Shown: positions 1 to 41,495, counted from the stretch's first letter. The stretch: 41,495 nt of DNA from a virus (IMGVR_UViG_3300025889_000258:1-41495), one strand, 5' to 3'. A program made the numbers and translations. The notes: generated by a model from the letters alone, not told the origin.

Positions 1-180
1 TTAAACTAAATAACTCACATCTAATTACTTAATTTCTACTTTATAAAAATATACTACTAGAAATTTAATACACTTGTAATACAATATAATGATATATATG
101 TCAATAGGGGGGAGTATAGTCTAGTTTGAAAAGTAAGTCAAAATATAGATATAACTTCTCCACACAGACTAGATTTTAAC

Positions 181-209
181 TTTACTAATTACTTTAGGTT
201 TTGTATAAT
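181..209 (+). promoter_or_regulatory. Promoter for terminase gene
   Basis: TTTACT (181-186), a 17-base spacer and a perfect TATAAT (204-209) lie directly before the terminase ATG at 216. A start about 7 bases after the -10 box would fall on or next to the ATG, giving a leaderless mRNA. A TTCTCCACA box (156-164) sits 39 bases upstream of the -10, matching boxes at other promoters here. In the rest of 1-215 I see only AT-rich DNA and a weak TAGTCT/AGACTA pairing (117-122 with 166-171). Confidence 0.6.
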
Positions 210-215
210 TAAATT

Positions 216-1781
216 ATGGGATATAAAAGTATGTGGGTTAAATTGGGAGAAGATTTACTTAGTGGTAAAAAGATTAAGGAAATTACTTTGAAAGGTAAAT
301 TATATAAATTCTCTTATTCTAAGGAAGAGTTTGTTGAGGTAGCTAGAAAGAGTGGTTGGCCTGAATATATTAGTATTTTAGGTAAGGATTATACTTTAAA
401 GGAGGTAGCAGAACAGTATAAGGATGTTCAGAGTCAGTTTATTAGTGATTTTAAAAGTGATTATTGTTTGAATAGTGGAGGTTATGGTTCTGGTAAATCT
501 ATTGCTTTATATATTAAATTGATATTGTTATGTAAATGTTTTCCAGGTAATAGAGTTCTGTTAGGAAGAAAGACTTTGAGTGATATTGATAGAGCTGTGT
601 TACCTGAGTTATTTGATTTAATGCCACCTAGTTGGTATGAGCATAGAGTAAAGGATGGATTGATTAACTTTAATAATGGAAGTCAGATTATTCTATTTGG
701 ATTGGATGCTATGCAAAGTGGTAATATTACTGATATTAAGAAAGCTCAACAGAAGTTGAAATCTTTGAACTTAGGTGCTTACTTTATTGACCAGTTAGAG
801 GAAGTTGAATACAATGTTATACAGGTATTAAATTCTCGTTTAAGAAGAACTGAAATTCCTTTTAGGCAAGGTAATAGTGACTGTAATCCTGCTAACTTCT
901 GGGCTTACCATTTATTTAAGAATAAGGAAATGTATGTAAATGATACTTGGACATTAAATCCTAATTCTAATGCTTCTTTATATGAAAGTTCTATGTTATA
1001 TAATCCACATTTACCTTGGGATTATGTTAGAAAACAATTAGAGGAAGATGAATCTTATGTTAAGAGATTTGTATTAGGACAATGGACTACTGAAACATTA
1101 TTGAAAGGTTCTGTATTTGCTAAAGAACATATTAAATATTTAGAAAGTTTTAGAAAGTTACCTGTAGCTGTAGAAGAGGATTGTGAGATATATGACCAAC
1201 CTACAAGAGGTTTAGAATATAGGATAGGTGTTGACCCTTCAGAGGGAATAACAGACCCTAGTTCTATTTCTGTAGTAGACTCTAGTGGTAAAAAGGTAGC
1301 AAAGTATAATGGGAAGATACCTATTATTGGTTTAGCAGAGAAAGTGAAGTTCTTATATTATAAATATCAAAAACCTTTAATTATTCCAGAGAGAAATGCT
1401 GCAGGTGCTGCTTTAATTCGTGAGATAAGAGATTTAAAAGTATATACTGATAAGAAGACTGAGTATAAACAAGATAAACCAACAGAGAGATTAGGATTTA
1501 GAATGACTTCTTCTTCAAAGCACGAATTGATTTCACATTTTAATAGATTATTAAGAGATAAGGCAATAAAGATATTTGACCCTAAGACAACTGAAGAGAT
1601 GCACTCTTTTATGTGGAGTAATGAAGCAACTCAACAAGGTGCAGGTGCAGCACGTGGTTTTCACGATGATGACATAATGTCTACCTTGCTTGCTTATTGG
1701 GAATTTAATCCTAAAAGAGAAATAGAAATTGAAGCTAGAAAAGTAACTCCACAAGTAAATAGACGTTTCCAATACAATTAA
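216..1781 (+). CDS. terL: Terminase large subunit
   Basis: ATP-driven DNA-packaging motor and headful nuclease, acting at the portal of empty proheads. The 521-residue protein shows Walker A GGYGSGKS (residues 88-95), a hydrophobic Walker B strand ending in D-Q-L-E-E (about 188-196), and a C-terminal RNase H-like nuclease with GVDPSEG (D340), an acidic position in PERN (E392) and HDDD (483-486). Length and domain order fit the family. No ribosome-binding site precedes the ATG, and a TATAAT ends 6 bases upstream, so a leaderless transcript is likely. The portal gene follows after two tiny genes. The small subunit is not next to it; a candidate lies at 39105. Confidence 0.95.
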   Translation: MGYKSMWVKLGEDLLSGKKIKEITLKGKLYKFSYSKEEFVEVARKSGWPEYISILGKDYTLKEVAEQYKDVQSQFISDFKSDYCLNSGGYGSGKSIALYIKLILLCKCFPGNRVLLGRKTLSDIDRAVLPELFDLMPPSWYEHRVKDGLINFNNGSQIILFGLDAMQSGNITDIKKAQQKLKSLNLGAYFIDQLEEVEYNVIQVLNSRLRRTEIPFRQGNSDCNPANFWAYHLFKNKEMYVNDTWTLNPNSNASLYESSMLYNPHLPWDYVRKQLEEDESYVKRFVLGQWTTETLLKGSVFAKEHIKYLESFRKLPVAVEEDCEIYDQPTRGLEYRIGVDPSEGITDPSSISVVDSSGKKVAKYNGKIPIIGLAEKVKFLYYKYQKPLIIPERNAAGAALIREIRDLKVYTDKKTEYKQDKPTERLGFRMTSSSKHELISHFNRLLRDKAIKIFDPKTTEEMHSFMWSNEATQQGAGAARGFHDDDIMSTLLAYWEFNPKREIEIEARKVTPQVNRRFQYN

Positions 1782-1784
1782 AAG

Positions 1785-1835
1785 TTATCCACACGTAAAT
1801 AGACTTGATAGTTATTAAAAATAATGTGTTATACT
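1785..1835 (+). promoter_or_regulatory. Promoter with upstream TTATCCACA box
   Basis: Immediately after the terminase stop: TTATCCACA (1785-1793, identical to a consensus DnaA box), then TTGATA (1805-1810), a 19-base spacer and an extended -10, TGtTATACT (1827-1835). The next ATG is at 1843, about 7 bases past the -10, again predicting a leaderless mRNA. The upstream box recurs at 12794 and 29639. Confidence 0.6.
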
Positions 1836-1842
1836 AAAAAAT

Positions 1843-1977
1843 ATGAAAGAAAAAATAAAAGAAAAAATAAAAGAGAAAATAAAAATTACTAAAGAAGAAA
1901 AAGAAGAGGTCGTTGATAAACATAATCCGCCTTTTGACCCAGATATTCCTGAACAAAAACAAAGGTGGTTAAGATAA
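1843..1977 (+). CDS. Small highly charged protein (44 aa)
   Basis: Not recognised. It begins with repeated K-E-K-I units (about residues 2-14), continues with a Lys/Glu-rich helix to about residue 26, and ends in a Pro-rich tail (PPFDPDIPEQ). It lies between the terminase and portal genes, follows a clear promoter, and its stop is one base before the next small ATG. The position suggests packaging or head assembly, but that is inference only. Confidence 0.5.
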   Translation: MKEKIKEKIKEKIKITKEEKEEVVDKHNPPFDPDIPEQKQRWLR

Positions 1978-1978
1978 T

Positions 1979-2038
1979 ATGCCTAAAGGACAAAAGTATG
2001 GGGTAAAGAAGGTGAAAGTCCCTAAGAAAAAGAAATAA
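1979..2038 (+). CDS. Tiny basic protein (19 aa)
   Basis: A 19-codon reading frame, very basic, starting MPKGQKYG and ending in a lysine run. It fills the gap between its neighbours (1 base after 1977, 1 base before the portal ATG at 2040), which is the main support for translation. Function unknown; a nucleic-acid-binding peptide is possible. Confidence 0.4.
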   Translation: MPKGQKYGVKKVKVPKKKK

Positions 2039-2039
2039 T

Positions 2040-3821
2040 ATGAAAGATACTGATTTAAGTATATTAAGAACTATAAATAAAGAAATAGAGGATTTTAAAA
2101 TTAAGGACATAACCATTGTTCCTGGTTTAACATTTAATCAGTATCAGACTATTGAAAAGATATTCTTTTATTATAATTCAAAATTTCAAAGTGGTGATAT
2201 AGATGACGAGGGTGATAGAAAGTATTTTTATAACATTGTTAAAAATCCTTGTAAGGTCTATACAAAAGCTATTGACTTTGATACAAAGAATATTCGTTTA
2301 CTTACAGCAGGTGGTGGAGAACCAATTAAGACTTGGTTTATGGAAAGAGATTTAAAATTCTGGATGAGAGATAAACAGTTTGGTAAAGTTCTTAATCGTA
2401 TATTCTATGAGTTACCAATATTTGGTTCTGTTGTTTTAAAAATTATTGATGGAGAACCTTACTTTGTTGATTTAAGAAATTTTATTGTTGACCAAAGAGC
2501 AGACTATTTAGAAGATATGAACTTTATAACCGAAGTTCATAACTATACTCCTACGACATTCAGAAAGATTGCAAAACAAATGAAATGGAAACAATCTAAA
2601 GTAGATGAAGTTATAGATAACTTCCATCAAATGAAAGATACTTCACATATTCGTGTTTACGAACGATATGGAGAAGTTGTTGAAGAAGATGAGAATGGAA
2701 TGAAGTATCCTTATAAGAGAGTTTTTATTGCAGATGTTGGTGTAGATGATTTTGATTACTATGGAAATCTTTTAGTAAAGCACCAAGGTGTAGAACTTTC
2801 TTCAGAAGAATGGGAAGGAAATCCTTATTGGGAATTTCACGCAGAAAAGATTTCAGGTAGATGGCTTGGAGTTGGAGTTGTTGAAACTTTATTTGAACCA
2901 CAAATAAAACAAAATGAAACTGCTAACTTAGAAAGCAAAGCTGCTTACTTCCTAGCACTTCACTTATTCCAAACAAGAGACCAAACATTTAATAGAAATC
3001 TAAAACAAAATGCTCAAAGTGGAACTGTCTTTAATGTAGAGAGTGAAATTACAGAAGTTAATATTCAAGACAGAAGTGGACCATTCTTTAATGAACAAAC
3101 AAGAAAATGGCAGAACAACCGAGATGAAATGACTTTTGCTTATGATGCTATTCAAGGAGAACGTTCACCAGCAGGAACACCATTAGGTTCAACTCAAATC
3201 TCAATAGGACAAACTTTATCTTACTTTGAGGGTATTCAAGAGAATATTGCTATGGATATAAAGGAAATGCTTTACGAAGTAATTTTACCTAAATTTGAAA
3301 AAGACAATACTACAAAACATACATTAAGATTAGTAGGTAAAGATTTAGACCAATATATATCAATGGTGAAAAATGAACTAATAATGAAAGAAGTTATTAG
3401 ACAATCATTAAATGGTAAAATACCTACTAATGAAGAAAAAGATATTATTGAAGTTGCTATTACTGAAAGTATAAAACAAGAAAAAGAAAAACTACTAGAT
3501 ATTCCAAGTAACTTTTATAAAGGAATTAAATATGATATTGATATAGATATAACAGGTGAGAGTGTAGATACAAGAGTTCGTAATGCTACTTACTTTGCAA
3601 TACTACAAGCTATAACTGCTGACCCTACAATGACAACTGACCCAGTTAAGAAAAAGATACTCTATAAAATAGCTGAAGATGGAGGTATAAACCCTAATGA
3701 TTTATTTGAAGTAGAAGTAAAATCAATAGATAATATGCAACAACCACAAAGAGCTGGAGGTGGAGTATCTGCCCCACAATTAGGACAAGCATTACAAGGT
3801 AAACAAACAGTAACTGCATAA
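2040..3821 (+). CDS. Portal protein
   Basis: Forms the dodecameric ring at the packaging vertex and head-tail junction. The call rests on length (593 residues), position directly after the large terminase and before scaffold and capsid genes, and a portal-like middle section: a charged alpha/beta region, then a long helical part including GVGVVETLFEPQIKQNE (about 280-296), typical of the portal stem/wing, and a Gln/Gly-rich C-terminus. No signal peptide or membrane segment. The stop overlaps the next start (TAATG). Confidence 0.8.
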   Translation: MKDTDLSILRTINKEIEDFKIKDITIVPGLTFNQYQTIEKIFFYYNSKFQSGDIDDEGDRKYFYNIVKNPCKVYTKAIDFDTKNIRLLTAGGGEPIKTWFMERDLKFWMRDKQFGKVLNRIFYELPIFGSVVLKIIDGEPYFVDLRNFIVDQRADYLEDMNFITEVHNYTPTTFRKIAKQMKWKQSKVDEVIDNFHQMKDTSHIRVYERYGEVVEEDENGMKYPYKRVFIADVGVDDFDYYGNLLVKHQGVELSSEEWEGNPYWEFHAEKISGRWLGVGVVETLFEPQIKQNETANLESKAAYFLALHLFQTRDQTFNRNLKQNAQSGTVFNVESEITEVNIQDRSGPFFNEQTRKWQNNRDEMTFAYDAIQGERSPAGTPLGSTQISIGQTLSYFEGIQENIAMDIKEMLYEVILPKFEKDNTTKHTLRLVGKDLDQYISMVKNELIMKEVIRQSLNGKIPTNEEKDIIEVAITESIKQEKEKLLDIPSNFYKGIKYDIDIDITGESVDTRVRNATYFAILQAITADPTMTTDPVKKKILYKIAEDGGINPNDLFEVEVKSIDNMQQPQRAGGGVSAPQLGQALQGKQTVTA

Positions 3822-4045
3822 TGACAAATGAACAAAGACAACTTTTAGAAAGTATGAGATTGACTAATTATGGTCAAGCATTACAAGCTATTCTAAGTGA
3901 AAAGAAAGAGGAGTTAAATAATGTATCTACTTGTAAGAGTTGGGAAGAAACACTAGGTAGAAAGTATGCTGTTGATTTAATTGATGACATTTTTTCTTTT
4001 ATGAAAGAGAAAGTTGTTACAAGTAATAAAACAAGATACGACTAA
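3821..4045 (+). CDS. Small helical protein after portal (74 aa)
   Basis: Not recognised. Predominantly alpha-helical and charged, starting MTNEQRQLLESMR. It shares one base with the portal stop (TAATG), so it is probably translationally coupled and made with the portal. A transcription terminator follows at 4067-4096, making it the last gene of the terminase-portal unit. Confidence 0.7.
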   Translation: MTNEQRQLLESMRLTNYGQALQAILSEKKEELNNVSTCKSWEETLGRKYAVDLIDDIFSFMKEKVVTSNKTRYD

Positions 4046-4066
4046 TATATGAGGAGTAAACCTCGT

Positions 4067-4096
4067 TAAAAAATCACTTACGCGAGTAAGTTTTTA
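4067..4096 (+). terminator. Intrinsic terminator between portal and capsid units
   Basis: A-rich lead, then ACTTAC (4076-4081), GCGA tetraloop and GTAAGT (4086-4091) running into a T tract (4091-4095). A smaller GAGG/CCTC hairpin (4051-4054 with 4061-4064) precedes it. This would separate the terminase-portal transcript from scaffold and capsid. I see no convincing -35/-10 pair between here and the scaffold ATG at 4143. Confidence 0.75.
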
Positions 4097-4142
4097 TAAA
4101 ATAACATAGTATCGTCACTAAAGACGTAAAAATGTATTTACT

Positions 4143-4703
4143 ATGGAAGAAGAAAATGATGTAACTCAGGATTCATCCCCTGAAGAGGAAGAGGAGACTG
4201 AAGAAGAGTCTATCGTCAGTGAAGACGTAAACACACCCGAGGCAGAGCCTATAAATACTGCCAAAAAGGAAAAGGTCATTCCTTTTAGTCGATTTAAAGA
4301 AGTCAATGACGAATTAAGTAGATTAAAAAAAGAACCTAAAAGAGTAGTTAACACAACTCTAAATGTCGAAGATTATATCGACATTAGTGCATCTTTAGAA
4401 GGTCTTGATAAAAGAGAGAAAGAATACTTAGCTTCACAGCATAAGTTAACTGGAAAACCTTTATCAGAGATTCGAAAGGATGAAGACTTTCAACTCTGGC
4501 AGTCTGCATATCAGACTAAAAGAGAGAAAGAATTATCATTAAGGCCCTCTGGGACACAAGCTGATTCTGATAAACCAATGTCTTTGATTGAAAGACTAAA
4601 AAACGCGACTTTGGCCGACAAGGAGAAACTCCTTGAGGAACGTGGTCTTTGGAAAAATCCAAAACAACGGACAGATAGAATTGACCTCGGTAGGGGAAAA
4701 TAA
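4143..4703 (+). CDS. Scaffolding protein
   Basis: Internal scaffold that guides capsid assembly and then leaves. The first 35 residues are almost entirely Glu, Asp, Ser and Thr. Next comes PFSRFKEVNDELSRL (about 48-62), a pattern common in phage scaffold proteins, then charged helices and a basic end. Length (186 residues), low hydrophobicity and position just before the major capsid gene all support the call. A head-maturation protease is unlikely: I see no catalytic signature. Confidence 0.8.
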   Translation: MEEENDVTQDSSPEEEEETEEESIVSEDVNTPEAEPINTAKKEKVIPFSRFKEVNDELSRLKKEPKRVVNTTLNVEDYIDISASLEGLDKREKEYLASQHKLTGKPLSEIRKDEDFQLWQSAYQTKREKELSLRPSGTQADSDKPMSLIERLKNATLADKEKLLEERGLWKNPKQRTDRIDLGRGK

Positions 4704-4707
4704 TTAA

Positions 4708-5658
4708 ATGACACAAGTAATAACAAATGACGTAAGTGCAATCCAACCAGAACTGTGGAGTACTATGGTTCAAGTTCCTTTGTATAAGTCTCTGGTAGCT
4801 CTTGAAGTTGCGAATATGAGATTGTCAGATACTCTAAAGTATGCTGATACAATTCACGTTCCAAAATTCGGAGACCTAACAGTTGCTACATATACACCTG
4901 GAACAACTATTTCTGCTACAGCTCAAGACTGGTCTTTTGACACTCTAGTTGTATCTGCTTACAAGCACGTTACATTTTACGTTGATGATGCAAAATCATT
5001 AACTACTAATGTTGACCAAGCTCGTGAGTTAGCTACAGAAGCAGCTTATCAACTACGAAATACTATCGACACAGATGTTTTCAAAAATATCACAGGTGCT
5101 GATGGTTTCGTTCCTGCTGATGACGCTGATATTCTAGCTGGAGGTTCAAACGCAAAACCAGTTTCTGCTGGAACTGCAAACATTATTCAAATCTTTGCAG
5201 GTGCTAGAAAAGTTCTTAGAAACAGAAATGTTGAAGAGACAGGTGATTGGTGTGCTATCGTTCCTCCAAAAATCGCTGCTGATATTGAAATCAAAGCAGC
5301 TACAGTTGGATTTAACGTTGCAGACTCAACACTTAGAAATGGTTACGCTGGAGACTTTATGGGCTTCCAAGTCTATGTTTCCAACAACTTACCTACAGGT
5401 AAGTTAACTGCTATCGCCCCTGGTGCTGGTGGAGTAACTGCTACTGGTTTGTCTGCTACTACTTCTATGTCTGTTTACTTTGGAAAGAAAAAAACTATTG
5501 ACGTAGTATTACTACGTGAACCAGTATTAGAAATCCGAAAGAAAGACGACATGATTGGTTCTAACTTTATAACCTGGACTGTTTACGGTTCAGCGGTATT
5601 TACAAAGAATCGCTCAAGAGGTATCAATATGCCGATTGGTTCAGCTTATTATCAATAA
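4708..5658 (+). CDS. Major capsid protein
   Basis: Shell-forming protein, probably HK97 fold. The 316-residue sequence has an N-arm (SAIQPELWSTMVQVPLYKSL), an Ala/Thr/Val-rich beta region, the DQARELATEAAYQLRNTID helix typical of the spine helix of coat proteins, a P-domain-like section with VPPKIAADIE, and a beta-rich C-terminus. AGGGG upstream (4693-4697) is one of few sequences resembling a ribosome site. The gene is richer in C and G at third positions than its neighbours, as expected for the most expressed gene. A large inverted repeat follows. Confidence 0.93.
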   Translation: MTQVITNDVSAIQPELWSTMVQVPLYKSLVALEVANMRLSDTLKYADTIHVPKFGDLTVATYTPGTTISATAQDWSFDTLVVSAYKHVTFYVDDAKSLTTNVDQARELATEAAYQLRNTIDTDVFKNITGADGFVPADDADILAGGSNAKPVSAGTANIIQIFAGARKVLRNRNVEETGDWCAIVPPKIAADIEIKAATVGFNVADSTLRNGYAGDFMGFQVYVSNNLPTGKLTAIAPGAGGVTATGLSATTSMSVYFGKKKTIDVVLLREPVLEIRKKDDMIGSNFITWTVYGSAVFTKNRSRGINMPIGSAYYQ

Positions 5659-5669
5659 TAATTAGTTGT

Positions 5670-5718
5670 TTACCCCTTGTATTCACGTCTCGATGCGATA
5701 TACAAGGGGTAATCGAGA
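5670..5718 (+). other. Interleaved inverted repeats after capsid gene
   Basis: Arm 1 (5670-5682) pairs perfectly over 13 bp with 5700-5712. Inside its loop, TCTCGAT (5688-5694) is complementary to ATCGAGA (5712-5718), which starts where arm 1 ends. No T tract follows, so this is not a simple terminator. It may block 3' exonucleases, be a processing site that sets capsid mRNA apart from the downstream sugar genes, or switch between two folds. The two helices probably cannot form fully together, because no bases join the end of the first to the second. Confidence 0.6.
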
Positions 5719-5726
5719 AAATAACT

Positions 5727-5960
5727 ATGTTAGAAAAATTTAAGAAATGGAAATTGCGAAGAAAAGCAAGACTAAAACTTATAAGTCAATATGAGTATAT
5801 GAATGAAGTAGATACACTTTTAGAAGAAGATGCTACTGCTAAAATTCTAGTTGGAGGAAGTTCTCAATTTATTGAGCAAGGTCGTAAAAATTTAATAGAA
5901 ATACAAAAGAGACTTGCTGCAAATAAAGCGTTTGTAGAGTTTCTTAAGAAAGTAAAATAA
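5727..5960 (+). CDS. Hypothetical helical protein (77 aa)
   Basis: Not recognised. The N-terminus is very basic (KFKKWKLRRKARLK), followed by two predicted helices around an LVGGSSQFIEQGRKN turn. It lies between the capsid-distal hairpin and the first glycosyltransferase. Minor capsid or head-completion protein is possible by position only. Confidence 0.65.
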   Translation: MLEKFKKWKLRRKARLKLISQYEYMNEVDTLLEEDATAKILVGGSSQFIEQGRKNLIEIQKRLAANKAFVEFLKKVK

Positions 5961-5964
5961 GACT

Positions 5965-7083
5965 ATGAAAATAATGTTTATATTGGATAGCGTTAGAAGT
6001 TATCAAAGTGGTATATGGTGGCATAGAAATGAAACACCTTGCACAGCTCTAGGAAAAAGAGGACACGCTTGTAAACAAATAGCTATTGGAGGAGAAGTGC
6101 CAGAACAATTTATGGAATGGCCTGATACTGTTGTATTTGGTAGAGTTTACCCTACTCAATTTGACCCAGTTAAATTGATGAGAGATTACAAAAAAAGAGG
6201 GAAGAGAGTAATCTATGATTTAGATGATGATATATGGGAAGTGTCTAAAGACAATCCATCTCACTTAGTATCAAATGCTATGAAAGACCAGTACGAAGGT
6301 ATGATTAAAGAAGCAGATGCTGTAGTTACTCCAAGTCCTGTTCTTGCTAAAAAGTTTAAGAAATACTTTAAAAATAAACCTATATTCCTTTGTCCAAATG
6401 GTATTGATTATGATATTTACAGAGAAAGACCACACCAAAATGAAGATACTATTAAAATAGGTTATATGGGTGCTGCTTCTCATTGGAAAGATTTACAACT
6501 AATAGGAAAAGTATTAGCAGAACTTAATAAGAAACACGATTTTCTTTTTACCATTTATGGTCTTACAGGAGAACCAATGGAAGCTGCTATGTATACTTAT
6601 CAAAAAGAACTTCAATATAACTTTCAACCAGAGAAAAATGATTATATGAATTCAGCTCTTGATTTCTATAAACAATTAACTGAAACTCGGTTTTGGCATA
6701 TACCTTTTATGCCACCTGAATTACACCCTAAAACATTATCAATGTGTGATTTAGATATAGGAATTGCACCACTTCACGATACTGAATTTAATAGTGGAAA
6801 ATCTAATGTAAAGTTCTATGAATATGCTTCAGTGGGAACTGTTACTATAGCTTCAGATGTAAAACCTTATAGTGAAGAAGTAAATTACAGAGCAAAAAAT
6901 ACATTTAAAGATTGGTATAATAAATTAGAACGCTTAATAATAGATAAAGATTTTAGAGAAAAAATTCTAAAGAGTCAACGAGAATGGGTTAAGAAAAATC
7001 GTAGTGTAGAAGCTATTGGTCTTGATTGGGAGTTGGCTTGTCAATTACCATCAAATACTAAAGTAAAAAATCAACAAAGATGA
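5965..7083 (+). CDS. GT-B glycosyltransferase, GT4-like
   Basis: Predicted to transfer a sugar from a nucleotide-sugar donor in the cytoplasm. N-terminal Rossmann-like half: MKIMFILDSV and YDLDDDIW (84-91), PNGID (144-148) at the domain hinge. C-terminal half: IGYMGAASHWKD (165-176), typical of the GT4 donor domain, then an IGIAPL segment and a KFYEYASVG motif that includes the acidic residue contacting the donor. 372 residues is usual for the family. ATGA overlap with the next gene indicates coupling. First gene of the phage glycan block; substrate unknown. Confidence 0.88.
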   Translation: MKIMFILDSVRSYQSGIWWHRNETPCTALGKRGHACKQIAIGGEVPEQFMEWPDTVVFGRVYPTQFDPVKLMRDYKKRGKRVIYDLDDDIWEVSKDNPSHLVSNAMKDQYEGMIKEADAVVTPSPVLAKKFKKYFKNKPIFLCPNGIDYDIYRERPHQNEDTIKIGYMGAASHWKDLQLIGKVLAELNKKHDFLFTIYGLTGEPMEAAMYTYQKELQYNFQPEKNDYMNSALDFYKQLTETRFWHIPFMPPELHPKTLSMCDLDIGIAPLHDTEFNSGKSNVKFYEYASVGTVTIASDVKPYSEEVNYRAKNTFKDWYNKLERLIIDKDFREKILKSQREWVKKNRSVEAIGLDWELACQLPSNTKVKNQQR

Positions 7084-7994
7084 ATATAATATTATTTGAC
7101 TTTAATAATATTCTCACAGATGTTGCATTAGAATTACATAATCAAGGACATAATATATTAAGTGGAGAAGTTACTCCAGAAATGGTAAAGAAAGCAGATG
7201 TTATTGTGCTTTGGAATGAAACACCTATGGGTGGTTGGGATAAATGGGTAAAACAACTTAAAGGTAAAAGAACTGTATTACTTCAACATGGAAGACGAGG
7301 AACTTCAAGAATATACCCACCATTTAATGAACCTTTGAAATCAGATGTTATATGTGCGTGGTCAGAGAATGATAGGCAAAGATTACAGAAAGCAAATGTT
7401 TCACCAGAAAAAATTAAAATTACTGGAACAACTATATTTGAACACATAATACCTCGTAAAGAACATAAAGGAATAAATGTTGTATTTAGTCCAGAACATT
7501 GGGATGTAGATGTTGCAGAAAACTTTATTGTTAAAAGCCAATTAGAAAAACTTAAAGGAGTTAATGTAATTACTAAATGTCTTACAGATGAACATACTAT
7601 TGGAATGTATCAAAATCCTGTATGGTCTGATAGAAGATTACCAAACCACATAGATATTTGTGCAGAAGTATTAAGTACAGCTGATGTAGTTGTAGCTGTT
7701 TCAGAATCTACTTTTGAACTCTTAGCTCAATACCTAGATATACCTGTAATTATTGCAGATATATGGACACCAAAGGCTTGTAATGGAGACGAACGATATA
7801 GAGAATACACTAGAGAGTATTCTAATGCTTGCACAAGAGTTAAGGATATTAGTAAAATAAATGATGCAATTTACCACGCCATAAAACACCCAGAACATTT
7901 AAGAGAAGAAAGAAAGAAAATAGTAATAGATGATGGTGGAACTAATATTCAAAACCCTAAACAAGAGATTATAAATGTAATATTAAATAAATGA
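7080..7994 (+). CDS. GT-B-fold sugar or polyol transferase/epimerase-like protein
   Basis: A two-domain alpha/beta protein of 304 residues. Visible: LLQHGRRGTSR (about 87-97), an AWSENDRQRL segment, a KITGTTIFEHI loop near the hinge, and a C-terminal VVVAVSESTFELLAQYLDIPVI, the position where GT-B proteins of the CDP-glycerol transferase and UDP-GlcNAc 2-epimerase groups carry the donor-binding Ser/Glu pattern. If it were a 2-epimerase (NeuC-like) it would supply ManNAc for the NeuB encoded downstream, but I cannot separate the two options by eye. Overlaps both neighbours by 4 bases (ATGA). Confidence 0.6.
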   Translation: MNIILFDFNNILTDVALELHNQGHNILSGEVTPEMVKKADVIVLWNETPMGGWDKWVKQLKGKRTVLLQHGRRGTSRIYPPFNEPLKSDVICAWSENDRQRLQKANVSPEKIKITGTTIFEHIIPRKEHKGINVVFSPEHWDVDVAENFIVKSQLEKLKGVNVITKCLTDEHTIGMYQNPVWSDRRLPNHIDICAEVLSTADVVVAVSESTFELLAQYLDIPVIIADIWTPKACNGDERYREYTREYSNACTRVKDISKINDAIYHAIKHPEHLREERKKIVIDDGGTNIQNPKQEIINVILNK

Positions 7995-8407
7995 GAATCC
8001 CTGAAGGACAAACACCAACAGAAATAGCAGACCTTATTAAAGATGTAATTCAAGATAAGGTAGTATGTGATATTGGTTGTGGTGGTGGTTCATTTATGGT
8101 AGCTCTTTCTAAATATGCAAAGGAAGTTCACGGAATAGAAGAAGAAATAGATTGGGGAATACTAGCTTCAGAAAAAGGATTTAAAGTAATGACAGAGAAT
8201 GTGTTTTCATTTCCATTACCAGAAGCAGACGTCTACTACTGTTGGTCAAAAGATGCTATGGGTATATACTTAAAAGCAAAGTTCGAGGGAACTAAAGGAA
8301 TATTCATATTTGGACACACAGTTAGAAAACCATTATTAGATTTAATTAAAACTCTAAATCACGAAACTAGGGGTGATGAGTTTAAAGTATATATAACAGA
8401 ATTATGA
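7991..8407 (+). CDS. Class I SAM-dependent methyltransferase (small)
   Basis: 138 residues with the SAM-binding motif VVCDIGCGGGSF (about 24-35) and an acidic end to strand 2 (HGIEEE). It is short: the core fold is just complete and there is little room for a separate substrate domain. Its place between a GT-B protein and the peptidase-like gene, with ATGA overlaps on both sides, suggests a sugar or glycan as target. It could also act on a small metabolite. Confidence 0.75.
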   Translation: MRIPEGQTPTEIADLIKDVIQDKVVCDIGCGGGSFMVALSKYAKEVHGIEEEIDWGILASEKGFKVMTENVFSFPLPEADVYYCWSKDAMGIYLKAKFEGTKGIFIFGHTVRKPLLDLIKTLNHETRGDEFKVYITEL

Positions 8408-9717
8408 TTGAACATACAAAAAATATAATAGAAACACTTTATCCAATGAACAGATGTTTACTTGGAGAGGGTTATGATAATGCACTAGAATTTATTGACC
8501 ACTTAATTCCACTTGAGATTTTAGAATTTCCTAGTGGAACTAAAGTAGGTACTTGGACAATACCACAAGAGTGGGTAATTAGAGATGCTTGGATTAAAGA
8601 CCCTGAAGGAAAGAAAATAGCCGACTACAAAAAGAACCCTTTATGTTTAGTAGTAGGTTCAACTCCTCAAAAGTTTCATACAGACTTGAAAGGTTTAAAA
8701 CAGAACTTATACTATTCAGATGAATTTTCAAGTGCTATACCTTATGTCTTTAAATATTATGATGATGACTGGGGTTTTTGTTTTTCCAAAGAACAACTTA
8801 GAGAACCTTTAACTGAAATAGATGATACTTTACCTAGAAATGAAGATGGTTCAATAGCAGTAAAAACACAAGATAAACTTAAACAAGGAAGCTATGAGGT
8901 TCTTATTGATAGTGAATATAAACCAGGAATAATGAAGTTAGGAGTTCATACAATTAAAGGAAAGTCTGACAGAGAGATACTTTTATTTGCACACCTAGAC
9001 CACCCATTCCAAGCTAATGATAATCTCTCTGGAGTAGCTTGTCTTATAGATTTAGCTAGTAGATTAAAAGCAGAACACACTATAAAGATTATATTTTGTC
9101 CTGAAACAATAGGTTCAACTGCTTATGCTCTCACACAAGATTTATCAAAAGTAGATTTTGTTATTGCAATAGATATTTGTGGTAATACTAACTCTATTCT
9201 TTTACAGAAAGCATTTGATGGAGAAGACAGAATAAACAGAGTTGCACATTTAGCAATACATTCTTTCTCTCAAGCATATAGAAAGGGAAACTTTAGAAAT
9301 ACAATAGGCTCAGATGAATACGCTTTCAATGACCCTAAAATTGGTATACCTGGAATACTACTATCTACACATCCATACAAGGAATATCACACAGACCAAG
9401 ATACTCCAGATAAAATAGATTATGAAATGATAGATAAGACAGGAAAAATAATAGAAAAGATAATAGAGATTTATGAGAAAGATTATATTCCTGTTAGAAA
9501 ATTTAAAGGACAGATAATGAGAAGTAAATATAATATTCAATCTCCTAGTCCTCAAATGAATTTATCTTGGGATTATTTAATTTATTCTATTGATGGAAAG
9601 AAAACACTAGCTGAACTTTGTTCTGATTACGGATTAAACTTTGATTATGCCTATGGTATTTTTGAAAAATTATTAAAAGATAAAGTAATAAAAAAAATTA
9701 AAATAAATGGAAAATAA
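8404..9717 (+). CDS. DUF4910-type zinc aminopeptidase-like protein with winged-helix tail
   Basis: 437 residues. Resembles the DUF2172/DUF4910 aminopeptidase-like group, related to M28 peptidases and often found in surface-polysaccharide clusters. Likely metal ligands: FAHLDH (H197), ANDN (D206), PETIGS (E234), AIDICG (D257) and the late EYHTDQDT histidine. An inserted beta domain lies between about 45 and 140; a winged-helix domain ends the protein (about 380-437). Substrate unknown; N-deacylation or peptide trimming of a sugar precursor is more likely than proteolysis given the neighbours. Overlaps 7991-8407 by 4 bases and the next gene by 11. Confidence 0.75.
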   Translation: MIEHTKNIIETLYPMNRCLLGEGYDNALEFIDHLIPLEILEFPSGTKVGTWTIPQEWVIRDAWIKDPEGKKIADYKKNPLCLVVGSTPQKFHTDLKGLKQNLYYSDEFSSAIPYVFKYYDDDWGFCFSKEQLREPLTEIDDTLPRNEDGSIAVKTQDKLKQGSYEVLIDSEYKPGIMKLGVHTIKGKSDREILLFAHLDHPFQANDNLSGVACLIDLASRLKAEHTIKIIFCPETIGSTAYALTQDLSKVDFVIAIDICGNTNSILLQKAFDGEDRINRVAHLAIHSFSQAYRKGNFRNTIGSDEYAFNDPKIGIPGILLSTHPYKEYHTDQDTPDKIDYEMIDKTGKIIEKIIEIYEKDYIPVRKFKGQIMRSKYNIQSPSPQMNLSWDYLIYSIDGKKTLAELCSDYGLNFDYAYGIFEKLLKDKVIKKIKINGK

Positions 9718-9943
9718 AGAAAAAGAAATTGTTGAAATTTTTGCAAAGGAAATGCAAAAGAAAATAGAGTTAAGACATAATCGTTATACTCCACTTGGTT
9801 GGAGAACTATGGATAAAAAAAGAATAATATCTTTACTAAAAGGAGAGTTAGCAGAGCTAGAAGAAGAAGGTGCTGATGTAAAACAAGAAGCTATAGATGT
9901 TGCAAACTACGCTATGTTCCTTTGGGATATGACAGAAAAATAA
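9707..9943 (+). CDS. MazG-like nucleotide pyrophosphohydrolase domain protein
   Basis: 78 residues. The helical core has E-L-A-E-L-E-E-E (about 46-53) and EAIDVANYAMFLWDM (about 61-75), the E-x-x-D pattern that binds Mg2+ in all-alpha NTP pyrophosphatases. The family hydrolyses (d)NTPs to monophosphates; phage members may clean nucleotide pools or lower alarmones. It overlaps the aminopeptidase-like gene by 11 bases. The protein is shorter than usual MazG, so it probably works as a dimer or tetramer. Confidence 0.7.
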   Translation: MENKEKEIVEIFAKEMQKKIELRHNRYTPLGWRTMDKKRIISLLKGELAELEEEGADVKQEAIDVANYAMFLWDMTEK

Positions 9944-9947
9944 ATTA

Positions 9948-9956
9948 TGCTATAAT
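9948..9956 (+). promoter_or_regulatory. Extended -10 promoter
   Basis: TGcTATAAT, with no clear -35 at the usual distance. Predicted start about 9963, 11 bases before the small zinc protein ATG at 9974. It would add transcription of the nonulosonate genes inside the glycan block. Confidence 0.5.
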
Positions 9957-9973
9957 AAGTAAAATAGTTTATT

Positions 9974-10138
9974 ATGAAAAATTTATATTACTTTGAATGT
10001 AAAAATTGTAATATGCAAAAAGGTTCTTTAGAAAAACAAGTTTTCAATTTTGTAAAAAAAATTGTTATACTTTATTACAGGTGTTCTAAATGTAAAAAAA
10101 TTACAAGTCATTCTACAAAATTTATGGGTAGGCCTTAA
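9974..10138 (+). CDS. Small zinc-ribbon protein (54 aa)
   Basis: Not assigned to a family. Two Cys pairs, C-K-N-C (9-12) and C-S-K-C (39-42), spaced as in zinc ribbons, with a hydrophobic stretch between. It follows its own extended -10 box, and its stop codon lies within the loop of a perfect hairpin (10124-10147). The position between MazG-like and NeuA-like genes gives no clear role. Confidence 0.6.
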   Translation: MKNLYYFECKNCNMQKGSLEKQVFNFVKKIVILYYRCSKCKKITSHSTKFMGRP

Positions 10139-10147
10139 CCTACCCAT
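10124..10147 (+). other. Hairpin spanning a stop codon
   Basis: ATGGGTAGG (10124-10132) pairs perfectly with CCTACCCAT (10139-10147) around a six-base loop that contains the TAA stop. The following sequence is AT-rich but has no real T tract, so it is a weak terminator at best and may stabilise the mRNA 3' end or limit read-through into the NeuA-like gene. Confidence 0.55.
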
Positions 10148-10156
10148 ACTTTATAT

Positions 10157-10708
10157 ATGAAAAAAATTTACGCACTTATATTAGCAAAAGGAAATAGTAA
10201 TAGATTAGATAAGAAGAATATTCTTCCTTTTAATGGATTACCTATGTTCTTAAATAATGTAATAAAATGTGTTGATATTTTTGATAAAACATTTGTATCA
10301 TCTGAAGATGAAGATATACTAGATTGGGCAGATTCAAGAGGTGCTATTGCAATTAAAAGACCTAATGAATTGTGTGGTGATACACCTAATATTCCTGTAT
10401 ACAAACACGCCTTACAATTTATGGGAGATGTAGATGCTATAATAGCTGTGCAAGCTAATAGTCCTAATGTAGATAAAGAGTTAATAAAAAGAATTAAAGA
10501 TTTAATGGAAGAATATGAAGAGATAATGACTTGCCATAGAAGTGGTCGTATTTATGGTAGTGTATGGGGAATAAGTATTAACAGATTAAATAATTATAAA
10601 AATATTGCTGATTATTATAATCCACAACCTGATTTAAAAATAGAAGATAGTAGTGTTGATATACATACTAATGCAGATTATATAAAGGCGTTAAAAATAA
10701 ATGAATAA
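10157..10708 (+). CDS. neuA: CMP-nonulosonate (sialic-acid-type) synthetase
   Basis: Predicted to activate a nonulosonic acid with CTP. Signature loop ALILAKGNSNRLDKKNI (residues 6-22) matches the family R-x-G-S-x-R-x-x-x-K-N pattern with K for the usual R. Also present: VSSEDEDILDWA (47-58), a QANSPNV segment where the family has L-Q-P-T-S-P, and VDIHTNADY near the C-terminus (family V-D-I-D-x-x-x-D). At 183 residues it is shorter than the usual 220-230. It overlaps the NeuB gene by 8 bases, a strong functional link. CMP-KDO synthetase is less likely beside NeuB. Confidence 0.82.
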   Translation: MKKIYALILAKGNSNRLDKKNILPFNGLPMFLNNVIKCVDIFDKTFVSSEDEDILDWADSRGAIAIKRPNELCGDTPNIPVYKHALQFMGDVDAIIAVQANSPNVDKELIKRIKDLMEEYEEIMTCHRSGRIYGSVWGISINRLNNYKNIADYYNPQPDLKIEDSSVDIHTNADYIKALKINE

Positions 10709-11405
10709 AAAAGTATTGGTAATAGCAGAGATTGGTCATAACCACATGGGTTATATGAGACACGCTAAATTGCTCATAGATGAGGCTAAAGCGTGTGGTG
10801 CTGATATTGCAAAGTTTCAAGCCTACGATACAGAGAAAATAAAAAAACCTTGGGAGAGTAGGTATTTTGAATTAAAACTTTCAGAGCATACATTTGAGGA
10901 ATTTAAAGAACTAAAAGAATATTGTGATAAAGTTGGTATAGAATTTATGGCTTCAGCTTTTGATTTAGAACATTTTGAATGGCTAGAAAAGTTAGGAGTC
11001 AAGAGACATAAAATAGCAAGTCGTTCCATATATGATACAGAGCTAATTAAAGCTATGGAAAAGACAGGAAAACCAATTATAGCTTCACTAGGAAAACTAG
11101 ATAAAAGAGGAATACCAAAAATTAAAAATGCAGAATACCTTTTTTGTGTTGCTGAATATCCTACATATATGACAGCAGATAATTTTCCAGTAAAATTTGG
11201 AGATAAATATGCTGGATTTTCTGACCATACAATAGGTATGTATTGGGCAAGAGAAGCTGTAAAAAGAGGTGCAACTATTATAGAAAAACACTTTACATTA
11301 AGTAGAGATTTACCTGGACACGACCAAAAAGGTTCAGCAGACCCTACCGAATTAAAAGACTTTGTAACTTATTGCCGACAAAAAGAAAGAGGAATTCAAT
11401 ACTAA
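10701..11405 (+). CDS. neuB: N-acylneuraminate/pseudaminate synthase, catalytic domain only
   Basis: Condenses an N-acetyl-mannosamine-type sugar with phosphoenolpyruvate to make a nonulosonic acid. TIM-barrel motifs: AEIGHNHMG (9-17), AKFQAYD (37-43), HKIASR (103-108), GFSDHT (172-177), IIEKHFTL (193-200) and PGHDQKGS (205-212). All match NeuB/PseI/LegI. The protein stops at 234 residues; family members are about 340 because of a C-terminal SAF (antifreeze-like) domain that closes the partner active site. That domain is missing, and the next gene is a HAD protein, not a split SAF domain. Confidence 0.9.
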   Translation: MNKKVLVIAEIGHNHMGYMRHAKLLIDEAKACGADIAKFQAYDTEKIKKPWESRYFELKLSEHTFEEFKELKEYCDKVGIEFMASAFDLEHFEWLEKLGVKRHKIASRSIYDTELIKAMEKTGKPIIASLGKLDKRGIPKIKNAEYLFCVAEYPTYMTADNFPVKFGDKYAGFSDHTIGMYWAREAVKRGATIIEKHFTLSRDLPGHDQKGSADPTELKDFVTYCRQKERGIQY

Positions 11406-11698
11406 TGAATATATATATAGATATAGACAACACAATATGTAAGACAGAAGGAATGGACTATGAAAATGCTAAACCTTTTAAAGATAGAATTGAAAAACTG
11501 AATAAACTTTCTAAAGACAATATACTTGTATATTATTCTGCTAGAGGAGTCGGTAGTGGAATTAACTATTATAAATTAACTCGCAATCAATTTAAGAAAT
11601 GGGGTGTAAAATATGACCTTATTCTTTTAGAAAAACAACCATTTGATTTATTGATTGATGATAAGGCAATCAATGCCGACACATATTTTAATGGATAA
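11405..11698 (+). CDS. HAD-family phosphatase, capsule-biosynthesis type
   Basis: Small phosphatase with the HAD nucleophile motif at the N-terminus, IYIDIDNTIC (3-12; Asp and acid two residues later), motif II serine in YYSARG, and LLIDDKAI as motif IV. Such proteins of 95-150 residues occur in polysaccharide clusters. It may remove phosphate from a NeuB 9-phosphate product or another sugar phosphate. The chosen start shares one base with the neuB stop (TAATG); an in-frame ATG 33 bases upstream lies inside neuB and is rejected. Confidence 0.8.
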   Translation: MNIYIDIDNTICKTEGMDYENAKPFKDRIEKLNKLSKDNILVYYSARGVGSGINYYKLTRNQFKKWGVKYDLILLEKQPFDLLIDDKAINADTYFNG

Positions 11699-12290
11699 AG
11701 AACATGGAGTAAGTTCAGACGTAATAATAAAAGACTTAAATGATGTTATGTCTGTATTTAAAAAATACAATGTAAGAGCTTTTCTTTCTTATGGTGCTGT
11801 ATTAGGTGCGACTAGAGAAAAAGACTTTATTAAATGGGATGATGATATTGACCTAGATATTATTGATAAAGTAGATATTAAAGTAAGGAAAGCTATAGGT
11901 GTAACATTAGGAGATTTAGGGTTTAAAACACAACCGATAGGTTTTAATGTTTTTGGAAGAATGGAAATGACTGCTATGGGATTAAATGGAGAATGTAGAT
12001 ATGACGGAGATGGTGAAACTGGAATAATTGTTTGTGAGAGAAACTTTAAATTTTCTATTTTCTTTTACAAAGAAGAAGGAGATGAATATGTTTGTACACC
12101 TAAAGTTAATGCTATGAAGTTAATATCAAGTCCTAAAATGTTTTACGTGAAACCTAGTAGCGTAAAATTACGTGGACATACTTATATTACACCAGGACCT
12201 ATAAAAGAGTATTTGACTTATTTATATGGGGATTGGAAGACACCATTAAAAAATAAACACGCACCACAATACTATGACAGACATCAATAA
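11691..12290 (+). CDS. LicD-like nucleotidyl/phosphocholine transferase
   Basis: LicD proteins transfer phosphorylcholine or related phospho-groups onto glycans. The defining block is present: LSYGAVLGATREKDFIKWDD, then DIDLDI (about residues 32-58), with the acidic metal-binding D-D-D-I-D. Total 199 residues, usual for compact LicD domains. The start at 11691 overlaps the HAD gene by 8 bases and keeps the conserved region; an earlier ATG at 11655 lies inside the HAD gene. Acceptor unknown; the nearby glycosyltransferases suggest a phage- or host-surface glycan. Confidence 0.85.
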   Translation: MDKEHGVSSDVIIKDLNDVMSVFKKYNVRAFLSYGAVLGATREKDFIKWDDDIDLDIIDKVDIKVRKAIGVTLGDLGFKTQPIGFNVFGRMEMTAMGLNGECRYDGDGETGIIVCERNFKFSIFFYKEEGDEYVCTPKVNAMKLISSPKMFYVKPSSVKLRGHTYITPGPIKEYLTYLYGDWKTPLKNKHAPQYYDRHQ

Positions 12291-12792
12291 AGATTATTGG
12301 AAAACATTCTATAAGAAAAGTTTAACAGCAAAAGAAAGTTCTTTTGCGAAAGAAGTATTACCTTATATAAAAGGTTCACTTATTGATTTAGGTTGTGGTA
12401 ATTATAGAGATACAAATTACTTTCTTTTTAATGACATTGATGTAGATGGTATTGACGCAGTTCACGGAGATAAAGTTGAGGACTATATAAAGAAAAATAA
12501 AAGTCCTAAAAATGTATATGCTAGGTTCTTTTGGCACTCAATAACAAGAGAATTACAACTAGATATATTAAAGTGGGCTAAAGGTTATATTTTTATAGAA
12601 GCAAGAACTACAGAAGATAAGTTAAAACCAAAGGTATTTAATAACCACGAGAGAAACTTTGTAGATGTTCCACAATTAGTTAAAGATTTAAAAGAAAATG
12701 GATTTAGAATAGTTAAACTAGAGGAAGGAACTGGTTTTTCAAAATTTAAAGGGGAAGACCCTTTTCTCGTTAGAGTGATTGCAAAACGATAA
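12274..12792 (+). CDS. SAM-dependent methyltransferase
   Basis: 172 residues, with SAM motif SLIDLGCGNYRDT (about 35-47) and DGIDAVHGD after strand 2. It overlaps the LicD gene by 17 bases and closes the glycan block. LicD genes are often followed by such methyltransferases, so a role in methylating the same glycan or its phospho-substituent is likely. No DNA-methyltransferase N-P-P-Y or P-C motif is present. Confidence 0.8.
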   Translation: MTDINKDYWKTFYKKSLTAKESSFAKEVLPYIKGSLIDLGCGNYRDTNYFLFNDIDVDGIDAVHGDKVEDYIKKNKSPKNVYARFFWHSITRELQLDILKWAKGYIFIEARTTEDKLKPKVFNNHERNFVDVPQLVKDLKENGFRIVKLEEGTGFSKFKGEDPFLVRVIAKR

Positions 12793-12793
12793 G

Positions 12794-12843
12794 TTATCCA
12801 CACGAAATTAGAATATTGACTTATGTTAATATTGTAGTATGGG
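12794..12843 (+). promoter_or_regulatory. Promoter for tail module, with TTATCCACA box
   Basis: TTATCCACA (12794-12802), TTGACT (12816-12821), a 16-base spacer and a weak -10, TATGGG (12838-12843). Predicted start about 12850, leader about 20 bases before the adaptor ATG at 12870. It is exactly at the boundary between the glycan block and the tail genes. The weak -10 with an upstream box suggests an activator. Confidence 0.55.
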
Positions 12844-12869
12844 GTCATTAGTAAATAATACAATAAAAT

Positions 12870-13559
12870 ATGAACATAACACAAATTAAAGCAGACATAG
12901 ATTTTCTATGTGGCTCTACTTCAGGGACTTATCCAGATGCCGACAAAATAAGAAATATAAATATACATTACCAAGATACCGCTAGACTTATATGGGAGTC
13001 AGATGGAACTTGGGCTTTTGATGATGGAAATAATACAGACGAAGCTATAGGTTCAAGAACTATTGCAAATGCTTCAGCGACTTATCTTATACCAACAACA
13101 GCTTTACGAGTAAAACAAGTTGAAGTTCAAAATGCAAACGGAGATTGGTTTGTTTTAAAACCTAGAACTTATGAAGATATACACATTTCTCCAGAGGAAT
13201 ATTTAACTGGAACAGGTATGCCTCTTTATTATACATTAGACGGAAATGAAATAAGATTATACCCAGCACCAGGAACAGGCTATACAACAATGTCTTCAGG
13301 TATGAAAGTAAGACTCTCAAGAGCAGTAACAGAATTTCCTGTATCAGCAGCAAGTCAAACTCCAGGGTTTGCTAGTCCTTTTCATAGAACACTTTCTTAT
13401 GGAACAGCAATAGACTTCGTTCAAGACCCAAGACAAAGACAATTTCTTGCAGAACAGAAAAATAGAATGGATAAGGGTTTAACAAGATTTTATCAAAAAC
13501 GACAAGAAGATAATCCTTCTCGCTTAATGCCAAAGAAAAATTGGCGACAATATACATAA
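12870..13559 (+). CDS. Head-tail adaptor protein (T7 gp11 / P22 gp4-like position)
   Basis: 229 residues, mixed helices and beta strands, with YEDIHISPEEY and an LYPAPGTGYTTM loop; the C-terminus is basic (RQEDNPSRLMPKKNWRQYT). The Gly-Asn-Glu-Ile-Arg-Leu-Tyr-Pro pattern is common in tail tubular protein A/adaptor families. It is immediately followed by a beta-rich nozzle-like gene with no gap, the order seen in T7-like podoviruses. Called from context and general pattern rather than a unique motif. Confidence 0.6.
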   Translation: MNITQIKADIDFLCGSTSGTYPDADKIRNINIHYQDTARLIWESDGTWAFDDGNNTDEAIGSRTIANASATYLIPTTALRVKQVEVQNANGDWFVLKPRTYEDIHISPEEYLTGTGMPLYYTLDGNEIRLYPAPGTGYTTMSSGMKVRLSRAVTEFPVSAASQTPGFASPFHRTLSYGTAIDFVQDPRQRQFLAEQKNRMDKGLTRFYQKRQEDNPSRLMPKKNWRQYT

Positions 13560-14996
13560 ATGAAATGGCAGATAAACATACAAGATTTTCAAGGAGGATA
13601 TGCACCTAACTGGTGGAAATCAACTTACCCTACTTATGGAAATAAAAATATGGCAGGTGCTATGCAGAATGCTGATATTACTAATCCTAATGTTTTAACA
13701 CAAGGACCAGGATTAGCTAACTTAACAAACGGAACAGAAGCAGGTGTAGTATCAACTTTAATTAAAGGAATATTAAAAGTTCCAACAGCAACTAATGTAG
13801 GTTATGCAGTAGGTGGAAATAAACTATATCAAATAAATGCAACAACTGTGGCTTCAGGGGGAAGTCCAAGCTGGCCTAGAACAATAACTGATAATGGAAG
13901 TGAGCTAGGAGAAGATGTAGTTGAATTTCAAGGAAATCTATATTACTCATATAATCAAACTGGAAGTGTGGGAGATATAGGAAAATATGATTTAGCATCT
14001 ACCTTTGATGATGACTGGGGTTCTACTGTTCCAACAGGTGCAGCAGCTTTACAATCAGCACCACACCAAATGATAGCAGCAGGAAATGATACTATGTATA
14101 TAGCTAATGGACTTTATGTAGCTTCTTATGATGGAACTACTTTTACTGCACAAGCACTAGATTTACCAACAGGGAGTGTAATAAGTTCTATAGCTTGGTC
14201 AGGCGATAGATTATGGATAGCTGCAAATAGACCAAACTTAACAGGAAGTAATACAAATAAATCTTCTATATATTCTTGGGATGGAACTACAAGTTCTTGG
14301 GATGATGAGATAGTTGTAAATGGTTTAATATCTGCACTTTACGTAAAAAATGGAACTATTTTTGTATGGTATGCAGACATTACTTCAACAGGTGGTTATA
14401 AATTAGGATATGTAAATGGTAGTTCAATAACTGATTTAGAGAACTTTACAGGAGGGTTACCAGAGTTTTATCAAATAACAACATACCAAGATTTTTTAAT
14501 ATGGAATTCAGCAGGACTTATTTTTGCTTGGGGTTCAGGTGGTAAAGACTTACCAACAAGATTATTTCAATTAGCAGATGGGGGATATACAACAATAGGA
14601 GGTATATCTGCACTTTTTGGAACAGTATTAGTAGCTTCAACTCAAAGCACTTCATATAAGTTAGCAAAGTTTTCAGGATATGATACAGCTTGTAATTGGA
14701 AATCACTACTCTTTGATATTACAGGTGGTGGTAGAGTTTCAAGTATTGATTTTGTAAGAATAAATATAGAGAGTATGAGTTCAGGAGCTTTAGTAGATTG
14801 GAAACTTTTAAATGACCAAGGAACTACAATTTATAATGATACAATTTCTTTTTCAAAAAATGCAGCAAAAACTTCAATATACTATCCACTTAATGGAAAG
14901 GTAACAGATAACTTTAGGTTAGAATTTGATTGGACTAATGGTAGTGCAACAAATCCAGTAAAAATTAAATCAGCAAAAATATATGGAACAAATTGA
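13560..14996 (+). CDS. Tail nozzle / beta-propeller virion protein (T7 gp12-like position)
   Basis: 478 residues, almost all beta. About six repeating blades are visible with patterns such as YSWDGTTSSW, GDRLWIAAN, NGTIFVWYAD and DFLIWNSAGLIFAW, alternating hydrophobic strands and Gly/Asn turns as in beta-propellers. The last 100 residues resemble a beta-sandwich. Starts one base after the adaptor stop and overlaps the tailspike start by 14 bases. Tail tubular protein B-like role is the best guess; a receptor-binding propeller is possible. Confidence 0.6.
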   Translation: MKWQINIQDFQGGYAPNWWKSTYPTYGNKNMAGAMQNADITNPNVLTQGPGLANLTNGTEAGVVSTLIKGILKVPTATNVGYAVGGNKLYQINATTVASGGSPSWPRTITDNGSELGEDVVEFQGNLYYSYNQTGSVGDIGKYDLASTFDDDWGSTVPTGAAALQSAPHQMIAAGNDTMYIANGLYVASYDGTTFTAQALDLPTGSVISSIAWSGDRLWIAANRPNLTGSNTNKSSIYSWDGTTSSWDDEIVVNGLISALYVKNGTIFVWYADITSTGGYKLGYVNGSSITDLENFTGGLPEFYQITTYQDFLIWNSAGLIFAWGSGGKDLPTRLFQLADGGYTTIGGISALFGTVLVASTQSTSYKLAKFSGYDTACNWKSLLFDITGGGRVSSIDFVRINIESMSSGALVDWKLLNDQGTTIYNDTISFSKNAAKTSIYYPLNGKVTDNFRLEFDWTNGSATNPVKIKSAKIYGTN

Positions 14997-16986
14997 GGAT
15001 ATACATCCAGACACAATTAAAGATAAAACATATAACGAAGAGATACAACTCTTTGAAACTTTTGCAAACCAAAATGGTGGAACTGTTCTAAAGAAATCTT
15101 TTGTTCAATCTCCAAACTTTAAATCTGGTTCTACTGGTTGGAATATAGATAAAAATGGTAATGCCGAATTTAATGATGGAACTTTTAGAGGAACTTTAAG
15201 TATTGGTGGTTCTGTAATTACTATAGACAACACAAAAAGTATTCAAGATAAACTAGATGAAATAAATACAGCAGGTGGTGGAACACTTTATTTAAAAGCA
15301 GGAACTTATACCCTTGCTTCAGATATAACAATGTATGCAAATGTTGCTTTAATAGGTGTATCACCTAATGCAACAATTTTAGACTTTAACTCAACAGCAG
15401 GAAATCTTACAATAGCTGGAACTCATAGATATTCAACAGGAACTTTAACTTCAATAACAAATGGTGTAACAGTAGTAGGTTCAGGAACTTCTTGGTCTGC
15501 AAACGTAGTAGCTGGTAGAGATAGTATGTTTGTAAATGGACAATGGATGATAATAGCTACAGTAACAGATGACACTCACATAACGCTAGCTGAAGGATAT
15601 GATGGTCCTACTGTATCAGGCGACTCTTACAGAATTTCTAGCACAATGGAAAATGTAAGACTTTCAGGATTTAATGTAAAAAACTCAACAGGAGATGGAA
15701 TAGATATAGATGACGCTAGATACATTGTCGTAGACAATGTATTAGCTCAAGATAACAATATAGGGCTAACAGGTAGCTATGTTGCAGAATTTGCTATAAA
15801 TGGATTTACTCCTGTATCAAATACTTCTCACGGAATTTCAATAACTAATGGTGGAAGATTTAACTGGAACTCTACAAATGCAGTATCAAATGGTGGCTCT
15901 GGTATAGTATTAAATTCTATTCGTTCAGGTGGATTTTCTCAAGGTGTAGGAAACTCTAATACAGCAGATGGATTTAATCTAACAAGTTGCACAGACATAT
16001 CTTTAGTAACTTTTGACGCTTCTTCTAATGGAGGACAAGGTATAGAACTTGTATCAGGTAATACAAGTATTTCTGTAATAGACTCTGGTGTAAGAAATAA
16101 CACTTCTGATGGACTTAAACTAACAGCAACTTCTGATAAGTGTTTAATTCTAGGTGGTAGTTTTGAAAATAACGGAGGTTATGGAATAAATATTGCAGCT
16201 TCAACTTGTGATGATAACATAGTAAATACACCTCAATATGCAAGCAATTCTTCAGGAACATTAAATGATAGTGGCACAGGAACAGTAATAATACCAACGA
16301 GTGTAGATACTAATTTTTTTGCAGGGGTTGGGGAAGCTACTACAGTTAAAACTTACTGGAACTTTAGTATACCAATCTTAGTTTCAACGAATGTTCCTTC
16401 TGGTGATTTTTGGACTTTACTTAATTACGATACGTCAATAAACGGCTCAATGGGTGCAGCAAGATTAAGTCCTAGCTCAGATGCAAATTGTTCAGTATTA
16501 ACAACTAAAGCAATATTTATGAATTTTGGAGGAACTCCGAGGGATATATATTTTGATACTACTAAAAAAATTATTGTAGAATTTATGGTAGAAATGGTTG
16601 CGACAGGTGTTGAACAAGCAGGTTTTGGATTAGTTCAAAGTAATGCACCATTTTTTGATTATGATAGTGCAGCCGTTAGTGCAGCTTGTTTTACAATAGA
16701 TGGTTCAGGTAATTTATATGGACATACTTCAGCTGGAGCAGGTGGTGCAGCACATACTGAAACCTCAATAAGTGGGGTAACTTTAACAGATGCAAACACT
16801 TTTAGGATAGAATTTGACCCAGGTGTAGATGTAAAATTTTATGTAAATGGAACACTAGGAGCAACTAACACGACTAACTTACCAACAACCGCCCACGAAA
16901 TATTATTTGGGTGGGGAGCAGAAGGGGATACATCAAATGGAGGTTCTATGATGGTTACAGCACCATATTTTGCAATAGAAAAATAA
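14983..16986 (+). CDS. Tailspike with parallel beta-helix
   Basis: 667 residues. The segment about 55-75 (FKSGSTGWNIDKNGNAEFND) is the short capping motif seen before beta-helix tail proteins. From about 80 to 440 there are right-handed beta-helix coils rich in Asn and Gly (GTLYLKAGTYTL, NVRLSGFNVKNSTGDGIDID, GGYGINIAASTCDDNI), the pectate-lyase-like fold used by glycan-cleaving tailspikes. From about 460 a separate jelly-roll/lectin-like domain (KTYWNFSIPILV to the end) may bind sugars. Probable receptor-binding or polysaccharide depolymerase; catalytic residues cannot be assigned by eye. Confidence 0.85.
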   Translation: MEQIEDIHPDTIKDKTYNEEIQLFETFANQNGGTVLKKSFVQSPNFKSGSTGWNIDKNGNAEFNDGTFRGTLSIGGSVITIDNTKSIQDKLDEINTAGGGTLYLKAGTYTLASDITMYANVALIGVSPNATILDFNSTAGNLTIAGTHRYSTGTLTSITNGVTVVGSGTSWSANVVAGRDSMFVNGQWMIIATVTDDTHITLAEGYDGPTVSGDSYRISSTMENVRLSGFNVKNSTGDGIDIDDARYIVVDNVLAQDNNIGLTGSYVAEFAINGFTPVSNTSHGISITNGGRFNWNSTNAVSNGGSGIVLNSIRSGGFSQGVGNSNTADGFNLTSCTDISLVTFDASSNGGQGIELVSGNTSISVIDSGVRNNTSDGLKLTATSDKCLILGGSFENNGGYGINIAASTCDDNIVNTPQYASNSSGTLNDSGTGTVIIPTSVDTNFFAGVGEATTVKTYWNFSIPILVSTNVPSGDFWTLLNYDTSINGSMGAARLSPSSDANCSVLTTKAIFMNFGGTPRDIYFDTTKKIIVEFMVEMVATGVEQAGFGLVQSNAPFFDYDSAAVSAACFTIDGSGNLYGHTSAGAGGAAHTETSISGVTLTDANTFRIEFDPGVDVKFYVNGTLGATNTTNLPTTAHEILFGWGAEGDTSNGGSMMVTAPYFAIEK

Positions 16987-17008
16987 TTATAATTTTAACA
17001 ATAATAAT

Positions 17009-17119
17009 ATGAAACAAGATATAATAAAAATGGAATTTAAGGTCGGAGAAGATGATATAGAACTCATCATTTATAAAGATAGTAATGGGGATTATTCCTC
17101 AGAAGTAAATAAAAAATAA
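17009..17119 (+). CDS. Small acidic protein (36 aa)
   Basis: Not recognised. MKQDIIKMEFKVGEDDIE start, beta-hairpin-like. Its stop overlaps the next ATG (TAATG), which supports translation. It sits between tailspike and a large virion protein; a small chaperone is possible but unproven. Confidence 0.5.
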   Translation: MKQDIIKMEFKVGEDDIELIIYKDSNGDYSSEVNKK

Positions 17120-19044
17120 TGGCAAAAGATATAAAATTAAAAATATATAAATCAAATCAAGCTGGAGGAGGTTATGATTTAGCCCCTGACTATCAAGCAA
17201 CAGGTTCAACTTATGCTGCTAGTCAAAGTACAGAAGTATCTCCACAAGATTTTTACAAGGCATATCAATCTGACCCTAAACTACAACAGTTTGTTCAACA
17301 ACAAATGGGTAGCACTACACCTGGGTATGCAGATGCGTGGAGACAAGCAATAAGTGGTAATTTTGACACACTACCTACACCTTATGTAACAGACCCAATA
17401 ACAGGTAATTTAACTACCAAATCTGCAATACAACAAGATGCAGCTAATAAAGCAGGAGTAGCTAATGGAACTCTAAGAGAAATAAGTCCTGGAATGTATG
17501 TTCCAGTAGGTAGTGCAGGAGACCAAAACCTAGCAAATATAGGAACACATAACACAGCTAATCAAGCAAATACAGCTTCACAATTCTCTCTCACAGGGGG
17601 AAATCTACAAGTAGGTTCAAGAGGAGACAATGTAAAACAATTACAAAGTCTTTTAGATATTACAGCAGACGGAATTTATGGACCACAAACTAAAGCAGCA
17701 GTTATTGCTTACCAAAAAGCAAATGGACTTACACCAGATGGAATAGTAGGACCTTTAACTACTTCTAGTTTATCTGGAAAACCACCAACATTACCACCTG
17801 CAACACCACCAAATAGTGCTGATGGTATAAATACTGGAGTAGGTAGTGTTAATTTACCTAATGGGAACACAACAGTATCAGATATATCTAATGCTAACTC
17901 TACATTAACAGGTTCTCAAACAGGAACTAATAGTCTACAAACTCAATTAGACCAATTCTATAATCAGCAAATCCAAGCACAACAAAAACAATCTCAAGAA
18001 AATAAATCTTTTCTTTCAACTCTATTTAATAACCAGCAGTCACAAACAGACTTAACAGCACAAGCAGAGTCTAAATTCGGAGTGAACACACAAGAGTATC
18101 TTAATCAAAAGAAAGTGAAAGAATCAGAAATTGCATCACTAACAAAAGAATATCAAGATACAAAAACAGCTATGGAAGAAGAAAAATCTAAAGCAACTGA
18201 TAGATTATCTACTACAGGATTTATTTCAAGAGAACAGAGTGCTATAGAAAGAAAATATGCAGGAACATTAAACAGACTAGCAACAGATATAAATTATCAA
18301 TCTGCTCTATTAAGTAATCTTAATGGAGATTTTGCACAAGCACAGAATTTAGTTCAACAAGCAGTAAGTGCTGCAACAGCAGACCAAAAAGATAAAATGA
18401 ATATGGCTATAGCTTTCTATGAACAAAACCAAAATAGTTTTAATGCTATTCAAGGTATATATAAAGATGCTTTCTTAGCAAGTATTAGTTTGCAAGAAAA
18501 GCAATTAGCACAAGCAAATGATAATTTAACAAAAGTTCTTAACCTCGGACTTGAAAACCCAAAAGCAGGAATACTACCTACTGACACCTTTGCTCAAGCA
18601 GTAGCTAAAATAAATGCATCAGGTGGAACAGTTGATTATCAGTATAGACAAGCACAAATGGCTAATGTTGGTAAGGGTAGTGGGGTAGTTAAAAATTCAG
18701 TTGAACAATCAGCAAGAGAAGATATAGTAGGATACATAAATGGTGGTATTACAGAAATAGAAGATATTGTTCAAAGAATAAGTATTGCTTATCCTGAACT
18801 AACAAAAGATAGAATTAGAGAGATTATAACAGGAGGACAACAAACTCAAGCACCTGTTGTAACATCTACACCTGCAACACCATTCCAACGAGGACAAAAT
18901 ATTAGTAATAAAGTAAGTAATGCAGTAGAAGCACCAGGCAGAATATTAACAGCACAATCACCATTTGCACAAGCACAAGCTGGTGGTTTTCAAAGAACTG
19001 ACAGTTCTGTAGCTAGTTTCTTTGGTGGATTATTTGGTTTCTAA
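17119..19044 (+). CDS. Large virion protein with peptidoglycan-binding domain
   Basis: 641 residues. N-terminal 150 are Gln/Ala/Thr-rich. A complete PG_binding_1 domain lies at about 168-220 (VGSRGDNVKQLQSLL, then DGIYGPQTKAAV), followed by a Pro-rich linker and a long Gln/Ala/Ser-rich coiled coil (about 270-500). Another PG_binding_1 domain is in the M23 lysin at 24400. Likely an internal or tail-tip protein ejected with DNA that helps to cross the cell wall, comparable in place to T7 internal virion proteins. Confidence 0.7.
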   Translation: MAKDIKLKIYKSNQAGGGYDLAPDYQATGSTYAASQSTEVSPQDFYKAYQSDPKLQQFVQQQMGSTTPGYADAWRQAISGNFDTLPTPYVTDPITGNLTTKSAIQQDAANKAGVANGTLREISPGMYVPVGSAGDQNLANIGTHNTANQANTASQFSLTGGNLQVGSRGDNVKQLQSLLDITADGIYGPQTKAAVIAYQKANGLTPDGIVGPLTTSSLSGKPPTLPPATPPNSADGINTGVGSVNLPNGNTTVSDISNANSTLTGSQTGTNSLQTQLDQFYNQQIQAQQKQSQENKSFLSTLFNNQQSQTDLTAQAESKFGVNTQEYLNQKKVKESEIASLTKEYQDTKTAMEEEKSKATDRLSTTGFISREQSAIERKYAGTLNRLATDINYQSALLSNLNGDFAQAQNLVQQAVSAATADQKDKMNMAIAFYEQNQNSFNAIQGIYKDAFLASISLQEKQLAQANDNLTKVLNLGLENPKAGILPTDTFAQAVAKINASGGTVDYQYRQAQMANVGKGSGVVKNSVEQSAREDIVGYINGGITEIEDIVQRISIAYPELTKDRIREIITGGQQTQAPVVTSTPATPFQRGQNISNKVSNAVEAPGRILTAQSPFAQAQAGGFQRTDSSVASFFGGLFGF

Positions 19045-19050
19045 AATATT

Positions 19051-21522
19051 ATGGGAAGAATATTTAGCACAACAAATTCAACAGGAAGAATAAATTTTTC
19101 TGGAACTAAAAAAAATGACTTAACAACAAGTCAAGGTCTTTATAATTTAGCTTCTCAATCAGGACTTAAAAATCAAGCAGATAGAATTTTATCTGCACAA
19201 ACAGGAGAAGATACTAAAAAGATATTCTCTGGTGGTTTTATATCTGATATATTTGATGGACTAAACGCTCTACAATATGGAGTAACAGGTATGTTAAAAG
19301 GTAAATCTTTTGCAGAAGGAGTAAAAACTAGACAAAGTTTCTCTGATAAAGATGCACTAGGAGATAATGGATTACCTGGAGTTATAGCAGGTATTATTAT
19401 GGATATTGCAGTTGACCCACTAACATATATTGCACCAGCTACTATTGTAAAGAAAATACCATTTCTAACTAAAGCATTAAAAGGTGCTAAAGAAGCAACC
19501 TTTGGAAAAATGGTAAAGAAGGGCATAGAAGGCACAGATAAAACTTATCAAGCCCTAGAAGGTGGCACACAAGCAGGAAAATATTTAGGTTCTAAATTTA
19601 CTTGGATGTTTGGTGCTGACCCTATCTACAAAGAAGCATTTGAAAGAAGTGTAAAAAATATAGCAATAACTACCAAAGCAGTAGCTGATTTAGGTAAGTC
19701 TGTGGGAAGTCTTGCACCAGAAACAGCGTCTAAATTACTAACCAGTAAATTTGTTCCCGAATTAAATGGAAATAGATTTTTCAGAACACCATTAGAAGAA
19801 TTACAAAAAGTATTAAAACCAGAAGAATTTGAACCAGTTGCCAAATTATATAATAAATTAGATTCTTTGAGTAAAGAAGCTATGGATTTAGGTTTGTTAG
19901 ATAAAACAGTTGGTGAACCGAATATAGGACAATATATTAAAAACGCTTATGAAGAATATGAACTTGGTAAAGGTAAAGGATTATTCCCTTCTAAAATAAT
20001 TGGTATTAAAGGAATAAAAGAAAGAAAAGAAATTACTAAAGAATTAACAGCGATAGAAAACCCAGCTTATCTTTTATTCAAAAGTGTATTTGATTTAACT
20101 AAAGATGTAGAAAATGCAAAACTTTTAAGAGCAGTTGAAAAACAATTAGGAACAGGTGTTGCACAAGAAGGCTTTACTAAAATAGCAACTGGTGCAAAGT
20201 GGGGAGCATTAAGTGGTAGATATGTTCCAGACAATGTTGCTACTTATTTAAATGAAATAATAGAACCAGCTAAAGATACAATAGCAAAAGACCTTGTGGC
20301 TAACTTTAAATTCTTTAAGGTAGTTATGAACCCAGCAACTCACGCAAGAAATATAATTTCAAATAAAATACTTAACTACTGGAAACTTGGAATGAACCCA
20401 TTAGACCCAAGAGTTATAAAATCTGATAGTATTGCTATTAAAGAAATATTTAAAGGAGGTGGTAAATGGACAAAAGAAGCTACACCACTTGGATATAATT
20501 TAGATACGTTTGCTTCAGCAGAAATGAAAACCCTTATAGATAGTCCAGAGGCACAACTATGGGGTAAGGGTAAGAAGTTTTGGAAAGAAACTAAGGAAAA
20601 GTTGGGAAACATTTATCAAGGAGAAGAAAATCACGCAAAACTATCAGCATATATTTTTAATAGAACAAGTAAAGGATTATCACCAGAAGACGCTTGGAAG
20701 GCATCAGAGTCAGCAACATTTAACTACGCACAAGTAACACCTTTTGTAAGAAAACTTCGTGAGAGTTTATTTGGTTTTCCATTTATTACTTTCACATTCA
20801 AGGCAACTCCAGTAGCAGTTGAAACAATATTAAAAAATCCACAAAGAGTTTCTGTTTTAGGTAAAATTAAAAATGGTATAGAACAAATGGCAGACATTAA
20901 AGAAACAGCTAGAGAAAGAGCAAGTGAACCACCTTGGGTTAAAGATGGCTTTTATATTAAACTTCCAATAAAAGATAAGAATGGTAGGTCTGCGTATTTT
21001 GATATGACATATATACTTCCTTTTGGCGATATAGTATCTGGTAATTTCTTTAGTAGAGGAACAGATAGAGAAAGTGGACTACCAGAAAGTCGTGTTCAAG
21101 GATTAGCAGAAAACTCTCCATTTATTCAAACTATTTCAGCAGTAGCTAAAAATGAAAACTTCTATGGTAATAAGATTTGGAAAGAATCAGACACATCAGA
21201 AAAACAATTAAAAGACTTAATGATATATCTAACTAAAACTTATGCACCACCATTAGTAGGCGACCAACTTCCAAATGGATACAACAGAGATGGGCAATTA
21301 GACTGGAGAGGTTTTGTAGGGGCTTCTAAGGCTTCACAAGACAACCAAAAGAGAAATATAACCCAAGAGCTACTAAGAACAGTAGGTGCTAAAATACAAC
21401 CAGTAGATGCTGATATACAAGAAACTTATGTAGAATGGAATAAAAGGAAAGCACTAGAGAACCTTTTAAGAGAAAATAATGTAGGTGAATACTTTAATAG
21501 ATTTTATATACCAAAAGAATAA
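19051..21522 (+). CDS. Large internal virion / DNA-ejection protein (putative)
   Basis: 823 residues, largest protein here. Mostly helical, with a hydrophobic Gly/Ile-rich stretch (LPGVIAGIIMDIAVDPLTYIAPATIV, near residues 107-132) that could insert in membrane, long Lys/Glu-rich helices, and a FGFPFITFTFKATPVAVE segment (about 573-590). No enzyme motif found. Position after the PG-binding protein and before the fibre matches ejection proteins of podoviruses. Function is inferred from size and context. Confidence 0.55.
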   Translation: MGRIFSTTNSTGRINFSGTKKNDLTTSQGLYNLASQSGLKNQADRILSAQTGEDTKKIFSGGFISDIFDGLNALQYGVTGMLKGKSFAEGVKTRQSFSDKDALGDNGLPGVIAGIIMDIAVDPLTYIAPATIVKKIPFLTKALKGAKEATFGKMVKKGIEGTDKTYQALEGGTQAGKYLGSKFTWMFGADPIYKEAFERSVKNIAITTKAVADLGKSVGSLAPETASKLLTSKFVPELNGNRFFRTPLEELQKVLKPEEFEPVAKLYNKLDSLSKEAMDLGLLDKTVGEPNIGQYIKNAYEEYELGKGKGLFPSKIIGIKGIKERKEITKELTAIENPAYLLFKSVFDLTKDVENAKLLRAVEKQLGTGVAQEGFTKIATGAKWGALSGRYVPDNVATYLNEIIEPAKDTIAKDLVANFKFFKVVMNPATHARNIISNKILNYWKLGMNPLDPRVIKSDSIAIKEIFKGGGKWTKEATPLGYNLDTFASAEMKTLIDSPEAQLWGKGKKFWKETKEKLGNIYQGEENHAKLSAYIFNRTSKGLSPEDAWKASESATFNYAQVTPFVRKLRESLFGFPFITFTFKATPVAVETILKNPQRVSVLGKIKNGIEQMADIKETARERASEPPWVKDGFYIKLPIKDKNGRSAYFDMTYILPFGDIVSGNFFSRGTDRESGLPESRVQGLAENSPFIQTISAVAKNENFYGNKIWKESDTSEKQLKDLMIYLTKTYAPPLVGDQLPNGYNRDGQLDWRGFVGASKASQDNQKRNITQELLRTVGAKIQPVDADIQETYVEWNKRKALENLLRENNVGEYFNRFYIPKE

Positions 21523-21578
21523 TGTTTGAAACTTTAACAATGATAATAATAGTAGGATACTTTATGTATAATAGTTAA
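21522..21578 (+). CDS. Tiny hydrophobic peptide (18 aa)
   Basis: Starts on the last base of the previous stop (TAATG) and ends one base before the fibre ATG. Core MIIIVGYFMY could form a minimal membrane segment. A TATAAT at 21566-21571 lies inside it and may drive a near-leaderless fibre transcript. May be only a by-product of that promoter. Confidence 0.3.
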   Translation: MFETLTMIIIVGYFMYNS

Positions 21579-21579
21579 T

Positions 21580-23937
21580 ATGAACAAAAAAGAATTTAAA
21601 AGAATAGCTAGAATACTAAAGGAAGCATATAAAGAAATTGAGAAAGAAGCTCTTGAAGGTGGTCTTGATATATTCTCTAAAGAATATGACAACCTTATTT
21701 TAATGTCTAGGGCAAAGATTTTAGAAAAACTTGGCTATACAGTTGAGCAATATTTAGAAGCTAAAGAACAGATAGCTACATTAAATAAAACCGATACAGA
21801 AGATTTAGCAAAAAGAGCAAAGAGTTTTATGGAGCAAGGTAAAGAAACTTTGAGTAATTTACATAACTCTACTAAAGAAAAGATTTCTGAAATGACAAAT
21901 AGAGCAAAGATTTTATCAAAACCTAAAGTAATTAAAGAAACAATAGAAAAAGTAATTATTGAAAAGCCAACAACTATTCATACTACTAATGATATTCATA
22001 CCACTAATGAAATAATAAAAAAAGAAAAATTTAATGCTAAACCTTTATATGAAAAGATAGATATTTTAAATAAAAAAGTAGATAAAATTAAAATTCCAGA
22101 TGTAGAAAGTATATTTCAAAAGAACTTTAAAAAGAATATTGATACATTAGGTATGCCTGATTTTAGAAAACTAGCTATGGGCTTACAATCAGAAATTGAT
22201 AAAATAAAAGCTACAGCAGAAGCAAACCTTGCTGCTGACGTAGAAGGTCCAGCTTCATCAACAAATAATAATTTTGCAGCATTTGATGGAACTACAGGTA
22301 AACTAATAAAAGACTCAGGTAGTTCAGCTTCAACTTTTGCAACAGCAGCTCAAGGTGCTTTAGCTGACAGTGCATTACAAAGTGGAGATAATATATCAGA
22401 ACTTACAAACGATAGTGGCTACATAACTTCTGTATCAGGAGGTGACCACGGAACACTTTCAGGATTAACTGATGACGACCACACACAATACGCTTTACTT
22501 CTAGGAAGAAGTGGAGGACAAACTTTAATAGGTGGAACAGGCGCAAGTGATGGCTTACTTTTACAAAGCACATCTCACGCTACTAAAGGACTTGTAGCTC
22601 TTGGCTCTCTTACAACAGGGCTTATTTACGATGGGGTGAATTCAAGAGTGGGTATAGGGACAGCAAGTCCATCTTCCAAACTAGACGTCACCACAAACTC
22701 TCTAGGAACAACACAAACTACAACTTCAGGATTAGCTTTAGTAAACACTACAGCAGCAGGAGCAGGAGCACAACAAATATCTCCTGCACTAAGATGGAGT
22801 GGTTATGGTTGGAAAACAGATGCAACAGCAGCAAGTCAAGCAGTGGACTTTAGAAGTTATGTTGTACCAGTAGAAGGCACAGCTAATCCAACAGGTTACC
22901 TTACTTTTGAATCTTCTATTAATGGTGGAGCATATACTGCTAATCAACTTGTATTAACCAGTGCAGGGAATGTGGGTATTGGAATAACATCGCCTTCCGC
23001 TTTCCTTCACACACTCGGAACAACTGAACAATTTAGAATTGGATATGATGCAAGCAATGCACATAAGTTTACACAAAGTTCTGCAAACTCTTTAACTATT
23101 GCTCCACTTGTTAACTCAACATCAAGTGTCAATTTTACGACAGCAGGTGGAACGTCAATTCTTAATATAGATTCAACTAATGCTAAGGTGGGTATTTTAA
23201 ATACTACACCTAGTGTTGCATTAGAAATTGGAACTGCTTCAGTTGCAAATCAGACACTTCAAATGAACTCATTGTCAGCAAATATGAACTTCCAGATAAC
23301 TACTGATGGTGGAGGTGGAGTTACTAATCTTATTGCTAATAATATAAGCACAGGAAATGCTAGTCTTGCTTTTCAGGTTTCTTCGGGGGGGACAGAATCC
23401 GAAGCAATGCGTATTAGGTATACAGGCAACGTCGGTATAGGGACAACTACGCCATCCGCTAAACTCCACATACTAGGAACAACAGAACAATTCCGAATAG
23501 GTTACAATGCTTCCAATGCACATAAGTTTACGATGGCAAGTGCAAATCAATTGACTATCACACCACTCGTAAACAGCACAACTTCAACTAATTTTACAAA
23601 CGCAGCAGGAACTACAATATTTAATATTGACTCGTCAAATGGTAGGGTAGGTATAGGTACAACGAGTCCGACAGCAGTCCTCCACTTAAAAGCTGGAACA
23701 GCAACAGCTAATACAGCACCACTAAAGTTAACAACAGGAACTGTAAACACAACAGCGGAAGCAGGAGCGGTGGAGTATAACAACACATTTCATGTAACTA
23801 ATTCAGACGCTACAAGGCGACACATTGCTACTGCACCAAACACAACAAAAGTTACAGCAGGAGCACCATATACTAATGACGGGTATATAGTAATTAACAT
23901 AGGTGGAACAGACTTTAAAGTAATGACAACAGCTTAA
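21580..23937 (+). CDS. Tail fibre protein
   Basis: 785 residues. N-terminal helical and coiled-coil part (1-220) probably attaches to the virion. From about 225: ASSTNNNFAAFDGTTGKLIKD and DDDHTQYALL modules typical of phage fibres, then a chain of beta repeats with the recurring consensus VGIGTTSPSAKLH (about residues 355, 466, 620, 690). Two blocks of about 70 residues, starting TTEQFRIGY at about 485 and 633, are near copies in protein. The short C-terminal domain may be the receptor-binding tip. No intramolecular chaperone (endosialidase-type) domain seen. Confidence 0.85.
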   Translation: MNKKEFKRIARILKEAYKEIEKEALEGGLDIFSKEYDNLILMSRAKILEKLGYTVEQYLEAKEQIATLNKTDTEDLAKRAKSFMEQGKETLSNLHNSTKEKISEMTNRAKILSKPKVIKETIEKVIIEKPTTIHTTNDIHTTNEIIKKEKFNAKPLYEKIDILNKKVDKIKIPDVESIFQKNFKKNIDTLGMPDFRKLAMGLQSEIDKIKATAEANLAADVEGPASSTNNNFAAFDGTTGKLIKDSGSSASTFATAAQGALADSALQSGDNISELTNDSGYITSVSGGDHGTLSGLTDDDHTQYALLLGRSGGQTLIGGTGASDGLLLQSTSHATKGLVALGSLTTGLIYDGVNSRVGIGTASPSSKLDVTTNSLGTTQTTTSGLALVNTTAAGAGAQQISPALRWSGYGWKTDATAASQAVDFRSYVVPVEGTANPTGYLTFESSINGGAYTANQLVLTSAGNVGIGITSPSAFLHTLGTTEQFRIGYDASNAHKFTQSSANSLTIAPLVNSTSSVNFTTAGGTSILNIDSTNAKVGILNTTPSVALEIGTASVANQTLQMNSLSANMNFQITTDGGGGVTNLIANNISTGNASLAFQVSSGGTESEAMRIRYTGNVGIGTTTPSAKLHILGTTEQFRIGYNASNAHKFTMASANQLTITPLVNSTTSTNFTNAAGTTIFNIDSSNGRVGIGTTSPTAVLHLKAGTATANTAPLKLTTGTVNTTAEAGAVEYNNTFHVTNSDATRRHIATAPNTTKVTAGAPYTNDGYIVINIGGTDFKVMTTA

Positions 23938-23938
23938 T

Positions 23939-24385
23939 ATGAACAAAAAAGAAATTGAACATTTTGAAGGAATAATATTTAAAGCAGTCCAATCTGGTAA
24001 AAAAGAAACCAGTGATTTAGTTACTGATATTCTTCAAAAGATAGAACCAATTATAAATAAAAACTTAGATAAAAACTTCAATGGAAAAATTGGAAGGCTA
24101 GATGAAAAAGTAACTAATAATTCAGAAACTATGAAGCAATACATAGAAAGAGATGACAAATGGAAAGAAAAGATAGAACTATTATTAAAAGAAAGAGGAG
24201 ATATTATAAATTATTTAGTAAGTGATAATGAAAAAACTATGCTTTTTATTTCACGATATGAGGGAGAAGAACACGACAGACAAGTAGAAAAGAAAAAAAA
24301 GAAGTTTGTTTTATGGGATAAGTTTGTAGGTTTTTTATTCGCAGTAGGAATTGCCTTTGTTGGCTTTTTATTAGGTAAAAGATAA
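23939..24385 (+). CDS. Membrane-anchored coiled-coil protein, possible holin accessory
   Basis: 148 residues. Long charged helices (about 1-120), a lysine run, then one C-terminal membrane segment (VGFLFAVGIAFVGFLLG, about 130-146) ending K-R. The topology resembles XhlA-type haemolysin/holin partners and it directly precedes the M23 lysin. ATG lies one base after the fibre stop. A role in lysis is likely but not proven; a spanin-like role is an alternative. Confidence 0.6.
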   Translation: MNKKEIEHFEGIIFKAVQSGKKETSDLVTDILQKIEPIINKNLDKNFNGKIGRLDEKVTNNSETMKQYIERDDKWKEKIELLLKERGDIINYLVSDNEKTMLFISRYEGEEHDRQVEKKKKKFVLWDKFVGFLFAVGIAFVGFLLGKR

Positions 24386-24387
24386 GG

Positions 24388-24393
24388 TATAAT
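24388..24393 (+). promoter_or_regulatory. -10 box before lysin gene
   Basis: A perfect TATAAT ends 6 bases before the lysin ATG at 24400, so a transcript from it would be leaderless. No good -35 is visible. It overlaps the end of the preceding gene region and could add late lysin expression. Confidence 0.4.
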
Positions 24394-24399
24394 ATATAT

Positions 24400-25152
24400 A
24401 TGAAACTAAAACTAAAAAGACCATTAAAAGAATGGTATGTAACACAAAAATTTGGGAATAAAAATGCAGAACTATATGGAAATGCAGGACATAATGGTAT
24501 AGATTTAAGAGCTTCTCACGGAACTCCTATTTATGCTTCTCACGATGGCTTTGCTTCTTATCAGGTAGATGGAGGTGGAGGACATGGTGTAGTTATTATT
24601 ACAGACAAAGAATATGAATATGGAAATAGTCAATGTTTTTTCAAAACTATTTACTGGCATATGGTTGACCCTTTAAAAGAACCTAAATATAAAAGTCCAA
24701 TAGCTGATAAGACAGGTTTTATACCAGTGAAAACAGGAGATTTAATTGGATATGCAGATAATACAGGGAAATCAACAGGCTCGCATTTACATTTTGGTTT
24801 GAAACCAGTTGTGAAAGGAGAAAACTGGGGAACTTGGTTTAACCTTGAGCAAAACAATACCTACTTTGGAGCTATCGACCCCGAGCCTTACTTACCTAAA
24901 ACTTCAACAGGAATACGTTTTCATACAACAATGAGGGTAGGTAGTAGAGGACAAGAGGTAGCTAAACTTCAAACAGTATTAACTCAACTAGGATATTTAG
25001 ATGATGTAATAGATGGAATTTATGGACCTAAAACAAAGGTAGCTGTTTTAGCTTTTCAAGTAGGGTATAAAGTTATATTACATCCATTAGAGTCAGCTTA
25101 TGGTTATTGGTGTGGTCCAAAGACCATAGCAGTGTTAAATACATTAACATAA
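24400..25152 (+). CDS. M23 endopeptidase lysin with peptidoglycan-binding domain
   Basis: Cuts peptide cross-links in the cell wall. LytM/M23 zinc site: HNGIDLR (residues 28-34; H and D ligands), a second His in YWHM, and the HxH motif SHLHFG (about 129-134). C-terminal PG_binding_1 domain (about 185-235): VGSRGQEVAKLQTVL and IDGIYGPKTKVAVLAFQ. Starts inside AT-rich DNA after a TATAAT. No signal peptide, so export depends on a holin. An 8-bp hairpin covers the stop codon. Confidence 0.92.
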   Translation: MKLKLKRPLKEWYVTQKFGNKNAELYGNAGHNGIDLRASHGTPIYASHDGFASYQVDGGGGHGVVIITDKEYEYGNSQCFFKTIYWHMVDPLKEPKYKSPIADKTGFIPVKTGDLIGYADNTGKSTGSHLHFGLKPVVKGENWGTWFNLEQNNTYFGAIDPEPYLPKTSTGIRFHTTMRVGSRGQEVAKLQTVLTQLGYLDDVIDGIYGPKTKVAVLAFQVGYKVILHPLESAYGYWCGPKTIAVLNTLT

Positions 25153-25168
25153 CTTGTCGGAGTTATGT
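25147..25168 (+). other. Hairpin over lysin stop codon
   Basis: ACATAACT (25147-25154) pairs with AGTTATGT (25161-25168) around TGTCGG. The TAA stop (25150-25152) is in the left arm. No T tract follows. It probably acts at RNA level (stability or termination of translation), like the hairpin at 10124. Confidence 0.45.
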
Positions 25169-25188
25169 ATTAAGTTAGTAAAATTATT

Positions 25189-25365
25189 ATGAAAAAGTGG
25201 TACGAATCAAAAACTATGTGGGTGGCAATTTTGCAAGGAGTATTTGGAATACTTCTTGCTTTTGAAACTCAATATGGAGGAGTTGGATTTATTATCTTAG
25301 GAAAATCTATTATAGATTTCTGGTTAAGATATTTAACAACAAAACCAATAGAAGATATAGAATAA
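25189..25365 (+). CDS. Small membrane protein, holin candidate (58 aa)
   Basis: Two hydrophobic stretches (MWVAILQGVFGILLAF, 10-25; VGFIILGKSIIDFWL, 32-46) with a charged C-terminus, the usual plan of small class II holins. It lies between the M23 lysin and the lytic transglycosylase, and its stop overlaps the next start (TAATG). Confidence 0.65.
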   Translation: MKKWYESKTMWVAILQGVFGILLAFETQYGGVGFIILGKSIIDFWLRYLTTKPIEDIE

Positions 25366-25550
25366 TGCAAGAGCAAGTAATGATGAGATGTCAATATTCT
25401 CGTTTTAGTAAAAAATACCCTACTTGTTTAAAGAAAGAAGAAAGGTCTTTACAAATGAAAGGAAGAAAGATAACTTGTATAAGATGTAAGATGCACAGAC
25501 TAAGAGTTTATGCACAGAAAAAGTATAGAGAAACAGAAAAAGTGTTATAA
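25365..25550 (+). CDS. Small basic Cys-containing protein (61 aa)
   Basis: Not recognised. Four cysteines, two as C-I-R-C (38-41), and many Lys/Arg. Coupled to the holin candidate by a TAATG overlap. An extended -10 box lies in its last codons and serves the next gene. Confidence 0.55.
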   Translation: MQEQVMMRCQYSRFSKKYPTCLKKEERSLQMKGRKITCIRCKMHRLRVYAQKKYRETEKVL

Positions 25551-25551
25551 T
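25543..25551 (+). promoter_or_regulatory. Extended -10 promoter for transglycosylase
   Basis: TGtTATAAT. Expected start about 25558, leader of about 7 bases before the ATG at 25565. No good -35 seen. Confidence 0.5.
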
Positions 25552-25564
25552 AGAGAGATACCCT

Positions 25565-25954
25565 ATGCGGTATTTACTAATTATAATTTTTCTTTTATTG
25601 TTGCTTTTGCCACTAGCAGTGCTCGGCACGAAACCAAAAGAACCTAAAGAAATACAAATACCGAATGTAAGATTGTATGCCTTTGAATCTGTTACAACTA
25701 AATGGAATTTAACAGAGTGGTATCATTTTATTGATTTGATTGAGAGGGAAAGTAAATGGGATAACACTGCACAAAACCCCAATAGTTCTGCGTATGGTAT
25801 AGGGCAGTTCTTAAATTCGACTTGGGAGATTGTAGATTGTGAGAAAACATCAAATCCTTATATTCAAATTGATTGTATGATTAAATATGTAGAGACGAGA
25901 TATGAATATCCACAGAAAGCCATACAATATCATTATAGACATAATTGGTATTAG
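25565..25954 (+). CDS. Exported lytic transglycosylase
   Basis: 129 residues. N-terminal signal or membrane anchor (LLIIIFLLLLLLPLAVLG, 4-21). The SLT-like domain has the catalytic Glu in LIERESKWD (about 57-65), then SSAYGIGQFLNSTW (about 73-86), matching the S-x-x-G-L-x-Q block of goose-type/SLT enzymes. Cleaves glycan strands of peptidoglycan. The secretion signal means it may act without a holin. The catalytic domain is minimal. Confidence 0.85.
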   Translation: MRYLLIIIFLLLLLLPLAVLGTKPKEPKEIQIPNVRLYAFESVTTKWNLTEWYHFIDLIERESKWDNTAQNPNSSAYGIGQFLNSTWEIVDCEKTSNPYIQIDCMIKYVETRYEYPQKAIQYHYRHNWY

Positions 25955-25956
25955 TA

Positions 25957-25965
25957 TGTTATAAT
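25957..25965 (+). promoter_or_regulatory. Extended -10 promoter before structured leader
   Basis: TGtTATAAT just after the transglycosylase stop. A weaker ATATCCACA box (25916-25924) lies 35 bases upstream, inside the preceding gene. The transcript would start about 25972 and begin with the structured element below. Confidence 0.5.
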
Positions 25966-26026
25966 CCTAGTATTAATAGCTTGGCACTAGGAGGGACTAT
26001 ATACTGCCAAGCGTATAGTCCCTTTT
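25966..26026 (+). ncRNA. Structured leader with interleaved inverted repeats
   Basis: Three perfect pairings: CCTAGT (25966-25971) with ACTAGG (25986-25991); GCTTGGCA (25979-25986) with TGCCAAGC (26005-26012); GGGACTAT (25993-26000) with ATAGTCCC (26015-26022). The first and third form two hairpins, each with a 14-base loop, and the loops are complementary over 7 bases (GCTTGGC/GCCAAGC), a kissing-loop or pseudoknot plan. The start from the promoter at 25957 would remove most of the first arm, leaving the two crossed helices. A TTTT follows. It may control the HNH gene at 26039 or be a small RNA. Confidence 0.6.
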
Positions 26027-26038
26027 GGTTTGTAAAAT

Positions 26039-26566
26039 ATGTATACTAAAAAATGTGAGACTTGCAAAAAAGCAATAACAATAAAGTATAAAAGTGATTA
26101 CTTGAAGAGAAAAGATAATTGGAGATTTTGTTCTAGGGACTGTAGGTTTTTCAAATCTAGGTCTGTCCGAATAAATTGTAAAAAATGTGACAAGTCATTT
26201 AAACCTCGGCAGATAGGTAGAACAAAATTCTGTTCAAAGGAATGTCAGAATGACTATTTTAAGAATAAAAACCATCACTCTTGGGTGGGCAACAAAATAC
26301 AGTACGCTCCACTTCATAGGTGGATTATTAGAAATTATGGAAACCCAGATAAATGCGAGACGTGTAAAAAGGTTGGTAGTAGAAACAAAGGACAGTGGAA
26401 TATTCATTGGTCAAATATAAGTGGATTATATAAGAGAGATATAAAAGACTTTAGGGGATTGTGTGTAAGTTGTCACAGAAAATACGACCAAAAACAAAAA
26501 CAATCTAGGGCTCGTTTTTTAAAAAATTCAAATAATAAATTAGAGTTTAAATTTTTAGACATCTAA
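26039..26566 (+). CDS. HNH-type homing endonuclease-like protein with zinc fingers
   Basis: 175 residues. Two N-terminal Cys4-type fingers (CETCKK...CSRDC and CKKCDK...CSKEC) and a C-terminal HNH-like zinc module: APLHRWIIRNYG, CETCKK, NIHWSNISGLY and LCVSCHRKYD. This is the form of phage HNH homing enzymes that recognise long DNA sites. It is a free-standing gene with its own promoter, structured leader and terminator, so it looks like an inserted unit. Confidence 0.78.
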   Translation: MYTKKCETCKKAITIKYKSDYLKRKDNWRFCSRDCRFFKSRSVRINCKKCDKSFKPRQIGRTKFCSKECQNDYFKNKNHHSWVGNKIQYAPLHRWIIRNYGNPDKCETCKKVGSRNKGQWNIHWSNISGLYKRDIKDFRGLCVSCHRKYDQKQKQSRARFLKNSNNKLEFKFLDI

Positions 26567-26585
26567 GTATTATAATATGCACTTT

Positions 26586-26613
26586 AAAAAAACCTCTTAA
26601 TTGGGGTTTTTTT
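26586..26613 (+). terminator. Intrinsic terminator after HNH gene
   Basis: A run of A and CCTC (26586-26596), loop TTAATT, GGGG and seven T (26603-26613): a 10-11 bp stem with one G-U and a T tract. The next promoter begins within 10 bases. Confidence 0.8.
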
Positions 26614-26619
26614 GTTTTA

Positions 26620-26678
26620 TGGTATAATAAAGTTGTGAACACAAAAAGTATTTGCAGAAAAATCTAATATGGTATAAT
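26620..26678 (+). promoter_or_regulatory. Tandem extended -10 promoters
   Basis: Two copies of TGgTATAATAAA, at 26620-26631 and 26670-26681, directly after the terminator. The second has a TTGCAG-like -35 (26652-26657) at 15 bp. The second would give a leader of about 40 bases before the ATG at 26724 and rules out the in-frame ATG at 26652. Confidence 0.6.
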
Positions 26679-26723
26679 AAAAATGATAATAGTTATTTTT
26701 TCGTGTTCATTAACAATACAATA

Positions 26724-27887
26724 ATGACAAAGAAAATATCACTCGAAGTCAATAAGTTGATTTCACAGAACAAAGACTTAAATTACAATGAACTCTCTGA
26801 ACTAATAGAAAAAGAATTAGGAGTTACACAATCCTATGACTCTATTAGAAAACGCTACAAGGATATTTTTGGAACATTAAAAAATTTAAAAGTAAATAAA
26901 AGTGAATTTAAAAGTGCTTTTATTGAAAAAGTTTATACAAAAATTAAAAAGAAAAAAGGTATCTCTATTGAAGAATTAAGCGATTTTTTTAATATAGGTG
27001 TCAAGACGATTAGAGAAGCTATTACAGAATTAGAAAAGCAACACAAGAAATTTCATTTTGTAGATAACAAAATAGAACTTGCAAAAGAAATTCAATCTGG
27101 TGGAACTTCTGTTTTAGATGATTACCATTTCAAAGGAGAATGGATTAAGTTTGGATTTATTACAGATATGCACTATGGCTCTAAATACGAAAGACGAGAT
27201 GTTGTGGAAACAGCATACGACAATTTTGAAAGACAGGGTATTAAAATAGTGTATCTCGCAGGTAATATGATTGAAGGTGAAGCACGATTTAATAAATTTG
27301 ACTTACACACAGTTGGTTTAGGAGGTCAAGTTAATTATTTTGTAGAAAACTATCCTAAACGAAAGGATATAAAGACTTACTACATTACAGGAGATGACCA
27401 CGAAGGTTGGTATACACAAAGAGAAGGAATTGATGTTGGACAATATATTCAATTTATGGCAGAACAAAAAGGTCGTTATGACCTAATTTACTTAAGCCAC
27501 ATGGAACACGATATTGTTATCAACAAACCACAAGGAGATTGCACTATTAGAATAGTTCACCCTGGAGGTGGCTCTAGTTATGCTATAAGTTACAAACCAC
27601 AGAAAATAGTAGAGTCTTACTCCTCTGGAGAAAAACCTACAATTCTTTTGATGGGACATTATCATAAAGCGAGTTATAACTACTATAGGTCAGTTCACAT
27701 AATTCAAGGTGGATGTGCGCAAGACCAAACTCCTTTTATGCGAAAAAAACACCTACAAGCACACGTTGGTTACTGGATGATTTCAGTTAAGGTAGGAGAT
27801 AATGGTGCTATACAACGCATCAAACACGAATTTGTGCCTTTCTTTGATAGAAAGTATTACGACAAGAAGTGGAACTACAAATGGTAA
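26724..27887 (+). CDS. Metallophosphoesterase with N-terminal helix-turn-helix region
   Basis: 387 residues. Residues about 1-110 are helical with an ISIEELSDFFNIGVKTIREAI segment like a helix-turn-helix. The calcineurin-like domain follows: TDMHYG (D-x-H), AGNMIEG where G-D-x-x-D is usual, TGDDHEG where G-N-H-E is usual, VHPGGG and MGHYHK (G-H-x-H). The second motif has N and E in place of the two Asp. Phosphodiesterase or nuclease activity on nucleic acid is expected from the fold, but the altered ligands leave it open. Start chosen after the promoter at 26670. Confidence 0.8.
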   Translation: MTKKISLEVNKLISQNKDLNYNELSELIEKELGVTQSYDSIRKRYKDIFGTLKNLKVNKSEFKSAFIEKVYTKIKKKKGISIEELSDFFNIGVKTIREAITELEKQHKKFHFVDNKIELAKEIQSGGTSVLDDYHFKGEWIKFGFITDMHYGSKYERRDVVETAYDNFERQGIKIVYLAGNMIEGEARFNKFDLHTVGLGGQVNYFVENYPKRKDIKTYYITGDDHEGWYTQREGIDVGQYIQFMAEQKGRYDLIYLSHMEHDIVINKPQGDCTIRIVHPGGGSSYAISYKPQKIVESYSSGEKPTILLMGHYHKASYNYYRSVHIIQGGCAQDQTPFMRKKHLQAHVGYWMISVKVGDNGAIQRIKHEFVPFFDRKYYDKKWNYKW

Positions 27888-27891
27888 TTCT

Positions 27892-27999
27892 ATGGAAGTA
27901 TCACGAATAGAAACAGGTTGTGGTGGGTATGGTTGTTTTCTCACTTGGGTAGCAATCATACTCATTATTCTTTTTTTTCTTTACTCTATAATTAAATAA
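27892..27999 (+). CDS. Small membrane protein (35 aa)
   Basis: A Cys/Gly-rich N-terminus (TGCGGYGCF) then one membrane segment (LTWVAIILIILFFLYSII). Starts 4 bases after the metallophosphoesterase stop. Function unknown. Confidence 0.5.
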   Translation: MEVSRIETGCGGYGCFLTWVAIILIILFFLYSIIK

Positions 28000-28000
28000 A

Positions 28001-28090
28001 ATGATAACACTACTGATTATTGTCCTTATCCTTAACTTAGGATTCCGTAAGTTGAGAAAGGACTTAAAAGACAAAGATTGTTTCTTTTAA
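28001..28090 (+). CDS. Small membrane protein (29 aa)
   Basis: One N-terminal membrane helix (ITLLIIVLILNLGF) followed by a charged tail, R-K-L-R-K-D-L-K-D-K-D. Begins one base after the previous stop. Function unknown; such pairs of tiny membrane proteins in phage early regions often act on the host envelope, which is inference. Confidence 0.45.
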   Translation: MITLLIIVLILNLGFRKLRKDLKDKDCFF

Positions 28091-28100
28091 ATCTAAAGCA

Positions 28101-28235
28101 ATGAAAGAATATGTTAGAAGAAAATGTTTCTACTGTAACAAGAGAACTAAACACGAGATTTATTGTAAAATATATCTTATCTGTCTTGTTTGCCATAAAG
28201 TTACTGACTATGTAAAAAGGAGGTGCTTGTGGTAA
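28101..28235 (+). CDS. Small zinc-finger protein (44 aa)
   Basis: C-F-Y-C (9-12) and C-L-V-C-H (28-32) form a likely zinc knuckle in a basic protein. It overlaps the start of the HNH-like gene, for which its last codons supply an AAGGAGG sequence. Confidence 0.55.
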   Translation: MKEYVRRKCFYCNKRTKHEIYCKIYLICLVCHKVTDYVKRRCLW

Positions 28236-28447
28236 TAAAATGCCCTCGGTGTAAAGAGTTAAAACCCAGCACCAGACATCATATTATTCCTAAATTTTTC
28301 TCTAAGAGAAGTGAAAAGATATTACTTTGTCGTGATTGTCACGATATTATTGAACAGATAATAAGACTTTTTGAAGGAGGTAAAAGGTCTCCTGAAACTC
28401 GTCTTAGCGATAATGCGTATAGAATGATTGTAAAAATATTTACATAA
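28229..28447 (+). CDS. Small HNH-type zinc protein (about 72 aa)
   Basis: CPRCKE, RHHIIPKFFS and LLCRDCHDIIEQ are the C-x-x-C, H-H and C-x-x-C-H blocks of a compact HNH motif. No ATG fits. GTG at 28229 stands 5 bases after AAGGAGG (28217-28223), the best Shine-Dalgarno in the window; GTG at 28223 is the alternative. Use of an SD here, unlike the other genes, may mark a recent arrival. A nuclease role is inferred from the motif only. Confidence 0.55.
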   Translation: MVIKCPRCKELKPSTRHHIIPKFFSKRSEKILLCRDCHDIIEQIIRLFEGGKRSPETRLSDNAYRMIVKIFT

Positions 28448-28493
28448 CATAAAAAAAGAGGAGTCCGAGACTCCTCTTTATTTATGTTATGTA
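28441..28493. terminator. Bidirectional terminator
   Basis: A 25-base inverted repeat (28441-28465 with 28469-28493) with a single mismatch and a CGA loop. The GC core AGAGGAGTC/GACTCCTCT has A/T tracts on both sides, so it can terminate the plus-strand HNH-like gene and the minus-strand gene that ends at 28482. Both stop codons lie in or next to the arms. Confidence 0.8.
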
Positions 28494-28862
28494 ATAGTAA
28501 ACATCCCTGTAATTTACTAATGCGTTCCATTCTCTGATAGAAAGTTTTGAGTTATTTACTTTAAGTAATAAAACATCATAAACTTTTTTACCTTTTTCGG
28601 ATTTCTCAGTTTCTCTTATTGAGAAACCACAACCAACTATTCCACAAGAATAAGTGAATAATACTTCCTCTTTAACTACTTGTTGTAATACAATTATATG
28701 AGGAGTATAACCACATAACCTGCCACTTGTGTTGGATGTCTTCTGTAGAGCATAACATTGATGCTCCCCTTGAAAGAGAACTACACTTTGATTGTCAACT
28801 GGAAAATCTTTTATGTAACACTCTTTACAAAAAAATGTTCGGCAAAGAATTGTTTTTTCCAT
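28482..28862 (-). CDS. Lone minus-strand Cys-rich protein (126 aa)
   Basis: Not recognised. N-terminus has C-R-T-F-F-C-K-E-C (7-15), likely a zinc site, and further Cys at about 36, 50, 73 and 78. The rest is mixed alpha/beta, ending YRDVYYYIT. It is the only convincing minus-strand gene between 1 and 39 kb, has its own extended -10 promoter (28880-28888) and shares a bidirectional terminator. Placement opposite the early promoter suggests a regulator or host-takeover factor. No helix-turn-helix seen. Confidence 0.7.
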   Translation of the reverse strand: MEKTILCRTFFCKECYIKDFPVDNQSVVLFQGEHQCYALQKTSNTSGRLCGYTPHIIVLQQVVKEEVLFTYSCGIVGCGFSIRETEKSEKGKKVYDVLLLKVNNSKLSIREWNALVNYRDVYYYIT

Positions 28863-28879
28863 AATGTACTTTTTTATTT

Positions 28880-28900
28880 ATTATAACATTATGCTATAAT
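28880..28900. promoter_or_regulatory. Divergent overlapping promoters
   Basis: Minus-strand TGtTATAAT (-10 at 28880-28885) and plus-strand TGcTATAAT (-10 at 28895-28900) lie back to back, 9 bases apart, inside a near palindrome. Each -10 falls in the other's spacer or -35 zone, so RNA polymerase probably cannot open both at once. The minus unit serves the gene at 28482-28862; the plus unit serves the RNA at 28907. Confidence 0.7.
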
Positions 28901-28906
28901 AAAGAT

Positions 28907-29000
28907 ACAGAAAATTATATACCGAACTGACACTGGATAGTGAGCGTTCTTTTAAATAAGATAGGATATAATTTGCAAAGAACTACTTAAGTAGTTTTTT
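28907..29000 (+). ncRNA. Short promoter-to-terminator RNA (about 94 nt)
   Basis: Between an extended -10 box and a terminator there is no credible reading frame. The RNA contains a hairpin, GAAC-tga-CACT-ggat-AGTG-agc-GTTC (28924-28952), with a symmetrical internal loop, an AT-rich middle, and the terminator AACTAC-TTAA-GTAGTT followed by T6 (28981-29000). Candidate small regulatory RNA; no known family recognised. Confidence 0.5.
28981..29000 (+). terminator. Intrinsic terminator of first small RNA
   Basis: AACTAC (28981-28986), TTAA loop, GTAGTT (28991-28996) and a T tract to 29000. A new -10 box (TATAAT 29010-29015) follows within 10 bases. Confidence 0.7.
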
Positions 29001-29006
29001 GTTTTA

Positions 29007-29015
29007 TGTTATAAT
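29007..29015 (+). promoter_or_regulatory. Extended -10 promoter for second RNA
   Basis: TGtTATAATAAAG, the same wording as at 26620 and 28892. Predicted start about 29022. Confidence 0.55.
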
Positions 29016-29021
29016 AAAGAC

Positions 29022-29338
29022 AGGTATGGTGTTGCCACATACATGTACAAAAAAATATTCTCAAAAAAAAAATAAATAAGTTAATAATCAAGAACACGAC
29101 TAGAATTTCATTTATCTAGGTAACACACAAATGGAGAGTGGAAGCTCTCTATTTCTGTCTTTAACCCTTGACTTTTAATACTAGATGTGCTTGACTATAA
29201 ATGTAATAGAATTATTACAAGCTGTTCCTTAATGGGACTAACCCTTGCAGAAGGAAATAATTAACTTTCTATAGATACTTCAAAGAGATTAGGTTTGATA
29301 TTTCATCGGTCAGATGATTAGCACCTAGTCTCTTTTTT
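29022..29338 (+). ncRNA. Structured non-coding RNA candidate (about 317 nt)
   Basis: The longest stretch without a gene: promoter at 29007, terminator at 29282-29338, no reading frame over about 15 codons. Visible pairings: a possible closing helix AAGTTAAT (about 29078) with ATTAACTT (about 29260); CTAGA/TCTAG (29100-29119); GAGAG/CTCTC (29134-29149); TGTAATA-gaat-TATTACA (29201-29218); TTCCTT (29225-29230) with AAGGAA (29251-29256), enclosing GGG-actaa-CCC. This branched layout suggests a folded RNA. I do not recognise tmRNA, tRNA, group I intron, 6S or a known riboswitch. Confidence 0.5.
29282..29338 (+). terminator. Long terminator hairpin
   Basis: A 13-bp stem (29282-29294 with 29323-29335, one G-U) closes an AT-rich loop holding a small CATC/GATG hairpin and runs into T6. 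The next -10 box (29343-29348) begins only 4 bases later. Confidence 0.7.
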
Positions 29339-29339
29339 A

Positions 29340-29348
29340 TGTTATAAT
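29340..29348 (+). promoter_or_regulatory. Extended -10 promoter
   Basis: TGtTATAAT right after the T tract. Predicted start about 29355, leader of about 8 bases before the ATG at 29363. Confidence 0.5.
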
Positions 29349-29362
29349 GTATTAGTTATGTA

Positions 29363-29572
29363 ATGCCTATTTACAACAAAGGAATAAAGCATTGGAACAC
29401 TTACGAATGCAGGAAAGATTATTACCATACAAGAAATGGTTATTTTTTAGCTCACTATAGAAAGAAAAAAATAAGAAAGGTAGCTAATCAATCATTAAGA
29501 AGATATAAAGGAGAAGTTGGAAATAATGGTTGGTATAAAAGATTTTACGATGTTCAATGGACAGTAGTGTAA
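29363..29572 (+). CDS. Small basic protein (69 aa)
   Basis: Not recognised. Very rich in Lys, Arg and Tyr (YRKKKIRKVANQSLRRYKG) and ending FYDVQWTVV. Own promoter. It could bind nucleic acid. A short ATG-TAA pair precedes the chosen ATG. Confidence 0.5.
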   Translation: MPIYNKGIKHWNTYECRKDYYHTRNGYFLAHYRKKKIRKVANQSLRRYKGEVGNNGWYKRFYDVQWTVV

Positions 29573-29582
29573 TTTTTATTCC

Positions 29583-29697
29583 CTTGTAAACTAAAATATT
29601 TCTCTTGTAAACTATCTGGTATTTCAGGAGAGTTGAGTTTATCCACACCTTTGCATTTATTATTTGTGATATAATTAAAACAATGTTCGGTCGAACA
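29583..29697 (+). promoter_or_regulatory. Control region of the replication gene
   Basis: Two copies of CTTGTAAACTA (29583-29593, 29604-29614) are spaced 21 bp apart, two helical turns. Then TTATCCACA (29639-29647), extended -10 TGaTATAAT (29667-29675), and a perfect palindrome TGTTCGGTCGAACA (29684-29697) over the expected start site. This looks like a repressor operator on the promoter, with upstream sites for another factor. The palindrome resembles, but is not, the LexA box of Gram-positive bacteria. Confidence 0.6.
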
Positions 29698-29705
29698 GAT
29701 TTAAC

Positions 29706-29763
29706 AACCTTTACATAATCTCGCATACCCTTTACTTGTAAAGGTTAAGGGTAGCCGAGATTA
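29706..29763 (+). other. Structured leader of replication gene with interleaved repeats
   Basis: Hairpin: TAATCTCG (29716-29723) with CGAGATTA (29756-29763), then TACCCTT (29726-29732) with AAGGGTA (29747-29753), leaving a 14-base loop. The last nine loop bases, GTAAAGGTT (29738-29746), are perfectly complementary to AACCTTTAC (29706-29714) just upstream. The helices compete or form a pseudoknot. It ends 10 bases before the replication ATG, so it may set translation of the initiator. Same plan as at 5670 and 25966. Confidence 0.6.
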
Positions 29764-29773
29764 AATATACTAA

Positions 29774-30481
29774 ATGGCAAATCCTCAAACGGAGAATGGA
29801 TTTACAAAAATAGCTAACGAAATATTAGAAGAACTAGTAAAGTGGCGTTTACCAGCTTCTGAAAAAGATATTTTATTTTTTGTTATTCGTAAAACTTATG
29901 GCTTCAATAAAAAAGAAGATAGAATATCACTAACACAATTTGAAAAAGGGACAGGGTTATCGAGAGTAACAGTCGTTAAAGCTCTCAAAAATTTAATAAT
30001 AAGAAATATCCTAGTAAAGTCGGGTTTACTATTGAGCTTTAATAAAGACTATAATAAGTGGGTGGTAAAGTCGGGTATACTAGTAAAGTCTGAGAACATC
30101 TTTGGTAAAGGCGGGTATACCAAAAATGGTAAAGGCGGGTATACATACAAAAGAAAAAAGAAAATGACAAAAGAAAATAGCAAAGATAAATCTTTGCACG
30201 AGGATATTGTTCTTTTAATAGAAGAATTTAGTAAATTAAATCCAGCTTGTAAAAGAATGTATGGTAACAAAACTCAAAGACAAGCAAGTGAAGATTTGAT
30301 TACTACTTATGGTCTTGAAAGAATATTAAACATTATTAGTAAAACATTACCAAAAACAAATAAAATAAAATTCTTTCCTACAATAACAACACCACTACAA
30401 TTAAGAGATAAGTTTATAAGTTTAGAGTCGGCAATTATTAGATATAAAAAAGAGCAACCAAAAAATAAAGTAGCTTTTTAA
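29774..30481 (+). CDS. Replication initiator, phage O-like
   Basis: 235 residues. The N-terminal domain (about 5-85) matches the phage_rep_O winged-helix family: NGFTKIANEILEELVKWRLP, IRKTYGFNKKEDRISLTQF and TGLSRVTVVKALKNLI. Family members bind origin repeats and recruit the helicase or its loader. A central Lys/Gly-rich linker (about 85-130) is encoded by DNA containing four 16-base repeats. The C-terminal part is helical. No DNA polymerase or helicase gene is seen in the window, so host replisome use is likely. Confidence 0.85.
   Translation: MANPQTENGFTKIANEILEELVKWRLPASEKDILFFVIRKTYGFNKKEDRISLTQFEKGTGLSRVTVVKALKNLIIRNILVKSGLLLSFNKDYNKWVVKSGILVKSENIFGKGGYTKNGKGGYTYKRKKKMTKENSKDKSLHEDIVLLIEEFSKLNPACKRMYGNKTQRQASEDLITTYGLERILNIISKTLPKTNKIKFFPTITTPLQLRDKFISLESAIIRYKKEQPKNKVAF
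30014..30190 (+). other. Candidate replication origin: iterons within the O-like gene
   Basis: Four copies of GTAAAGkCGGGTwTAC: 30014-30029, 30065-30080, 30105-30120 and 30129-30144, plus a half copy at 30083. The spacings (51, 40, 24) change the reading frame: the copy at 30065 is read V-K-S-G and those at 30105 and 30129 G-K-G-G, so conservation is at DNA level. An A-rich tract follows (30145-30190). Lambda ori has the same plan: four iterons and an AT-rich region inside gene O. Confidence 0.75.
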
Positions 30482-30486
30482 AAAAA

Positions 30487-30903
30487 ATGGAAAATTTAAA
30501 AATTAAAATAATAACAGGATTTAGGGAAGAACAGTATTATGTTATAGATGGTAATGAAGCACATAAATCATATTATTTATTTATGAATCCAAATGAAAGG
30601 GGTGTATTTAAAAATGGTGTTGCTCTTAGGGGACAAGACATACAAGGAATAGAACCAGCTTGGAATGAAACTATGGGTTGGAATCCATCTCATAAGTTAA
30701 ATGATGATGATTGGAATGAAATACACTCAAAAGGTATTAAACTAAAAATGAGAGAATTGTTAACAGAAGCAAAAAGAGTAATGCCTTTAATAGAAAAAAA
30801 TAAAGCACTTCTACAAATAAATCTTTCAGAAATAATTAAAGAATTACCACAGCCAAAATTCAGCGATGAAGTTAAAAAACTATCAGATAAATTTAAAATA
30901 TAA
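30487..30903 (+). CDS. Hypothetical phage protein (138 aa)
   Basis: Not recognised. Beta-rich first half with Trp/Asn (EPAWNETMGWNPSHKLNDDDW), helical second half with KRVMPLIEK and a charged end. Begins 5 bases after the O-like gene and shares TAATG with the next. Probably made with the replication genes. Confidence 0.7.
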   Translation: MENLKIKIITGFREEQYYVIDGNEAHKSYYLFMNPNERGVFKNGVALRGQDIQGIEPAWNETMGWNPSHKLNDDDWNEIHSKGIKLKMRELLTEAKRVMPLIEKNKALLQINLSEIIKELPQPKFSDEVKKLSDKFKI

Positions 30904-31154
30904 TGACTAAAAAAGAAAAACTAGAAAGACAAATAGAACTTCTTAAAAAATTCAATCAAGAAGAAGATTATTACGAAGAAAAAAAGATAGATAATAAATG
31001 GTATATAAAATCTTTCAATGGTGGAACAAAAAGGTGGCAAGTATCAATTTTTGAAGAGGATAAATTTAAAAAATATAAAGGATATAATAAAGTCCAAGAA
31101 GAAAGTAGAGAATTAGATGAAATGTTTAATCAGAAAGTGAGATATGATAAATAG
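30903..31154 (+). CDS. Hypothetical charged protein (83 aa)
   Basis: Not recognised. N-terminal helix rich in Lys/Glu, then a beta section with KSFNGGTKRWQVSIF. Overlaps the previous stop by one base and the next start by 11 bases. Confidence 0.65.
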   Translation: MTKKEKLERQIELLKKFNQEEDYYEEKKIDNKWYIKSFNGGTKRWQVSIFEEDKFKKYKGYNKVQEESRELDEMFNQKVRYDK

Positions 31155-31209
31155 AAACGGTTACAAAAGGTCGAGCTTTACTAAATGGCTCTGGTATTCA
31201 ATCAAATGA
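31144..31209 (+). CDS. Tiny basic protein (21 aa)
   Basis: Starts inside the preceding gene (overlap 11 bases) and ends with an ATGA overlap onto the next, a coupling pattern seen throughout this region. Sequence is Lys/Arg/Trp-rich. Translation is supported only by this arrangement. Confidence 0.35.
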   Translation: MINRNGYKRSSFTKWLWYSIK

Positions 31210-31391
31210 AATTATTTATAGAATGGATTTATTTATCAGTATATATATTCCCCATCTGGTGTTTAACTCATTTTGCAGTTCAATTTACAAAATACTTCGG
31301 AAAGAAAGAAGTTGATTTTTATCAAGAACAATATGTAGGAATATTACTTTATTGGTTTATAGTTTTATTAGTAGTTTATTTACATTTATGA
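31206..31391 (+). CDS. Two-span membrane protein (61 aa)
   Basis: Hydrophobic segments at about 6-28 (WIYLSVYIFPIWCLTHFAV) and 42-60 (VGILLYWFIVLLVVYLHL) around a short charged loop. The start at 31206 is chosen over an in-frame ATG at 31185 because it overlaps the previous stop as ATGA. Its own stop overlaps the methyltransferase start in the same way. Function unknown. Confidence 0.55.
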   Translation: MKLFIEWIYLSVYIFPIWCLTHFAVQFTKYFGKKEVDFYQEQYVGILLYWFIVLLVVYLHL

Positions 31392-32023
31392 AAATATTAA
31401 ATTTATATGCAGGAATAGGAGGAAATCGTAAGCTCTGGGGTGATGAACACGAAATCACAGCAGTAGAACATAATCCTAAAATAGCAAAAATATATCAAGA
31501 TTTCTTTCCTAATGATAAAGTTATTGTAGGAGATGCACATCAGTATCTTTTAGACCATTACGAAGAGTTTGATTTTATTTGGAGTAGTCCACCTTGCCCA
31601 ACACATTCACGAATGAACCTCTTAAGTAATGTTCAAGAAGGTAAAAGTGTTAAGTATCCTGAAATGACTTTATATCAAGAAATACTATATTTAAAGCATT
31701 GGTTTAAGGGAAAGTGGTGTGTTGAAAATGTTATAAGTTACTATGACCCTTTAATACCACCAAACAAGTTAGCAGGACATTATTTTTGGACTAATTTTAT
31801 ATTAAGAGATTTTGTAGGAGAAGATAGAGGAATACTTACATCTTCTAAAAGAAAAGCAACTCTTGATGACAGAATAGATAAAATAGGACTTGATATTAAA
31901 AAATTTAACTTAACAAAAACATTTACAAAAAAAGTAATAAATAATTGTGCAGAACCAGAAGTAGGAAAACATATTTTGGATTTAGCAATTAACCCAATAG
32001 ACTTACAAAGGACAATATTTTAA
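31388..32023 (+). CDS. dcm: DNA cytosine-5 methyltransferase
   Basis: Methylates cytosine in DNA. Motif I LNLYAGIGGNRKLW (4-17), motif IV with the catalytic cysteine SSPPCPTHSR (66-75; C70), motif VI CVENVISYY (111-119; ENV). A late NNCAEPEVGKHI stands where motif X usually is. The protein has only 211 residues, against 300-400 for typical enzymes, so the target-recognition region is very small. ATG at 31388 (ATGA overlap) is preferred to 31352. No restriction enzyme is adjacent: orphan, probably protective. Confidence 0.88.
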   Translation: MKILNLYAGIGGNRKLWGDEHEITAVEHNPKIAKIYQDFFPNDKVIVGDAHQYLLDHYEEFDFIWSSPPCPTHSRMNLLSNVQEGKSVKYPEMTLYQEILYLKHWFKGKWCVENVISYYDPLIPPNKLAGHYFWTNFILRDFVGEDRGILTSSKRKATLDDRIDKIGLDIKKFNLTKTFTKKVINNCAEPEVGKHILDLAINPIDLQRTIF

Positions 32024-32030
32024 TAAAAAG

Positions 32031-32077
32031 TTTTCCACAGTTTGATACTTGCAATAATAAATGAATTAGTTTATACT
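32031..32077 (+). promoter_or_regulatory. Promoter for structured RNA / recombination genes
   Basis: TTTTCCACA (32031-32039; one base from TTATCCACA), TTGCAA (32049-32054), a 17-base spacer and TATACT (32072-32077). Predicted start about 32084. One of the best -35/-10 pairs in the window. Confidence 0.7.
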
Positions 32078-32083
32078 ATAATC

Positions 32084-32273
32084 AGAGTAAAGGAAAGGAT
32101 AAGTTGGTTTATTACGAGCTTTACCCTAAAACATTTACTCTTTATAGATAGTTCTTTAAAAACTCAAGTTTATGGTAGGAGTAAGGGTACAAACCACCCC
32201 TCGCAAGAGGAATTACTATCCTTTCCCTAAGTAAGTAAAGAGCCATAGATTTGAGTTTTTAGAGAATTATCTA
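32084..32273 (+). ncRNA. Highly structured RNA (about 190 nt)
   Basis: A continuous 31-bp helix joins 32145-32175 with 32243-32273 (four G-U pairs). Inside is a CCTC-GCAA-GAGG GNRA hairpin (32199-32210) with AGTAA/TTACT (32180-32184 with 32213-32217) around it. On the 5' side, AGAGTAAA (32084-32091) pairs with TTTACTCT (32134-32141), and GGAAAGGATA (32092-32101) is perfectly complementary to TATCCTTTCC (32217-32226) inside the long helix, forming a pseudoknot. No reading frame fits. Starts at a strong promoter and ends 22 bases before the next ATG: either a leader of the downstream operon or a free RNA. Family not recognised. Confidence 0.72.
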
Positions 32274-32295
32274 ATTATTAACTTATTAAAATATT

Positions 32296-32460
32296 ATGTC
32301 AAAAACAAAAGACAATTTAATAGAGAGATTAGAAAAAGGAAAAGATGTTTTAAGAGAATGTTGGGATTGTGGTCGTATCTCACACGATTATCAATGTGAT
32401 ACTTGTTATGATAATCACGGAGATTATGATGATTACAAACAAGAACATTCTAATGACTAA
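32296..32460 (+). CDS. Small zinc-ribbon protein (54 aa)
   Basis: C-W-D-C (22-25) and C-D-T-C (36-39) make a likely zinc ribbon, followed by an Asp/Tyr/His-rich tail. First gene after the structured RNA. Overlaps the next start by 8 bases. Confidence 0.6.
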   Translation: MSKTKDNLIERLEKGKDVLRECWDCGRISHDYQCDTCYDNHGDYDDYKQEHSND

Positions 32461-32707
32461 AATAAATACATTTGAAGAATTTTTACAAGATAAATTTAAT
32501 GATTTAAGAGAAGTAGGTGGTATGCCTATAACTAAAGATAATTGTGAAGATATGATAGATGTTTGGTTGCAATATTTAGATGTTCAAGAACTAATAGACC
32601 TTGGAGAGAAATATGGAAAGTATGTAGCACACGAAACATTAAGTAATTTAGGAGATGAAATAAATGTAAAGATTATTAAAGCTCACAATGAATTAGAAAA
32701 TGAATAA
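32453..32707 (+). CDS. Hypothetical acidic helical protein (84 aa)
   Basis: Not recognised. MTKINTFEEFLQDKF start, acidic, mostly helical. The ATG at 32453 overlaps the preceding stop; earlier in-frame ATGs lie inside the zinc-ribbon gene and would add residues of a different character, so they are rejected. Confidence 0.65.
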   Translation: MTKINTFEEFLQDKFNDLREVGGMPITKDNCEDMIDVWLQYLDVQELIDLGEKYGKYVAHETLSNLGDEINVKIIKAHNELENE

Positions 32708-32783
32708 TTACTTTATAACAATATTAGTTATACTAATGGTCGTAGTTATAGCTCAACATTTACTAATAATGCAATTACTATAA
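32700..32783 (+). CDS. Small hydrophobic peptide (27 aa)
   Basis: One membrane helix (FITILVILMVVVIAQHLLIM). Overlaps the previous gene by 8 bases and the ERF gene by one (TAATG), which supports translation. Confidence 0.45.
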   Translation: MNNYFITILVILMVVVIAQHLLIMQLL

Positions 32784-33181
32784 TGGAAAAAATATTAAAA
32801 ATACAAAGCGAAATAGGAGTGCTAAGTAAAACAGAAACTAACCCTTTCTTTAAAAGTAAGTATATGGATATAAATGGGTTACTTGCTCAACTAATACCAT
32901 TACTAGCGAAACACGAAATTACTGTAATACAGCCACTAACAAGTTTACCAGATAGTAGTCCTGCTATTGCTACTATCGTAATGGATGGAGACAAAGAAAT
33001 TTGCCACAGTGTTATGCCATTACCGAATTTACAAGACCCACAAAAAATGGGAAGTGCAATAACCTACTACCGAAGATATGCTCTACAAAGTCTATTCCTA
33101 TTACAAGCAGAAGATGACGATGCAAATCTAGGAAGTAGTAAGAAAAAGGTCGCAGTAGCAGATGATGAGCTTGGCTTCTAA
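32783..33181 (+). CDS. erf: ERF-family single-strand annealing protein
   Basis: Promotes annealing of complementary single strands in phage recombination. Family pattern: KIQSEIGVLSKTETNPFFKSKYMDINGLL (continuing into LIPLLAKHEITVIQPL) near residues 5-48, and GSAITYYRRYALQSLFLL (about 92-109), the conserved core of the ERF/Sak group. 132 residues, shorter than P22 Erf but usual for core-only members. An Asp-rich tail (AEDDDANLG) follows. The NinG-like gene lies downstream. Confidence 0.88.
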   Translation: MEKILKIQSEIGVLSKTETNPFFKSKYMDINGLLAQLIPLLAKHEITVIQPLTSLPDSSPAIATIVMDGDKEICHSVMPLPNLQDPQKMGSAITYYRRYALQSLFLLQAEDDDANLGSSKKKVAVADDELGF

Positions 33182-33339
33182 TGAAAAGGAAAGAATGGAA
33201 CTCATTTTTGGATAAATATTTAGGCGAAAATATTATGTCCTCAGATGATTATGACGAACTTAATGAAGTTCAAACAACAATTATTCAAGAAATTAAAAAA
33301 TCTCTAAAGAGAATAGAAAATAAAAATGAAATACTTTAA
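33181..33339 (+). CDS. Hypothetical small protein (52 aa)
   Basis: Not recognised. Helical, MKRKEWNSFLDKYLGE start. Its ATG uses the last base of the ERF stop and its end overlaps the next gene by 14 bases. Confidence 0.55.
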   Translation: MKRKEWNSFLDKYLGENIMSSDDYDELNEVQTTIIQEIKKSLKRIENKNEIL

Positions 33340-33616
33340 CTTACAAAAAAATAAATATAAAAAGACAGATACAATGCCTGATTACAAAATATCAGTAAAT
33401 GTAGGAACAGATGAATCAAATTATGTAGAAGCAGGTGCTTGTTGGATTAAGAAAGATAAAAGTGGTGGAACATTCTTATCTTGTAAATTATCAGATGCTT
33501 ATGTAGACCACACTAAAGGTGTAGCAAGAAAAGGATTTGAGTTAGTTATGGAAGGACAGACAGAAGAAGCAGAAAGCTACCAAGACGAACAAACAGCAGA
33601 GGATGTAGGGTTTTAA
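33326..33616 (+). CDS. Beta-rich protein, DUF736-like (96 aa)
   Basis: KISVNVGTDESN, AGACWIKKDKSGGTFLSCKLSDAY and a Glu-rich tail give a small beta-barrel pattern like the DUF736 group of phage and plasmid proteins. The acidic end recalls single-stranded DNA-binding proteins, and an SSB-like role beside ERF is plausible. Not a classical SSB by eye. ATG at 33326; an in-frame alternative (MPDYK) at 33374. Confidence 0.5.
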   Translation: MKYFNLQKNKYKKTDTMPDYKISVNVGTDESNYVEAGACWIKKDKSGGTFLSCKLSDAYVDHTKGVARKGFELVMEGQTEEAESYQDEQTAEDVGF

Positions 33617-33637
33617 TACCCTCCCTGAAGCCCATTA

Positions 33638-33662
33638 TTAGCTTTTAAGATTAGCTTTTAAG
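33638..33662 (+). repeat. Short tandem repeat before HNH gene
   Basis: TTAGCTTTTAAG occurs twice, 33638-33649 and 33651-33662, spaced 13 bases. It lies in the gap between the DUF736-like gene and an inserted-looking HNH gene. Confidence 0.6.
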
Positions 33663-33669
33663 CCACTTT

Positions 33670-33735
33670 ATGAAAAAAAACATACAAACTATCATATCAG
33701 AGATAAAAGAGTCAAATTATGAAAAAAGGAACTAA
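33670..33735 (+). CDS. Tiny peptide overlapping HNH gene (21 aa)
   Basis: MKKNIQTIISEIKESN has some likeness to the start of the protein encoded at 34386 (INIINVIKSLKEGN). It may be the cut-off 5' end of a gene interrupted by the HNH gene at 33719, or a leader peptide. Weak evidence. Confidence 0.3.
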   Translation: MKKNIQTIISEIKESNYEKRN

Positions 33736-34384
33736 ACACTCAAGAGAGTCAAAAAGGAAAAATAGTGAAAGTAATAAAGGTCGTATTCCTTGGAATAAAG
33801 GTATTAAATCTCCTCATACTCCTTATTGGTTGGGCAAAAAAAGACCAAAGTTAGGAGCTAAGATTAGTGCAAAATTAAAAGGTAGAAAGAAATCAAAAGA
33901 ATATGTTGAAAGTCAATTAGAAAGACTTAGAGAACAAGCTAAAAACGCAAGGAGTAAAATCACTAAAAAATCTTATAAAAAAGGTGGTGAAAAGAGAAAA
34001 GGTAGAAAATTTTCCATTAAAACAAGAAAAAAAATGAGTTTAGCGAGTAAAGGTCAAAAATCTTATTTATGGAAAGGTGGAATTACTTCCACAAACAGAA
34101 AAATTAGAAGCTCACTTGAATATAAGTTATGGAGGGAGTCGGTATTTAAAAGAGATAATTACACTTGTAGAAAATGTGGACAGTATGGTGAAAAATTAGA
34201 AGCAGACCACATATTACCATTTGCTTATTTTCCTAGTATGAGAACTGAAAAAGCTAACGGAATTACACTATGTAAAGAATGTCATAAAAATACAGTTACT
34301 CACGGACACAAAGCAAAGAGATTTTTTAAATACATTGGTGTGATGGATACTAAAGGAAACATTAAAAAGGAATTTCAATTATAA
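33719..34384 (+). CDS. HNH homing endonuclease with NUMOD3 repeats
   Basis: 221 residues. Basic N-terminal DNA-binding repeats (about 1-115) of NUMOD3 type: KNSESNKGRIPWNKGIKSP, LGAKISAKLKGRKKS, FSIKTRKKMSLASKG. The HNH nuclease follows: LWRESVFKRDNYTCRKCGQYG, LEADHILPFAYFP, GITLCKECHKNT. Metal and catalytic His are present. A free-standing mobile gene likely to spread by cutting related phages that lack it. Confidence 0.88.
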   Translation: MKKGTKHSRESKRKNSESNKGRIPWNKGIKSPHTPYWLGKKRPKLGAKISAKLKGRKKSKEYVESQLERLREQAKNARSKITKKSYKKGGEKRKGRKFSIKTRKKMSLASKGQKSYLWKGGITSTNRKIRSSLEYKLWRESVFKRDNYTCRKCGQYGEKLEADHILPFAYFPSMRTEKANGITLCKECHKNTVTHGHKAKRFFKYIGVMDTKGNIKKEFQL

Positions 34385-34385
34385 T

Positions 34386-34691
34386 ATGAATACTATTAAC
34401 ATAATAAATGTAATAAAATCCTTAAAAGAAGGAAATATGACTAAGTATGATTTAGAAGAACTCAGCTCAATGTTAGATATTCTCCAAGCAGACTTAGAAC
34501 TTGAATTAGCTGAAATAGAAAAATCTGAAGCATTATTTTTAGTAGAGTGTAAAGAAAAAACTAGAAGTGGTGCAACAATGAAATGGGATGCAAGTGAAAA
34601 AGGTCAAAGTGAAATAGAATTGAAAAGAAAATTAAAAGCATTAAGTAAATTATCTAGTTCTGTTAAAACTCGAATTTACCAAAAATATTAA
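34386..34691 (+). CDS. Hypothetical coiled-coil protein (101 aa)
   Basis: Not recognised. Helical throughout: LEELSSMLDILQADLELELAEIEKSEAL, then TMKWDASEKGQSEIELKRKLKAL. ATG one base after the HNH stop. Position in the ERF-NinG segment suggests DNA metabolism. Confidence 0.65.
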   Translation: MNTINIINVIKSLKEGNMTKYDLEELSSMLDILQADLELELAEIEKSEALFLVECKEKTRSGATMKWDASEKGQSEIELKRKLKALSKLSSSVKTRIYQKY

Positions 34692-34692
34692 A

Positions 34693-34959
34693 ATGAAAAA
34701 ATCACAAAGAGATTGGGCTATAGAACAGCTATTAAATAATGGAGAAGTTACCAGAAATGGAGCTTTACAGAACTTTATTACTCGATTAGGAGCTATTATC
34801 TGTGATTTAAACAAAGAGGAAGGTTGGGAAGTAGTAGGTAAGTGGAGAAAAGAAGGAAATAAGAAAGACTTTGTATATTTTTTAAGAAAAACACCTTATG
34901 TAAGAAAAACTTATACATTCTCAGATGGAACTATTGTCAGTAAATTAGTAAAACGATGA
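34693..34959 (+). CDS. Small winged helix-turn-helix protein
   Basis: 88 residues resembling the HTH_39-type domain: SQRDWAIEQLLNNGEVTRN, LQNFITRLGAIICDL and a beta wing EGWEVVGKWRKEG. Usual length for these single-domain phage proteins; possible transcription or recombination accessory. Its stop overlaps the next ATG (ATGA). Confidence 0.75.
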   Translation: MKKSQRDWAIEQLLNNGEVTRNGALQNFITRLGAIICDLNKEEGWEVVGKWRKEGNKKDFVYFLRKTPYVRKTYTFSDGTIVSKLVKR

Positions 34960-35483
34960 AAAGGTCAGGGTTCAAAAGAATGACACCAATGGAAATAGCT
35001 GAAAAGTTTATAGCTGAAAAGTTTATGGAATCAACTCTTAATATGAAAAACACTACATTTAAGAAAAAAACTACTAAGCCCTTAAAAAGAACTAAGTTAA
35101 AAAAGGTAAGTAAAAAACCTATAAGTAAAATACAAAGGGAATTATGGAAAGAATGTCGCAGAGTAGCAGAAATATTATATAAAAAAGATTGCTATACCTG
35201 TAAAGCTAAAAAACTACAAGGTAGTAATTGTCAATTAGGACACGTTCCTTACCCTAAATCTACGTTAGGAGCAAATCTAAAATACGATATGAGAGTTCTT
35301 AGATGGCAGTGCTTTGCGTGTAATATTCACAGAGGAGGACAAGGTGCAGAGGCTTATAAAAGAATGTTAAAAGAAGAAGGTAATGCGTATATGGAACAAT
35401 TAGAAAAAGAAAGACAGAAAACAGTAAAGGCTTACGACCATTATTTAGAGTTATTAGAAACTTACAAGACTTATGAAAAATAA
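34956..35483 (+). CDS. NinG/Rap-like recombination endonuclease
   Basis: 175 residues. A very basic N-terminal 65 residues (KKTTKPLKRTKLKKVSKKP), then the NinG pattern: C-R-R-V near 67, KDCYTCKAKKLQGSNCQLGHVPYPKS, MRVLRWQCFACNIHRGGQG, GNAYMEQLEKERQK. The paired C-x-x-C and following His form an HNH-like zinc site. Lambda NinG (Rap) resolves recombination intermediates. Works with ERF by context. Confidence 0.85.
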   Translation: MKRSGFKRMTPMEIAEKFIAEKFMESTLNMKNTTFKKKTTKPLKRTKLKKVSKKPISKIQRELWKECRRVAEILYKKDCYTCKAKKLQGSNCQLGHVPYPKSTLGANLKYDMRVLRWQCFACNIHRGGQGAEAYKRMLKEEGNAYMEQLEKERQKTVKAYDHYLELLETYKTYEK

Positions 35484-35712
35484 ACTTAAAAAAACAATAC
35501 TAAAAGCTCTTTCAGAAGGAGGACTAGAAAGCAACATACAAGATATATGGCTAACTCGTTCAACTATTTACAACAAAACTACTCCAAATGAAAGAAAAGA
35601 AGCTAAAAAGAATGTTCAAAAAAAGGTCGATAACATTTTCCAACAAGCAGGATTTAAAAGATTAGATAAGAAATTAAAGGAAACTATTATAAGTAATATT
35701 ATAGAAAGTTAA
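35473..35712 (+). CDS. Hypothetical basic helical protein (79 aa)
   Basis: Not recognised. Lys-rich helices (KKTILKALSEGG, KEAKKNVQKKVDNIFQQ). Overlaps the NinG-like gene by 11 bases. Confidence 0.6.
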   Translation: MKNKLKKTILKALSEGGLESNIQDIWLTRSTIYNKTTPNERKEAKKNVQKKVDNIFQQAGFKRLDKKLKETIISNIIES

Positions 35713-35713
35713 A

Positions 35714-35842
35714 ATGAAAACTAACACAAAGAGGGAAGAAGAAAAGTGTAATAAATGTAAAGATAAAATTGGTGCAGTAATTTGTCCTTGTGAAGTTGCT
35801 CCAAAATATGACCCTGATTATGAGGAATGGAGAAATAAGTAA
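35714..35842 (+). CDS. Small zinc-binding protein (42 aa)
   Basis: C-N-K-C (12-15) and C-P-C (24-26) in a short charged protein ending DPDYEEWRNK. ATG one base after the previous stop. Function unknown. Confidence 0.5.
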   Translation: MKTNTKREEEKCNKCKDKIGAVICPCEVAPKYDPDYEEWRNK

Positions 35843-35850
35843 TTTATTAA

Positions 35851-35878
35851 CTAACAAGCTACCCTAGAGCTTAACTAG
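35851..35878 (+). other. Hairpin before RNA-ligase-like gene
   Basis: AAGCT (35856-35860) pairs with AGCTT (35868-35872) around a seven-base loop, with CTA/TAG (35851-35853, 35876-35878) below an internal loop. It ends 13 bases before the ligase ATG and may influence its translation. Confidence 0.4.
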
Positions 35879-35891
35879 TGGAAGAAATAAA

Positions 35892-36440
35892 ATGAGAAAA
35901 ATAAGAACATTGTTTGAAAGAGTAGATAGAAAGATTATTGACCAAATTGCTAGTGGTGTTGATTTAGAGTTATTAAAAGATGCAAAAGCCACCGAAAAAC
36001 TAGACGGAATGAATGTGAGGGTTACTATCCGTAATGGAACTTGTGTTCGTTTAGAGAAAAGACGAAACCCTGATAAGATACAAAAACATAAAGGTATTAT
36101 TGAGCCGTGGTATGTAGATACAGCTATTTCAAGCGAAGATAAGTGGCTTAATGATGCCTTAGCGAACACTGATTTATCACAACTACCTGACGGAGAGTGG
36201 AGTGGAGAAGCTTTAGGAACAAATATACAGGGTAATCCACTTAATCTACCAACGAACAGAATAGTATTTTTTACACTTAACCAAGCTCCTGTATTTGAAA
36301 ATGTGCCTACAACTTTTGAGGAATTGAAAGTTTGGCTACCTGAACAGAAATCAAAGTATGGAAACGATTGTGGAATTGAGGGAATAGTTTGGCACTGCGA
36401 GAACGGAGAAATGTATAAAATTAAAACTAAAGATTTTTAA
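35892..36440 (+). CDS. RNA-ligase-like nucleotidyltransferase
   Basis: 182 residues. Motif I K-x-D-G in ATEKLDGMNVRV (K36 would carry AMP), a VRLEKRRNP segment (about 52-60), GEWSGEALGTNIQGNP (about 109-124) near motif III, EGIVWH as motif IV (about 162-167) and YKIKTKDF as motif V at the very end. Only the adenylation domain is present, smaller than most RNA ligases. It could repair RNA cut by host defences, join DNA ends, or be inactive in sealing. No kinase/phosphatase partner seen. Confidence 0.78.
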   Translation: MRKIRTLFERVDRKIIDQIASGVDLELLKDAKATEKLDGMNVRVTIRNGTCVRLEKRRNPDKIQKHKGIIEPWYVDTAISSEDKWLNDALANTDLSQLPDGEWSGEALGTNIQGNPLNLPTNRIVFFTLNQAPVFENVPTTFEELKVWLPEQKSKYGNDCGIEGIVWHCENGEMYKIKTKDF

Positions 36441-36463
36441 CCCCAACACCAAAATAAACAATT

Positions 36464-36763
36464 ATGAAAGACACAATAAATAACTTAATAAGGGAAGAAA
36501 TCAATAAACTAAGGAATTTAGTTGAGGAGTCTATGTTATTCAATAGCCCAATTATTTACTCAGAAAAAGAAAATAGATTTTTGGAACATAAAGAAAACTG
36601 TCTTGGTGTAGCGACTGGTTGTAATTGTGAAATTAGTAATGTTTATAAAAAAGTATTTATGAAGCAAAGAACACAAAAAACACACTGGTTCTGTAAAATG
36701 TTTTGGCACAAAAGGGGTTTTTGGTGGAATCATTATTGTTATAGATGTAAAAAATATATATGA
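36464..36763 (+). CDS. Hypothetical Cys/Trp-rich protein (99 aa)
   Basis: Not recognised. Amphipathic N-terminal helix, then ENCLGVATGCNCE, and a C-terminal HWFCKMFWHKRGFWWNHYCYRC: probably two zinc sites. Its stop overlaps the N6-methyltransferase ATG (ATGA). Confidence 0.6.
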   Translation: MKDTINNLIREEINKLRNLVEESMLFNSPIIYSEKENRFLEHKENCLGVATGCNCEISNVYKKVFMKQRTQKTHWFCKMFWHKRGFWWNHYCYRCKKYI

Positions 36764-37278
36764 AAATGGATAAAGTAGCAGGAAGTGGAAATGACGAGTT
36801 CTATACTCCAGTTTATGCAATAGAGCCGTTATTAAAATATTTGAAGCCAAAAAGTAAAATCTGGTGTCCTTTTGACACCAAAGAAAGTAACTTTGTTAAA
36901 GTATTAGTAAATGAAGGTCATTATGTATGGTACTCCAGTATATTAACTGGCGGAGATTTTTTTACAAAAGAAGTAAAAGAAGCAGATTATATTATTTCAA
37001 ATCCTCCATACTCACTTAAAGCAGAAGTTTTTGAGAAGTTATTTAAGTTAAGGAAACCTTTTGCTATGTTAGTTGGAGTTGTCGGATTATTTGAAAGCAA
37101 GAAAAGATTTAATATGTTTAAAAACAACGAATTTGAAATAATGTATTTAAGCAAAAGAATTTCTTATTTCAAGAATTATAACGACCCGAAACCAAGTTTG
37201 AACCCACCATTTAGTAGTGTTTATATTACAAGCCAAATACTTCCTAGTCAGATAGTGTTTGAAGAAATTATAAAATAA
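36760..37278 (+). CDS. DNA N6-adenine methyltransferase, phage type
   Basis: 172 residues. NDEFYTP (11-17) is the typical N-terminal pattern of phage Dam-like enzymes, followed by a SAM-binding-type strand (WCPFD), an acidic strand before ADYIISNPPYSL, and catalytic NPPY at 81-84. The late PSLNPPFSSVYI is usual for the family. No cognate restriction enzyme is nearby. With the C5 enzyme at 31388 it gives the phage two different methylations. Confidence 0.88.
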   Translation: MKMDKVAGSGNDEFYTPVYAIEPLLKYLKPKSKIWCPFDTKESNFVKVLVNEGHYVWYSSILTGGDFFTKEVKEADYIISNPPYSLKAEVFEKLFKLRKPFAMLVGVVGLFESKKRFNMFKNNEFEIMYLSKRISYFKNYNDPKPSLNPPFSSVYITSQILPSQIVFEEIIK

Positions 37279-37288
37279 CAATTTTTTT

Positions 37289-37636
37289 ATGACTAACACA
37301 ACACAACAAATAATAAAAGAAGCTAAAGAACTAGGTTATATTCCAGAGAAGAAGTACGCAGAAACACAAATAAGCTCAACTGATTATGGAAATATGCAAA
37401 ATGCTCTACTAAAACAACGCGTTGAGAGCTACAACCAAGCCATAGACTCCTACCAATTAGAGAAAATAGTAGAATTTGCTTATGAGAAGGGGAGGGAAGA
37501 TATTATAAAGAGTTGGGAGAAATGGAAATTTGGTAAATGGTTTTTTAATAGACAAAAAAAGGAAACAGATAAATTTATTAAAGAAATGAATTTAGATATT
37601 AAAGATATAAAAATAACCAACCTCCCTAACAAGTAA
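37289..37636 (+). CDS. Hypothetical protein (115 aa)
   Basis: Not recognised. Helical and charged; LEKIVEFAYEKGREDIIKSWEKWKFGKWFF in the centre. Lies between the methyltransferase and an HNH gene. Confidence 0.6.
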   Translation: MTNTTQQIIKEAKELGYIPEKKYAETQISSTDYGNMQNALLKQRVESYNQAIDSYQLEKIVEFAYEKGREDIIKSWEKWKFGKWFFNRQKKETDKFIKEMNLDIKDIKITNLPNK

Positions 37637-37638
37637 AT

Positions 37639-38109
37639 ATGAAAACAGTTAAACAGTGGAAAAGAGTTGAGAAAAGAATAGAGACTAAGTATGGAATCTC
37701 ATACTCGATGTATCAGAATATTCATTATTGGATGAAAAAAAACTTTGGAAAGGCAGGTAAATGTGAAAATGAAAATTGTAGTGGTAAATCTACTAAATAT
37801 GGATGGGCTTTGAAAATAGGATATATTTATGAGAAAAACCGTGAAAATTTTGTAATGTTATGTTCTTCTTGTCACAGTAAACAAGACACAACTGAATTTC
37901 AGAGAAAAAAAATGAGTAAATTATGGAAGGGAGCAACCAGAGAATATCACTATGTTCCTATAATTGTAGAAAAAAATGGTATCAAGACCAGGTATCCATC
38001 TATAAAATCTTTTCTTGAAGAAAGTGGTCTTAAAAGAAGTTCTGTAAAAGATGTTCTATATGGAAAAAATAAAACATTATTCGGTAATAAAATATCATAC
38101 GCAAACTAA
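37639..38109 (+). CDS. HNH endonuclease with NUMOD1-like tail
   Basis: 156 residues. Middle: CENENCSGKS (C-x4-C), WALKIGYIY, VMLCSSCHSKQD. C-terminal part: VEKNGIKTRYPSIKSFLEES continuing GLKRSSVKDVLYGKNK, a NUMOD1-type DNA-binding helix. The central His usual for HNH (as D-H-I) is not seen where expected, so activity is uncertain. Third or fourth HNH-type gene in this phage. Confidence 0.75.
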   Translation: MKTVKQWKRVEKRIETKYGISYSMYQNIHYWMKKNFGKAGKCENENCSGKSTKYGWALKIGYIYEKNRENFVMLCSSCHSKQDTTEFQRKKMSKLWKGATREYHYVPIIVEKNGIKTRYPSIKSFLEESGLKRSSVKDVLYGKNKTLFGNKISYAN

Positions 38110-38110
38110 T

Positions 38111-38338
38111 ATGAAAACACAAGCAGCAAAAATGAATATAAATTGGTATTTAGAAAAGTTAGGTAATAAGTTTAGAAAACTAACATTACATAGTGAAAAT
38201 CCTAAACACCCCAAAATGATATGGCAAGCAACACCAAATCAACACACAAGTAAATGGAAACAAGGGGTTAGGGGAGAAACACCAGAAGAAGCACTAGAAA
38301 ATCTTTGTTGTAAAGTGTTAGGAAGTACAGATTATTAA
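38111..38338 (+). CDS. Hypothetical protein (75 aa)
   Basis: Not recognised. MKTQAAKMNINWYLEKLG start, WQATPNQHTSKWKQGVRGETPEEALENLC end, a small alpha/beta pattern with a phage-style E-E-A-L-x-N-L helix. The start at 38111, one base after the HNH stop, replaces an earlier ATG lying inside that gene. Confidence 0.65.
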   Translation: MKTQAAKMNINWYLEKLGNKFRKLTLHSENPKHPKMIWQATPNQHTSKWKQGVRGETPEEALENLCCKVLGSTDY

Positions 38339-38355
38339 AATAAAAGAAGAATAAT

Positions 38356-38580
38356 ATGAAAATAAAAGATAAAGTTAAGGTAATTGGTGGAAATAATGAA
38401 CCTGGGCAACCAACTCTGATGGGTAAGATTGGGGTTATTTCTAGCTTTGGAACTAAATACAAAGTAAAGGGAAAGGATACGATTGAAGTGTTTGTTGATT
38501 TTGAATATTTCGGGACACATTGTTTTAATGATTATCACCTCTCCCGCCTAAAAGAACAGATTATTAAATTAAAAGAATAA
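38356..38580 (+). CDS. Small beta-barrel protein, SH3/KOW-like (74 aa)
   Basis: KIKDKVKVIGGNNEPGQPTL, GKIGVISSFGTKYKV and VFVDFEYFG make five short strands as in small SH3-like domains. Function unknown. Confidence 0.6.
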   Translation: MKIKDKVKVIGGNNEPGQPTLMGKIGVISSFGTKYKVKGKDTIEVFVDFEYFGTHCFNDYHLSRLKEQIIKLKE

Positions 38581-38582
38581 AT

Positions 38583-38834
38583 ATGAGAAAAGAAGAACTA
38601 ATAGATAGAATAAACAGTGCAGAACCTTATAAACAATGGAAATGTAAAGACCATAACACTATGGGAAATACTATGCCATATTCCTGTTGTAGAGAAGAAT
38701 TAAAAAAGATAGAAAGAGAAGAAGCTCACGAAACTTTAGATAATTACTGTTGTACCTGTGAATATGACCAAGCTGTGTTTGAAGATAAACTTAAACAAGA
38801 GTTAGAGAAATTAAGATTAGAATTAAATAAATAG
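38583..38834 (+). CDS. Hypothetical Cys-containing protein (83 aa)
   Basis: Not recognised. Cys residues at about 20, 34-35 and 55-58 (YCCTCEYD) could bind zinc; the C-terminus is a Lys/Glu/Leu coiled coil. Confidence 0.6.
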   Translation: MRKEELIDRINSAEPYKQWKCKDHNTMGNTMPYSCCREELKKIEREEAHETLDNYCCTCEYDQAVFEDKLKQELEKLRLELNK

Positions 38835-38835
38835 T

Positions 38836-38865
38836 TTGCAACATTATTAGTTAATATGATATAAT
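38836..38865 (+). promoter_or_regulatory. Promoter for small-terminase unit
   Basis: TTGCAA (38836-38841), an 18-base spacer and extended -10 TGaTATAAT (38857-38865). The -35 is the same as at 32049. Start about 38872, leader about 24 bases. Confidence 0.7.
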
Positions 38866-38895
38866 GTAAGTAATTATAAATTAAATAAAAAAACT

Positions 38896-39057
38896 ATGTT
38901 CACTCAAGAAGAATTACAAAATATATTTAACTTAATCTCAATAGCACCAATAAAAGGAAGTGATGCTTTACCAGTAGCTCAATTACAAATAAAAATACAA
39001 AACCTTCTTAAACCTGAAGAAAAGAAAGAAGAACCTAAAGAAGAAAAGAAAAAATAA
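38896..39057 (+). CDS. Small phage protein with Lys/Glu tail (53 aa)
   Basis: Not assigned. MFTQEELQNIFNLISIAPIK, then ALPVAQLQIKIQNLL and a Lys/Glu/Pro tail. First gene of the small-terminase unit. Confidence 0.6.
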   Translation: MFTQEELQNIFNLISIAPIKGSDALPVAQLQIKIQNLLKPEEKKEEPKEEKKK

Positions 39058-39108
39058 ATGTCAGGAACAACATACATAATAGAGTTTAGTGAAGTAACAG
39101 GAATATGA
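39058..39108 (+). CDS. Tiny coupled peptide (16 aa)
   Basis: Begins directly after the preceding TAA and ends in an ATGA overlap with the small-terminase gene. May serve only to pass ribosomes to the next start. Weak. Confidence 0.3.
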   Translation: MSGTTYIIEFSEVTGI

Positions 39109-39467
39109 AAAAGAAACCAGATTTACATACAAAGGTAGGAAAATATTTTATGGCTGTAAAAACTGGTAAAACTAAGAAAGAAGCTCAAATAGTAGCAGGT
39201 TATGCTACTCCAACTCACGCCACTACAATAGAGAAATCAGACCAATTTAAACAACTACAAGAACATTTTGGAGATAATTTACTAAAACAAATAACAGTCC
39301 AAGAAATAAACTCCTATTTAATAGATAACATAAAACAAACTGGAGAAGAAAAGATTGACCGAGGAGCAAGAAATAAAGCTATTGAAATAGCAAAAGAGAT
39401 GGTAGAACCATCAGGAAAAACCCCTCGTGATGAAGGGGATAAAGTCCTGATAGTTCTTTCAGACTAA
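39105..39467 (+). CDS. terS: Terminase small subunit (putative)
   Basis: 120 residues. Helix-turn-helix-like N-terminus, VGKYFMAVKTGKTKKEAQIVAGYATPTHA (about 11-39), the K-x-x-A-A-x-x-A-G-Y pattern common in small terminases, then a helical oligomerisation region and a polar tail. It would recognise the packaging site and load the large subunit. If the genome is circular or circularly permuted, about 2.4 kb of minus-strand genes separates it from terL at 216. Called from pattern and context. Confidence 0.65.
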   Translation: MKKKPDLHTKVGKYFMAVKTGKTKKEAQIVAGYATPTHATTIEKSDQFKQLQEHFGDNLLKQITVQEINSYLIDNIKQTGEEKIDRGARNKAIEIAKEMVEPSGKTPRDEGDKVLIVLSD

Positions 39468-39656
39468 TTATTCAACTCTAATCTCTAATTCTTCCTCTTT
39501 TGATTTCTCAGTCCGTAAAGCTCTCATTTTTTTATAAGTATTAGGGTCATTCTCTAATCGTTTCCGAGCTGATTTTTTTTGTAATTCTCTCATATACTCA
39601 CTTACTATTTCTTTAGGGGTCAATTTTCTTGCCCTGTCCAATGTTTCTTTTTCCAT
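39468..39656 (-). CDS. Small basic helical protein (62 aa)
   Basis: Not recognised. MEKETLDRARKLTPKEIVSEYMRELQKK, charged helices, acidic end. Converges on the small-terminase gene with adjacent stops. Its codons 5-10 lie in one of three direct repeats, so the in-frame ATG 51 bases upstream probably belongs to repeated control DNA rather than the protein. Confidence 0.55.
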   Translation of the reverse strand: MEKETLDRARKLTPKEIVSEYMRELQKKSARKRLENDPNTYKKMRALRTEKSKEEELEIRVE

Positions 39657-39757
39657 AATATTTTTATAGTTAAATTTATAAATTTTCTTGCCCTGTCCAA
39701 TGTTCAAAAATGACTAATCTTTGTAACATTTAGCTTTTTCTTACCCCGTCCAATGTA
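39624..39757 (-). repeat. Three direct repeats around the start of the 39468-39656 gene
   Basis: The plus-strand 16-mer TTTTCTTGCCCTGTCC, followed each time by AATGT, occurs at 39624-39639 and 39683-39698, with a variant (TTTTCTTACCCCGTCC) at 39736-39751. Spacings are 59 and 53 bases. Copy 1 is within the gene. A hairpin ATGTAAAG-ttgg-CTTTACAT (39753-39772) adjoins copy 3. Possible binding sites for a regulator, or a tandem duplication of the gene start. Confidence 0.65.
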
Positions 39758-39781
39758 AAGTTGGCTTTACATTTAGGTAAC

Positions 39782-39827
39782 AAAAAAAACCGATAATCGC
39801 TGTTAAATTATCGGCTTTTCTCTTTTT
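39782..39827. terminator. Terminator of the minus-strand operon
   Basis: CCGATAAT (39790-39797) pairs with ATTATCGG (39807-39814) around nine bases. On the minus strand it is followed by eight T, so it ends the genes at 40490-39833; on the plus strand a broken T tract also follows. Confidence 0.8.
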
Positions 39828-39832
39828 GGCTT

Positions 39833-40132
39833 TTAGTTCAAATTATTGTATTGACCGCATTCTTGACAATATTCTTTGCCATAATCATCTTTTACAATAA
39901 AATGTTTACATTCGCCTTTTTGACTTTTACCTTTTAAGTAACCTGCCCAAAGTATTTTTTCATCTCCTTCTTTTCTTATAATACAATGAGTTAGTTTATT
40001 CTCTCCAAAGGGAGATAACTTTATATTCAGGATATTGTTTTTCAATTCGTCTTTTACTTCAATATCTAAAAATATATTACCCCCTTGCCCTTTTGTTGCT
40101 CTCTCGCTAGTTGTTGTTGCGTATAGTTTCAT
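39833..40132 (-). CDS. Hypothetical phage protein with C-terminal zinc finger (99 aa)
   Basis: Start MKLYATTTSERATKGQGGN, a pattern I associate with small proteins common in phages and mobile elements, function unknown. Beta-rich middle, then CKHF...CQEC near the end, probably zinc. The start at 40132 (4 bases after the upstream stop) is preferred to one at 40150 that overlaps the neighbour. Confidence 0.65.
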   Translation of the reverse strand: MKLYATTTSERATKGQGGNIFLDIEVKDELKNNILNIKLSPFGENKLTHCIIRKEGDEKILWAGYLKGKSQKGECKHFIVKDDYGKEYCQECGQYNNLN

Positions 40133-40136
40133 AGAA

Positions 40137-40490
40137 TTATAATTCCTCATTATTATAGAATAATTCTTCCAACTCGTCCTTAAAAGTCCATATTATCTCG
40201 CTTGCTTCTTGTTGTTTCAATAAGGTTGCAAGTAGTTCACTATTTATTCTATCCGCTGTATACCCCATATCGTGAGCCAGTGATAAGCTTTCTTGTAGTG
40301 AAGGGTCATTTTCGCGCAAATGTTCTATTGCATTATTGTAATAAATAACCTCAATTTCACTAACTCTCTCTTGTAATACTTCCATAAGTTCATCTATATT
40401 ATCGGGTTTGTTGTTCTCTATCTCATAAAACAAGTCTATACCTGTCTCATTATATAACCTTTCTAGAAGTTCTTTTTGTTCTTTATTCAT
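40137..40490 (-). CDS. Acidic helical protein, DUF7222-like (117 aa)
   Basis: IEVIYYNNAIEHLRENDPSLQESLSLAHDMGY, then SELLATLLKQQEASE, resembles a small helical domain (DUF7222-like) seen on phages and conjugative plasmids. Strongly acidic, which is also common in anti-restriction or DNA-mimic proteins, but there is no specific evidence for that. First gene after the control region at 40501-40600. Confidence 0.55.
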   Translation of the reverse strand: MNKEQKELLERLYNETGIDLFYEIENNKPDNIDELMEVLQERVSEIEVIYYNNAIEHLRENDPSLQESLSLAHDMGYTADRINSELLATLLKQQEASEIIWTFKDELEELFYNNEEL

Positions 40491-40500
40491 ATTGTCAATG

Positions 40501-40600
40501 AACGAACGAACAGCGACGCTCGTTAAGTATATAATGTTATAATAATTGTATTATATACTTTATTTGGCTCTCAAAATTGAGTTTTAAGAGCCTTAAAAGC
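40501..40600. promoter_or_regulatory. Control region with perfect inverted repeats
   Basis: AAGTATATAAT (40525-40535) and ATTATATACTT (40550-40560) form a perfect 11-bp inverted repeat around 14 bases. GGCTCT (40566-40571) with AGAGCC (40587-40592) encloses CAAAA/TTTTA. The first covers likely minus-strand -10 sequences for the gene starting at 40490 and could be an operator; the second lacks a clear T tract on either strand. Confidence 0.45.
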
Positions 40601-40611
40601 ATAAAATGGTA

Positions 40612-40689
40612 TTAAAGTATTTGTATTATAATTATATGCTGTAATATTGCTGTAATTAGTAATATTAAAATGATTATATTTTTATTCAT
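40612..40689 (-). CDS. Small hydrophobic peptide (25 aa)
   Basis: One membrane helix, NIIILILLITAILQHIIIIQIL. ATG is one base after the preceding stop, within a junction repeated at two other gene boundaries in this operon. Function unknown. Confidence 0.4.
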   Translation of the reverse strand: MNKNIIILILLITAILQHIIIIQIL

Positions 40690-40690
40690 T

Positions 40691-40891
40691 TTATAATTCT
40701 TTATCTTTATTATCTAGTAATTCACTTTCAATTTCATCATAATAATTATTAAATATATCCTGTGCTTCGTCTGTATATCTAGTTACTCCGTCTTCTTCTG
40801 TATAAACTTCAATACCTAGTCTTTTACATTCTTCTTCTGTTTTCTTTTGTGATATATCACATAGCATTTCCATTCGTTCTTCATTTTTCAT
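40691..40891 (-). CDS. Hypothetical acidic protein (66 aa)
   Basis: Not recognised. MKNEERMEMLCDISQKKTEEECKRLGIEVYTEEDGVTRY outlines a small alpha/beta domain; the end is acidic (NNYYDEIESELLDNKDKEL). Part of the minus-strand operon. Confidence 0.6.
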   Translation of the reverse strand: MKNEERMEMLCDISQKKTEEECKRLGIEVYTEEDGVTRYTDEAQDIFNNYYDEIESELLDNKDKEL

Positions 40892-40898
40892 AATATTT

Positions 40899-41054
40899 TT
40901 ATTTATTACATTCTAATTCTAATTCTAATTCTAATGCGACTATTTTATATATTAATTCCATTTCTTCGCTATCACTTTCAATTCCTAAAATTTCTCGTAA
41001 TTCTTGATACTTTTCATCTAATAAATCATATAATAAATCTCTTTTTGTTTTCAT
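40899..41054 (-). CDS. Small acidic protein with Leu-Glu repeat (51 aa)
   Basis: Charged helix ending in L-E-L-E-L-E-L-E, encoded by four tandem ATTCTA units (plus strand, about 40909-40933). Repeat number may vary by slippage without loss of frame, because the unit is six bases. Function unknown. Confidence 0.55.
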   Translation of the reverse strand: MKTKRDLLYDLLDEKYQELREILGIESDSEEMELIYKIVALELELELECNK

Positions 41055-41055
41055 T

Positions 41056-41373
41056 TTATAATTCTTTTCCGTTTATTACTTTAATAATGTTAAATGTATC
41101 GCTATAATCTTCATAATTCCAACTTTTTAAATCCTTTTCATAATAAGCATTTCTTACCATAGCAATATATAATCGACCTTTGTTACCAGAATTTATAACT
41201 GATATTAAATATGCTTCTGCTTCTTCTAGTGTTTCAAAAATTTCTTCATTATCTTCTTTACTATCTACCACAAAAAATAATCTTGTTTTTAATTCGTCTA
41301 AATCTTTTTTTTTATTCCATAATTTAGCTATTAATTTTCTTTCTTTTGATAATTTTGTTTTTAAACTACTCAT
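41056..41373 (-). CDS. Hypothetical protein (105 aa)
   Basis: Not recognised. Lys-rich N-terminal helix, then LFFVVDSKEDNEEIFETLEEAEAYLI (alpha/beta), YIAMVRNAYYEKDL and a beta end. Ends K-E-L and shares the conserved junction with the next gene. Confidence 0.6.
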   Translation of the reverse strand: MSSLKTKLSKERKLIAKLWNKKKDLDELKTRLFFVVDSKEDNEEIFETLEEAEAYLISVINSGNKGRLYIAMVRNAYYEKDLKSWNYEDYSDTFNIIKVINGKEL

Positions 41374-41374
41374 T

Positions 41375-41495
41375 TTATAATTCTTTATTAATTAAGTTAT
41401 TAATTTCCTCAACCTTAAATTCAAAATCTTTCTCTGGCTCACTTCCGTCCTCTATTCTTTTCTTATTATGTGTTTTTAACCAAGTTATAAAGTCC
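41375..41495 (-). CDS. Partial gene at right edge
   Basis: The last 39 codons of a minus-strand gene whose start is beyond the window: WLKTHNKKRIEDGSEPEKDF and a K-E-L end. Function unknown. If the window is a circular genome cut here, the 5' part should be at the left edge, but I find no continuation in the minus-strand frames of 1-215, so bases are probably missing. Confidence 0.5.
   Translation of the reverse strand, partial: DFITWLKTHNKKRIEDGSEPEKDFEFKVEEINNLINKEL

Follow-up and report, generated by a model that had tools for sequence, protein, structure and literature searches.

The window, that is, the whole stretch of DNA analysed here, is a linear viral contig of 41,495 bases (IMGVR_UViG_3300025889_000258:1-41495). 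It carries no end repeats, so a circular genome is not supported, and it plausibly belongs to a podovirus. Near-identical phages were absent from 50,697 phage records queried with the first 25 kb of the window, and the same records contained no match to its DUF4910 protein. Ten enzyme-like genes occupy positions 5965-12792, between the genes of the major capsid protein and of a head-tail adaptor-like protein (Table 1), and the ORFs and the mostly 1-17 base overlaps are indeed those described in the original prediction. Behind the capsid gene come a small ORF, GT1, GT2, MT1, DUF4910, two small ORFs, NeuA, NeuB, HAD, LicD and MT2. In the left half of the block, GT1/GT2, GT2/MT1 and MT1/DUF4910 each share 4 bp and DUF4910/o78 share 11; in the right half, the overlaps are 8 bp for NeuA/NeuB, 1 for NeuB/HAD, 8 for HAD/LicD and 17 for LicD/MT2. 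The two small ORFs keep DUF4910 and NeuA apart. A promoter scan gave no excess over shuffles, and homology of the adaptor to proteins of Pelagibacter phage HTVC104P was not demonstrable with single sequences.

Table 1. Genes of the block and of its two borders (window positions)
Feature	Position	Strand	Evidence
Major capsid protein, block anchor and candidate acceptor	4708..5658	+	phrog_267 4.9e-33; 54 relatives in viral contigs
Small basic ORF (77 aa) separating the capsid gene from GT1	5727..5960	+	tblastn match in most loci; aligned
GT1, glycosyltransferase of GT-B type; no other gene of the block is as constant	5965..7083	+	Glycos_transf_1 1.4e-5; phrog_7162 4.8e-35
GT2, GT-B fold transferase, TarL/TagF-like or 2-epimerase-like fold	7080..7994	+	AlphaFold model pLDDT 91
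MT1, short SAM-dependent methyltransferase-like, accessory	7991..8407	+	methyltransferase matches, all below cut-off
DUF4910/DUF2172 peptidase-like metalloprotein	8404..9717	+	PF16254 1.5e-49; PF09940 1e-21; PDB 3k9t 1.9e-45
Small ORF (o78), 78 aa, breaks up the block	9707..9943	+	ORF call; no Pfam match
Small Cys-rich ORF, 54 aa, promoter-like site 9929-9956 on one side, hairpin 10123-10148 on the other	9974..10138	+	
NeuA-like cytidylyltransferase, 183 aa	10157..10708	+	CTP_transf_3 1.5e-10; best equivalog match PseF 3.2e-14 (below cut-off); PDB 6ifd 2.5e-11
Short NeuB-like synthase, 234 aa, SAF-less barrel	10701..11405	+	PF03102 7e-47; model pLDDT 91; 6ncs TMq 0.88
Small HAD-type phosphatase-like protein, 97 aa	11405..11698	+	EcbF-BcbF 2e-7 (below cut-off); phrog_1238 2.4e-19
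LicD-like phosphotransferase-like protein, 199 aa	11691..12290	+	PF04991 1.3e-9 over 33 aa
MT2, methyltransferase-like, accessory	12274..12792	+	phrog_29440 8.4e-21; TehB-like 7.5e-4 (below cut-off)
Head-tail adaptor-like protein bordering the block on its right	12870..13559	+	gene order in relatives; weak family match phrog_6013 0.034

Pfam cut-offs are exceeded by DUF4910, DUF2172, Peptidase_M28, CTP_transf_3, NeuB and LicD. Among the families initially proposed, NeuB, the cytidylyltransferase, DUF4910 and LicD are thus retained at this level, whereas the two GT-B proteins, the two methyltransferases and the HAD protein depend on weaker matches, motifs or a structure model. The assignments of GT1, MT1, MT2 and HAD, predicted from PHROG or sub-cut-off matches, are the weaker ones; for GT1, the Glycos_transf_1 match lies just under its cut-off. 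Neither GT2 nor MT1 exceeds the cut-off of any family, and MT1 is present in eight of the compared loci. The GT2 model confidently predicts a GT-B fold, which resembles TarL (Z 19.8) and NeuC (Z 16.8) among known structures. A structural comparison with NeuC had been suggested for this block. In a profile alignment to 2-epimerase, itself weak (E 0.005), a Gln (QHGRRGT) stands at the catalytic Glu of HVEAGLR; despite the GT-B fold, an identity of GT2 as NeuC/UDP-GlcNAc 2-epimerase is not supported. The LicD-like protein scores 38.9 bits against a PF04991 cut-off of 22.6 over a match of only 33 aa, and D50, D52 and D54 of its DDDID-type motif are invariant in 18 copies. The DUF4910 protein reaches 168.5 bits for PF16254 and keeps the Zn ligands, since its H200, D206 and H329 align to His189, Asp195 and His324 of CA_C2195. 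Bacterial DUF4910 genes adjoin spsE, spsF, glycosyltransferases, a methyltransferase and a HAD domain, and a sugar-modifying role has been proposed for them (PMC4000134).

The short NeuB consists of a complete barrel domain (PF03102, 160.4 bits against a cut-off of 22.1), in which the PEP- and metal-site residues are aligned, and its model matches NeuB structures with TMq 0.76-0.88. E10, N14, K38, K104, S107, Y153, S174, H176, E195, K196 and H197 are conserved across 12 short NeuBs, and we take these barrel residues to include those that bind PEP and metal. The protein stops after the barrel, its match ending at position 256 of 329, so that the SAF domain, and with it the SAF arginine, is absent. 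In addition, short NeuBs carry Ser after the KIAS motif, where Glu or Asp is usual, and, close to the C-terminal end, either Asp or Asn where Asp is usual. The scores also lie under the NCBI equivalog cut-offs for NeuB_NnaB (164 against 399.65 bits) and PseI (132 against 340.25). The NeuB assignment therefore stands for the barrel and its PEP/metal residues but not for the SAF domain, the equivalog level or the Glu/Asp position. The NeuA-like protein (PF02348, 41.7 bits against a cut-off of 22.6) keeps the N-terminal nucleotide motif, with K11, S14, R16, L17 and K20 invariant in 26 copies. Its C-terminal metal positions hold, in the alignment, one Asp/Glu followed by His or Glu, and it too remains under equivalog cut-offs (PseF, 53.1 against 205.7 bits; kdsB, 25.6 against 155.2). 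Genes for the NeuB substrate were not found in the window, and sialic, pseudaminic and legionaminic acid are consequently not distinguishable there. The SAF-less NeuB, its Ser for Glu/Asp, the His at the second metal position of NeuA and the lack of substrate genes in the window all count against the cassette model developed below.

A scan for relatives of the capsid protein yielded 54 viral contigs, and a second scan from distant members 80 loci on partly shared contigs. At the same site after the capsid gene, where the original prediction had advised to search, the block recurs in dozens of contigs. Counted over contigs that extend far enough beyond the capsid gene, GT1 is retained in 60/61, GT2 in 43/44, DUF4910 in 25/26, NeuA in 21/21 and NeuB in 19/19, counts that are not all independent because some contigs are near-identical. 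In the 19 loci having both borders, the capsid-adaptor interval measures 6.3-12.6 kb. Several loci of distant relatives depart from this organization. L193 has no block, its capsid and adaptor genes being about 0.36 kb apart; in L191 and L192 the gap is less than 80 bases, and GT1 lies downstream of the adaptor gene, an observation that counts against a fixed place of GT1; in L184, GT1 alone separates the capsid and adaptor genes. Most simply, the block would have grown at the capsid-adaptor junction, with GT1 as its constant part. The block is not a chance arrangement, because dozens of contigs share its gene order. It is the core of the phage lineage and not a special insertion in one phage. 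One capsid relative with the block, L067, comes from isolate CG_2015-01t_44_12, a bacterium assembled from metagenomic data (3.0 Mb), a placement that rests on binning. No 16S was found in this genome, and among 192 related genomes the capsid protein had, besides itself, a single weak match. Short matches to L067 DNA in related genomes were chance-like (best E 7.5e-5 over 291 genomes), and we do not interpret them as CRISPR spacers.

To follow the inheritance of individual genes, pairwise protein identities were rank-correlated with those of the capsid protein. The correlation is highest for GT1 (rho 0.86) and DUF4910 (0.79), followed by the adaptor (0.69), portal (0.64), LicD (0.57), TerL (0.49) and GT2 (0.46). 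GT1 remained above portal in every leave-one-out of matched-taxa sets. Because GT1 is nearest to the capsid gene, linkage may explain part of its co-divergence, yet portal, only about 0.9 kb from the capsid gene, tracks the capsid less than GT1. On the other hand, rho is 0.10 for NeuA and 0.09 for NeuB, and HAD, MT1 and MT2 likewise lack a significant correlation, negatives that are weakened by saturation and small numbers. That these genes do not track the capsid indicates that the sugar-identity genes reassort. Indeed, some phages share 86-88% NeuB identity with the window although their flanking DUF4910 and NeuA reach only about 51-59%; for instance, between the window and L058 the values are 86% for NeuB, 51% for DUF4910 and 59% for NeuA, which points to an exchange of NeuB itself. 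Moreover, L006, L008, L016/L067, L022, L024 and L029 carry a long NeuB with a SAF domain in place of the short one. The small HAD gene occurs in 11/15 short-NeuB blocks and in 0/6 long-NeuB blocks (p 0.004, not corrected for phylogeny).

Among the additional genes of relatives are dTDP-sugar, PseB/PseC-like, radical-SAM, methyltransferase and GT-A genes. In L080, which has a short NeuB, a PseB over its cut-off and a PseC-like fragment precede NeuB. A PEP mutase gene (PepM) lies next to LicD in at least eight relatives, six with the EDKx5NS motif and two more (L158, L177) identified by a PepM match; the window itself has no PepM or phosphonate genes. Downstream of PepM, L041 encodes decarboxylase halves, a dehydrogenase of the PsrA type and a cytidylyltransferase, and this set adjoins LicD. 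The best PDB match of that cytidylyltransferase is 5x3d, listed under the name of PEP mutase, which we take to be the cytidylyltransferase domain of Fom1. The product of Fom1 is CMP-hydroxyethylphosphonate (PMC6697681), and the L041 genes could constitute a putative set for this compound. LicD is a sensible candidate for the phosphonate transferase.

Gene content and order, conservation, co-divergence with the capsid and reassortment are observed; the enzyme activities, the exact sugar and its acceptor are inferred. Family, motif and neighbourhood evidence provides good support for acidic ulosonic-type sugar synthesis and attachment by the block, which had been predicted from the outset for a nonulosonic-type sugar. 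The short NeuB would condense PEP with a host-supplied sugar, or with a sugar phosphate later dephosphorylated by the small HAD protein, into a nonulosonic-type acid, which the NeuA-like enzyme would activate with CMP. GT1 and GT2 could then assemble the glycan on a cytoplasm-made protein, most likely the capsid protein, while DUF4910, the LicD-like transferase and the methyltransferases may tailor it by an amide change, a phospho- or phosphonate group and a methyl. GT1 and DUF4910 would form an inherited backbone going with the capsid; NeuA, NeuB, HAD and the methyltransferases would be swapped between phages, altering the surface sugar much as bacterial O-antigens change. We consider it somewhat probable that the block is a lineage-specific virion-glycosylation cassette. 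Similarly, the balance tips modestly towards the virion, probably the capsid, as acceptor, because no exporter-like gene is present, the block lies in the structural operon, retention is near-universal, GT1 tracks the capsid and mycobacteriophages offer a precedent. By a simple hydropathy scan, the block of the window has no transmembrane segments, and none of 217 ORFs of related blocks resembles a multi-span exporter. Glycosylation of phage capsids is known (PMC11256854, citing Freeman 2023).

The same enzymes could instead remodel the host surface, placing a CMP-sugar and a LicD-type group on a host-exported glycan, with receptor masking, superinfection exclusion or mimicry as the outcome. 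In bacteria, NeuA/NeuB, LicD and DUF4910 typically belong to surface-glycan loci, several of them with exporters (PMC4000134), and gene sets of PepM with LicD are usually aimed at cell surfaces (PMC6697681). Nevertheless, the block of the window lacks an exporter-like gene, lies among structural genes and is retained in nearly all relatives, and its GT1 tracks the capsid protein. A gene acting in superinfection would be expected, more often than not, to be early and dispensable. Altogether, the host surface appears an unlikely target, roughly a one-in-four prospect in our judgement, although a host exporter could take the glycan to the surface, which counts against the virion. The possibility that these genes are ordinary auxiliary metabolic genes, randomly acquired or decaying, is very improbable. 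Some of the enzymes are shorter than their family models, and NeuB-like genes occur in many unrelated phages, but open frames and active-site residues are conserved across 31 DUF4910, 26 NeuA and 36 GT1 copies and retention is near-universal.

A further alternative concerns the chemistry and fits either acceptor. Rather than a standard nine-carbon acid by the NeuB route, short NeuB, HAD and the cytidylyltransferase might form a KdsA-KdsC-KdsB-like or NANS-NANP-like route, working on a phosphorylated sugar. The missing SAF domain and the E/D to Ser change are consistent with such a route, as are the association of HAD with short NeuB (11/15 against 0/6) and the weak match of KdsB models to the cytidylyltransferase. 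However, the nearest matches are NeuB and PseI, not KdsA, and L080 pairs a short NeuB with PseB, implying an unphosphorylated substrate there. We regard this route as rather doubtful. Returning to the virion cassette, its broadest version would give the whole lineage a serotype-like, swappable capsid coat of nonulosonic acid, in some members capped with phosphonate (hydroxyethylphosphonate) and made by a SAF-less NeuB class; this we propose tentatively, as a possibility about one in three.

The usual picture of a bacterial virus is a naked protein shell. If the virion cassette is real, the sugar coat of some phages is variable, which would bear on adsorption, grazing and host range, and with the phosphonate modules of relatives, phages would also supply C-P compounds. 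The compact SAF-less NeuB class offers a chemistry that is directly testable.

Several known systems share parts of this organization. The Clostridium acetobutylicum locus CA_C2186-2199 (PMC4000134) has DUF4910, a NeuB-type synthase, a nucleotidyltransferase, glycosyltransferases, a methyltransferase and a HAD domain in common with the phage block, whereas in the phages most blocks have a NeuB without the SAF domain, nothing exporter-like is encoded, and the genes belong to a capsid operon. The PseB-PseC-PseI-PseF pathways to pseudaminic and legionaminic acid are similar in their PseI/NeuB and PseF/NeuA relatives, and one phage relative has PseB with a PseC-like fragment, but the window is without precursor genes and its NeuB is below equivalog cut-offs. 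The phosphonate tailoring of cell-surface glycans by PepM, cytidylyltransferase and LicD (PMC6697681) resembles the PepM genes of relatives and the L041 set next to LicD, except that these are phage-encoded, lie in the capsid operon and are missing from the window. Uncultivated phages commonly have NeuB-like genes (170 relatives); in the partial literature covered, no report of a phage NeuB in a capsid operon was found. What is new here is the conserved multi-gene cassette in the capsid operon with its reassorting sugar genes, phage NeuB-like genes and capsid glycosylation being already known. Mycobacteriophages with glycosylated virions, such as Che8 (Freeman et al. 2023, cited in PMC11256854), likewise encode glycosyltransferases, and a glycan bound covalently to the capsid protein is the reading favoured here. 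In Maravista, related to Che8, the glycosyltransferase genes are near the 3' end of the genome, whereas here a route of 6-12 kb that includes NeuA, NeuB, DUF4910, LicD and methyltransferases lies directly behind the capsid gene.

In the window, the 54-aa Cys-rich ORF lies between the genes for the peptidase-like DUF4910 protein and the cytidylyltransferase-like NeuA, which overlap directly in the related locus L003, as one example. A promoter-like site (11/12, with TG) is found on one side of this ORF and a strong two-way hairpin on the other, and the whole element looks like a later, separate insertion. Outside the structural region, the window encodes an RNA ligase-like protein. The window also yields two fragment-sized DNA methyltransferase matches, possibly truncated genes.

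Features of the window and of related loci
Feature	Sequence	Positions	Detail
54-aa ORF with flanking elements	window	9929-10148	
DNA methyltransferase match	window	31352-32023	C5-type
RNA ligase-like protein	window	35892-36440	RLIG1 7.9e-11
DNA methyltransferase match	window	36760-37278	EcoRI-type
Split matches	L044	3956-8285	GT1, GT2, DUF4910, NeuA
Genes ahead of short NeuB	L080	5540-8696	PseB (above its cut-off), PseC-like fragment, ATP-grasp-like protein
Phosphonate genes beside LicD	L041	13673-16330	PepM, split decarboxylase, PsrA-like dehydrogenase, Fom1-like cytidylyltransferase

Among the relatives, the L044 matches, all in pieces, reflect either decay or sequencing error. NeuB relatives (viral_contigs, L082-L143) occur in many other phages, often larger ones, and several adjoin NeuA-like or GT-A-like genes. 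Phosphonate genes occur in the phage capsid operons of L041, L018, L029, L064, L075, L076, L158 and L177; the PEP mutase (PepM) carries the motif EDKx5NS in six relatives, and L158 and L177 show a PepM match.
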